Shown one piece after another: positions 1-64,000 of a stretch of DNA of 64,000 nt. This DNA comes from Sistotremastrum niveocremeum HHB9708 (Eukaryota > Basidiomycota > Agaricomycetes > Sistotremastrales > Sistotremastraceae): contig KV419422.1 in assembly GCA_001630475.1 (NCBI GenBank), positions 1-64,000 of the forward strand. Direction: 5' to 3'. The position numbers and the translations under genes were made by a program. The notes under the pieces were generated by a model. That model had not been told where the DNA came from and ran no database searches. It saw nothing but the letters and a program-made list of their open reading frames with translations. The first letter of the stretch is position 1. Each line of letters begins with the position of its first letter.

Positions 1-404
1 GCAAAAACGGAAAAAGTCCAGTCGTGACCGGACTTTAAAACCCTAATGGCCGGTTGGGGGCTCGGGTACAGTACCTGCTGTTTTTAGTAGGGAAAACAGG
101 CAGGTACCCAGGTATGAGTACCTGATTTTGGGGGTTTTTCAGAGGCAAGCATGAGCTTTGGCCCCAAAAAAAGCAGGGAGGTACCTGCCACAGGTACCCA
201 GGTATGGCAAGTATGGACTCATGTTAAACCTTACAGAGGAGACCTGCCCTCTAGACAGGTACCTCCATGACTCGGAGGTACCTGAGTAAATGAAATTTTG
301 AGATTTCCAATACCTGTACCTGTGAAATTTTTGGCAGGTGGTGTACCTGTAAAACCTTGAAAAGACAGGTACCTGGGTCCTGGGTAGGTATATCCATGGG
401 TACC
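1..404. repeat. GGTACC-palindrome-rich repeat patch
   Basis: The hexamer GGTACC occurs seven times in about 400 bp (starts near 103, 180, 193, 258, 277, 368 and 399), with many further partial GTACCTG or CAGGTA copies between them. Chance would give about 0.1 copies. Most copies sit in a CAGGTACC(C/T) or (C/G)AGGTACCTG context, close to the 10-nt palindrome CAGGTACCTG. Spacing is irregular, so this is not a simple tandem satellite. Open frames here match no family I know. It may be the edge of a larger repeat or non-autonomous transposon running past the window start; no terminal repeats or target duplications can be defined. Confidence 0.6.
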
Positions 405-575
405 ATTTTTTTTTTGCTATACTCATGTGCATCCTTAGCCCAATATGAAGGTCTGTCTTCAGTGCCTTGCATGCAAATATGATTATCTCCACTCTGTGCA
501 CTAGGACATTCATCTTCAACATTCAGCTCATCTGTTCACCAGTACCAGTGGCGATGCCAGGGTCATCATTCCTAT

Positions 576-5270
<4,695 letters not shown>

Positions 5271-5459
5271 CGTCGGAGGGAGTCAAAACTGGCGCCGGCA
5301 CAGCCACAGGGCACGCCCAAATGAGTCCTAAAATCTTTGCCCAACGAGTCAAAGAGCGAAGCGGTTCTCCGTCACACAGAAAGATACAGAGTATGTTCGA
5401 TAAAATTTGGTACATTTGCGCAATACAGGAAATTACGAGTACAAAGAAAGGTGGCAATT

Positions 5460-6399
5460 TCACCAATCTTCTCCGCCTCCATCCCATCCTCCGCGATCTC
5501 TTGAACCTCCGCCAGTAGCTCCCACAAAACCTAAGCGACCTTTACCTCTGACTTTCCGTCCCCCGAGTTCCTTGTATATTTCCCTCATCTCTACCTTGTC
5601 AGGCCTCGTCTTCGCGGCTGCTTCCGCTTTCCAGCGCTCCTCTCTGACCTCTCTCGGGGTCTGCGTTCCTGTAGGCGTACGAGAACGACTGGGAGTATCG
5701 TATGTGGGCGTATAATACGAGGTCACTTCCTTCTCGCGGATGGCTGCGGTGGCTAGGTACATTGTTCGCTGGAAAAGCAGATCAGCGCGTTATCGACGAA
5801 CGAAACTATTCGACACTTACCCAGTTCTGTTTCGATTCTCTGCGGGTCCATTTTCCGGGAGGCAGGTTCTCGTCATGAAAGTTCTCCTTTCTATAGTGTT
5901 GGAACCAGACTGCGCATGATCAGGCAACCGACCCAAGAAGACCAGATATAGCTCACTCACCATAATTTATCGTTTGGCTTCTATTCCATTTCTTGGATAC
6001 TCTAGAGCATCTAGCCAAGTCCTTGATATCAAGAAGAGCAAATATTCTTTGGCCTAATTCTGTAGGGAACGCTCTAAGAGGGTCCGATGTGGGACCCTTG
6101 CTCGTACTGAGCAGCAGAGGCCCTGGCGCCGGCCGCGACGACGCTCTCGTGGGCGATACAGGTCGACTCGATGGACGAGATCGAAGTGGAGTTCCAGGGA
6201 TGGATGTCTTGTGATGAATGTTAAGCTACATGTCTGCCATCAACCCAGAGTCACTCACAACTCCTACAAGTTCATCGTCAGAGTCATCTTTCTCACTCGA
6301 TGGAGGACTTGTTCTAAGGTTTGCGTTTTGCAGCTTTCTAGTGAGCTGATCTACTCCTTGCGGACGCAGGACGTCGTGTAATAGTGAATTCTGATGCAT
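5460..6399 (-). CDS. F-box domain protein
   Basis: Starts MHQNSLLHDVLRPQGVDQLT at 6399; the first exon ends DDELVGV before a GTGAGT donor. The next exon has a Ser/Pro/Arg-rich stretch (STSKGPTSDP) and then an F-box: PLRAFPTELGQRIFALLDIK followed by DLARCSRVSKKWNRSQTI. After two short introns comes WTRRESKQNW and a tail with SYYTPTYDTPSRSRTPTGTQ and MREIYKELGGRKVRGKGRLG, stopping after GGGEDW at 5460. F-box proteins bind Skp1 and present substrates to SCF ubiquitin ligases. The substrate module here is a short basic C-terminus without LRR or WD repeats, so the target cannot be named. Length is about 260 residues. Same strand as PRP16, which starts 190 bp downstream. Confidence 0.75.
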
Positions 6400-6505
6400 G
6401 ATTTGTGGAGGAGATAGTGGTAGTTACAAGGAAAGGAACGATGGACCGCGGAAAGTTGGACCGCGGAAGGTATGACGTTGAATGCCGGTGGATGACAAAG
6501 ACTTT

Positions 6506-7908
<1,403 letters not shown>

Positions 7909-8106
7909 GGAGAGTCTGGAAGAGGGCGAGAGGGTGTGCATTAAGTCGCTTGACTGGTCCCGGGTATTTAAGTTGAGCCCATAGCGGCTGCGAACCGACG
8001 AAAGTACTAATACATTTTTTGGCTAATTAGGCTACGGCAGCGACATAGACGTCTTATAATCAATCCAATACATAATTCCCGCCAGAAATTCAGTTCGTGG
8101 AGACTC

Positions 8107-10493
8107 TTATTTCTTCTGCTCGAGCTCTGGCATACCGGCCTTGCGAAGATCGGCGTTGACCTCATCCAAATGATTGATGAATTGTCCTTTGAGATTGTCC
8201 CACATGCTGGGCTCGTGTTCTGGCAAGGCTTCAGTTGGAGAAGGAAACCGATCAAGATATCCAAAGCATACCGTGTAGTTTACCAGTTCGCTTCATGGCA
8301 TAATCGGTAAGGGTAAACTGGAACGAAGATTCAAACATGAAGGCTGGAGAAGTCAAAATCAGTGGTGTCCTCCTCAATTTGAGTCGACTGTCGTACCAAT
8401 GGTGCCTTCACTGATACGTTCTGGCTTGAGTTCCATTTCACTTGCAGCTTTGAACTCTTCATATGCGACACCATGAGGAACGAAACCATTCTCGAAACTG
8501 GCACCACCGGGCTGGAAGTCATCACTTCGTCCTCCGTAATTGCCGTACAGAAGACCCATGAATTCGGTAGCAGCATTGCGATGGTAATACTAAATTGGAT
8601 GATGAGAAGTGAAACCACAACAATGGAAGACTAGACTCACGGGAGGTCGATAGGTTTGTGATGCAACATCCCATCTCGGGCTGAAGATGAGGAAGTCGGC
8701 TAATGGAGTGCCGTGGTATTTTGACTTCGCGGTCAGAACACAGAAGATGGACGGGTCGATGTGGTCTTTGGATATGCTGCCGACGTTGATGAACTTTTCC
8801 AAAGCATATTTGTAGGGCACATAGCTGGTGAGAAATCAGGCTCGATGCGCAACAACACAATTAGGAGACCTTACTTTCCATGCCATGCGACCACGTCAAA
8901 TGGAGTATGCTCTTGGCTACATTCAAACATTTTACCGCATACTCTGAAGCGATGGATTAGCTCAAGATGGATACCCAAGATAAAGCAATAATCACTTGTA
9001 AACGACTGCAATTATTTGTCAGTAAGGTAACCAACGTTTAGTCTTGTGTGGCTTACTTTTCCAGGGCGACTGATCAAGATCGAACTTGGCCAGCGGGTGT
9101 TCGAAGTCGCGTGGATTGGCGAGACCATTAGCGCCGAGAGGACCCAGTTCGGGAAGTTCGTAGTGAGTTCCGAAGATCTCTTGGATATCTGCACAACGTG
9201 TGAGTAAGTTGCCTGGGCGGATTTTTATGGCATTGCACATACATCCACGAGAAGGTCCATCAGGCAGTTGAACCTGAGTTTCCCGAATGGATTTAATGAA
9301 CCGCATCTCTGTTTTTCACCGCTGTCCATACCTTGAATCTCATACCACGTTGAATAACCACCAACTCGCCAGGGCGAACCATCAGACTACGAGACAATGA
9401 GTTCACCTTGCAAAAAATAATATTCGAGTATTACGCACTTGCCAAATTCAGTCTGGATATCCAATCGCCCTTCGTTGGGCAGTATCATCATATCGCCATC
9501 GTTGTTGCAGAAGGCTCTGTTCTCCATTGACTGGTTAGCGGTATAGATATGGACTGCCAGTCCTTCTCTTAGAGTAGGATCGCCATTGCCACACAAGGTC
9601 TTCAAGCCGTCAATGAAATCGACTTTTTCGCCAGGGGCGGGAAAATCAAAAGGGCGCCAAGCTTCACACGGTCATTTAGATCCCGATTCTGCGGATCGAA
9701 GAGAAGAAATTACCCAGTTGGGTCGCGCTAACATGCACTTTTGGATTTATGGGCAAGAAATTGGACTCGAGCTGGTCACATGAGTGAGATGAGCGGAAGA
9801 ATGGAGGAGTTCAGCAACGAACATCAGGGCTTTCGGGAAGTCTGGTGAAGCCTTGATGCGCGACAGCAGGGCGGATACGATATAACCAGCTTCAGAAGGC
9901 TTGAGTCGTCATATGCGGGAATGAATCGAAGAGACTTACGCATTCTGGTTCTCCGCTCGAGGAGCAACGAAGGAAGTGCCCGTCATCTTTGAAGGCGCAT
10001 CAGGACCACGACATACAGGGTAGTCGTAAATTGAGTACCTGCTCCGCATACAAATCGTATTTGCATTTCTGAGGACTGTTCTGTGCGTATGGGAGTGTTC
10101 CCGGGCTGCGGAGGATATCGTGAGCAAAGCAAACTGGCAAGGGAATGGCCTGAACGCACACAGCTTCGCTTGCGAAGCGATTCCCGAACCCGACCTTTCA
10201 ACCTCGCGCTCTTTCAGACGTTCAGACGCAAACGACGACAGAAATGTACCTGGTATTTGTATGGATCCTTTGCTTCCGGGGTGGTCACGAATCCACCAGT
10301 AGCGGTTGAACCACTCTTCGAGCTTTGAAACCGTCGAGAAGGCTAGAATCGCGATGAGGACAAGTGCTATATGATACAACAGGTACCATACCGGTCGGGG
10401 ATGGTGGATAGCAGCAGTAGCAGGTAAGACAAGAGCACTACGAGCAGAAGATGCTCGCAGAGCGCGTTGAGCCAAGAGTCGACGAGCCAACAT
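8107..10493 (-). CDS. hmgA: Homogentisate 1,2-dioxygenase, apparently with a mitochondrial presequence
   Basis: Fe(II) enzyme opening the ring of homogentisate to maleylacetoacetate in tyrosine/phenylalanine catabolism. Order of segments: DPYKYQ + [11 protein letters not shown] + [20 protein letters not shown] + [14 protein letters not shown] + [14 protein letters not shown], then [20 protein letters not shown] and [11 protein letters not shown]. After these come [32 protein letters not shown] and [13 protein letters not shown] with the metal-ligand His and Glu. PHGVAYEEF has the next ligand His. The last exon ends PELEQKK at 8107. About nine introns. The only upstream exon that joins in phase is 10392-10493: [20 protein letters not shown]..., spliced via GTATGG to [17 protein letters not shown]. 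That is a classic Arg-rich, acid-free mitochondrial leader with an RRFQ/SS cleavage-like site, which is unexpected because fungal HGD is considered cytosolic. Divergent from the amidase (245 bp). Confidence 0.92.
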
Positions 10494-10738
10494 TGCAGCC
10501 GGGAAAGAGATGAAGAGTAAGAGACAAGAAGGTGAGCATTATATGTAGCCAGATGATCCGTGGAACAAACGGGAAACACAATTCAGGATAAAAACATGGG
10601 AGGGTTGAGGCGTGCGATCGTTTGCCCTGACGCTGTGCTCATCGTTCAGCCTCTTCTCATTCTCCCTCGGCCGCCTTCTCGGCTTTCCTGGTCTCCCACG
10701 CGGGGACCCCGCGGGGCATTCAACCGCCCCTGTCTCTC

Positions 10739-12941
10739 ATGGACTGGCAGTCTCGCAGCAGGCAACGCAAGCAGCAGCAGCTCGACTCGATTCCATCTGA
10801 TTGGAGAGTGGACCCACCCCCAGACGATCAACTCAATGTCATCGATTTTCCGAGAACCTGTGGCCTTCTCACCCCTTTCGAGCTCGAGCTAACAGAAGCA
10901 GATATCGAGGTTCTGCTATTCAAACTTGCTCATGCGGAATGGTCTTGTCTGGACGTTACTCGCGCGTTCTACAAGCGTGCAGTAGTTGCGCAACAACTGG
11001 TACGTGTCGCTTTGCCAGAGCCTCTACTTTATTCTCAATCTTTATCTGAAGACCAACTGCCTGACCGAGATCTTCGTTGATCGCGCTTTGGAACAAGCAA
11101 GAGAGCTTGATGAGTATCTTAGGATTCATGGCAAGCCTAAAGGACCTCTGCATGGGCTTCCAATATCCGTCAAAGCAAGCATCTTTAATCTATGACGTCA
11201 TAGACAAGTGCTAAAGCTGATCCAAATAGGATCAATTCACGATTAAAGGGCTGGAGACTATCATGGGTGAGTTCAGACAACGTTGTGCAAGTAAATATCT
11301 CATCTAAACTAGGATACGTCGGCTGGATTGGGAACATCGCTGACCGCGATTGTGTCATTGTTGAAATCCTTCGCGAGTGTGGTGCAAATATCTTCGTCCG
11401 AACGAATGTACCACAAACTCTGATCGTGCGTGAAGCTTACCCTATATATGCGCTTATACTGAACAATTTTCTCTGCAAGTGGGGCGAAACATTCAACCAT
11501 GTCTTCGGACGTACCGTCAATCCTTATAATCGTCTTTGCACCCCTGGAGGCTCGTCAGGCGGAGAAGGTGCATTATTAGCCATGCGTGGTTCAGCTATCG
11601 GGGTGGGGACAGATATCGGAGGGTAAGATTTGTATCCACCTTATTGCATCACGCTCAACCGAATATCAGATCAGTCCGCATTCCAAGCGCGTTCTGCGGC
11701 CTCTACACTCTCCGCCCATCTTACGAGAGGCTACCCTATCAGGGTGCACTGAATTCCGCCCAAGGGCAAGAATCCATCTCTTCCGTTCTTGGACCCATGA
11801 CGAATTCGATCGCTGGCGTCAAGATATTCACTAAGGTAGTCTTGGATGCCAAACCGTGGACGAAAGATCCATTGTGCTTTAGAAAGTCTTGGGATGAAGC
11901 TGGGTATAGACTGGCTGAACACGGGAACGGGAAATCGTTGTGCTTTGCGATACTTTGGGATAACGGAGTGATCAAGCCGCATCCACCGATGTATCGTGCC
12001 ATGAAAATGGTCAAAGCCGCTCTTGAAGCTGCTGGACACAAAGGTAAGAATTGAACGACTGATTAGACGATATGCTGACTCAATCAGTGGTCGATTGGGT
12101 GAACTACAAACACATGGAGCTGTTCCATGTCGCGGTACGCTGTCAACTTTGATCAACGTCTGTAGTTTCTTACCCCGAAATTTCTATAGGAGTACATATG
12201 GGCGGCGGATGGTGTCGAGGACTTCACTAAAGATTGCGCGTTGTCTGGAGAACCTCTGGTACAGCTCGAGCATTTCACGACAGACGAGACTCGCGATCTG
12301 TACAAACTTGATATACCTCCGTTGAACAAGTTTGTGGCCGAAGGAAGAGGCCCTTTGTCAGCGTATGAGGTCAGTGTCTGGCTCTTCGGATCGTGGTGAC
12401 GACGACTCAGAGGAGCTTCCAGCTCTGGCAACTTCATAAGCAAAAGCGGCAACTTCGCAAGGAATACCTTGATCATTGGGAAGCTACAGTCGAGATAACT
12501 GGTACCGGTCGACCTGTAGATGGAATCATCAGCCCTCCTACGCCCTACGGCGCTACTCCACATGGCCTCAATACGTGAGTTTACCCCAAACTTTCCTAGT
12601 CAGATGCTTATCTTTGTTTAAGTGATGCCTTCTATACCACTCTCTGGAATATCTTGGATTACGCGACGGCCGGATTTCCGGTGACAACTGTCGATCCTAT
12701 CCTCGACGCTCAGAAGCCGCCGCCCCACGAATTTTATAATCATGAAGATGAAGCAATCTATAATTTATGCAAGTGGAACTCCGTGTTACATGTCCTCGAA
12801 GCTCACCTTTTCTACCCAGATGATGTCGAATTATTCAAGGATTCCCCTATTGGGCTGCAGATTACTGGAAGGACTCTTGAGGAGGAGGCTGTTATAGGAA
12901 TGGCGGAATTGATTGATGCTGCTCTTAAAGCACATCATTGA
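10739..12941 (+). CDS. Amidase-signature family hydrolase (acetamidase/fatty-acid-amidase-like)
   Basis: Serine hydrolase of the amidase-signature fold, cleaving carboxylic amides. Starts MDWQSRSRQRKQQQLDSIPS. Key parts in order: GKPKGPLHGLPISVKDQFTI with the catalytic Lys; CTPGGSSGGEGALLAMRGSA with the cis-Ser; GVGTDIGGSVRIPSAFCGLY with the nucleophilic Ser of the GGS motif; then HPPMYRAMKMVKAALEAAGH, VVDWVNYKH and TPYGATPHGLNT. The C-terminal exon (12654-12941) has TTLWNILDYATAGFPVTTVD and DSPIGLQITGRTLEEEAVIG. This arrangement fits the fungal AmdS-like acetamidase subfamily rather than GatA; the substrate cannot be read from sequence. The triad is complete. About seven short introns. Nothing shows a pathway link with the adjacent homogentisate dioxygenase beyond the shared promoter region. 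Confidence 0.9.
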
Positions 12942-13042
12942 CATACTTGACGAAATTTCTGTTTGCGTTTACTTATTCGCTGTATAGCTCACAACTGCGC
13001 GGAAATACCGGTTATCAAACTTATATTATGCATACAAGTAGC

Positions 13043-14140
13043 TCATAATGTCACAAGACTCGAAATCCATATGAAGAATCCCAAGCCGAACAGAAGGGTG
13101 GTCAGGTCATCCAGGATAGCGGAAAGCATACGCGAATAATTATAGAAGTGGACGATGTATGATTGGAATTTGGGAGGTAGGTGGGGCAGCGCGATAGAAA
13201 CCAAGGTAGGGAGTTGGACTGGAGCCTGAAACAGAATCAACACAACACGCTATGAAATATTGTTCGATCTTACAGATGCAGTAAAGATGCGCGTTGAATG
13301 TAGAACAATTTCGAGGGTTGTAAACGCCCAAAACAGAGGCTGCAAAATCCCAATGAGAAGGTCGTAGAGGATTACTGAAGAACAACCTACCGTGAAGTTT
13401 ACAGGGCTGGTAAATGCCTTTTCTGTAGGAGAGTGGCGACTAAGGTATCCCCAACGTGCCCAAACGCTCTGGGGGTCGCCAAAGGCCCGAGATTTTGGTT
13501 CTTGGACAAAAATAAAGTAGGCAAGGAGGGCGAGGGTGGAGACAAGGTGAATTAAAGGAAGCAACTTTTCTAACAGCGTGCGAGGTTTCGGAGGAGAAAC
13601 TTGCGGGCCAGAAGGGAAGTGGCCTTCGCCGCCGAAAGCAGACATTAAACTTTGCAATGGATTGGCGCCCATGGGCATAGGAGGTATCTGCTCTGAACCA
13701 TCGCCTTCGTTCGGTAGAAGGAATGGATTGGCTGGCGGAGTGAGTCCAGGGTTCGCACCAATACCAGGTCCTGGAAATGGCATAGAACCTCCAAATATTG
13801 AACGCATCATCTGTTCAGCTTGAGCTTGTTGTTCTGGCGACCATGCGTTCCCCGTTGCTGCTCCAGGGGCTGCATCGAACCCTGTAGGCGTACGATTCGA
13901 CGAAAGAGGTGGTGTAGGAACTGGTGTTTCTTCTCCAACGAAGGCTCTCAAGTTAGGCAGAGGGGGGTCTGTATCACGTTCAAGCAAGCTCTTCAATCAT
14001 GGAGGACTGGATTTACCGTCATCATGAGAGAATTGGGGCGCATCTTCGCCTCTCGCACTGCTCGTTAATTTCTTCAAGCGGTCTCCGCCTCTACTCAGCA
14101 GAGCCTTTTTTCGTGCCTCTGCACGATCTTTGGCCGACAT
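13043..14140 (-). CDS. GET2-like tail-anchored-protein receptor (Golgi-to-ER traffic)
   Basis: Starts MSAKDRAEARKKALLSRGGD at 14140. The Arg/Lys-rich N-terminus continuing RLKKLTSSARGED matches the cytosolic Get3-binding arm of GET2 proteins. A 5' intron removes an in-frame stop region; its acceptor follows a CTAAC branch site and joins DD to AFVGEETPVPTP. A Pro/Gly-rich linker follows (MRSIFGGSMPFPGPGIGANP). The C-terminal half has membrane segments: LIHLVSTLALLAYFIFV, a middle one around PLFWAFTTLEIVL, and TTLLFGLGFFIWISSLV before the stop at 13043. Three C-terminal helices after a charged N-terminal tail is the GET2/CAMLG layout. Sequence identity in this family is low, so the assignment rests mainly on architecture and the RGGDRLKKLTSSARGE motif. 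Confidence 0.68.
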
Positions 14141-14305
14141 TGAACCGAGTGACTACACAGAATGATCAGATGCTTGTTCATCGCGTCTTAGAAATAGTAG
14201 ACACAAACGTTCACTTGGTCGTTTCGTAAGATTCGTCACGGCAACTTTGCTCCCGAAATCCGCTCCGTAGCATCGAGGTCAAGGCATTCCACTTCCCAAA
14301 CCATC

Positions 14306-15669
14306 ATGTCACGACAGGACAAGGCAGTGACTGAACGACACGCCAAAATACTGAGGGAACTTATCAAAAGGCCAGAGAATAAACTCTGTGCCGACTGCAA
14401 ACGTCACGATCCTCGATGGGCGAGTTGGAATATGTATGTCGCGTTCGTTCTTTATCCAAATGTTACTAACCGACCGATAGCGGTGCATTCGTGTGCATTC
14501 GATGTTCAGGCATCCATAGATCAATGGGGACACATATATCTAAAGTCAAATCTGTCGATCTGGATGTTTGGACCCCCGAACAGATGGAAGTACGTTGGAC
14601 TCGCTTTCAACGCGATCATCATTATATTTAGCAATCAACAGTCAATCCAGAAATGGGGCAACGTTCGCGTTAATCTCTATTGGGAAGCCCATCTGGGCAG
14701 TGGTCATACTCCTCCCGATCAGTGAGTCGTTGTCTGGCCTCGCCCATCGTCTGTCATAATAACCATAATTAGTAAGGTCGAATCTTTCATTCGATCCAAA
14801 TATGAGAGCCGTAGATGGGCTCTTGATGGCCCGCCCCCGCAAGATCCAAGCATATTAGAATCTGGTGCGGTTGAGGTATGAACCATTAACTATCTGTGAA
14901 GTTGTAGCTTAATTATCTATAGCCTCCGCAACAAACGGCCCCTCCGCCACAAGCTCAACCACCGGTTCGCGCCCCTCAACCCAAACCCATATCTTCGTCA
15001 ACTTCGAGGCAGAACTCACTCGTCCCTCCCCCGGTCCAATCTGCCACACGACCAACTCAGGCTCACCAGCTTCTGTCGGCAACGCATCGCAGTTCTCAAC
15101 CCACTCCCCCACCCCTCATAGCACCAGTCCGCAATCCTACCCAAGCGCCTCCTCCCCCTCCTGCCGCAAAACCGGTCGACGATCTTTTCTCCCTTGATTT
15201 CAATATGCCTTCTACCACCAAACCCGAACCGGAAGCGGCGGCACCTAAAAAAGACGTGAAATCTGACATACTCTCACTCTATTCCACGACGCCAACAGCC
15301 GGTGGCATCCTATCTGGAGGAACAAACTATGCTCAGCCTAACATTCCGGGTCCGTCGCGTCTTCCCGATACCAAATTCCTGAAATCTGACTTTAGTACAG
15401 CGGCACAGCCAGTATCCATGACGGGCAACGGCGTCGGCTTTTGGGGCGAATCGTCGGGATGGAAAGCTCCTTTGCCTGTCTCCTCAGACCCCTGGAGTTC
15501 CACGCCTGCCGCACCCGCCGCTCAAGCTCGGCCTCAAGCGTCTCTGTTTGATTCGCCAGCAGACGTGTGGGGATTGGCTGCTAATAATGGTTCTGCCACT
15601 CAGAACTCACTTGGGACAACAGCCAAGAAGGATGACATGTTCGGGGATATTTGGAGTGGCTTCAAGTAG
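14306..15669 (+). CDS. ArfGAP (AGE2/SMAP-type) GTPase-activating protein
   Basis: Stimulates GTP hydrolysis on Arf GTPases in vesicle traffic. Starts [20 protein letters not shown]. The zinc finger is split by an intron: [19 protein letters not shown], then [18 protein letters not shown], giving C-x2-C-x16-C-x2-C with the catalytic Arg in the GIHR segment. It continues [14 protein letters not shown], a GN(V/A)R segment ([14 protein letters not shown]) and [20 protein letters not shown]. The long C-terminal exon is Pro/Gln-rich, with [37 protein letters not shown] and [10 protein letters not shown] at the end. The DLFSLDF and WSGFK segments look like short clathrin/adaptor-binding motifs; that is inference. 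Divergent from the GET2-like gene with 165 bp between starts, a pairing of two trafficking genes. Confidence 0.9.
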
Positions 15670-16148
15670 CTTTCAAGTAGGCTCATAGTGGATGCTTTCA
15701 TCTTGTTGTCATCATGCTACAACCTTCCAGAAGTCGTCTGTCATAGCGCTGTATAATTTCCTTTTTGCCTGGGGCATCTTGATTCCAGCATTTAACGATT
15801 TGTTATGCCTTGAGGTGATTGGTGACACTACATGTGCGACTTGAGAAGTATACGTAGCTGTTGCTCCAACCACTATTGCGTGAAGTACTATCTATCCAGT
15901 TGTTTATCCACACCGTTTCTATCAATACCGTCGATGCTACGACAGGCTCGAGCCCTTCTTCTGCACCGGATCTCGTTTCGCCTGAAGACAGTGAAAGTGA
16001 CGTTGGAGATCATGACCATCATTCGGAAACACATGACCACAACCCACTAGTATACAGGGGCACCATTGTCAAGTTGGGAATCTATCCGCCAGAGAGCTAG
16101 ACACTGATCAGCCTATCGTGTGGCTAGAGCGACTGATGCCCAGGGATA
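15670..16148. other. Convergent intergenic region between ArfGAP and MSH3
   Basis: About 480 bp between two stop codons. It probably holds the two 3' UTRs. A plus-strand open frame near 15861-16100 ends in an acidic His-rich stretch (SESDVGDHDHHSETHDHNPL) but lacks an ATG and has no clear splice partner, so I do not call a gene. Confidence 0.5.
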
Positions 16149-19100
16149 TTAGACGGAGAGCAACGCTTGTCTGAGGTCATGGAGCGCAGCGACGATTCGT
16201 GTCGCTTCCATGTTAGTTGTGATTCTCGACTCCATGATCCCTTGTGAAAGAGACAGTAAACGACGCGATCTAACGCACGCAAGTGAGTTTGCCAAACACG
16301 TGAACCTACAAGAACGCACTTATTTATAACGGTACGTTGCCGTACTAGGCCTTGCATTGTCTGAGCACGGACGGTCGCAGCCTCCAAGACCTTTTCCGGC
16401 AATCCTGCTAGTCTGGCACATTCGATTCCGAAACTGCCAGATGCAATTCCACTTGTCAGGGTATAGAGAAAATGTATTTCTCGCGTCCCATTTAATTTTT
16501 CTTCCTCAACGAAGTTCATGTGGACATTCTCGATCTGGCGGCGAAAGATCTTTCCCATATCCTCTGCAACTGATGAATAATGCGTGATGAAAAGTGCCTT
16601 GCAATTAATAGATTGGACAAGATGTTGTAGCACAGCCGAGGCAATGGCCATCTAGGGACAACTCATTGTCAGGTTCAAAGGTGATGGCAAAAGACGTACT
16701 CCGTCGAAGGTTGCCGTCCCACGCCCGAGTTCGTCTAGAATGACAAGGCTATTGGAAGTTGCAAGACGCAAGATGTCTGCAGTCTCGGAAATCTCGACCA
16801 TAAAAGTAGACTTTCCGCGAGCAATATCATCGGAAGCTGTCACTCTATGAGTCAATGAAATGTTGAATACAGTAGCAACTCACCTCCTATGCGTGTCAGT
16901 ACACTGTCAAGGATACCAAGCCGTGCCGATTCAGCGGGAACATAGGATCCAATCTGTGCCATGATGCAGATGAGGGCAATCATCCGAACACATGAGCTCT
17001 TTCCTCCCATATTTGGACCAGTGACGATTTTGGACCGAGGAGAGCCATCTCCTATCTTGATTGAGTTTGGAATATAAGGATCAGAGCGAATGGCTTCGAT
17101 CATGGGGTGACGTCCTCCGACGATCTCAATGACATCTTCGCCTAGTACAGGCTTGGCATACGAAGACTGCAGTGCAACGTGTGCGAGGCTCAGCAAACAA
17201 TCGACAGTCGCCAGCTTTTGGACCACATCTCGAAAGAGGCCGTAATGCTTATTCGAAATATCGCGAAGAAAGGCTCGGAAAGCACTTTTGGCCTCTGCAG
17301 CTAGCGTTTCTTTGTATTCTTCACGTTCTCGCAGTTTGTCTTGGATGAAGGGAGAATGATACCGAGTATCTTTCTTTGTTCTGGTATGACTTTGATTAAA
17401 CCCGTATATCAGAAGAGCTTTGCAATGCATCTTACTTTGACACTCTTGTCCAGGACGCCGGAACACTCGCCGAATCTTCGTTTGGCACTTCGATGAGAAA
17501 CTGATGCAGCCGTATCTAAGCTTCAGAAAGTTGGCTTGAAATGACCATGCCGCACCTCCTCCCCAGCGATGGTTTTGTATTGCAAGGATGGACGATGCAA
17601 AGTTTTACGGACTACATAGAGAGTTAACGAACGTTCGGTTGGCAGAGTCAAGACCCGTTACCCTCTTTGAGATGGTCCTGTAGGTCGGATTCCAGAAACA
17701 TTATGTTCTGCAAGGTCTGAGTCAATGGGACTTAGATTGAAACATGCTGTTACGCACGTAGTTGGCGTTACCGACTGCCTCGTATTTGTCTTCATCCCGC
17801 CACAGACCAGACAATTCATTCAGTCTTGCTTTATTCATATCAATTTCAGCCATAATCTCTTGAACCGGTGTTCGAAGTTGCGGCAGCGGGAACACGAGTT
17901 CATTGAGCATGGCTGATTTGAATCCAACGTCCTGTGGAACGGTGAAGGACGGAAAAGTCGTCGATATTCTCTGAAACGCGCTCAAAACCGAAGCCAATTC
18001 TGAGGCTGTGCACTACAGCCACTCGAATGAGAACGCGAGACTTGAAAGGAAGAACAAGCCCACCGTTCCATATTGTATCCGGCTGAGTCCCTTTGCCAAG
18101 TCAGGCAAACCCTTCATCATCATTTTGAGCTTGGTAAGTGTGGCAATCCCATCCTCGTTCAGCTCTTCCACAACATCGATCCTTTCCTGTAAGAGCCTTC
18201 TCAATGAGCATCGTTTACTTTGAACCTGATCACTCCATCTACCTTTTATCAGTCAGCGGCCTTGCGACCCAGTGCTTGAGCAACCGCTTCCCAAACTTCG
18301 TCTTTGTACGATCCAGGATCCACCAAAGACTTCCGTACTCCTTGAAATCAGTCTGGTTCTGAAAGATCTCCCTTTTATACAAGAATCAACTTCGGATGCG
18401 GAAGTTCGTCATACCTTTTAGGAAGTGGCTTACAAGTTGTCAATTGTGTTCGAATTGAGAAGCATTCCGTGGCGATTCCCAAAGGGCATGAAGAACTTCG
18501 TCTGCGCCAAGACGTCTGCGAGCTCGAATTGCTTGAGGTATTGAATGACATGAGCGAGCGCCACGATAACAATCTGAGGCAAGTCGACTACGGTGGCGAT
18601 AAGCTTGCCTGAGCGACATCTCATGGTCAAATCCGAATCTTGACGCCAGTGGAGACATACCTATGCGCGTTTCCTCGGATGAACCTGAAGACGGTCCGGA
18701 GATGTCGGACTCTTTGGCTTTATAGAAGCTAGAGACTGCTTCAAAGGCTGTCGAATAATCCATAGGTGAGCCTTTGAATCGCTCTTCCCGCACGCGTCCA
18801 CCTGCGGAATTTTCACTTTTGAAGTTCTTGAGAAGAGACTACGGCGAACCAGAATAAAATGTCTCACCCTCGGTCTCTGATGTGCTTGATCAGCGACTCT
18901 GTCTCTTGAGACATTTTCGAGGTGCTCAATAACAGCTCGCATGGTCTGATATGGCTGAGTCGAGTTTCCAGTTCGCTCCTCATGACACCATCGTCGAAGG
19001 CGTCATACACAACATCTCCAGTTGACGGCGTAACGCTCAACATTCCCAATGAAACGCCTTGTGATCCTTTCAATGCCGAATCTTCTTCTATGAGACACAT

Positions 19101-20343
19101 AAGTGCGGGAGCGGAGCCTGTGGCGTAGTTCGCGACGTCGTCGGCAGAGTCAAGATCATCGACGTAGCTGGGAGTTTCGATCAGTGTCTCACTTGCTGAA
19201 GGTATTCAAAGGCATACGTAGCAGCAGTGTACAGAGCTTCTAGACCACGCTTGAACAACCCTCCGCGGTTGTCACCAGCCCTCTTCAACGCTGCTGTCTC
19301 TAGTTGTCCAACTATTCCGACCTTATAACCCTGCGAGAGCAACCTAACAATCGATAAATGGGGCTCCTGGAGCCTATAGACTGACCTACTTCTTCAGGTG
19401 AATGTTCTTGCGGTCGACAGGAATACTGGCGTTAAGAAAGTTGCGCTTCTGATAGCATACCATCCCTAATTCCTTTGCCGCGATCTGGAAGGAAGTCAGG
19501 TCAATGCAAGACAAGGTGCTGGAGCTCATCTTGCCTTCGCGTCGTCTCCAAAAAACCTATGCCGATGTTAAATAAATTGTCGGAAGTGAGGATACGAAAC
19601 ACATGCCTGTATCTATACCCCTCGTGAATTAGAAGTACAACACCAGGAAACTCTTTCTTGAGCTGAAGAACCTACAGAAATGAATAAGCCATAGTGCCTT
19701 GTATACTTCTGACAGTAACATGCCTGTTTCTCCAAAGGAGTCCAAGTTTCACCGCTGGGTCCAACTTCTTCGATCGCTTTCTCTGCTCGTTTGGACGACT
19801 TGGTTCCTCCGTCACCAAAACGTGATCCGAACTTGGCACGGAGAGCTTTCACTCCCTCCTCAGGGCTGCTCCCGTCGGAATCATTCTCGACTTCCGCTGG
19901 CTTCGGCACTGGCGTTCCAGCAGATGTGCTCCTCGAGGATTTCTTGTTCACTGAGCTGGGTCCCGCCGGTTTGCCCAGGTCCATCGGGAAAGGTTGGGCC
20001 TCCCTCTTTTTCTTCTTTCCTCTTTGGGCCACAGGCTGCGTTTTGGCGCTGGACGACGTTGCTGAGGACGAGGTTTTCAGAGAAGTGGCAGGTTTGGAGC
20101 GAACAATGTCAGTTGATACAGAAGCTTTTGACTTTGAAACGGAGGTCTTCGATATGAGAATGAGATTATGATACGTTGACTAAGCTATGCCCCAACCTTT
20201 GGACGTTTGACAGGTCTCTCAGTTTCCGAGTCTTCGAGTGTCAGATCGATTGCATTAGGCGAACTCGGGCGCTTAGAAGCACCTGCATTGAAATAACGAG
20301 AAATAGACTGCTGTTGGACTGGACTCCCAGAATTTGAAGACAT
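16149..20343 (-). CDS. MSH3: DNA mismatch repair protein MSH3
   Basis: MutS homologue that pairs with MSH2 (MutS-beta) to recognise insertion/deletion loops. Starts [29 protein letters not shown] is a PCNA-interacting (PIP) box. It is followed by a disordered basic region with PVKRPK. The mismatch-binding domain has WTPLEKQ, then [30 protein letters not shown] and [17 protein letters not shown]. Connector and core: [20 protein letters not shown], then [20 protein letters not shown] and [20 protein letters not shown]. The ATPase has [20 protein letters not shown] (Walker A), [35 protein letters not shown] (Walker B) and [13 protein letters not shown]. The C-terminal exon ends [20 protein letters not shown] at 16149. 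All motor motifs are intact. Divergent from ATP12 (287 bp). Confidence 0.95.
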
Positions 20344-20630
20344 TCTAGAGCAAAGCTAGGTTTTCTGGATATAGGAAACGAATTTGGGCCAATCAAGAGT
20401 AGAATTGAGCGTCCTGCCAGAACAGACGCCGAAGATGCAAAGAACGCGATATTTGAAGCGAATTTCCACTAAAATGTCCAAGGAAAATAGGGTATGGCAG
20501 GAAAGGGTGAAGACGTGCGTTCTCTGCCACGATGATCCAGAGAACGCGTCGCAAGACGTTGGGTTGATGTTGGCCAAGAAAGTGAGTTCAAGTCGCTGCA
20601 GCCGACTCGGAGGACGGCTTTCGGAAGCTC

Positions 20631-21666
20631 ATGAGGCTTCTCGCGCAGAGCTGCCGACGTCTTCACTTTCGTGAACCGCTAGGTCTGAGATTTTATGCCA
20701 CGCCAGCTCCAGATGGGCCAGCTGTGACAGCAACCAATCGCGCTGCTGCGACTCTCAAGAGATTTTGGAATACCGTTGACGTCGAATCGCACAACCAGGG
20801 CCTTGTGGTGACTTTGGACGGTCGACCGTTGAAAACTCCATCAAACAATGTGCTAGTGATACCACCTCATAGGCCCATTCTCGCATCGTTAATAGCAAGC
20901 GAATGGGACAACTTGGACAAAGTCATCAAATCTCATGCTCTTCCTATGGTAAGTTGCTTCAGATTGGTTCATCTGGGTACTCATGACATCTAGACAAGTA
21001 TCGCCTCCCGTGCTGTCGATGGCTTGAATGATCATGCCACACGAAGCGAAGTTGTTAAAAATCTTCTGAATTATCTGCAAACGGACACAATATGGTTCGT
21101 CTACCAAAGCCTTTCATTTTCAATGTCCTGACATCTTCTTTAAACAGTTTTCACGAATCCCATCCTCCAGCCCTGGTAGACCTTCAAAAGATTCATTGGG
21201 ATCCAATATTACACTGGGCGCGTGAAACATACTCTGTCGAGATCAAAACTTTCGAGACCATCTTGAGGCCTTCCCAACCAGCTGCTTCCTTACAAACCTT
21301 TGAACGAGAACTTAGCAACTTCGACACATGGGAATTGGCTGGTTCGTTCGCTTTACTAAACCGGAGCGTCACGTCGTTATTGATTCGATTGTAGCTTTGG
21401 AACGGGCTGTGTATTCAACCAAATCTTTTCTTGTTGCATTCGCCCTTTTGAAGCAACGACTGAGCGTAGAAGAAGCTGCTCAAGCAAGTGAAGTGGAGGT
21501 TAGAAGTCAGATACAGCGGTGGGGAGAAGTAGAAGATTGTGGGTTCAATCTTCTATGTGATGGATCTTCTTATTGACAATTTCTCTCTCTAGCTCACGAT
21601 GTCGATTACCAGGACATCCGAAGACTACTAGGCAGTGTCGCTTGCGTTCTACTTAGAGAAGGATGA
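20631..21666 (+). CDS. ATP12: Mitochondrial F1-ATPase assembly chaperone ATP12
   Basis: Chaperone that binds F1-alpha subunits during ATP synthase assembly in the matrix. Starts MRLLAQSCRRLHFREPLGLR, an Arg-rich leader typical of mitochondrial import. Family segments follow: LKRFWNTVDVESHNQGLVVT, then LDGRPLKTPSNNVLVIPPHR, LIASEWDNLDKVIKSHALPM, TSIASRAVDGLNDHATRSEV, LNYLQTDT, HWDPILHWARETYSVEIKTF and STKSFLVAFALLKQRLSVEE. The last spliced exon reads SHDVDYQDIRRLLGSVACVL with stop at 21664-21666. About five introns. Length of roughly 290 residues is normal for fungal Atp12. Confidence 0.92.
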
Positions 21667-22107
21667 TCTAGTCGCCATAATATGATATAAGTGGCCGATG
21701 ATACATGACGTTTGTTAGTCAGACTGACAGCCAGACCGGCTACCGCGTTGAGTACGCATAGTATCAGATATGCAGAAATACGGCGCCAAGTGGTGAGAGC
21801 TGACATGTCATCGATATGCCATGGTGTGCACGATTTGAGTTCCGCGCTCGGCGGCGGACAAGCAAGTTTCATAAGACTACACGGAATACAATGAGGGCAG
21901 CATACACATTCTCGCAGATTCACCAATTAATCTGAACCATCCGCACATGAATTGCGGTCGATCCAGGTAATCCGAAAGACAAAAGTCATGAGAGACGCAG
22001 CAGTGAACTATTTCCTGACAAGACGGAGAGTACCAGCGTAACCAGTAATAAACTTATTCGAAGAATTCGACCTCCGGGGAAAATGGTCTTGCGCGCGGAC
22101 CACTTTC
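21667..22107. other. Intergenic region, possible 3' UTRs
   Basis: About 440 bp between convergent genes. A minus-strand frame around 21670-21830 contains a hydrophobic stretch (ISAYLILCVLNAVAGLAVSL) that could be a membrane segment of an unrecognised exon, but no start or convincing splice junction connects it to the gene upstream. Confidence 0.4.
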
Positions 22108-22915
22108 TCAGCAGGAGGAACTCGTCACGGTAAGGGGATCCGGGATATCGGGGCCGAACTCGAGAAAGAACAGTTGCTACATGAAGATGCATATGAGACA
22201 TAAGAAAGGACATGAAAGGACAAAGCATACGAGAGACTCAGAAAGCATATGCCGATAGGCATCGGTCAGACTGCTCTTGAGTTGTGCCTCGTCTTCATCA
22301 TCTCCTAGAGCCTCGTAAGCTCGTGATGCTGGGAACGCCTTCTCAACTATCGAGAATATCGAGTTGGCCACCTGAGGGGATAGCCTCCCCGTCCGTTTGT
22401 TGGCCTCGGGCCCTGGGCGAAAAGTTCTGACAAGCTGTAAACACAAGACCTCCAGTGGCATGCACCGTTCGACTTACATCCAGAGGTTTTTCTGTCTGTA
22501 TTTTTCCATTATCATCTGGGCCAAGCAGCGCTTCCATAGACGGCGCTGCAGATCCTCCATTATAATAGATGGCACGGTATCTTGGACGCCAATGTTTCCG
22601 TTACGCTTGATGACAGGGAAATCCAAATAGTACTGGGTAATCTCGATACATAGGTCGCGCAGCGAGGGGGCGGAGCTCCGTTTGGCCCAGTACTTCACCA
22701 ATTTCTGAGAGGAGGGCGGCGGGAGGCTGCGAGCATTGAGTTCCAAACATTGTGTCAGACGGAGGTCGCACTTACCACTCCGTCTCGCGACGACCGCGCA
22801 GCGACTCGAGGAGGTTATTCCCAGCCAACTGACGTCGGTGCCTCACGGTGATTTGGTCCTCATGGTTGGCAAGCTCAAGCTTGGGAAGAGAGTATAGTTG
22901 GGTTTCAGATTCCAT
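22108..22915 (-). CDS. Unrecognised conserved-looking protein, about 230 residues
   Basis: Four exons give a continuous reading. Exon 1 starts MESETQLYSLPKLELANHED and includes RHRRQLAGNNLLESLRGRRE. Exon 2 begins CLPPPSSQKLVKYWAKRSSA and includes PSLRDLCIEITQYYLDFPVI and VPSIIMEDLQRRLWKRCLAQ. Exon 3 is TFRPGPEANKRTGRLSPQVA then AYEALGDDEDEAQLKSSLTD; exon 4 is QLFFLEFGPDIPDPLTVTSS and stops. All junctions use GT..AG and stay in phase. The protein looks soluble, mostly helical and charged, with no signal peptide or membrane helix. I do not recognise the family; the helical DLCIE..YY segment vaguely resembles adaptor or elongin-like helices, which is not enough to name it. Divergent from the cullin gene (310 bp). 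Confidence 0.55.
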
Positions 22916-23225
22916 CAGTGGCCAAAGAGGCCTAGGGATAATCCTGCGCAGGAGGCAGGAGGCGTCCTTATAGGGTCCACACCGGCATTTTCCACGGGGT
23001 ATATTGTTCTTAATAGCCCCCGGTTGCCGCTTAGGAGGAAGGTAGCAATGTTCGTGCTACTCAAATACTTTGTAGCACTTTGTTCAAACTTACTGTACTA
23101 AAAAACTCGACGTTCAGAGTGATGGGCGCTGAGCGTGAGCTCCGAGATGCCGAGAGTTAGGATTAGGCGCCCGCGTCTGGCGATCTCAAGCTTAGGCTCT
23201 TGCGTCAGTGACGCCCCTACGAAAG

Positions 23226-25942
23226 ATGCTCGCAGTCTTGAAGAATCTGCCAAAGACTTCAGATGCCTTGAAGAACCTCAAGCCTGCTGTCGTCGACAGT
23301 GGCGTCGACAATGAATCCTCTCCTAGGAAAACTGCTCGAATCTCCGGTTTCCCAGACGTTAGTCATTCTCGAAAGGGCAAAGGCAGAGCCAACGATGGTG
23401 GTCCCAGGCGACTGCAAGTCGTCAACTTGACACGTCTGTTCGATTCTCGATTTCTATTGATAATAACTGACCCACCCTTAGCCGTGTCATTGGATCGCTC
23501 CTTCACTGAATCACAGTTTACGATCGTATCTCGTGGCATTCGTGCCATCCTATCTCGTGAACCCGTGGTTGCACTCGCCCATACATATGAAGATATGCTC
23601 TCAGCTACGAAAGTACTTTGTACTCGCAACGTCAACAGGGCAGCGGACTTGCATGACACCTTGAACATGGCGCTCGAACGTTGTGTCGTTTCCATTGCAG
23701 CTGACCTTCGCAATAAGGAGGAAGAGGGACTTCCTGCCTTGTCATCGATTGTTGATCTTTGGAGCTGGTTCAACCACAAGGTCAATCTGTTGCGGACGAT
23801 CTTGGTCGCGCTCGACCGCGGCTACCTCATGGAGAAGCACTTGCCAGGGGTGCGCGAATTGGGATACACCCTCTGGAGGAAGAACATTTATGAAGATGCC
23901 TTACTCGCCAGCAGAGTCGTAGATGGCATCGTTGCGTGGTCTAATCTTGAACGCAACACTTCTCTTCCTCAATCACGACCGCTCATCCAATCCCTTATCG
24001 AATCTCTCAGGAGTCTTGCTATGTATAATGCATTGTTTGAGGAAACCTATGTCTCCCAAACGATTGATTTCTACACGGCGGAATCTGCAACTCGAGAAGG
24101 CGATCTATCTCCCCGTGAATTCCTGGCACATGCGGAGAAGCGCGTCAAAGAAGAAGAAGCTCGCTGTCAGGATCTCCTGCCAAAGCCAACAATGATTGCC
24201 ACTGTCTCCGCCACCGAACGCTGTTTGTGGGGAAATCACGCCTCTGCGCTCGCTAAGAAGGCCATCGTACCTCTGTTGGATTCTCATGACACCGATGGCA
24301 TCAAGCAGATGTATAGACTATTCGCACGAGTTGACTCCCTCAAAGTCATGCGCGAAGCTTACCAAGATCATCTGTCTATCTTGGTGATGAAGACTGTCAA
24401 AGAACCAAAGGGTGGTGACGAAAACATGATACAACTTCTCCTCAACATCAAAGCCTTCTGCGACGGCCTTGCAAAGGAATTCCGGGACCGTGAGCTTGGA
24501 TATGCAACTACGAAGGCTTTCGAAAAAGGATTCGCTGGGAGATCCGGAAAGCCTGCCGAAATGATAGCCAAATACATCGACTCAGCCATGAGAAAAGGTC
24601 AAAGAGGTGCAAGTGACGCAGATTTCAGATCACTTCTGGAAAATGTTCTTATACTTTATCGCTTTACTCCTGGTATGTCCACTACTATACGATACTCAGT
24701 GCAGTCGGTTATTCATTCTTTCCGCATAGACAAGGATGTGTTCCGAACATTCTACTCTCGAGGGCTGGCCAAGCGCCTGTTGCTCTCACGGAGTGCTTCC
24801 GATGACCTCGAGAAAGAGGTCATCAAGATTCTGAGAGAAGGTATGCTTTCCTCGTACAGCACATCTCACCTCCTAATCCGAAACAAGATTACGATCCTGA
24901 ATTCGGTAAGGGAGATGAAATGTTCAAGGATCTCGCACTGTCACGGGACTTGGTGGAAGAATTCAGACGGGCTGCAAAATCTATGAGTGATGTGGCGAGG
25001 GCCCTTTCCGTCTCAGTTCTGCAATACTCTTCCTGGCCGATTGCACAGAAGAAGAAAACCACCCGAAATGAGATAGACCTGCCATCTGATGTGCGTCATT
25101 ATTTTTCGATATATACTTGCTTGTTAAGGAGGAGTATAGATGCAATCTGCCCTGACCCAATTCAGCGAATTCTACAAATCTAAGCATGGAAGTCGGAAAT
25201 TAGATTGGTTCCATTCTCTTGGAACAGTGACAATGACAGCACGGTTCAAGAACGGAACCAAAGAACTGACTCTCAGTCTTTATCAAGCAGTCGTGCTTCG
25301 ACAGTTCACAGGTGACGAACGTTTGCAATACGACGATGTAAAGGCGGCGACCGGACTTGGTATGCATACTTGGTATCCTAGAAGACTGGGAGCTGATACG
25401 TTGGATGTTAGACGATCGAGATTTGAAGATCACTTTGCAATCTCTGGCATGTGGAAAGAAGAGAGTTCTCCGCAAGCTCCCACCTGGTCGAGAAGTAGAG
25501 GGGACCGACAGTTTCATTTTCAATCAAGACTTTACAGATCCGAAACGGAACTTGCAGATCCCAGGCATCCAACAACAAGAGACGGTCAGCAGATCCCTGG
25601 TTAGATCATTGTGCAATGTTGATCCGTGAAACAGGTGGAAGAAAATAAGCAAACGACGGAGCACATTGAGGAAGACAGAAAGTTCTATCTGGACGCTGCC
25701 ATAGTACGCATCATGAAGGCAAAGAAGAGTCTGCCTGCCGAAAAGTTGAAGACCGAGACGATCGACGCCGTCAAAGCACACTTCCGACCCAGCGTCACGA
25801 TGATCAAGCAACGAATAGAAAACTTGGTCGAACAAGTGAGTATCTGCGCGTTTGTTTCTGTGATAGAGTGACTGAAGGCTGGTATTAGGAATATATCCGA
25901 CGTGATGACGATGACATGAACATCTACGTCTACGTGGCGTAG
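23226..25942 (+). CDS. CUL4: CUL4-type cullin scaffold of a RING ubiquitin ligase
   Basis: Cullins scaffold multi-subunit E3 ligases; the CUL4 type uses DDB1-like adaptors in chromatin and DNA-damage control. The first in-frame ATG is 23226 (MLAVLKNLPKTSDALKNLKP). The long first exon carries cullin-repeat sequence, for example CVVSIAADLRNKEEEGLPAL, LDRGYLMEKHLPGVRELGYT and FRIDKDVFRTFYSRGLAKRL. A spliced exon continues DYDPEFGKGDEMFKDLALSR. The cullin-homology region has VSVLQYSSWP, SRKLDWFHSLGTVTMTARFK and LTLSLYQAVVLRQF. The winged-helix C-terminus has IVRIMKAKKSLPAEKLKTET, with the neddylation-site Lys in the IVRIMK motif, and ends DDDDMNIYVYVA at 25942. The ending and N-terminal helices favour CUL4 over CUL1/CUL3, with moderate certainty about subtype. 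Convergent with MED21 (83 bp between stops). Confidence 0.88.
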
Positions 25943-26025
25943 GGTACTGGGATGAATATTGAATATGATAACTTAGTTGTAAAGATGCACAATGAGATGG
26001 AAGAGATGGATAGGTCGTAACGGAG

Positions 26026-26601
26026 TTATGATAGAGGCCGTTCTTTTTCAGTTAACATCTGCTCCAGTACCGATGTGATTTGTGCGTGGAGATTTTCTGG
26101 TCGAATAAATCGGAATCAGAATGAAGGACGAATTTGAGTTATGTGCTACATACTGGCACGAGCAACAGCTTCTTTGTACTCGCGGTTCGCAGTCGTCATC
26201 TCATTCTCCAAACTTTCGAGGCGTGCGGCTTGTTCGGACTCTGGCTCTGGGACCGGCAACGATTGGATGAGGATATGGATTTGACGCGTCTTTCGCATGA
26301 GATCGCCAACCATTTCTTTCTTATTTGCTGTCATGTCGTTGGGTCAGACTTTAATACGGTCTATGTTCTGGATACGCACCTTCGAATACATCCGGCGGAT
26401 CCACTTTTTCTGGCGGCCGAGTTCGGGTGAGAGGGATGTGCTCGCTCACTTGCTTGAAATCGGCTTTTGCACACAGATAAGCAATACTAGAGGACATTAT
26501 GTTCAGGAGCTGTGCAGCGTTCCATGAGTTTTGATTCAGGTTGCCGAGGAAGCTCAGAGGACCTGTTCAATTTCATCTTGCAATTGGGTTATTCTATCCA
26601 T
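26026..26601 (-). CDS. MED21: Mediator complex subunit 21 (SRB7)
   Basis: Middle-module subunit of Mediator that pairs with MED7 and bridges activators to RNA polymerase II. Exon 1 gives MDRITQLQDEIEQ, the family's DRLTQLQ-type start. Exon 2 is LLNIMSSSIAYLCAKADFKQ and ends VDPPDVFE. Exon 3 is ANKKEMVGDLMRKTRQIHIL, then IQSLPV and ARLESLENEMTTANREYKEA. Exon 4 is NLHAQITSVLEQMLTEKERP with stop at 26026-26028. The long amphipathic C-terminal helix and the K-x-IxxLIxSLPV signature are typical. About 145 residues, normal for fungi. A short zinc-ribbon-like frame lies just upstream on the same strand. Confidence 0.9.
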
Positions 26602-26686
26602 ATGGGTGAGCTCTTCTAGCATTGCTCGTCCACCCACGATGACTCCTCAATCAGCGTTTCTCAAGTGTCCTGCCGTCGTGGCTGAA

Positions 26687-26850
26687 TCAGTTGGAGATGG
26701 CTTCAGGATGGCTGACAGCAGAGCTATAGGCTGAACGGATTTTGCACATCGGACATCGAATTGTTATATCCGTCTTCTCTCGCTCGCGCAACCTGCACCG
26801 GAAGCATTTGGACTCGAACTCACGCGCCTGGTGAGTACTTCGATGAAAGA
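26687..26850 (-). CDS. Possible small zinc-binding exon (C-x2-C ... C-x2-C)
   Basis: A minus-strand frame reads HQAREFESKCFRCRLREREK then TDITIRCPMCKIRSAYSSAV and stops at 26687-26689, 86 bp before the MED21 ATG. The two C-x2-C pairs 14 residues apart look like a zinc ribbon. There is no ATG in the frame, so it would need an upstream exon, which I could not find without overlapping the 5' end of the divergent Arf-like gene. It may be a real terminal exon, a fragment or chance. Confidence 0.25.
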
Positions 26851-26902
26851 GATGGAGTGCAGAGAGGGAGTGCAGTCAACTCGTGTTTGTTAGAACCCCA
26901 GC

Positions 26903-27965
26903 ATGCTCAAATCCCTATGGGACGGAATCACATCCTATTTTCGTACTCCAGCTGAAGTCGTTATCTTTGGACCATTGGCTTCGGTGAGGGCGATGATTGA
27001 TGTTTAGCAAGGAGCATCCAGCTCATTGGAGTGTGTTTGTCAGGGTAAAAAGGCTATCAAAGTATTGACACAACTATCAAGTGGGTGAAATTAACTGATT
27101 ATGTCAATCTGTTCTAGGATTGCATCGCCCCAGTTAGGACCCCAGATCTGTTCTCGAAACTGCGCGCTAATAGTGATCCGTTTACTTGCAGCACGCTCGA
27201 TACGTGCCGCAGAACGAGGGCTACAATCAATCAGTATGTACTTCGATCCGTACCTGATGCATCGTGCAGATTGCGACTATCCATAGATTTATGTGACGAG
27301 CGATATTAAATTCGTGTTATGGAGTCAATACTGCTTACTCAATTCTCGGTTCGTTGGTTTTGTTCGACCATCAAACGCCCATCTCACGAATGATATCACC
27401 ATCTCCAGTTTCAAACCTGTATGGGAAGAGTACCTTCCCAAAACCCCTGCGGCCGCGATCCTCGTGCTAGATGTGACAGACGTCGAGATGTGGGGCACGA
27501 TCAAAGTTGGATTGCGAAATCTTCTGCAAAGCGATGTGTGTACTTTGCCTACCCTGAACAGATGTTGTCACCTGACCCCTGCTATGAGAACTTACGTCAG
27601 TGCCCTGTCCTCGTCTTACTCAACAAAGAGGATATAGCGGACGAGAACCCGAATGATCCACAGTTGACAGTCGAGCGCGTGCAGACGGATCTTGATCTAG
27701 TTGCACTGCGACGGCGTGCTGGTGTTCGCTCAGCCATTGTGAGTTGCAAAGTGGACGGCTCGATTGAAATTGTCTCTCGATAGCCGCTCGGTGCCTTCAT
27801 TACTGATGCCGCATTTCCGCAGTGGAGAGTAAGCGCAAGATCGCCTGAAAGGTCAGTTCTCAAAATGAAACTTCTTGAAGGGTGATTCTGACAGATGATA
27901 GTTTGAAACCGGCATTGGATTGGGTGAACGAATGCATCTATGCTCCTGTCCCTGCCAGGCAGTAA
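26903..27965 (+). CDS. Divergent Arf-like small GTPase
   Basis: Arf-family proteins are membrane-recruited GTP switches in trafficking. Exon 1 starts MLKSLWDGITSYFRTPAEVV and ends IFGPLAS; splicing to exon 2 (GKKAIKVLTQLSSG) creates GPLASGKK where GLDGAGK(S/T) is expected. A middle exon reads IASPQLGPQI, roughly where TIPTIGFNV should be. Then come VWEEYLPKTPAAAILVLDVT and D, VEMWGTIKVGLRNLLQSD, CPVLVLLNKEDIADE (G4 NKxD) and VSCKVDGSIE (G5). The final exon DSLKPALDWVNECIYAPVPA ends at 27965, matching the Arf ...LDWLxxxI tail. G4, G5 and the C-terminus are convincing. G1 lacks its Ser/Thr, and I cannot find a DxGGQ G3 motif. Internal junctions between 27100 and 27420 and between 27760 and 27900 are uncertain. 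It may be a pseudo-GTPase or a decaying gene. Confidence 0.6.
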
Positions 27966-30900
27966 CGCGGATCACGGCGCAAGATAGGGAGGGATGAGTG
28001 TCTCGATTGGCTCGCTTCGTGATGTTTTTCGTGATTTTTTTTTCCTGTTTGGTTTCGTCATTTCTTCGATGTATCATCATTCCCTAGCCCCACCTATCAT
28101 TGGTTCAGGGCGTCATCTCATCGACGTTCTCCAGTATCTGAACCATCTGATGGCGAAATGCAGGGCATTCGCCGAGTGCGTTACTGAGCGACGGGGTTGA
28201 AGAACAATGGTAAGATGAAGCAAAGCTTGTGAGCGGAAGATTCGAGAACCGCAATTGTTCTTGCGCATGATTGGCTCAGTCCTTTGTCAACCTACACGAT
28301 AAGGATCTGGAGAAGCCGCCAGTGAGAACACCAATACCACGGAGTTATATGGGGCATGCCGAAACAGAGAACGAATCGTTATTTCATCAGTGTATGTCAG
28401 TTCTAGACGAAGTGGTGGCGGATGCAGAAAGAGGTCATGACCAGAGATCCCCGATGGTCGAAAGAGCAATGTCACTGCATGACTCTCACATCGGCAACGT
28501 AAACCGATGCCGTACCGTGAGTGGTCTCGATAGAGATTGATAAGAACACGAAAAATTTCACAGAGCGTTAGTTAGGGGCCGATTCTGAGAACAGCAGTAT
28601 AGATGCTGCCGGTAGATTCGAACAGCGAATTGCGCCGTCAAATTTCACCACCGACAGCCACGCTTGGCATGAGAAATCACAGGCGAAGAACAGGGCGGGT
28701 CGAGCATCCAGGAACTCGACTTCTGCAATAGGCTCATCGTTCGTATTGCAGTGTTGCCCACATGATATGACCACTCCCAGTGGCCTATGAATAGAAGGCG
28801 CGTTGACTTATTGGAGCGGACGTTGCGTGGACTGAGTCTGATATGGAGAAATGATCTATTATCAGATCTCGAACCTTGGGGACCCGCATAATGACGCTGT
28901 GGGGTCGGAAGAAGGAAACTTCTGAGAATGTCTTATCCGCAGTTGTGCAAGAGACGAAAGAGACGAACTAGCATGCGAGGTTTTGGAGCGCATAGAAGGA
29001 ACAAGGTCCGGAAGTCAGGGAAGCGACAAAACTTACCTGGACAGGCACATTTGATGAGTGATCTATGACCAATTCGGCGAAGCTCAGTTGCGTTTCTGTC
29101 GGGAGAAGTACAATGAGGGTCGTTGCTGGCCAAATAAACTATCAAGAAACTCAAGTCATTTCGAGCATTAGGAGTGAGAACACGAAGCTGCGCGAGGACG
29201 AAGGTTTTAGCCAAGCAAGGAAGAGCAAAGCCGAAGGCGAAAGCCGGTTTCGAGTTGGGGCTGAATGGAGGTTTAGTGGGACGACCGCCTGGGTGGCTGG
29301 ATGGAAACGGGGTCAAAGGGGTTGAAGACAAGGCTGATCACGCCGCACTAGGATGACGCAGAAGAATGGCTAGATCTGACAGACTATCTAGGTGAAGATG
29401 GACTAGGCCTGTTTGGTAAGCCGGGGAGATAGCGGAAATCATTACAGGGAACGAATGTTACTGTTTTCAACTCGGTACACAAGAATGATCGAGGAATAGG
29501 AACAGAAAGGGGAAGAGAGACCCACTTTCGCGCTTAGTACTTAGTGGTGGGACTTGGGCCAACACTTCTTCGTTGCTTCCCCGGAGAGGCATGTACAGCG
29601 ACCGCGAGGCGTCAGCCGTAAGCGCACTAATACACGTACATGGAACAAACCTGAGCTAAGGGACTCGGACTTCGAACTCCGAAAGTCGACTTTGGTTCCG
29701 ACACCCTTGTTGATGGCTACCCTGGGCCTGAATACGCCGAGGAAGCGGCGGAGCACGCTCTCCGGCTTAATTAATGTTGAACTGAGGGGCATTCCTTTGA
29801 CTCTATTCAGCTCGAATCTCTCATATTCATTGTCGTTATGCCACCACCAAAGGAACAAGAAGAAGAAATAGAAACCGTCGTCTCCCACGTAATCCCGTTC
29901 ACAGCGTGATAAGCGCATTGTGCACTTTGAGTGAACAACAACACCACGATCATATTCTGACGGACGGTGGTACCTCAGGTCCATTGTTCCAGAGTATAAC
30001 ACATTAGGCCCCGAGAAGGGATGGATACCGCACGTTCCACGTGTGTTTTGTCTGATGAGTGTATATCGAGGTGATTCCTTTGACCTTTCCGTAATCGGAA
30101 GCGTTAAGGGATAGTGTATGAAGGACCTGCAGACTGGGCAACCCCGGGAACAAAGGCGCTACGAGTTCTGCGACGGACGTGATCGACTAGGTTCGGTTCT
30201 GAGGCAATATGAAGTTTGAGATTGGGGTGTGGCACATTTCCATTCTTGCATGACCAAAGACCCAGTCATCATTCAGATTCAGGGTCGGCTCGCTGGTGGC
30301 TCTTGTCTTCTTCGTTTAGGCGTTGAATGTTGAACAGGCGGATGCAAGTAATAGCTCCGCCGTGTTGCAAATCGGTCAGAGTCGAGACACCGGACTTTGG
30401 ATGCAATTTTGATTGTTCTCTGTCAGCGAAGGATAGCAAAAGTGTATGGGCGGAGGAAGCACCAAGACAGACGAAATGAGAAAATGTAGGATGCACTCAG
30501 AAGTTCCGAAAAACAAGGCAACGTTGGCTCCATGGTTATGAAATAGCACATGAAGGGGACCGCTTTTGTCTGAAAGGCGTGTTTGGGGCGAGCGTTGAAC
30601 GTTGAACCAGACAAAGTATCTCGGACAAGGTTGCCTGGAAAAGGAAAAGTTACATTGTCGCTGGCATCAGGTTGGAGCTTGCAAAGAAGCCGAGCACACT
30701 TGGGACATGCTGACATGATGAAGCCATGGGAAGACGGGATCAATCGCGAGTGATCGGATTCGCAAGCCGGAAGGTTGCCTGTCGACCGATGGGGAATTCA
30801 GGAAGAAAGAGTTCGGATGCGGTTGTCGCTTTTTTCTTGAGTGCCGAGGAAGCAGTCTTAGCCCATCTATCCTGCCGCGCCTAGTGGTGCGCTTATGGTC

Positions 30901-33365
30901 GGGTCAAAGAACGTCGAAAAAGAGAAACCACAAAATAAGCTCATCAAGGGTTTATGGGATCAGACCGAGTCTTACGAAGGCAGGACGCTTGACTGTTTTT
31001 TTTTTGAATCACGAAACTAACGCTAACGAGAGATAGAATGAACATAACATCACTTTCGGATTGTATTGGTTGTGTCGCTCCGACTCCTGGGCCTGACAGA
31101 TATGATGAACAGCTTCGGGCAGGTATGCGTATTCATATCGCGAATATCCACATTTGAGGGGAGGCAGACCGATCATTTGGGGATCATCATTGAGTGATTT
31201 GAACGTATACGGGAGTACGGACCTGTTAGGCGCAGCTTGTCAGAAACAAAGGTGGCGGCACGCGATCTTCCTCTTTATCGCCATCAAAGCCAGGGTTGAC
31301 CGGATTCAGTGTGTCAGGCAACGTATAGCCAATCTTTCGACACTCGGGTCTCGCGATGTGATTCCAGGTTGACTTGGAGCTAGATGCTCGAGTCGCCCAA
31401 CGGCGGTTTTTGAACGGAGGCGTCATAATGAGATAATGAAAGAAACTAATGCAGAATGAAGATGGTGATTCAGTTCAGTTGTGCTATCCCCGATCCTGTT
31501 GCATGCACAGCCCGCTCAGCTGGCGACAGAGCAACCGCAGGGGCTTTCCGAAGCAACGCAGTCTTGAACTGATCTCAGGTCAACGCCTCCTTCATAACAG
31601 AGAACGAGGATAACCCTTATATGGCAACTCGTGCCCCAAACCCTGCCTAGGACCGTTTTCCTAAATTTAGCCGAGTTCTGTGACGTGACAATGTTTGCCT
31701 GAGAGTGACCTCACCGCCAACGTTTCGTCAGACTCATCCAAAAATCGAATCATGTCAACACAACTGCATTCCTGATCTGGCTGTGCCTCGAGCCACGCAA
31801 GAAATCGCGCATGAAAGTCTGACGAATTCTCTGTCACACTATGTGGCTCGACTCTGTACCCTACCTACGGGTGCTGTACCCCGGCCTTCTCACTCGCCTG
31901 ACTAACAAGTATGAAGGTGTTGTTCAAAATCTGAAGAAGGCCAAGGCGATATCATCTCTATTTCTGGCGGTCACCACGGTAGTCGAGAGCCGCAGCACTT
32001 GTTCCGCTTCTAGGCAGCATCGTTCTCCGTGCACCGAAACAAGATTATCATTACATCGGAAAGGATATGTCCCCTCAGATACCGCTATAGGATTCTGTCG
32101 TTGTTGTGGTAGCGGCGCACATGTTTCTGGATTCGGGCGTATTCCCAGTGATGTTCGGCGCTCGTCTATCAAGTTCCTTTGTCGTGAAAGAGGTCTCCGA
32201 CTTTTTGACGCCTTGGCGAATGGAACCAGACTGAGCTTGCTCATTGATTCGGTCCTGGTGGCTCGCAGCTCTGGTGCTTCCGGGTTTAGTACCCTCGTTC
32301 TATTGCTTGCCTGATAACTCGACAATGAATCAACCAACTTGTCAGGTTCTGATTCGCCGATGATGGAGTACTTGTCTCAGTGTGGGTAAAGCAACAAGAT
32401 ACTGGGTCCGTCAGTCACCGAGCCGTCGGATGATCGTGTTTGTTGCGTGTGCACAAGTATGGTTCCTTGCACAGTTTCGTATTGCTCGCAGTTGCGACAT
32501 TCTGAATCATGCAGAGCTCTTGACAACAAAGACCTTGGTTGGGTACGCCATCTGCATGCATGCGGCTATTGATTGCGGATGATCAACATCGTGTTCCGAT
32601 TGATTCTGGGCATTCTCAACACTGGGCAGATCAGTGGCTTGATCTAGATCTGGTTTCGCGTCTCATCTTTGCTCGTTTGCGACTTGTGCTCAGCCCAGCG
32701 ATCTGCGATGCAACTCCAATCTACTATATTGCGGCGTGTTCCCTGTACGGGTTACATTTTGAAAGGCGCCACGCAGGATCTAGAGTCTATACGATCGAGG
32801 GGCGGCTATTACTGGCCAGGGGACGTGCGTGACATTTATCAGGGGACATCTTGGCCGCAAGACATGCGCGAATAGGCGGAGGGCATGAAACAAGGCAGGG
32901 CCGAAATGCAGCTCTTTTTTGTTGTGAATTTGCGGATAATTTTCTAGGGTTTTTTTGAAGCTTTTTTGGGAGCTGAAAGAGAATGATATAATGGTCGCTG
33001 TGCTTGTTGATCCGGATATGGGAGGGAAATATTATTATGCCGGAGCAAATATGAAAGAAAGGAAAAGGGGAGCGGGAGAATCACGGCGTGATTGGATGTG
33101 ACGGTGCCGAAGTGGAGACAGGAGCGCGCTGGAAGAGGCCCAATTTAATAGTTAATTTAATGAATAAATAATATTTCCTAATTTGAAAATAAGGTTTGGT
33201 CCGTTCGCACGGGTTAGCGGTCCCTTGCGATCCCTCCGCGAAGCCAGTTGAGATTGCAGATGGAGATGGAGATGGACTCATCCACGCTCAAGGGATTCCC
33301 GGCTCCTCCATCTAATATATCTCTCCTTTCTTTTTTCTTATATCCTCTCTCCTTTACCTTAATCC
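27966..33365. other. Gene-poor tract of about 5.4 kb
   Basis: No frame here matches a family I recognise and no conserved motif chain could be assembled. Most open frames lack plausible splice partners. One weak candidate is a minus-strand start at 30716 reading MSACPKCARLLCKLQPDASD. No transposon proteins, long terminal or inverted repeats are evident by eye. The last few hundred bases become AT-rich (33140-33200) and then pyrimidine-rich (33310-33360: CTCTCCTTT runs), which fits the core promoter of the downstream cyclin gene. The tract may be an unusually long regulatory region or contain non-coding transcripts. Confidence 0.5.
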
Positions 33366-35585
33366 ATGGCCGCCTGTGGTCCAATATTCTTGCACGACAT
33401 GTCTGCAGCGACCGCCTCGCTGCCCCATCCCAGCCACCTCTTTCGATGGTCTTGGAAGGCTTCACCAAAACCCGAGCCTCGTCCCTACCAACTGCCGCCA
33501 ATATCCTGCTTTGACCAACACCACTCCTCTCGTATGCATCTGCTCGACTGTCTTATTTTTTTCGTGCTCAAAATCTTTTTTAGCGATCCGAAAAACCCAT
33601 CCAACACCACCCCCATCGCCGCCCTCAGAGGAAGAAGAGACTGTCTCACCTCGCGACCCCGACAACGAAATGCCCTGGTATGGCAACAATGCAAACATGT
33701 CTGTCATCGCAGAAAAAACAGCGGAGATGGTGTGTTATCTTTGGTTCGTTGGAGGGAGTGAGGCACGTCGAGCGGCACGGTTACGAAAAAGCCACCACCA
33801 TTCGCAAGGCTCATCCCCCACCTATCCTCGATTTTCCGACGCTGCACGCCAGTTTTCCCCTTCCCCGACCTTCACTCAGTACATGAGCAAAATCCTCGAA
33901 ATGACCCAAGTCAGCCAGTCTGTCATCGTCTTGTCACTACACTACATCCATTCATTGCGGAGCAATAATCATCTCACCGATGGACAACCTGGGAGCGAGT
34001 TTCGAGTAGCTGTTGTTGCACTCATGATGGCAAACAAGTTCATGGACGAGTGCGTCATTCTCTCTTTTTTTCCCAATTTATGCTGAAACTTTGCGCCTCA
34101 GCAACACGTACACCAACAAAACTTGGTCAGAAGTGGCGGGAATAGAGTTGGAGGAGATCAATCGCATGGAGAGGGAATTTTTGATTGGCATCGATTATTC
34201 GTTGGCTTGCAACGCCGGAACGTATGACTCATGGGAGCAGCTACTCAAAGGTTTCGTCCACGCTCGTGAGCGAGACCTCCAGCTCAATCAGTATATGCGA
34301 CGACAAGCCCCCAAAATCCCCCAAAACGTCTCAACACCCGCCGTCACTTTTTCCGGTCCATCTTACCGCGCTCGATCTTCTTCCCCTCTGCCATCTCTCA
34401 AAACTCCCTTCACGTTCACTGCCCCTCTCCCCTCCTCCTCTCAAACTCATGCTGCAACTCATACATACCCTACGTTGCATGCTCCTGATGCCATGCAGGA
34501 AGAGTCCGAGTACGCCCGCTCAGGAGTCAAGCGGTCTGCCCTTGCCGCCTTTTCGCCAAGTATTTCGTCAGCTCGACCGCACAAGCGCGTAATTGCACTC
34601 GATATGCGCGGAGTACGATCCGTACACGGCCCTCAAAGCGCTGTCGTTCCTGGAAGTTCGTCTATGGGAATGCCTGGTGCTGCCGAAGCATTTTCGCGAT
34701 TGTCTCTCTCGAATGGGGCGCGCTTCTATCCTGAAACGCGTGCCTCGAGTGGGTCGTCGTATCCGCATGTGTCTACCCCGGCGTCCTCAGAAACCCGGCT
34801 GCAGCAACCCCAACAGCAACAGCAGCAACCGTCACAAATGCTCGCGGCGCCATATCACGCTGATATCCAGATGGTTCATCAGCAGCAGCCTCAGGTACGT
34901 CATTTTTTTCATCTCGTGTTGATAATAGTTTCATTGACCGTCGTGATCGTCGATTTAGAATTTGTACTTCTACAAACTTGGTCGATCTCCGCAAGATTCA
35001 ACTGCCGAAGAGTCTCACGTACGCAAAGCCAGACTTCGCTATGCACCGCTTCAGGCATACCAGAACCAAAGGCCTGCCGCACCTGTCCTACCACGGCAGC
35101 CTTTGATGGTCCAGTCGGCGAACACCAGCCCAGCCACGCTCGGACCTGCCTTCGCTGTGACCGGTCCTATTCGTCATTTGCTGCATGCACAGCACCAGTT
35201 GTCTAACCCAGCCCTGTTAACTCCGTCAGCTTCTCCTTCCACGCGTCAAGCGCCTATCGAACCTGTTACACTACCTTCGATTAGTCCACACAGTTACGGC
35301 CAACAGCCTTCACGATATCATGACAGCCAGGATTACTACTCACACGCAGGCGTTCCTCGAACACCTGCTTTCAGCAATCAAAGCGTGACGGTTGCTCCAT
35401 CGACATATGGAACTGAAGCCTCGCGGACGACTACACCGGCGAGACGCTCAGTTCCGGAGGCTTCGTTTGCGAACGCAGGACCTCCAGGTGTCGAATGGAC
35501 GTCGACGCCGACTGCAGAACCCGCTCATTACGAAACTGGATACCACTATTACCACCCTCATACTTACCGCAGCAGGCGACTGTGA
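33366..35585 (+). CDS. PHO85-type (PCL/CLG1-like) cyclin
   Basis: Regulatory partner of a Pho85/CDK5-type kinase. Start at 33366, MAACGPIFLHDMSAATASLP; an intron with GTATGC donor and TTTTTAG acceptor joins it to IRKTHPTPPPSPPSEEEETV. The cyclin box spans FTQYMSKILEMTQVSQSVIV, then LSLHYIHSLRSNN, GSEFRVAVVALMMANKFMDE, NTYTNKTWSEVAGIELEEIN and RMEREFLIGIDYSLACNAGT. The L-x-A-x-x-x-A-x-K-F/Y-x-(D/E) pattern (VVALMMANKFMDE) and NxxW are hallmarks of this cyclin group. The remaining half is low complexity, rich in Ser, Pro and Gln, including QQPQQQQQQPSQ, ending HYYHPHTYRSRRL. Total about 600 residues, long like CLG1-type cyclins. It sits downstream of the 5.4-kb gene-poor tract. Confidence 0.88.
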
Positions 35586-37528
35586 CGACCTTAACCACTA
35601 CTTAATACCGATAATCACATTACGAGCCTAGAATCATCGCACTTCACTTTTCCAAGGACCTTCCGCGCATTTTTCCCACTTGTAGCCTTGCATCCATTCT
35701 TCTTGCCTCCTTCATCATGATTGGACGCTTTTCTTTCACTTTGGAAATTCAGCGCTCCGTCGCATAATAGCATCTCATTACGTTCGGCACTTTTTCACGA
35801 CCTTGATCTCATCACAAATTTATTGTTACACATTGTAGTTAGCTAGCTTTTCGCATCTCTGCATCTTGATGAAACCACTTGCATACTATCCCTTGTTCAG
35901 CACGCATGTTTACGTGACCCGGTAGCAATAACATTATTTTTTTCGAGAAAGCGATCAAGACACCGCATTTGCAATGTAATGCGAGAATGACAGGGCGACT
36001 GAATGTCGCTTCTGGAGGTCTGAAAGCCAGGGCGGGTGTTTCGGAAGTAAGCGAGGAGATTTGACAGGATTGGGACGAAATGGGATTGGGCGGAGAAGTG
36101 TGCCAGATAAGGGAATCGGGGTCTGGGCCGAGGAGTGGTGCGTCTGTTGTGGGGGCGTGATTGTCAGAAGTGGAAGAGCCTCGTGCAACGTCGAGCCGAT
36201 CATAATGGAGAACACGGATTGGTCGGCAAATGGGCCTTCCATCTTTGCGGCCCTGGACGAGATCCAAACGTCGTCGGGGCTGCTCCCATGAGAGAGATCA
36301 CTGCCTCATCTATCTCTATTCGACCCCCTCTCCGACCCAATCCAACGAATTGAATTTTCTCCTCTTTTGGCTTCCTCGGCACTCGCCCTTTTCGTCCTTT
36401 CCAGCACCCCAAGATGCAGATCTCCTCGTCCAACTCTGCCATAGGAACGCCGCACTTGTACGCATGGCGCGGCGTATGCTCCTTTCGATCCCATTTGCTC
36501 GTTACGGCGTCGCTCGGCTCGTGGAGTGAAACAGCCGAAAGCAACAAGAAAAAAAATGATAATGACACCCCTCGTCTTGCTGTTCTATTCGCCGGCTTCC
36601 CTGCAACTACATTATCCGTGCTTATCGGTTCAACGTGTCGGTATCGAGGGGCTGTCGTCCGCCTCCGACCTTTCAAGTGCGCGTGCGCGAATAGGAAAAT
36701 TTTTCTATCCTTTGCTTCTGATAAGATGTTTCCGACCCGTACCATACCCTGGCATGTATAGCATGAATATGAATGACCCGCGGCGTCGGCGGCGGTGACA
36801 CCATGTCATATTTTCGCAGTCAAGGCTCTTCGAGAATGTCGTAATCATCGCGCTGAATATCCGACGGCTCTTGCGTGGCCACCGAACCATCTGGAAACGT
36901 TCAGACGATTGCGCGCAACTTCAGTTGAGCCCTTCCTGATGGGAACCTATCCGATGTGCGCCACTCTAGGAGAGCGTAAAATTTCCTTTTCTTCGGATCG
37001 CGTTGCTTATCCATTGAGCCACGTCTTCCCCAAACAGCTGAGACACCCCGTCTAGTCCGGTTATGAGGAAAGGGTGAAGAATGTGCCATGATAGGATCCA
37101 ATACGTGGCATCGCGCGATCTGAGATAGATGAAAGAAATGTGTTAGAGCATATCCTGGGTCGCTCAATTTGCGATAATGAATTGAACACTTCGATTATAG
37201 ACCTTGCAGCATGTTCATGGCCTCTCATTATTCGCCAAGGGATAACGAATATTTCTTTACATGTACACGTCCTTGCGAGGTCCGGACTCAAGGCGTGCCG
37301 CTGCATTCGGAGTTCCGTGCATGATTTCAAATGCACCTTTTCTGACGAGAGAGAGGAGGCTATAGACGACTCCGAGAGGGCACTTAGTCGAACACGCCAG
37401 GGTGAGGTAATGCCAACAGCCACTTTCCCCTTGGACACCCCTTTCGGTCACTACAACCGAGCCCGAGATCCGTGACATCGCGTCGCGTCACGCTCGCTTG
37501 CTTTTCTCCTCCTGACCTGACCACTTCA
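35586..37528. other. Intergenic region of about 1.9 kb
   Basis: Between the cyclin stop and the SPO22 start. It probably contains the cyclin 3' UTR and SPO22 promoter. Frames on both strands in 35840-36760 and 37060-37480 match nothing I recognise and lack clear splice chains. No repeats or transposon remnants seen. Confidence 0.5.
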
Positions 37529-40500
37529 ATGTCGATGACTCCACTCAAGCGTAAAAATCCTGCGTCAGACAAAGACCTCCTCGACGCGTACAATGCAATC
37601 CAAGGCACGCTCCTTTTTTCTTATCGTTCCTCGGCATTACGCCCCTTCCAACATCCCAAGATCTGTCGATACATCCCAACTCCTGGGCTCACACCGCGTT
37701 TTCCTTATTCAGATCGTTTGCTTCGTGTCAAGCCAAAGCTAGCATCGACCCTGTCTTCTGATTCCTCTGAACTTCTTATTGGCTTGTTCAACGAGATTGC
37801 TTCGCTCGCCGCTTCCATTCTGCTCCTGAAACAATCCGGAAATAAAGCCTCAACCGGCAAGGCCTGGACCGATGTGACCGATTTTCTTGACCGAGAAGGT
37901 AAGCATTTGCGTTCAGACGATGGTACCACCCAAGCGTTCCTTCTTGTCAGGAGACGCTCGGGTAGGGGGTTGACGGGGGGGCCTCGATCTTTTTTTCCAA
38001 GCATTTTTGCTTAACTCTGAACATTTTTTTCTTTTACTTTTGCAAAGGCGTCAATCTCTGGAATACATCTAATCAATTTCGCACCGAGCTGTCCCACTCC
38101 AACGATCCGAACCTATTCGCTGCAGGTATGTTCTCTTCTGAGAAAATACCCGAAACTTCCGCCATCTATGCACATCCGTATGACCCTTCCGGCGCTTGAT
38201 TTGGCCAGTCCCTTCTGCATGCTCGTTTTTCCTTTGTGTTTCAACCGCCCTCTGACACCCCTCTGACGTCCCGAAATTCTCGTCTTCTTTTTCCCTCGGA
38301 GATCCGGTTTCTCTATCATATTATCTCCTCTAAATCTGGATCTCTGCTTATTATTCTGGCGTATGCAGCCCGGCTTGCTGCATTTCGAATGATCGTCGCG
38401 GGCCTTGAATCTAAGCCTCCGATCGAGAGTAAGTGATTCCTCGGTTATGCACGGCATGGCCATTCGCCATTCAGTCAACACGGATAAACAACCCCATCTT
38501 GCCCACTTTCCGACCCAAATTTCTGATTTCCACGCTAGCCTTAATACACGTCCTGCTTATTGCCAGCAAAACCGGAGCTGCTATCGCTGGTATGTAACAC
38601 GTTCTGGATCTGGCCGTGACATAAGCAAGCCTTGCCAATTCCGCCTGTTCATACATCTATCTTTCAGAAACCGGCCAGGAACACCTCGCGATTGAGATCT
38701 TGACCCGTGCTGCGGACGTGCGTGAACTTCGTCATTACTGAGGCCTTGTGAAATTTTACCGAATCCACCACTTCTCCTCACTCGTCCTTCCATTCTACCC
38801 TGCTCCTTTATCCCCTGCTCCACTAATTCAATGCTATGCTGAGACCCTGTTATCCAGTTCGAGCAACTACTCAGCGCTGCTCCTGACCCCGATGGATTGC
38901 ACGAGAAGCCTAGGGCCGCCGCTGTAATAACGTACTATGCCAGCCGCATGGAAACGGTGCGTTCATATTGTTTCAATATTGAGAGACAGGAAATACCTTT
39001 TATGCGTCTATGACCCCCGGCTTTCTATCTGTCGTTTCCTAGTATGCACTGCAATGACACGTTCTCTATCCACAGGCACTCATCGCGAGTAAGGACGAAT
39101 CGAAGGCGTATTACATGCTACAACGAATCACAGGTCAGCGTAGCTTAATGTCGGATAGTCCCAGGACTCACAAACCCTTGAAACGGAAGATGCCGACGAA
39201 AGGAGATTGTCCCTCATTTCATCTTCCGATGTTCGTGACCTCTGATTCTCAGCCATGCCGCGTGACGATAGTGATGCTTTCTTAACTTGGACAGCGCGAA
39301 TACCTGGCTGCCAAGGTCCTGGAACTAGGGAAGTTGATCTTGCGAGGCGTCCCCGATGAAGCTGTATCGGCAGCACCAGCTAAACCGAGGAGCGAAGGTA
39401 AGCGCGCTGAGGCGGCTGTGAAATGGTTCCAGAAAGCACTTTGGGTCGTTGAAAAACTGGATGATGCCGACACCCCTGGTGTGAAAGACCTCAAGGTAGA
39501 ACCATTGGATGTGTCAAGCGTGTGCGTTGTACCTGACTTCTATTGGCCCAGCGAGCGGTTCTCCGTGGTTTGGGTAAGGGACCCGTCAATCCACACTAAC
39601 AGACCCCGAAACCTGATTTGACCGCTCCGATCAACTAGCCCGTTCTTATTTCCTCTCTTCGAGTCACAACCTCGAAAATTTGACAAGAGCTGAAGCCACC
39701 TTGCACGAACTAGTCAGCTCAGGTGATGTATCGGACAAGACCGTTCGTGATGTTTCTCGGACTAGTCAAATTCGGCCTAGTGATTCGGTCCCACATTCTC
39801 TTTTTTCCATATCTTCACTCCATAGAAAGCAGCCGAGTTTCAACAGTTGCGATGGATGCGTGTGGCCGTATTGAAACGAAAAAATGTCGACGACCAAGCG
39901 CTACGGGAAGGTTCGAAGTCGAAACGAAGCTGACGAGACATGGGCTTACTCGGGCTTTGATACAGCATATCAATCTATCATCGATGGAATGACTTTCTCA
40001 GAGGAATCTGTCGCTGAGTGCGGGTTTAGGCGGTTATTGATAACTTCGATTGTTGACCCTGTCTATCAAGACTCATCCAAGAAGTCCGAGGACTAGATCG
40101 AAGGTAGGTTTTTCCTTCATGTCGGTCATGAGAATGAAAAAACAAACTTGCATCTTTCAAGCCTTCTCGTGACATCGGTCCTACAGTACTGCCTCAAGCG
40201 GAGCGTCGAGCTCGCAGATGATAGTGGCCACCCCTTTGCGGAGCGCCTCCTATTGGCCTTGATCTTGCACTGTTCGCGCGATCAGGATACTCAGCGCGGC
40301 ATGAAGGACCTAGAAGTGGCGTGTGGATGTAAGAAAGCCCGTTCCTCGAATCCACGCGGTTAAACAGAAGTCTAATCTGATTCACTGTCGTCAGACTTGG
40401 GAAATTCATCGACGTTCGTGCTACCCAAGGTTCCCTCGACAGCTTGTCAATCGGTAACTTCGAAGTTGCCTCATTTCGTGATTGCAAGCTTATAACTGGT

Positions 40501-42842
40501 TGATAATAGCTTTTATGGCAATGTGCCGATCGTCAATACGTTGCCAAGAATTGGATCTCTGCTGCCGAGTGGTACCTACTTGCCACGCATGGGGCATTCC
40601 AATCAATGGCACAAATAAGTTACTCCAAATGCTTCCGCAAAGCAGCATTATGCTACGTTGAGGCACGTGAATTCGCCATGGCATCAACAGTGTTACGCCG
40701 TTGCCCGGGAGAAGAAGCAGCCACTCATTATGTGATGTTCCTGGCTGCAGCACATCAAGGTGTGTCACTTCTCTCGGAACATACACAAGCGTTTGTACTG
40801 AACCTTACCACTTAGGCATGGAGGACGAAGGTATCTGAGAGGGGCATCTAGGCACGCGAGAACCCCATTCTGACCAATCTCCGTAGCCATTTCCGCCATA
40901 CATGATATGGTCAAATGTCCGGACTTTAATCGTGACATGCTTCTTTTGGCAACTCAGCTTGCCCACGAGTCGAATATGAAGTCGCTACTTTTGGCAATAC
41001 TCCAGGCGCTATTAAAAACACTGCAGGCGAAAAATGGCCTAGCGGACGAAGTGGAGGCGGTAACGCTTATCCGGTGGGTCCACTCTGAGACCCTGTTCGA
41101 TATCCACTGATGTGATATCGCTCAGATGTATTATCAGACTTGTATTGGAGTTACTCAAGGAACCAGCAGCATCCATGTCAGTCGATCGCATCTTGTGAAT
41201 AAGACCCGATCATAACTCAAGCCAACAGACCGGCGCTTGTTGAGGCACTGATCGGCCATTTCCAAACAGGTATGTCACGCAACTTCGAAGGGTTCTTGAG
41301 GCTAATCCGTCGCAGCCCTGGAACTATGTAAAAAGGCGTGCTCAGTCAATCGAGCTTCTTTCATCTTGAAAGACGTATCGTGGCTATGGAGAACCGCATA
41401 CAATACTGCCGTCTCAGGATGTGCTGATTGGGACGACTGCGAGCTCGCAGTCTCTAACTTGTTTGACGTAGCTTTGGATGTAGGTGTAATTAAGGGATAC
41501 TTCATTTGCCCTAACGGGCTTATTTCTTCTCAGCTTATGGATATCTTCTCGAAGGAGTCAGTCGCAGAGCCTGACGTAGAAATGTATGGGTATAAGGTTT
41601 ATGCCGCGTTCGCTGCTGTATCAGGAAAGGGTGCGCATGGTCTCATCTACTGACTGATGCAAAATGCCAAATTCGTGTATTCGTTCAGTGTTTACCTCAC
41701 GCGGTCTCTCAGTAGCTGCGGAGAAAGTAATCAGGCCAGGCTTCATCTCAGCTTACTCTCGTTAACTTTCCTTCAGGAAGCGTTGCAGAAGAGGATACTG
41801 ACCGACATTGCTGCACTAAGAATCTTGATCCAAGGAAGCGAAAAGAAAAGTGATATCACGAGCGAAGACAAAATACGTTTCGGCGATGTTCTACATGCGT
41901 GCTTCGTATTTGAGATGGAACTACTTTGTGAACTCCAAGAATGGGGGAGAGCGCTGACGGTCATCCAGGTAATGAAACTTATCTGAACACCTCCGTCGTG
42001 ATTCCTAACATTGCGCATCAGAACATGTCCGGAAAAGAATGGGCCAATTTGCAATTAGCAACTTTCGAGGCCATAGCAGACATCCTGGTAATTTGGGTCA
42101 CTATATCCACTTCGTCCACTTGACCAAAACTTTCCAGTGGGTGGCGAAAAGTTGTCCAATCCCAGGTATGTTCTAGCACAACGAACGCACGTAAGCTAAC
42201 ACACGCGTAGTATTGTACCAAGCGTTGGAGGTTGCACACCTGCTCCCACTTGTGGTTAGAAAACTGATTACGCTCAGGCTATTATTCACACCTGTCTCGA
42301 CCGCAATACCCTCTCGATCAAGAAATTCTCTCGATGGCTTAGAACGATCTGCTCTTTCTTACTTGCGCACAACACCACGTCAGACAGACAAAAGGCTCTC
42401 AATTATATGCGCGAGGCTGTGGCGCTATTAGAGGATAACGCAGACGCCGACGACTCCTCTGGCGACGTAGGCCACTTTCTATTTTGTGGAAGTCTGATTG
42501 GTATCCATGTTCTCAGGCGTATCCTCCTGACGAACGACAATGGCTGATGAGCACTTCTTACAACACCGGCATCGAATGTCTTTCGTTCGTCTTTTGTTGA
42601 GTCTTACATCCCCGCTTCGACTGTCTGCTTTGTCTTGTATTACCAGGTGTGCCAACCTTAACGAAGCTAAACAATGGTTCGAAACCGCCACTACGCTATG
42701 TCGTTTCCTTGCAGACGGACAATCGAAAGCCGAAAAGGTCAGTAGATACCGCACACCTATCTGTTATAAAAAACAACTTCAGGCTGTTCAGATCTCAAGC
42801 GCATATACGGGACTACTTGCTCGGTATACTCCTCTATCTTGA
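37529..42842 (+). CDS. SPO22: Meiotic crossover protein SPO22/ZIP4 (TPR scaffold)
   Basis: ZMM-group TPR protein that links the synaptonemal complex and crossover formation in meiosis. Starts MSMTPLKRKNPASDKDLLDA. Exons chain in phase: LARLAAFRMIVAGLESKPPI, ETLIHVLLIASKTGAAIA, ETGQEHLAIEILTRAAD, FEQLLSAAPDPDGLHEKPRA, ALIASKDESKAYYMLQRIT, DADERRLSLISSSD, REYLAAKVLELGKLILRGVP, WFQKALWVVEKLDDADTPGV. A 22-nt exon (RAVLRGL) leads to ARSYFLSSSHNLENLTRAEA. Then come AEFQQLRWMRVAVLKRKNVD and AYQSIIDGMTFSEESVAE, the Spo22 core. The 3' part (40140-42842) keeps TPR-like sequence: QCAKNWISAAEWYLLATHGA, CFRKAALCYVEAREFAMAST, CANLNEAKQWFETATTLCRF. It ends SSAYTGLLARYTPLS. Over 20 introns; boundaries in the 3' third are approximate. 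Convergent with UTP18 (115 bp). Confidence 0.85.
39552..39573 (+). other. SPO22: 22-nt mini-exon in SPO22
   Basis: Introns 39496-39551 and 39574-39638 flank this exon. Including it joins VKDLK to RAVLRGL and then ARSYFLSSS, the family-like continuation. Other acceptors tried in this gap run into stops. Confidence 0.7.
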
Positions 42843-42957
42843 TAATATTACTTTCTAACTACCTGTTGATGATATTGATGTCGTGGAAAATGAACATGTG
42901 ATGCATTAAATTGTGTGAATGACATGAATGCAAGTGTGGCTACGTAGGCCAAGGATA

Positions 42958-44970
42958 CTATGATGAAGAAAAGTGCCGGAGGTGATACAGAAGAGCATTG
43001 CCACGAGTATTGCCTACAGCAATGTACTGAGAGCTTGGAGAGAAGCCCAAAGCAGACACGGTGCCCAAGGGTGTACTTGAAGTTGGCCAGTTTGCAAAGA
43101 CAGTCAAGGACTGGACGTGAAGCTGGAATGTGTATGAGCAAACAATTTGGAGTTCTGAGTATTTTTCCTCACCATACGCAGCTGATCCTTCTTCATGTTG
43201 CTAGCCATTGCCATCACTTGAGCGCTGCGATCGAAAGTCAATGATGATATTCGCGTTGTCAAATTTCCGATTGTTTTAAGCGGCTTTGGGTTGCTTCCAG
43301 TGGATGCGAGGACTGCTTCAGGTTCGTATATGCTAACAAAGCCCGTGTTCGACCTGCAGGATCATTGAGTTTCATGTCCGCTGGTTAGAAGACATAATGC
43401 TCACCCGATGCCAACATATCGATCCCCCACGTCTCCAGTGATCAATCTCGCTCCGTACCCGCCGTCCTCTTTCCATTTCTTCACACATCTTCTGCTACCG
43501 ACATCCCACACAAATACTTCAGAATCTTCTCCGAGAGACCACAGTTGACTTCCATCCTTTGACCAATAAAGGCTTTTGACTGGAGAGTTAGCTTTCAGGC
43601 TTCCAATTGTCTGGCCACCCCCTCTGGCCCAATCCAGTAAATGAATGTATCCTCTTCTTCCGGCCACGGCGAGGAGATCTCCTCTAGGTGAGAAGAGGTT
43701 GGTGGAAAGGTTATGATCAGAATTGGCTTCTGAGGTCGAGAGGTGTGATGTAGGGGATGCGAGAGATCGAGTTGTGACACCGGACTGAATATCATAGTTG
43801 TAATAATACGGTCGCGAACCCGTTAGGAGGATGGAAGAGCCTGAGGGGTGGAAGGCAGCGTTTGCTAATGGGAGGTCGGGAACGTGGATGGTTTGTAAAT
43901 GAGGATTAGTGTGACCATCAACCTATTCGTCGGTCGAAATCAGTACCCCGGCTGGTAGCAGAAAGTGGGTTACTCACATTGAATAGCCGAAGACGACGAT
44001 CGCCACCAGCAGTGAACAAGACCGAAATATTGGGATTGGGATGGAATCCGAGGGCCTTGATCTCTCCTTGTGTTTTGGCCGCTTGGTTGGCGTCACGCAG
44101 CCTCTCCACGCTGAGTGACCCAGAAGCCAAAGACTCCTTCACTTTCCTGTGATTCACCAGGCCACCCGAAGCATTCAAGACCGGGTCCAACAGATCCTCT
44201 GTCATTTCTTCGTCTTCGTCCTCATCATCGCGTCGCCGCTTCCGTTTCCTTGCTTTGGTAGCCCATTCAGGTGTGGGATTGATCTTCTCGAATTGTTGCC
44301 GCAGCTTCCTCTGATAGACTCGGCCATCTACCTCGTCCTCGTCCTTGGAGTCACGTAGTTTGCGTAATTTCGTTTTGGAAGTGAGTGAAACGGTCAAGGC
44401 ATCGTCGGCTGGATCATGCCAGGCCGCTTTTTTGCGAGATTTCGTCGTGAGTGGATTGGGAGGGCGAGAGGATGGTGTTGTCACGTCGAGAGTGGGAGAT
44501 TGCACTTCAGGTTCTGTTTCCTCGAGAGTCTGCGTGATGCCACCCCAGTCTTCGTCTTCCTCGTCGCTTGCAGCTTCATCCTCCTCTGCCTCTTCATTTG
44601 ACTCTTGGTCAGATTCACTAGCGTCCAAAGTGACTTTTGACGTAGATGGTTCGCCTTGGTCGACAAAGAATAGCTGAAAAGATTCAGTGTACTGAAGTAT
44701 TAAATATGAAAAGCGACTCACATCTGTATCGGGCAAGTGTTCCATTCCTGTATTCTCGAGTTCGTCGTCGTCGTGGACAATATCTTCCGAAAGCGACGGC
44801 CTCCTTCGTTTAGGAATTGCTTTGCCAAAAAGCATGCTTTCCAACTGCAGTTCTTCGTTGTCTTTCAAAGCATCGTCTTCCAAAAGTTCCGTATTGACAG
44901 TTTTATTCGGCTGAAGAATATCTTTTGAAGTCGATGCGCGTTGTCGTTTTCGCGCTCGTACTTTAGCCAT
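42958..44970 (-). CDS. UTP18: U3 snoRNP / small-subunit processome WD40 protein UTP18
   Basis: Nucleolar WD-repeat protein needed for 18S rRNA maturation. Starts MAKVRARKRQRASTSKDILQ, a basic nuclear/nucleolar signal, then long acidic and KR-rich disordered blocks (SDQESNEEAEEDEAASDEED, EWATKARKRKRRRDDEDEDE). The WD region: IKALGFHPNPNISVLFTAGG then DRRLRLFNV, LFSPRGDLLAVAGRRGYIHL-type repeat at 43620-43680, SPVKSLYWSKDGSQLWSLGE then DSEVFVWDVGSRRCVKKWKE. The C-terminal repeats are SNTGFVSIYEPEAVLASTGS and, after a GTGAGG intron, SLTVFANWPTSSTPLGTVSA and GFSPSSQYIAVGNTRGNALL, ending YHLRHFSSS at 42958. That ending matches the UTP18 ALMYRLHHYS tail. All parts present. Divergent from RTF2 (119 bp). 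Confidence 0.92.
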
Positions 44971-45089
44971 GGTAGCTTTGCAAGGAAGCTGATCGAGTTG
45001 GCTTCAACTTCCGAAATTTTTGGCGGAAAACGCTTGAAGACGGGCGTTGCCGATCACTTTAGGCGCTCTTGACTCAACCGCCAACCGTT

Positions 45090-46174
45090 ATGGGTAATGA
45101 TGGTGGCAGTATCCCAGACAGGCGTGATCTAGTAAAGAGCAAGCCTAAGGTATGTTGACATGTTTCTAATATGTCGACGTCTAAAATTCTCATCAATTCT
45201 CCAGGCTGAACAAGCCGATAAGGCGAATCAGGTCAGAGCCCGTTGGGGCTTCTGCGCTCTGTCTAAGGTATGTCGTTGAAGCCAGCTCATTATGCAAAAC
45301 TTCATTATATTCTCTTTCAGAAACCCCTTCAGGAGCCTGTAGTATCTTGTGCTCTTGGTCGATTGTACAATAAAGACGCAATCATCGAATTTCTGCTGGA
45401 TCGAAATGTGTATGGCGATGGTGACGACATATGCGGGCATGTGAAGTCATTGAAAGTGTGTCACCTGAGCATAACCCACCATTAATTCTCTAACATGTCT
45501 TATAGGACGTCAAAACGTTGACCCTGACACCCAATCCTGTCAAGGCATCGTCGTCCGATGATGTCGACATTCCTCCCGCTGCATTTGTATGCCCGTTGAC
45601 CATGAAAGAGATGAACGGAGCAGTGCCTTTCCTGTACATCACTACCTGTGGATGCGTCTTCTCTCAGGCGGGCCTAAAGGCGGTCCTCGGCCCATCACCT
45701 CAGGCGAAGGCCGACGGTCAAGAACCCGGCACTCGCGAGAAGGACTTGTGCCCTCAGTGCACAAAGAAATTTGACCGTGTGGAGGACCTCTGTACCATCA
45801 ACCCCGGTCCCGAGGAAGAGGAAATCATGATGGAAAAGTTGGCAGCTGCGAGAGCCTCTAAAGCCAAATCTGGCAAGAAGCGAAAGGCAGCCGTGGCTGA
45901 GATCTTCGACACGAAGGACAAGAAGCGAGAAAGAGTCGTGGCCCCCAGCACTAACCCTTCAATAGCGGCATCATCGCGTATTGTTGTGGAAGGCCTGGCT
46001 GAAGAGGAGAAGAAGCGATTAGCTCATATGAGCGATGCCGTCAAGAGCTTGTATCAAGGCAAGAGTACAAAGGCAGATTCAAATTGGATCAGTCGTGGTA
46101 CATTCACTAGAGTACGTGTCACTCCTTTGTCATTGAGCTCATGCTGATGCTTGTTTTTGATTTAGTATGCATGA
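45090..46174 (+). CDS. RTF2: Replication termination factor 2 (RTF2), RING-like
   Basis: RTF2 acts at stalled replication forks and, in S. pombe, at the mating-type fork barrier. Starts MGNDGGSIPDRRDLVKSKPK; the MGNDGGSIPxRxxLV start is diagnostic. Then AEQADKANQVRARWGFCALS and KKPLQEPVVSCALGRLYNKD. The U-box/RING-like region is AAFVCPLTMKEMNGAVPFLY then ITTCGCVFSQAGLKAVLG and KDLCPQCTKKFDRVEDLCTI. The C-terminal part is charged (AKSGKKRKAAVAEIFDTKDK) and ends MSDAVKSLYQGKSTKADSNW, then SRGTFTRYA. The last exon is only nine coding bases (TAT GCA TGA at 46166-46174), placed by the conserved FTRYA end. About 300 residues, normal length. Confidence 0.93.
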
Positions 46175-46716
46175 ACCCGTGCGACCCCGTGCCCTTTGAT
46201 GTATTCCAGTACTAGTCTTGTTACCCATCAGGTTACTCCCTATACGCTTCATCTTAGCAGGATGGGTCCTGTAATTTGTATCTTTATTGCAATGCTCTGT
46301 ATGGATAGTTCTTTATTCAATTTCGGCGGTGGCATGATGATGTACCTGAGTGTAACGGGTGCCTGAAAAACCAAATATGTAAAATTGAGCAACCCTGAAA
46401 GCCGTCGGTTTTGCGGAGCGGCCACTCTAGAACATCTGTTCTCCCATCATCTCCCGCGCGTTGCGCTCTGACCTTCACTTTTCTTCTGCTTTCCAGTTGT
46501 ATATTTTCTGCATATCAGTACAGTTTTCTCTTCTTTATCCGGGTTTCTTTCAAAGCAAGGCACATCAAACCCTGACTCTTTCGGCGACACTTTCGGTCCA
46601 TCTGCTGGGAAAAACACGTCTGCCCTCCTCCCATCAGCCGCCGCCTTCGTTGGGACTAACGTCCGTATATAGAGGCGCCATATATATATTGAGCTCCCCG
46701 TATAGCACGGAAGCAG
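46175..46716. other. Intergenic region upstream of the G-alpha gene
   Basis: About 540 bp holding the RTF2 3' UTR and G-alpha promoter. A TATATATATATT stretch lies at about 46679-46690, some 30 bp before the ATG, too close to be certain as a TATA box. No other feature seen. Confidence 0.4.
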
Positions 46717-48526
46717 ATGGGCTCATGTATGTCCACTAATGATGACCCCGAGGCGGCCAGGCTTAATCGGGTGGCGGAAAAGGAGTTGAAGGAGGTGAGA
46801 TCTCTTCTCGTTATCCGAGAACACTCCTTCTAATACTCTGAATGTTCAGACAAAGGTCAAACGGGATCTAGAAGTCAAGGTTCTCCTTCTGGGATCCGGC
46901 GATAGCGGGAAGTCTACGATTATCAAGGTTCGGCCTGTCTTCTTCATTTCGTAAAGGGCAGTCGTCGAGTGATGCAATGCGTTATTTCAGCAAATGCGTG
47001 TGATCCATGGTGTTCGATGGCCACCCGAGGAAGTTGAGAATTTCCGACATCAAGTGTTCAACAACCTCGTTTTCGGCTTGAAAGAAGTTCTGGACGCTTT
47101 AGAGTACTTCGAACTTGAGCTCACGGAGGAAAACAAGGTGCGATCTTATTCAGTTGACTTCATGTCCATGCTTTCGAGCTCATCAATCCCCTCTCCTTAG
47201 CAATATGTGCCTTTGTTCGAATCACCCCCTGACATCAAGGACAATGAACCCTTTCCCATGGAATATTTGGAACCCTTGCAGAAACTTTGGGCTGATCCAA
47301 CCATTCAAAAAGCATGGGTCAGAGCAAACGAAGCTGCTTTGCCGGAGAAGTACGTTCACCGCTGTCCTTCATACGCTCATTTCTCATCTATGTTGCAGCC
47401 TAAGCTAGTACGTTGACCTTTCATGCAACGCTACAGCATATTGATATCCTACAGTTTCTTCCCCCAACTGGACCGCCTGTTTTCTCCGGCCTACGAGCCT
47501 ACTGATCAGGTATGCATATAGCACTTCACGATCTATCAGCTCACCCAAATGACCACTGAAGGATATCATCCGGACCCGAGTGCGCACGATCGGGGTTCAG
47601 ACTACCTCGTTTAGTCTGAAGCCCCAGACAATGATCATGGTTGATGTGGGAGGTATGACCGTCCAATATCTCCTCGAGCTTTACTGAGCAACAATATTTA
47701 GGCCAAAAGTCTGAGCGACGGAAATGGATTCACTGCTTCCAGGATGTCACCTCGATATTGTTCCTAGTCTCTCTTAGTGGATATGATCAGTGTCTAGTGG
47801 AAGATAAGGATGCTGTAAGTGACCCTCTCTATCGAACAGTGAGTCCGTTGCTGAAAATCGGGTGCGAATCTTAGAACCAGATGATGGATGCGATGACGAT
47901 ATGGGATTCAATATGTCACTCCCAATGGTTCAAGAACACCTCCGTCGTAAGTGACACTCCGATACCTCTTCGAATTTTCTTTCACGGTGAATCAGATCCT
48001 CTTTCTGAATAAACAAGATCTGTTTGAGGAGAAGATCAAGCATTCGCACATCAAGAACACCTTCCCGGTAAGCTTTTCCGTAATCGCATATCACAATCAC
48101 ACTCATCGCTGGTTCCGCTAGGACTATGAGGGTCCGACTGGGGATGCTCACGAGGGCAAGGAATACTTCAAAAAACGATTCTTACGGTTATCACAGAAGG
48201 GCGGGCGGCCCAAAGAACGAGAGATATATGTACAGTCAGTGTAAAATCTTCCACCGTGGAATCCGCCCTCACCCTTGCCAGTTTCACCACCGCTACTGAC
48301 ACGGAAATGTTGAGAGTTATCATGGCTGCTGTTGAAGGTCAGTTCTCATCATGCCGCTGTTCTTGCACGCACTGATCTTCTTTCTAGAGTAAGTCTTGAT
48401 TTGTTCATTTCATTCTCAAACCCCCCTTTTCGCCTGTAAATTGTTGCTCTTATGCCCACCTTTCACACCTCCATTCTTTCCAGTATTGCGTTGCGGGGCA
48501 ATCTCGAAAAGGCGGCACTGATCTGA
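46717..48526 (+). CDS. GPA: Heterotrimeric G-protein alpha subunit
   Basis: Membrane GTP switch coupling receptors (for example pheromone receptors) to effectors. Starts [20 protein letters not shown]: Gly2 and Cys4 fit N-myristoylation and palmitoylation. P-loop [20 protein letters not shown]; helical domain [20 protein letters not shown]; switch [21 protein letters not shown] with the conserved Arg; switch [36 protein letters not shown] (NKxD); [20 protein letters not shown] (TCAT box). The tail is [14 protein letters not shown] and stop at 48524-48526. It needs two micro-exons: 9 nt (47399-47407), completing ENLSYFF, and 1 nt (48388), completing the Asp of VEDIALRGNL. Without them the frame or motif is lost. 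About 12 introns. All GTPase motifs intact; it has no C-terminal Cys four residues from the end, so it is not a pertussis-toxin-type Gi. Confidence 0.95.
47399..47407 (+). other. GPA: 9-nt micro-exon in the G-alpha gene
   Basis: Flanked by introns 47350-47398 (GTACGT..TTGCAG) and 47408-47454 (GTACGT..CTACAG). Exon CCTAAGCTA, with split codons on both sides, gives [13 protein letters not shown], matching the conserved N-L-x-Y-F-F segment of G-alpha proteins. Confidence 0.88.
48388..48388 (+). other. GPA: Predicted single-nucleotide exon in the G-alpha gene
   Basis: Upstream exon ends GTTGAAG at 48337. Intron 48338-48387 is GTCAGT..TTTCTAG. The single base A at 48388 is followed directly by a perfect GTAAGT donor. 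Intron 48389-48483 ends TTTCCAG. The next exon begins TATTGCG. The Asp codon GAT of [16 protein letters not shown] is thus G, A and T from three exons. Direct joining without the A shifts frame and ends in an unrelated stop. Confidence 0.78.
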
Positions 48527-49533
48527 CTTATGCTTTGCTTTATTTCTGCCCTTCCCATCGATTGTTTTCGTTTATCGCTATCTCGATCTCGTCGCCTCGA
48601 TTTTCTTGGCCGAACCTGCACTTTCGTTTGATACGTAACTGTCTTTCCTTGTTCCCGTCCCTGCCATCGCCTGTCTTTCTTTGGATATCCGACTTCTCCC
48701 AACGACCAAATGATCATCGTTACATAAACCTCATTCTGCTGTATCCATATCACCATCTCTGGTCCTCCGTACATCACCGTAGTACGATCGTCACAAATAA
48801 TGTGAGTGGATTTTCTCGACACCCCTTGATGTCATTAACGCCAAGTATCGGCATACAGATCCGGAGTGCTATGTTGTAGGTGACCTTGGATTGTTTTCAC
48901 TTCATTCCCTTCTTGAAGGGTTGTATGACGTTCGTTCCCACTTTCTAAGATTATAGATGCCCTTTCTTTCGCGGATTGTACGCTATTTACGGCGCTGGCA
49001 GGGGTTCCTTTCAGTGTAATGGGTTCAAACTATCAGATAGAGATATGTGTAATTATAATGGTCATGGGATGTACAAAGAAGATCAGGGCATTAGGGTTTC
49101 GCTAATCGAGATGAAAGATAAACCAAAAGTGTAGTTGCCGATGTTGCCCTCTGCCCTCTCCACGCTGTCCCGGACTGACTCGTCTTCTCGAACTTGTTAT
49201 CTGGGAACATAGAAACACAGCCTCTGTTGTTTCATCACCCAATTGGCCAATTGAGAGTTTCGACATTGTGTGCTCGTGTGATAGCCCTACACCCAGGGTA
49301 CGAGGGCATCCACACTTTTGTATATAGAAGTAAGAAGCCTTCGCCGCCGAACCTAATTACCTCCTGCCTCAAAGAGGGGTTCTGCCTTAGCTCGCTAACA
49401 AGCCTCTCCACAGGAGTTCCCAGTCTTGCTTAGTCTTGTCTATTAAATTCCTATTCGCCGACATACCCTGACGCCCTAACTTATCACTCATTATCATCTA
49501 TCTCAATCAATCATACCAACGTGACCATCTACC
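48527..49533. other. Intergenic region of about 1 kb
   Basis: Between the G-alpha stop and the PP2C start. Pyrimidine-rich stretches occur at 48535-48720. No frame with recognisable similarity and no repeat is seen. It likely contains the G-alpha 3' UTR and the PP2C promoter and 5' leader (CAATCAATCATACC before the ATG). Confidence 0.5.
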
Positions 49534-50939
49534 ATGACATCGTCGCCTACAGATGAAGGTCAGCTCGGACAAAGAGGATTCACCGATATGGGGTGGGGGC
49601 CTGAGGCTGGAGGACCGTGGCCGTATCGGATTCTCGAGGAGCCTGTTCTTTCACAGAAGTTGGAGAAGTATGCGAACGCCGAGACTGTTGCTGGGGGTAA
49701 AGTGGACATTGTCACTTTCCAGCCTTGCGGAGTCGAGAGCGAGAGCAGTCAGGATCGGTTAGCTGCTCAGGAATGGGAGCTCCCTAATGGTACTTGGACA
49801 TTTACTGCTGTCTTCGATGGTGAGTCTCCTTTATTTCCTCTTTTGGTGGACTAGTTGCTCATGGTTGCATATAGGACATGCGGGACACGAAGTTGCCGAC
49901 CTTACCTCCAAGGTCTTTCCCGGAAAGCTGAAAGCCGTTCTTGACGGTCTCTTTACCAGAGATCCCGAAGGCGTCGTCGAGGAGCCCACTGTCGACCAGG
50001 TATCCAATGCACTGTCCCAAACCCTTATTTCGTGGGATGACGAAATTGTTGCCGACTTCCTTGCTTTGTTCCCTGGCGGCGTAGAGCAAGCCGAAAATAT
50101 GCCGGTCGAAGAGATCAAGGCACTCATCAACGATACCGACAGAGGTGGCGAGAATCATTACAAAGTAATGAAAGCCATTAGGGGAAGTACCGCCTTGCTT
50201 TCTCTTGTTGATCCCAAGGGCGAGAATCTGTGGGTCGCTAACTTGGGCGATTGCCAAGCCAGTATGTGTTCAACGCGTGTATTCTAAGTGAGTGACTGAC
50301 TTGATGCATTAGTTCTTGCTTCTCAGGATGAAAATTCCGCTTGGAAGGCGACTCTTTTGACTCAAAACCACAACGGCGAAAATGAGGAGGAAGTTGCGCG
50401 CGTGCAAAATGAACACCCCGGAGAACATGAAGCAATCTTGAATCAAAGAGTTCTGGGTGCTATTGCAGTCACACGAGGTATGTCCCATAATTAGTTGCCA
50501 TCGTTCTTGCTAACCGTCTGATCTAGCGCTGGGAGATCATGAGTTCAAGCTTCCTGCCATCTACACCCAACGCGTTTTCCTAAGCGCAGAGCCGGGTTTC
50601 CGCGTTCACAGTCGCGTGGAAGACTTCATCGCTCGTTCTTTCACACCTCCGTATCTGTCCAACGTCGCGGACATTCACCATCAGAAGCTCACCGACACGG
50701 ATAAATTCATCCTTTTATGCTCGGATGGATTGAGTGATCTGTATCGCGGCCAACCTGAAGGTCCAACTGAATGGATCAAGGCGATAACTGATGGAGATCG
50801 CAAGGAAACTAATCGAGCGTTGAGGGTCTTGCGAGCTGCTATAGGGGGCGACGATAATGAGGTAGTATCGAGGCATTTGACTCTCGAGCTTATGTCCAGG
50901 TGGATGGACGATACTACTATCCTCGTTCATACTTTCTAA
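49534..50939 (+). CDS. PP2C-family Ser/Thr phosphatase (pyruvate-dehydrogenase-phosphatase-like)
   Basis: Metal-dependent protein phosphatase. Starts MTSSPTDEGQLGQRGFTDMG. Conserved elements: SSQDRLAAQEWELPNGTWTF, then TAVFDGHAGHEVADLTSKVF (the VFDGHxG metal motif), RGSTALLSLVDPKGENLWVA, NLGDCQAILASQ, LLTQNHNGENEEEVARVQNE, RVLGAIAVTRALGDHEFKLP, FILLCSDGLSDLYRG and WMDDTTILVHTF at the end. The long insert between the metal motif and GSTA and the RALGD(H/x)xFK motif resemble PDP/Ptc5-type phosphatases. There is no obvious mitochondrial leader, so a cytosolic role is as likely. The usual final DNxT is DDTT here. Three introns; about 420 residues. Confidence 0.88.
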
Positions 50940-51181
50940 ACCTGTAAACTCAAATACCACTCGTAAACTCTTCCAACACCGTAGAACACAGAACTTTGCG
51001 ATCGTTTCGTGATCGGAATGAATTGCGTCATACTGCTTCCTGAAAAGGAAACTCAAGGCACAAAGCACGCGATTATCGTGCAGGGTGCGCCTAAATCTCC
51101 GATCCGTTGTCCCGACGCTTGCTTTCAGCCGTTGACTTGCCTTAACCACAAAGTCTGACCAGTAGATAGACAGCGAGAAGC

Positions 51182-52402
51182 ATGTCACAACCATACATAG
51201 TTTTCGGTTATGGTTCCCTCATATTCAAGGTATTTACTTGAATTTTCCTTTCGCGCAACAACATCCACTGAGATCTGATCACAAAGCCGCCACCTCATAC
51301 CATTTCACAAGGTTGGCAAGTGAACCACTCGATCATCTTGATCGGAAACAGCTGAACGCTTATTTATTTAGTTAATGGATTTCTGAAAGGATATGTCCGA
51401 CGATTTGCACAGAGTTCCAATGATCATCGAGGGACTCCGGAGGTAAGTCATACTGTCCTCCGACGCTTTTTAAGGGTGACATCCGAAGATGTATTATGTA
51501 GAGTCTAGGACGTGTTGTCACTCTTGTCAGCGCAGAGGACTGGGCCGAATTTTCTGCAGCGGTTTGTACTTTTGTTAACCTGTGCTCGTCAAGTGCTCCA
51601 TAAATGGCAACAGGACCCTTTCCCTCATGAAGATATTGTATGGGGTACGCTTTGAGTTCTTCAGGATTGTTTATGTTGTTCATTGAGATTTCAAAGGAGT
51701 GGCGTACACCATTGATCCAGCATATGCAGCGGAGGTCAGGGATTATCTTGGTGAGTACTCTTTATTGAGCTTAAAACTCACGTCATAGAAATGATAAGAT
51801 TACAGAGAGAAGGTGAACCTCCTAATGTCGTACGTGCGATCTCAATCGATGTCTCATTTGCATCTAGAACGGATACACCGTCCATCATACAGACGTCTAT
51901 GGGTTTGAGAACGGAGTAGAAACAATCGTAGCACCCCAAGCGGTTGTAAGTCTCTCCCATCTATTGTTTCGACCGTCAATTTATGAAATTTATCGTCGAT
52001 AGGTATATGTAGGGCGTAAAGACAATCCTGCATTTGGTGAGATTCATAGGAACATTCAGGTTAGGCCAAATCTAATATAGCCAACTTCAAGTGGGTTCGG
52101 AAGACCTCGACGTTCTTGCAGCTCGAATATATACCTCAGTCGGGCCATCTGGAAAGAACAAGGTCTGTTAGTATTTCCTTGGCTGTCAGCACCTCATAAT
52201 AAACTGGTATTCATAGGATTATCTGTACGATCTTGAAGAAGCGGTGAAGAAATTGGCCCCAGAGTCCTATGACTCTCATATAGCAGCTTTAGTGGTACGC
52301 AGTTTAATATTTACCCCGTATGTATTTCTGACTGTGCCAATTGTGGGATAGCATCGTGTGCGCGCATTAGAAAATGCAGAAGTAGAGAGTACATCGCAAT
52401 AA
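51182..52402 (+). CDS. ChaC-like gamma-glutamylcyclotransferase
   Basis: ChaC enzymes degrade glutathione to 5-oxoproline and Cys-Gly in the cytosol. Starts MSQPYIVFGYGSLIFK with the substrate-binding GYGSLI loop. Small exons follow: PPPHTISQ, VNGFLKGYVRRFAQSSNDHR, SLGRVVTLVSAEDWAEFSAA, DPFPHEDIVWG, VAYTIDPAYAAEVRDYL, EMIRLQREGEPPNV, NGYTVHTDVYGFENGVETIV, YVGRKDNPAFGEIH and GSEDLDVLAARIYTSVGPSG. The end is HRVRALENAEVESTSQ at 52402. The FxxGYxRRFxQxSxDHRGTP block and V(W/A)G(V/A)AY are typical. The usual catalytic Glu region (YLxxRE) appears as YLEMIRLQREG. About ten introns in 1.2 kb. Convergent with the CNNM-like gene, stops 58 bp apart. Confidence 0.88.
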
Positions 52403-52460
52403 AGATAGTACGAATTGACGATTGACTCATCTGAGTCAAATTGAAACAGCAAACTTTGAT

Positions 52461-54513
52461 TTAATGCCCAGATCCATTAGTCTTACTAGCTGTTCCATAG
52501 TCCTGGGTTTTATCTGGCACGCTGCCTTCCGGTATCGATATAAGTGGAGTTCGCTCGCCGGTGTCAGTCGCCTTCTTTCGTCCAGCCTCCACAATTCTGC
52601 ACGAACTTTAGCCATAGAATGGGCTAGCTGTGAAGTGCTTACCCTTTCATGATAGCAGCCGTACTCTGTCTCTTTGCCTTCCTCTTCGTGTGGTTATCTT
52701 CATATTGATCCGTCTCGTCGACAATCTCTTCAGAGATGATTTCTTCGATAATATCTACAAGAACGTCAGCTCGACTTCAATGAAAGAATCGACGGACAAA
52801 CCCTCAAGTGTGACTACACCCAGTGCTCCACGAGATTCTCCAGGATGTTCGCTGATTAAGAGTAGATGGGCACGGCCGGTTTGACTGTCACAAGCACATC
52901 AGAGGAGGGTCACCCTTTCCTGAATTCTTACAAGTAATCTAGAGCTTGGAAACAATTGATTGCCGGAAGGGCCTGAGGCAGAACGGTGAGAGGAAAGCTT
53001 GAGACACGTTTTGCTTCGGAGGGATCGTAATTGAGCAACTGCATCGATGGCGTTTAAGAAGTCGCGGAGCGGGTTGGAGCAGTTTCTCACTCTTTTCACC
53101 AGGAGAAGGCCTACGAAGGAATTCGGGCTGCCGGGTTCGTGTACAGGGAAGCGCGAAAATCCGCTTGTCAATCTGAAGGCGATTATTGGAGCCACGGATG
53201 TTCACAATCTAGGGACGCACAGGTGATCCAACGCTTTGTGGTCCAATGGCATATCACCACTGATTGTGACGACATCCTGCATTCAGCTTCAGTGATACCC
53301 GGTAAAGCAAGGATAGCATCTGTGCGAACCTTCATGGGCGTCATAATCATATCTATGCTCTTGGTATTCAACTCCAATACCCCGTTAAGGATACTTATTT
53401 CGTCATCTCTCAAGGGTTCTTCGCCTTGTCTATGGAATTGGAGGAACGACTTGAGTTCAGCCTTCTTGTAGGTATTTCCTTCAGAGGGTCCAAGAATTCT
53501 GTCGAGGAGTTTCGCTACTGGCCATGCAATAGGGGCTGAATTTTATGGCGGATGTTAGTGGACGGGAATCTTCGTGAGGAAGACAGAGACTGACCGAAGA
53601 GCCACATAAGACAGAGAACGAAGGTGGAGCAACGGGCACCAATGGTCAAACCGTATCTTGCGCATACGGATTGAGGGATGATTCTGGTGTTGAGTCAGCG
53701 GGTAAGAACGCGTTGGACGCGAAGGTGGTGTGGCACTCACTCTCTATAAAATGGATGAAGTCAGACACATTGTGTTGGTTGTGCAATACACTGCGACGTA
53801 CCCGAATATGACTGAAATGGCCATCAAAATCAAGATAATTGTTCGGATGAAACGAAGTACCAATCATAGTCGTCGAAATCGCAACAGCAGCAACACCTCC
53901 GCCGATCTATCGCAAGTGAGTTGACGAAGTCGGCGCCTACAACTCTGACGAACCGCACTATCCAAAAATATGGGCAAGCTTTCATTGACAATCTTAGAAG
54001 CTGATGAGTGGCAGAGCTTCTGTCAAGGAAAGATTGTGACATACAACGTTGCCAAGAAGCAAGACCTTGGAGATCATTCAACCAAACTGGCGCTCTCCAA
54101 AATGAATGAAATCACGCACCACAAGAACCCAATGTCTTCCTTTCTGCAACAGCTTCAATACTGTATGACCACCATCAGCTTCGACAGATCGAAATGATAT
54201 ACACTGTATGAGCGCATCGTGATCAGTATCACGAACCTTTCCTAGCATTGATTCTCTCCTGTTCTTCGTCCGAGCTCGTCGCGAGTACTCGTAGATGTAA
54301 CTCATCAAGTCCCATGAGACCCAACGTGAGACCAGCAAAGACACCGCCAAGAATGATGAGAATTGCTGCGATGATGAGTTTGTACCAGAAAGAAGCTGAG
54401 CCTATGGGTTGGTCTGGTCCTTCTTCATCTGCAAAGCTTGACAAGGGAAATGCTAGCGCTAATTTTGATATAGATATCAGAGAGGACGACAGCTTGAGCA
54501 TCCGCAACGACAT
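52461..54513 (-). CDS. CNNM/MAM3-type (DUF21 + CBS) membrane protein
   Basis: Ancient-conserved-domain family linked to Mg2+ and metal homeostasis at vacuolar or plasma membranes. Starts MSLRMLKLSSSLISISKLAL at 54513, a likely signal peptide. DUF21 parts: FWYKLIIAAILIILGGVFAG, then LTLGLMGLDELHLRVLATSS, VLKLLQKGRHWVLV, VLLLGNV then IVNESLPIFLDSAV, GGGVAAVAISTTMIVIFG, E, IIPQSVCARYGLTIGA, CLMWLFAPIAWPVAKLLDRI. Next is the CBS region: ELNTKSIDMIMTPMK, DVVTISGDMPLDHKALDHL, LTSGFSRFPVHEPGSPNSFV then GLLLVKR, and GALGVVTLED then IIEEIISEEIVDETDQYEDN. The tail ends GERTPLISIPEGS and stops at 52461-52463. The Glu of FGEIIPQS comes from a 3-nt micro-exon. Over 12 introns. Confidence 0.87.
53741..53743 (-). 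other. 3-nt micro-exon (AGA) in the CNNM-like gene
   Basis: Minus-strand order: exon ending VIFG (TTCGG, to 53802), intron 53744-53801 (GTACGT..TTATAG), exon AGA, intron 53684-53740 starting with a perfect GTGAGT and ending ACACCAG, exon AATCATCCC from 53683. Inclusion gives VIFGEIIPQS, the near-invariant FGEIIPQ motif. Skipping stays in frame but removes the Glu. Confidence 0.8.
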
Positions 54514-54743
54514 GGCAGATGAGTAGACAAGCAAGAAGACGAAACGCCGAGTTTCGCCAAGTTGAAGCTGAAGTTGAGCGCTTGTTTCAGAACCTCCTAT
54601 GACATCAGACCAACCAAAGTCAAAACAAATGAAACAAAGGATGGATAGCGAGATACGACAAAGAGAGCTAGTATGCATACATGGTACAGAATTCATACAC
54701 CAGAAAACCTTTACAACAACAGGCTTAGCCAAGCCCGTCAGTT

Positions 54744-56045
54744 TTACAACTTCAAAATAAAATCATTATCATAATCCACCTCTTCAGCAGAAGCAGCGCT
54801 GGAACGGCCACGGATAGCCTGCTCCTCGAACCACTGCGGTTCAACAGGCGGAGGTGGCACTGGAAGTGGGGGCGCGGGCGCGGGAGGCACGGCAATGGTA
54901 GTCACAGAACTACTCTTTTTCTTATGCCGGCTCTTGGATTGATTCTGGCTCGAAGGGGGATTGTATCGTGGGCCAGGAGGGATGCCCCGCGAAGGGTCTC
55001 CGGGACAGGTTGGAGCTTTATGCTCAACCCAGTCGGAGGAAGAGGGAACTCTGCGACATTTGAAACAGCCTCCTGCGGCGGCGATGCTGCGTCGTTCCTC
55101 GGGGGTGAGAGGAGCTGGTGTGAGACGCTGCGTAGGTGGATTGGGCGGGGGAGAGACGCGAGCGATCTGCAAGTCTGAAAGAGTGATGGAAGGTAGTGGA
55201 GGATCCAGCTGCTCAGGCTGTGTGTCCAGATGTTCGGGTTCGGGTTCGAGTTCGTGCCCGGCCTCAAGCTCGAGTTCAAGGCTCGGTGGTCGACTGATCG
55301 GGTGGGCGGCGATGATGGGGTCGCGATGAGCGGGTACAGTCTCATGCAACTCAGTGGAGAGATTCTCAATCGTCGGGGAAGGAGGCGTGTCTTCTTGAGA
55401 CGAGGTGTGGTCGTATGGCTGCTTTGAAGCAACTGATTCGGCGGGGATAACGAAAGAACCATCTGCGATTTCGCATATCAGGCCGGCCAGTTTCTCGACA
55501 CCTATTGTGTCGATGGTCAGGCCTTGAAGTTGGAGTACCTTTTCGACGTCTCTTCCGGTCTTCTCGTCCGCGCCGAATAAGAGGTGACGCTTGTACTGGA
55601 CGTCGTCGACCATGCTACTCCTATTGCATTCATTGAGGACTGCTCGACGCTCTTCGAGCTCCCCAACGTAATCTCGGATAGGAAGACCATTCTGACGAAA
55701 GGTGTAGAATGCTCTTTCTGCCTTGAGACCCATATCCGAAGAGTTATTGAGTAGGAATCTGTCTTTGAATCGTTGGACAAATTCGTTCCAAGACGTGAGA
55801 GCCTGCAGATCAGCAGACTGAGCGTCCCACCATCTTGATGTCTCGGGATGGATCAATGCAAGACCTGCTTGACGAATTTGGGCGCGAGGGGTAAGGGGTT
55901 GAGATGAGTGGAGGTCATTGTAAGATTGAAAGATAGCAGAGCAGCGTGAAAGCCAAAAGACGATCGAAGAAGGTTGGATTGGGCCAGTAAATGATGGCGC
56001 AAGCGAATATTGATTGCTCGAAGAATAAGAAGGAGAAGGAAACAT
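54744..56045 (-). mobile_element. Solitary gag-like frame of an LTR retrotransposon (Ty3/Gypsy type), fossil or domesticated
   Basis: One uninterrupted frame of about 430 residues with a retrotransposon gag domain in its first half: a tryptophan-rich ARW-type helix block (SRWWDAQSADLQALTSWNEF, then VQRFKDRFLL) and a downstream helical segment. A Pro/Glu-rich linker follows, then a zinc-knuckle-like segment near the C-terminus (CFKCRR with a later His and Cys). No protease, reverse transcriptase or integrase is adjacent and no terminal repeats are visible in the flanks, so the rest of the element is absent. The frame itself looks whole, which could mean a fairly recent remnant or retention as a host gene. 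It lies between the CNNM-like gene and an F-box-like gene. Confidence 0.75.
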
Positions 56046-56191
56046 AAGAGACAGAACGAAGAGAGGGAGAGGCGAGTCCTTGCAGCGGACGATGTCGTGG
56101 TTGGGTATCAAATCGATGTTGACTCCGAGTTGCTATGCTCTCCTTCTGAACGCATCAAAGGCGATGCCGCTCGCTCGTCAACAACTCATAC

Positions 56192-57416
56192 ATGACATAC
56201 ACTCTCTTGCCAGAAATACTGGAACATATATTCTTTCTCGCCTATGAGCATGTTTTGGATGAACCCAGCAAGGCTGACTATCGAGCCATCGCAGGGCTCT
56301 CTCGCCTTTGCTCAGCCTGGCTCATCCCAGCGCAGCGCATTCTATTCCGGACGGTCACGATACGCTCGTCCGAAGAGGCTATCGCATTTCGAAACGTCTT
56401 GGTCAAGGCAAAATATGGCGATGACAAAGGACTCGCCCACGTCGTGCGGTCTATCTGGACACTCCGTCTAACGTCTTCGGCCGTATTGTCACCAAACCGG
56501 CTGGCAGTCATCATAGGACTATGTCCTGCTCTCCAGATCCTACGTCTGGACTTCCATGATCTGCCCTCGCTCAGGATTTCAGGAAAACCACGCGATCTGA
56601 GGGAATACGATACCCAAACCCTTGCATTTATGGCAAGGACAAGCACAGTCAGGGCTTTGCATTTCAGTGGTTCATTGCGAACCGCCATCGACTTGATAAA
56701 AGCTTGGCCATCTCTGGAACACGTTTACATCAAAGCTGCAGTTGATCCCTCCATCACATTGACCGAGCAACTCATCAACCGCTTCTACGAATTCCGTTGG
56801 GAAGGTGTAGGCGAGGACCAGGGCCATTCATTGTGGAAACAGCTCCTGGGGAACTCACATCAGTCCCTACATATACTTCAACTCAACCACCTTCCTCCTC
56901 CCCTCGAATTCGACGAACTACTGCAAAGTGTACCAAACCTCCGCTCTCTCCGTCTTCCAGATTGCTCTCCTATACATGGCGCCGCTCTCCAGCATTGTGC
57001 AATGCTCCAGGAGTTGATGATTTCACAACCTCCTCGTTACTTAGCACTGTGGAACGTTCGACACAAATTGCAACACCTCGCCTTCACATTCGATACAGCC
57101 ATGCCACAGGAAGACCTCGATCTTCTCACTCAATTTATATGCAAGAGTCCGGGAGTGGAAAATGTGTCGATACATCGGGGAGATTCACCGGTGACGTGGG
57201 GTGGGGAGCTTCGTCGATCTTGTTTAGAGAGAGGCATTGGGATTAGGATGAGTTCGCATCTGACGAAGGTGAATCCTTTCTGGGAGGTCAGTTATCTTGT
57301 CTATTTTCCTCCCCTATCGGAAGTCTTAGTCTGAACAGGATCAGACTCTTGAAAGAACTGAACAATACCCTCGATTGCGATCGAACAACCGCCAGAGAAG
57401 ACTGGCGACACCTTGA
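56192..57416 (+). CDS. F-box-like / leucine-rich hypothetical protein
   Basis: Starts MTYTLLPEILEHIFFLAYEH with an F-box-like opening (LPEILEHIFFLAYE, then YRAIAGLSRLCSAWLIPAQR and ILFRTVTI), the common Agaricomycete pattern. The rest has irregular leucine-rich segments: LAVIIGLCPALQILRLDFHD, SLHILQLNHLPPPLEFDELL, SVPNLRSLRLPDCSPIHG. In the unspliced reading the frame stops at 57334. A GTCAGT donor after NPFWE and a CTGAACAG acceptor give a spliced end DQTLERTEQYPRLRSNNRQR stopping at 57416, which I prefer slightly. These proteins form large, fast-evolving families in mushrooms and probably act as SCF adaptors; no substrate can be inferred. Starts 146 bp from the gag-like frame on the opposite strand. 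Confidence 0.7.
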
Positions 57417-57560
57417 GCCACATCTATGTGGCCCTCCTTCGATTACTCATCCAGTTTTCCTCTTCGACGGCCTCCATGATTGGGTTGAAGGAAGCATCTG
57501 AATCATCTATGACTTCGCGCGATGCGATTGCAGAACTACAGAGAATGTCGATGCGCCTTT

Positions 57561-59556
57561 CTATTCTTCCCTCAATCGAAGTACCGCTACGCTCTCGACA
57601 TGCGCCGTCTGAGGGAACAAATCAAACGGTCTTACACTCTCCACCATATATCCACCCCCGACCCCAGCATTCGACCTCTCCACGATCATCCCCACATCCC
57701 TCGCCTGCGTATGAACATTGCAGCTCACGTAGACCAACGTCTTCGGTCTGAACGTAAGCAATTGTTCGATAAACTTCTCATCGCATCCTTTTCTGGGCGG
57801 ATCGATAACCACGACCGTCTGATCAGGAGGGAAGTCCTTTACAGAATCGAATATCGCTTCGGCTTTGCCAGCGAAGAATAAGCATTTTCCTTCGGGAATG
57901 CTGTTCAACTCGGCATTATGCTTTGCGGATCGGATGCTATCTTCGCTGATCTCTACACCTGCAATCTTCTCAAAATGAGGCGAGAGGGTGATGGAGAACA
58001 ACCCGCTGCCGCAGTATGTGTCGACCAGATGTGTCGGAGGAGACGTTTGGGGGAGGGAGCTGGGTGGGTTGAGGATTGCTTCGCGCACGTAGGAGGTTAG
58101 AGGAACGAGAACAGAGTTGTTGTTTTGGAAGAAGGAACCGGCTGGATATTCGAAGAGCATTGGGCCTACTGCTTCGCGAATGGTGGCTTTATGGTCTGTA
58201 ACGCATATATGCGTTTGTGCTTCTGCTGTTGGGGCGTCAACAGCAACCTCGGTATTCTCTGCGCCGTTTGCGGTGTTGGCGGGAATAGGTAGTGAATCAC
58301 GAAGGAGAAGAGTAGCTCCCCGTTTGTATGTGTGAATATTTCTGCATGCGTGGTCAATGAAAGACGGAACCCAGTAACACATTGATCGTACCTTCGAACA
58401 TTCGAGATGATGGGACCCAGTGCCTCATTCAGGACCGGAGTCGCGATAGGACATTCCTAGCAGATGCATAAGTATTGCCTTTGCCATATGCATATAGTCA
58501 CCCGTACCTCGATATCCATCACCGACCGTCTGCCATGTTCATTGAATCCAATCCGAAGTTCCTTCACATCTTTGAGCTTCTTCTTCCCTTTACGATCATT
58601 TCGACTACCAGTCGGTGCGTCAAAGTGCGGGGTGATCTTAGTCCTGTAGTTATACTGCATCGGAGATGCTATGGCAGGCAAGACTTCAGGTACGAGGCCC
58701 TCCGCCAAGTCTAGATCGTCGTGAGTCATAGGACAGCTTTAATCGAGAAAGCAATCCTGACTTGAGAAGTTTTGGAAAGCTTTCACGACGACTCGTCTTT
58801 TCACGTCCAATTGATGGTCATACGAAAGCATCTAGAAACAGCATTATATTCACTGGGGTAAAAAAACAAAGGGGCACGATAGCGAACTTGATATTGACAC
58901 CCAGCACATTTCCCAAAATATTGGCATTTGACTCTGGTCGTATCTCGCAATGAAGTGTTTGGTTCAAGGATTTCAATCAGACTTCCGAAGGAATGTAGTT
59001 TTGAGTGACGGTGAATTTTGGCTTTGACTTTTTCTCCGGGTAGCACGAAAGGAACGACAATCACCCAAGGGGGGTGTGGTTCGGAGAGTTTCCCAATACA
59101 TTCGCCTGATAGACATTATTTCGAACCAGTCAAAAGCATGGAAAAAAACTTGCCATTTGACGCGAGCTCTGACATCTCAACCTCGACTTCCGCACCCCAT
59201 TCGATAGGCGCATCCCATTCTGTTCCTTTCGAAGCGGCTTCTGATGTGGCTTCCGCACCAAGTAGTGCAGTTACGTCTCTCCAGAGGACGTCGTCGGATG
59301 AGTATGGCTCAATTTCAGCGTGTTTCTTCTTGCGTTTCTTGTTCGCTTTGTCTTTCTTCCCGGTACTTTCTACTGCTGTTGAGGTAGATGGGCCTGGACC
59401 ACCCTCGATCTCGTTGTCGGACGCCATTACGCCCTCGTCTTCATTTTCAATTTCCATCGCTGGTGCTGGAGAGACAGAGATCCGCGCTTTCTTGATGATC
59501 GGGCCTGGAGAAGGAGTATCCCTGGTCCTAGGAGTTTTCGCCGGTTGGAAAGACAT
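57561..59556 (-). CDS. TRM2: tRNA (uracil-5-)-methyltransferase TRM2
   Basis: SAM-dependent enzyme making ribothymidine at U54 of tRNA. Starts MSFQPAKTPRTRDTPSPGPI with an acidic/basic disordered region (GKKDKANKKRKKKHAEIEPY). A TRAM-like segment (IVVPFVLPGEKVKAKIHRHS) precedes an iron-sulfur-like cysteine set VKCQYFGKCAGCQYQ and, later, ECPIATPVLNEALG. Then SPMQYNYRTKITPHFDAPTG. The methyltransferase domain has PAGSFFQNNNSVLVPLTSYV, VDTYCGSGLFSITLSPHFEK, IAGVEISEDSIRSAKHNAEL, VVVIDPPRKGCDEKFI and VYVSCNVHTQARDVG with the catalytic Cys. The end is RPFDLFPQTAHVESVAVLRL. Complete, about 600 residues, a few introns. Divergent from the aminotransferase (221 bp). Confidence 0.94.
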
Positions 59557-59777
59557 AAGGAGAGATGTCGAGTAAAGCTTTAAAGTGTTATGAGTGCGAG
59601 TGCAGACGAGTTTAGCAATTGCAGAGCGCCAACGGTTCATCCGGCACATTCCGAAAATTTGTGGCAGGCGAAGTCCCTGAATTCTTGCAACGGCCGAAGC
59701 ATTCCTCGCTTTTCCCGTGCATCGAGTCAGACCTCTTTCTCATCAACCATCACCTGCTTACTGCCTTTTACCTCGTT

Positions 59778-61374
59778 ATGGCGACAATAACACATCTGAA
59801 CGGAAATGGAGTGAAACCGAATGGTCATGGCGTTCACGCTCCACCTTTATCGAAAGAGGCTCAAGCTTTGGACAGTAGTGACTTGGATCTCCCTGACATT
59901 GACGTTTGCTGCGTCCGAATAGTCTATGAACTGTCTTTGACATGCCATAACAGCCTTCAAAATTGACCATAACACTCGCTAACGACCTCAAGCCACTTCC
60001 TCCACCTGAGAGTTTGGTCTTTGGACAGGTGCGATTCACGATATCTTCTCTTTATCAAGACTGAGAGATCGCGTGCAGACAATGACTGATCATATGTTGA
60101 TAATGTCATTTGATCCTACGACAGGTATGAGGATTCTATAACCGTCATGCGCGATCTAATTGTTACTCAGGATGGTCTGCACCCGAAATCAAACCATTTG
60201 GTCCTCTATCTCTCGACCCTGCATCCTCATGTTTCCAATACTGCCCAAATGTCTTCGAGGGTATGAAGGTGAGGCTTCTCGCATCAATTTCAAACTCGTT
60301 CTCACCAACTTCCCAGGCATACTTGGATCCGGAAGGCCGTCCAAGACTCTTCCGACCAGACTTGAACATGGACCGATTCACAAAATCCACTGAACGTGTT
60401 GCCCTGCCCGTGAGTACCCCGATTACATATTTGAAGATGCTCTCATGCCTTATTTTAGACCTTCAACGCGTCAGCTCTCCTCGAACTCATAAAAGAGCTG
60501 GTATCTGTTGATGCACGATGGATCCCGAAAAAACGAGGCTACAGTCTCTACATCCGCCCTACTCTTCTCGGCACCCGACCTGGTGAGTATTTATCTGCAA
60601 AGGGGTGCGCATATATTGATCATCCTCAGGTCTCGGTGTTGCCGCATCTACTCACGCCCTTCTTTACGTCCTCCTCTCGCCTACCGGTCCCTACTTCCCC
60701 AGTGGCTTCAAACCCGTTTCATTGTTGGCCAGTGAAGACGCAGTTCGGTCGTGGCCTGGCGGTACCGGTGGATTCAAGTTGGGATTGAACTACGCACCAT
60801 GCTTCCAACCTCAGCGTCAAGCCGCGAAGCGTGGATATGACCAACTGCTGTGGCTTTTGGGAGAAGAGCGAAGAATATGTGAAGTGGGACAAATGAACTT
60901 CTTCGTCGTTACGCAGCGCGAAGACGGAGGTACGTGCTGCCCGGACCATACTCTTCTGATTCCGGGCTCATAAAACATGAACGGCGCGCAGATCTCGATT
61001 TGCTCACACCTCCATTGGACGGCACGATCCTGCCCGGGATTACAAGAAACTCCTGTCTCCAGCTCGCCGAAGCACATACAACTGGACGTGAACCACTAGA
61101 CACGTTGAAAGAGAAACTCCATCCCTCGGAGCGGGCAATCACCATGGCCGACCTCCTGAACTTCTCTAATTCAGGGACATTGCTCGAAGTGTTTGGTGCA
61201 GCGACTGCGGCTGTGATCACGCCTGTTGGACGAATCGGCTACAATGGTTCTGATATTCATATTCCTACATATGAGGGCGGATTGGGACCTGTTGGTCGGA
61301 ATCTGTATGAGCGGATTGTCGATATTCAGGAAGGGCGGTACAAGCACGAATGGAGTGTGCTGTGCAGCGAATGA
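59778..61374 (+). CDS. BAT: Branched-chain amino acid aminotransferase (BCAT)
   Basis: PLP enzyme interconverting Leu/Ile/Val and their 2-oxo acids. The first in-frame ATG is 59778, MATITHLNGNGVKPNGHGVH, with no clear mitochondrial leader, suggesting the cytosolic form. Then LTITLANDLKPLPPPESLVF, TDHMLIMSFDPTTGWSAPEI, CPNVFEGMKAYLDPEGRPRL, then FRPDLNMDRFTKSTERVALP, VDARWIPKKRGYSLYIRPTL and PGGTGGFKLGLNYAPCFQPQ with the PLP-binding Lys in GGFKLG. Next are ICEVGQMNFFVVTQREDG, LDGTILPGITRNSCLQLA, ERAITMADLLNFSNSGTLLE and VFGAATAAVITPVGRIGYNG. It ends RYKHEWSVLCSE. Fold-IV motifs are complete. Five or six introns. Confidence 0.94.
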
Positions 61375-61489
61375 GGCTCATTCTCACTAGTACTGCCTCT
61401 TTTAGCCGAGCGCTTCAGTACTACGGGTGGCAGTGCCATCTTGATTAGATAAAGATACATGTACAATCAAACCCCTGTATGGCATTTCG

Positions 61490-61496
61490 TATAAAT
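61490..61496 (+). promoter_or_regulatory. TATA box of the CipC-like gene
   Basis: TATAAAT lies 71-77 bp upstream of the ATG at 61567 in a 190-bp promoter region, one of the few clear TATA boxes in the window. It suggests strong or inducible expression. Confidence 0.55.
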
Positions 61497-61566
61497 TGGA
61501 ACCGGTCGTGACGGGCATAATCCACACAAGTGCAGCCACCATCTTCGCAGGCATCACTTGACTATC

Positions 61567-62468
61567 ATGGGCCTTTTTGACTCATTTGGTTGGGACTCGT
61601 TCAGTCATGACGAAGCACAGAGACATTATAATGACATCTACGGCACTGAATATGTGCAACCTCATCATCAAGCCAGCTGGGGTCACGAAGGTCTGTCTCC
61701 ATCTGATTGCTAAGATGGTCGAATCGGCGCTGATTGTTGGTCTCGAATTGTTTTAGCTATCGCCGGCGCAGCTGGTTTCGCAGCGATGAGAGCCTACGAA
61801 GCTCATCTTCGCGCAACAGGTCAACAACCTTCGCATGAACTGATGAAGGTACGTCATATCGCCAATTTCCTGGCAATCGAACACCGATCTCATCCGATCA
61901 CAATCAATTTCCCTAGGAAATTCTTGCTGGAATAGCAGCTGCCGAAGTCGACAAACTGGCAGAGACGAAAGGTCTCGATTGGATTGACCGACACAAGGCG
62001 AAGAAGATGGCTGCTCATCAGGCTCATCAACTTGCGGATCAGAGATACGGAGGAGGAACTGGATGGGAATATGCTCAATCCCAGGGCGGGTATGCTCAAG
62101 AATATCAATATGGTGGATATGGCGGCGGCGGCGGCGGTTATGGGGGAGGAGGGGGCTATGGGGGCGATCCTGGATATGGAGGCGGAGGCGGAGGCTACGG
62201 AGGTGGTGGTGGCTATGGAGGCGGCGGCGGCGGCGGTTATGGAGGGGGAGGAGGTTACGATGGTGGTTACGGAGGAGGCGGAGGTTATGGCGGAGGAGGT
62301 TATGCCCCTCCTCCTCCACAAGGTGGATATTACCCGCCTGGAGGAGCAGGTGGCTATGGCGGACCACCCCCAGGATATGGAGGACAACCTGGATACGGAG
62401 GAGGATATGATTCAAATTTCCCACCACCGGAACATCACCATCACCACCACCACCGCGACGAATACTAG
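61567..62468 (+). CDS. CipC-like (DUF3759) protein with Gly/Tyr-rich and poly-His tail
   Basis: CipC proteins are small, abundant fungal stress- and antibiotic-response proteins of unknown activity. Exon 1 starts MGLFDSFGWDSFSHDEAQRH and includes YNDIYGTEYVQPHHQASWGH. Exon 2 has AIAGAAGFAAMRAYEAHLRA then TGQQPSHELMK. Exon 3 has EILAGIAAAEVDKLAETKGL, DWIDRHKAKKMAAHQAHQLA. This is the complete DUF3759 domain (MGxFDS.., ELIAGAA.F, KGLDWxD..KAK). It continues into about 110 residues of GGY/GGG repeats with a PPPPQGGYYPPGGAGG segment and a seven-His tract before RDEY at 62468. Typical family members stop soon after the domain, so the tail is an added low-complexity extension. Two introns. Confidence 0.85.
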
Positions 62469-62700
62469 TCACTTACAATCTCACCTGACGTATATGTGCA
62501 TCTCATCTTCCTGTACCATAGTTATGTCGTTTTGCATTGGAATTCCACAACTGACCGACGAGGTGCTATTTGTATGTTCATTTTGAAAATGTTATACTGT
62601 TGATTGGCTACTTCTGTCTGTCATCGAGATATGTTGGGTGAAACTAGATTAAACCCAGGTCCTGGAAGCAGAATCAGAGAAGAGTGTAGCATTTCGCAGA
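62469..62700. other. Convergent 3' region between CipC-like gene and aminopeptidase
   Basis: About 230 bp between two stop codons, presumably both 3' UTRs. Nothing else recognised. Confidence 0.5.
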
Positions 62701-64000
62701 TCAACGCACCTTCTGAATAAGTCTCCTCGCAATCGGGTGGAACCTCTCACGACTACTCTCGAATGTCTTCTTCGCAAGACCCTCATCAACCTTCTTCAAC
62801 CCTCTAAACGTAGGCCTACAAAATTTCATCCGTCCCTTCACACCTCCACTCTCGAATTTCTCATCCACGACCCATTCAGCTACTTCTTCTTTGATCGAAG
62901 GTCCGGCGGGGGATGCGAGTGCCAGTTCGTAGTATCTGAATCGGAGTTCCACGTTCAGAGTTGATCGGAATCCATAGACGTCACCCAAAAGGTCGATGTG
63001 GGCTTTCGGCAATGGTGCTAAGACTTGTAGACGTTCAAGGAAGACGACTGAGGGAGGGTGAGTGTGAAGACGATGTGACAGGACAAGGCCCACTCTTTTG
63101 ATTTGTGTTAAAGGCTTCGACGTCTGATTTCTGGAATCCGACAGTCGAAGGATCTGCAACTAGGCGCGAGGTATCCCATCGTGCGGCAAGAGCAAAGGCC
63201 TCCTCGGCGAGCGTCGTATCAAATGCATATTCTTCCGGTAGCTTCAAGCCTTCACCATAGAACCACGCCTACAGCGTACGTCAGCTCGCGTTCCAGTTAC
63301 GAAGACCAACATACATTCCAATCGATCTTGTCCAACACATCTGCCACAAGACTCGGGTTATGTTGCTTGAAATAAGAAAAAAGATGATCCTTCCACTGAA
63401 AGGTGTTGATACTCTTGCCGATGTAGGTCGAGACGTAATCTTTCACGTAAGGCAAAAATACCTCCGGACCACCAAGTGATCTCTCTACAAACGGAATCAG
63501 GCTTACGTCTCTTTCTATATGGAGGAACGTACCGAGATAATATATGAAGTTAGAGCCCTTTTCATAAGGGATTTTGGAATAGGCGTCGTCGGGATCTTCG
63601 CCGTATTCGAAATCGATAACAAGTCTCTGATATTTAGGTCTATCCTCGTATTGTTTCAGAGAATCTTGCAATGACTTGAAATCCATCAAGAACGAGAAAT
63701 CGCGTTCTTCTTGGCCGTGGAGGACGCGGAGAAGCATTCTTTCCATGTATGTCGTCCAGCCTTCATTGAGCCAGAAATGGGAAGAATCGGCTATTTGATT
63801 TACGGTCAGCGTGCGTGGCCACGTTTTTCCCCAGGAAGGAGAAGCTTACCTTGAGTCACCTGAACTCGTGTGAGAAATTGATGACTGAGGATTTAGAGAG
63901 CAGATACTTACCCCGTTTCCGAACCATGAATGCTGTAACTCGTGAGCTACAACATCAACCAAGGCCCGATCGCCCGAAAGAAGTGCTACAACGGATCAGC
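62701..64000 (-). CDS. Leukotriene-A4-hydrolase-type M1 aminopeptidase (partial, N-terminus beyond window)
   Basis: Zinc aminopeptidase with epoxide-hydrolase relatives; the fungal members mainly act as cytosolic peptidases. The visible part begins in the catalytic domain with LVDVVAHELQHSWFGNG (HExxH zinc motif) near 63920-63960, then HFWLNEGWTTYMERMLLRVL with the third zinc ligand Glu. It continues RLVIDFEYGEDPDDAYSKIP, EKGSNFIYYLGTFLHIERDV and FLPYVKDYVSTYIGKSINTF. The C-terminal helical domain follows in AWFYGEGLKLPEEYAFDTTL and RLQVLAPLPKAHIDLLGDVY, ending ERFHPIARRLIQKVR at 62701. The N-terminal saddle domain and the GGMEN substrate motif lie outside the window. The visible residues look functional. 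Confidence 0.92.

Follow-up and report, generated by a model that had tools for sequence, protein, structure and literature searches.

Locus and gene model

The window analysed here is the stretch of 64,000 nucleotides at the start of contig KV419422.1 of Sistotremastrum niveocremeum HHB9708, a fungus now named Sertulicium, in the order Sistotremastrales. Its genome of 34.7 Mb is assembled in 111 contigs. On the + strand of the window, at 46717-48879, lies a G-alpha gene that is GPA4/GPA2-like. Depending on which of two ends is used, called tail A and tail B below, the corrected model has 14 coding exons (tail A) or 15 (tail B). Introns in the model measure 47-63 nt, except around the 3' end of the gene. 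The features are collected in Table 1.

The translation of the corrected model carries the GTPase motifs and is a full-length member of the G-protein alpha subunit family (PF00503). Scores are available for a model without a 9-nt exon: 376.4 bits for PF00503, where the cut-off is 48.8, and 293.6 bits for the Gq structure 6vu5_B. That model reads a spurious NILISYSFF, and is superseded by one in which a 9-nt micro-exon is flanked by introns of 49 and 47 nt. The first-pass annotation was right on the identity of the gene and lacked this micro-exon, which is already part of P0001, the protein of 354 residues deposited for the same strain. P0001 and the corrected model are identical at 353/354 positions. 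The sole mismatch is the codon that is the subject of this work, where P0001 has Gly and the model has Asp.

The upstream neighbour (45506-46147) is an Rtf2-like gene at 98.4 bits, and the downstream neighbour (49525-50287) a PP2C-like phosphatase at 22.2 bits. The genome also contains about a dozen further G-alpha-like loci (L009-L020), several of them strongly diverged; L020 looks ARF-like. By eye, the matching codon is unbroken in seven of the 11 other loci viewed (L009, L010, L011, L012, L014, L016 and L019). L013, L015, L017 and L018 gave no clear reading, and L020 was left out.

Table 1 Features of the G-alpha gene, in positions of the window
Feature	Positions	Strand	Basis
Constant body, 12 coding exons	46717..48337	+	Spliced model and translation; re-found by spliced aligner with proteins of other species
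Body exons 1-4	46717-46794, 46850-46927, 46991-47137, 47201-47349	+	Spliced model
Body exons 5-8	47399-47407, 47455-47509, 47562-47652, 47702-47814	+	Spliced model
Body exons 9-12	47875-47946, 47996-48067, 48122-48234, 48282-48337	+	Spliced model
9-nt micro-exon CCTAAGCTA, part of ENLSYFF	47399..47407	+	Spliced model; picked in 80/80 spliced alignments
Intron 5' of one-base exon, 50 nt, GTCAGT...TTTCTAG, phase 1	48338..48387	+	Spliced model
Predicted single-nucleotide exon A, second base of Asp codon GAT	48388	+	Between TTTCTAG and GTAAGT
Intron to tail A, 95 nt, GTAAGT...TTTCCAG, phase 2	48389..48483	+	Spliced model
Tail A terminal coding exon, starts TATTGCG	48484..48526	+	Spliced model
Putative alternative intron to tail B, 394 nt, donor 48389 shared, acceptor ...CACCGTAG, phase 2	48389..48782	+	Inferred from tail B
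Predicted tail B first exon, (D)TIVTNN	48783..48801	+	Tail-matrix score; 23/29 blind alignments
Predicted tail B last exon, IRSAML-stop	48859..48879	+	Tail-matrix score; spliced model; blind alignments

Methods

Relatives were collected in three protein searches, giving 175 distinct proteins, the nearest relatives among the matches listed, all of which were used. Two of the searches gave the best 120 of 4,882 and the best 120 of 205 matches, the former queried with the model that lacks the 9-nt exon. Of these relatives, 95 are ncbi, nr or uniref records, where the contig, if given, is at least 25 kb long. The other 80 have jgi, lgn or ena as their only source, on contigs of 1,109-3,167 bases. 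Because they show uninterrupted frames of a 13-intron gene on such small contigs, these 80 are taken to be transcripts, presumably cDNA, and are called transcript-type.

A donor matrix was built on the 14 donors of the gene model, with leave-one-out scoring. The 80 transcript-type proteins served as queries for a protein-to-DNA spliced aligner that allows any exon length and does not use splice-site scores. In the gap between exon 12 and the tail A exon, all single internal exons no longer than 60 nt were enumerated, given AG and GT borders, introns of at least 38 nt and a frame restored into the last exon. For tail B, a matrix was built from 17 known tail-B peptides.

A predicted one-base exon in the gap

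Exon 12 ends in GTT GAA G and is in phase 1; the last exon, in phase 2, opens with TA TTG CG. This means that one base, or a number of bases equal to 1 modulo 3, is missing between them. A direct join of 48337 to 48484 is out of frame and yields another short tail, just as the first-pass annotation had claimed. That annotation also proposed the missing base, and all its positions are reproduced here: GTTGAAG ending at 48337, TTTCTAG ending at 48387, the A at 48388, GTAAGT at 48389-48394 and TATTGCG from 48484, with flanking introns that again measure 50 and 95 nt.

The A is a single base between an AG and a GT, with an intron on either side, and both the reading frame and a conserved protein motif depend on it. 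Five single internal exons restore the frame in the enumeration. Of these, one runs into a stop and three insert 4, 15 or 16 residues, which leaves the one-base exon as the only one to give VED and the tail free of stops or extra residues. Together with the Asp in 80/80 transcript-type relatives, this upholds the earlier claim that the A is needed for the Asp and for the C-terminus of the alpha-5 helix. That reading as a whole is supported, as a prediction for S. niveocremeum. Adding the one-base exon raises the Pfam G-alpha score from 373.8 to 376.4 bits, a small gain, calculated on the model without the 9-nt exon.

The pattern YAGNGTRAGT has two matches in the window when both strands are counted (48385 on +, 2343 on -), where shuffles lead one to expect 1.62. 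Scaled from the same shuffles, the chance of meeting it on one strand of the 146-nt gap is about 0.002. The other match in the window, CAGGGTGAGT, occupies 2343-2352 on the - strand.

A predicted second C-terminus

Among the matches listed, transcript-type relatives end in two ways. A D-IVLRSNLETAALI-like end, tail A, is found in 51/80 (48 by pattern and 3 by eye), and a D-AIISKNIRTIML-like end, tail B, in 29/80. Both types follow directly on the Asp: all 12 sequences aligned as examples share VVMAAVED unchanged and diverge into the two types from the next residue on.

The window holds both tails. The first-pass annotation gave one C-terminus and overlooked the other, D-TIVTNNIRSAML, which is encoded in two pieces (48783-48801 and 48859-48879). 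With borders marked by slashes, its letters are AG/T ACG ATC GTC ACA AAT AAT/GTGAGT...ACAG/ATC CGG AGT GCT ATG TTG TAG. One locus has two intact ends, both in phase 2 after 48388, as in mutually exclusive last exons. The GAT is the last codon that the two predicted protein forms have in common.

The split tail B was first spotted by eye, and scored against candidate splices only afterwards. Candidate tails numbered 326 + 304 over both strands of the window, and the spliced tail B tops them with 32.5. Behind it come scores of 12.0 (the tail B start with another acceptor) and 9.3 (elsewhere in the window). A search of the window for an unsplit second tail gave a weak match of 14.2 at 48784, with chance matches elsewhere of up to 25.1.

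In blind alignment, 23 of the 29 tail-B proteins run through 48388, 48783-48801 and 48859-48876. With the tail-B end of the window as query, a search yielded no more than 5 proteins. The tail ...GTIRDIML of P0164 (Lactarius tabidus) starts at the same exon border as the IRSAML exon. Tail-B proteins in genome records, among the matches listed, have Gly in place of Asp in 12/12 cases, which suggests that the same base was missed before tail B.

P0108 and P0112, both from Armillaria solidipes, have bodies that are 91.9% alike and one tail type each. They may be paralogues, alleles or isoforms.

It is conceivable that the one-base exon is real and tail B a remnant, or part of a different gene, in which case no tail is chosen here. 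The acceptor of tail B is weak, its pyrimidine tract being poor, and the intron, at 394 nt, far exceeds the 47-95 nt of the others. The tail is itself a prediction from the DNA letters, 6/29 tail-B queries miss the two tail-B exons, and the closest transcript-type relatives, P0002-P0005, all end in tail A.

Even so, this explanation is rather unlikely. The frame, stop and phase of tail B are intact, four usable splice sites are present, and no other gene body lies 5' of it. Its score falls within the range of 25.1-39.9 of known tail-B peptides, the same ones that the matrix was built from. Pairs with the same body and different tails also exist among the relatives. P0065 (Suillus fuscotomentosus) and P0097 are 99.1% identical over 348 residues and could be close paralogues or come from related species; P0163 and P0129 are 96.4% identical over 390 residues and could be close paralogues too.

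Donor strength and blind alignment

Scored leave-one-out, the 14 model donors range from 2.0 to 8.6, and the donor at 48389 scores 6.1. The spliced aligner picks the one-base exon blind for 73/80 transcript-type proteins of other species, with a margin of 0.4-2.0 points over the best alternative. The seven other queries choose the donor at 48342 (P0005, P0011, P0136 and P0055) or other joins (P0048, P0095 and P0105). Given the small margin and these seven, the spliced alignment test by itself would not decide the matter.

The donor at 48342 (GAAGGTCA/GTTCTC), the only other in-frame one to be weighed seriously, would remove the need for a one-base exon, replacing Asp by Gly-His. It is a canonical GT-AG solution and in frame, it is what those four queries prefer, and VEGxI...LR forms are found in the genome models of relatives (P0008, P0020, P0021, P0026, P0040, P0041 and P0065). 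It scores -4.2 however, having a T at +5 where 14/14 model donors have a G. In addition, 80/80 transcript-type proteins among the matches listed have Asp and no added residue, and the species' own deposited protein has no added residue either. The probability of this solution is put very low.

The Asp codon in relatives

Among the matches listed, Asp follows VE in 80/80 transcript-type relatives. The 95 genome or named-record relatives among the matches listed have Gly (62), a stop after VEE (22), other residues (10) or Asp (1). Asp plus a recognisable tail occurs in 0/95 of these; in P0146 the Asp is followed by an unrelated tail.

The window itself yields VEE-stop (GAG TAA) when the second intron is kept, from an in-frame TAA within the GTAAGT at 48389-48394. 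Since the 22 VEE-stop records match this product, they point to an A followed by GTRA in those genomes. At the level of protein records, the 62 VEG and 22 VEE-stop proteins among the matches listed fit the same arrangement in orthologues. Judging from these proteins and annotation errors, the TAG-A-GT arrangement would be conserved in the DNA of relatives, and related fungi probably share the one-base exon, which gene annotation has missed. Viral and prokaryote contigs, scanned for stretches from such relatives, contained none.

The species looked up among the 95 represent nine orders of Agaricomycetes: Sistotremastrales, Boletales, Jaapiales, Corticiales, Geastrales, Hymenochaetales, Gloeophyllales, Russulales and Hysterangiales. 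Agaricales and Polyporales are presumably also represented among the relatives.

P0063 (Flammulina filiformis, nr) ends at VEE. A gene called FfGa1, which may or may not be the one behind P0063, has been studied in this species and is mentioned in the available part of a review (PMC11121823).

VEE endings might also be taken at face value, with direct skipping or intron retention as the real outcome and a G-alpha that has no receptor-coupling end. This ending is found in 22/95 genome-record proteins among the matches listed, P0063 included. A VEE or skipped ending occurs in 0/80 transcript-type proteins among the matches listed, where the search might select against truncated forms by length, and the chance that this explanation holds is slight. 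An assembly or sequencing error, with a base lost at the exon border and a coincidental TAG-A-GTAAGT, is the least credible of all: there is only a single assembly, yet the motif has a chance of about 0.002 in the gap, and 95/95 genome-record relatives among the matches listed fail at the same codon.

Proposed mechanism

The preferred reading, given a probability of roughly 0.85, is that a constitutive one-base exon provides the second base of the Asp codon, and that its strong GTAAGT donor is then joined to tail A or tail B, making two proteins from one gene. The donor at 48389 would be joined to 48484 or, with tail A skipped, to 48783 and then 48859. Without the A, tail A is out of frame, and tail B is too, reading VEVRSSQIISGVLCCR. 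Keeping the second intron would lead to an immediate stop at VEE.

The C-terminal end of the alpha-5 helix of a G-alpha contacts the receptor. The two predicted proteins would differ only after the Asp, in the last turns of this helix and the receptor-contacting tip. A regulated choice of tail, and with it a changed receptor preference, is at least plausible for S. niveocremeum.

The one-base exon need not be recognised as a unit. Each short intron may be defined by itself, and the two removed in sequence. Exon 12 and the first intron both end in AG, and the donor context AGA/GTAAGT is therefore unchanged by removal of the first intron. To the extent that the letters tell, neither order of removal would spoil the donor. 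Folding predictions for the RNA of 48338-48782 show no more stability than those for shuffles (z +1.81; 97/100 shuffles fold at least as well), and lend no support to a structure that would bring tail B near.

A broader version of this model would hold for all Agaricomycetes: a fixed and obligatory one-base hinge in GPA4/GPA2-like G-alpha determines the frame, with a donor that selects one of two receptor-coupling tails and whose TAA provides a built-in off form, VEE-stop, when the second intron is kept. The odds on this version are about even. If true, one G-alpha would be retuned between two receptor sets, or turned off, by splicing around a single base.

Significance

If the preferred reading is right, one-base exons are more than oddities of individual genes, and a signalling gene can retain one throughout a fungal class. 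Mushrooms that are tractable in the laboratory would then offer a natural system for studying how the spliceosome handles an overlapping acceptor and donor in genes with short introns. On the same condition, G-alpha records from this subfamily (95/95 genome-record proteins among the matches listed) would have a receptor-coupling end that is incorrect or absent, and the existence of two versions of that end would have escaped notice in work on mating and development.

Comparison with known systems

One-base exons are not new. The first-pass annotation knew of one case, that of APC11 in Arabidopsis (PMC4674806), which turns out to have company: plant VPS55 (PMC8831610) and CYP621A of Fusarium (PMC12940212) have one as well, and a placozoan mitochondrial one-base exon is reported (PMC5436844). 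A one-base exon or two tails in a fungal G-alpha gave no hits in the open-licence literature, which leaves out most subscription journals. What appears to be new here is that a G-alpha has a one-base exon, that the exon seems widespread in Agaricomycetes, and that two tails follow it.

As far as the available text of the papers on the plant cases goes (PMC4674806, PMC8831610), the G-alpha exon resembles those of APC11 and VPS55. Each is one base between an AG and a GTRAGT-like donor, needed for the frame and missed by annotation; the plant exons are conserved in relatives, and the G-alpha exon probably is too. The base in APC11 is also an A (PMC4674806). The plant exons have been proven with cDNA, RT-PCR and constructs, whereas the G-alpha exon is predicted. 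The G-alpha exon would lead into two alternative protein ends, where the same parts of those papers report none for APC11 or VPS55.

CYP621A is the fungal parallel, in the portion of PMC12940212 at hand. Here too the base is the middle one of a conserved codon, an exon in phase 1 has to be brought together with one in phase 2, and genome models are wrong at the exon. Unlike the G-alpha case, the base is a G, the exon is found in one genus, there are no alternative tails, and it is confirmed with reads.

The vertebrate GNAO gene, from what the accessible text of PMC5896119 describes, can end its coding region at the 3' side in two ways that change the receptor-coupling part, as this single G-alpha gene of the fungus would. 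GNAO swaps exon pairs 7-8, while the fungal gene would change only the residues after the alpha-5 Asp, by way of a one-base exon and in an independent lineage.

Finally, the excerpts of PMC8605326 describe recursive splice sites, or ratchet points, in which acceptor and donor are practically superimposed, much as they are here. A recursive site, or zero-nucleotide exon, was considered for this locus and rejected, as the A lies between the AG and the GT and is needed for the frame. Ratchet points leave zero bases in the mRNA, whereas the G-alpha gene would keep the one base that it needs.
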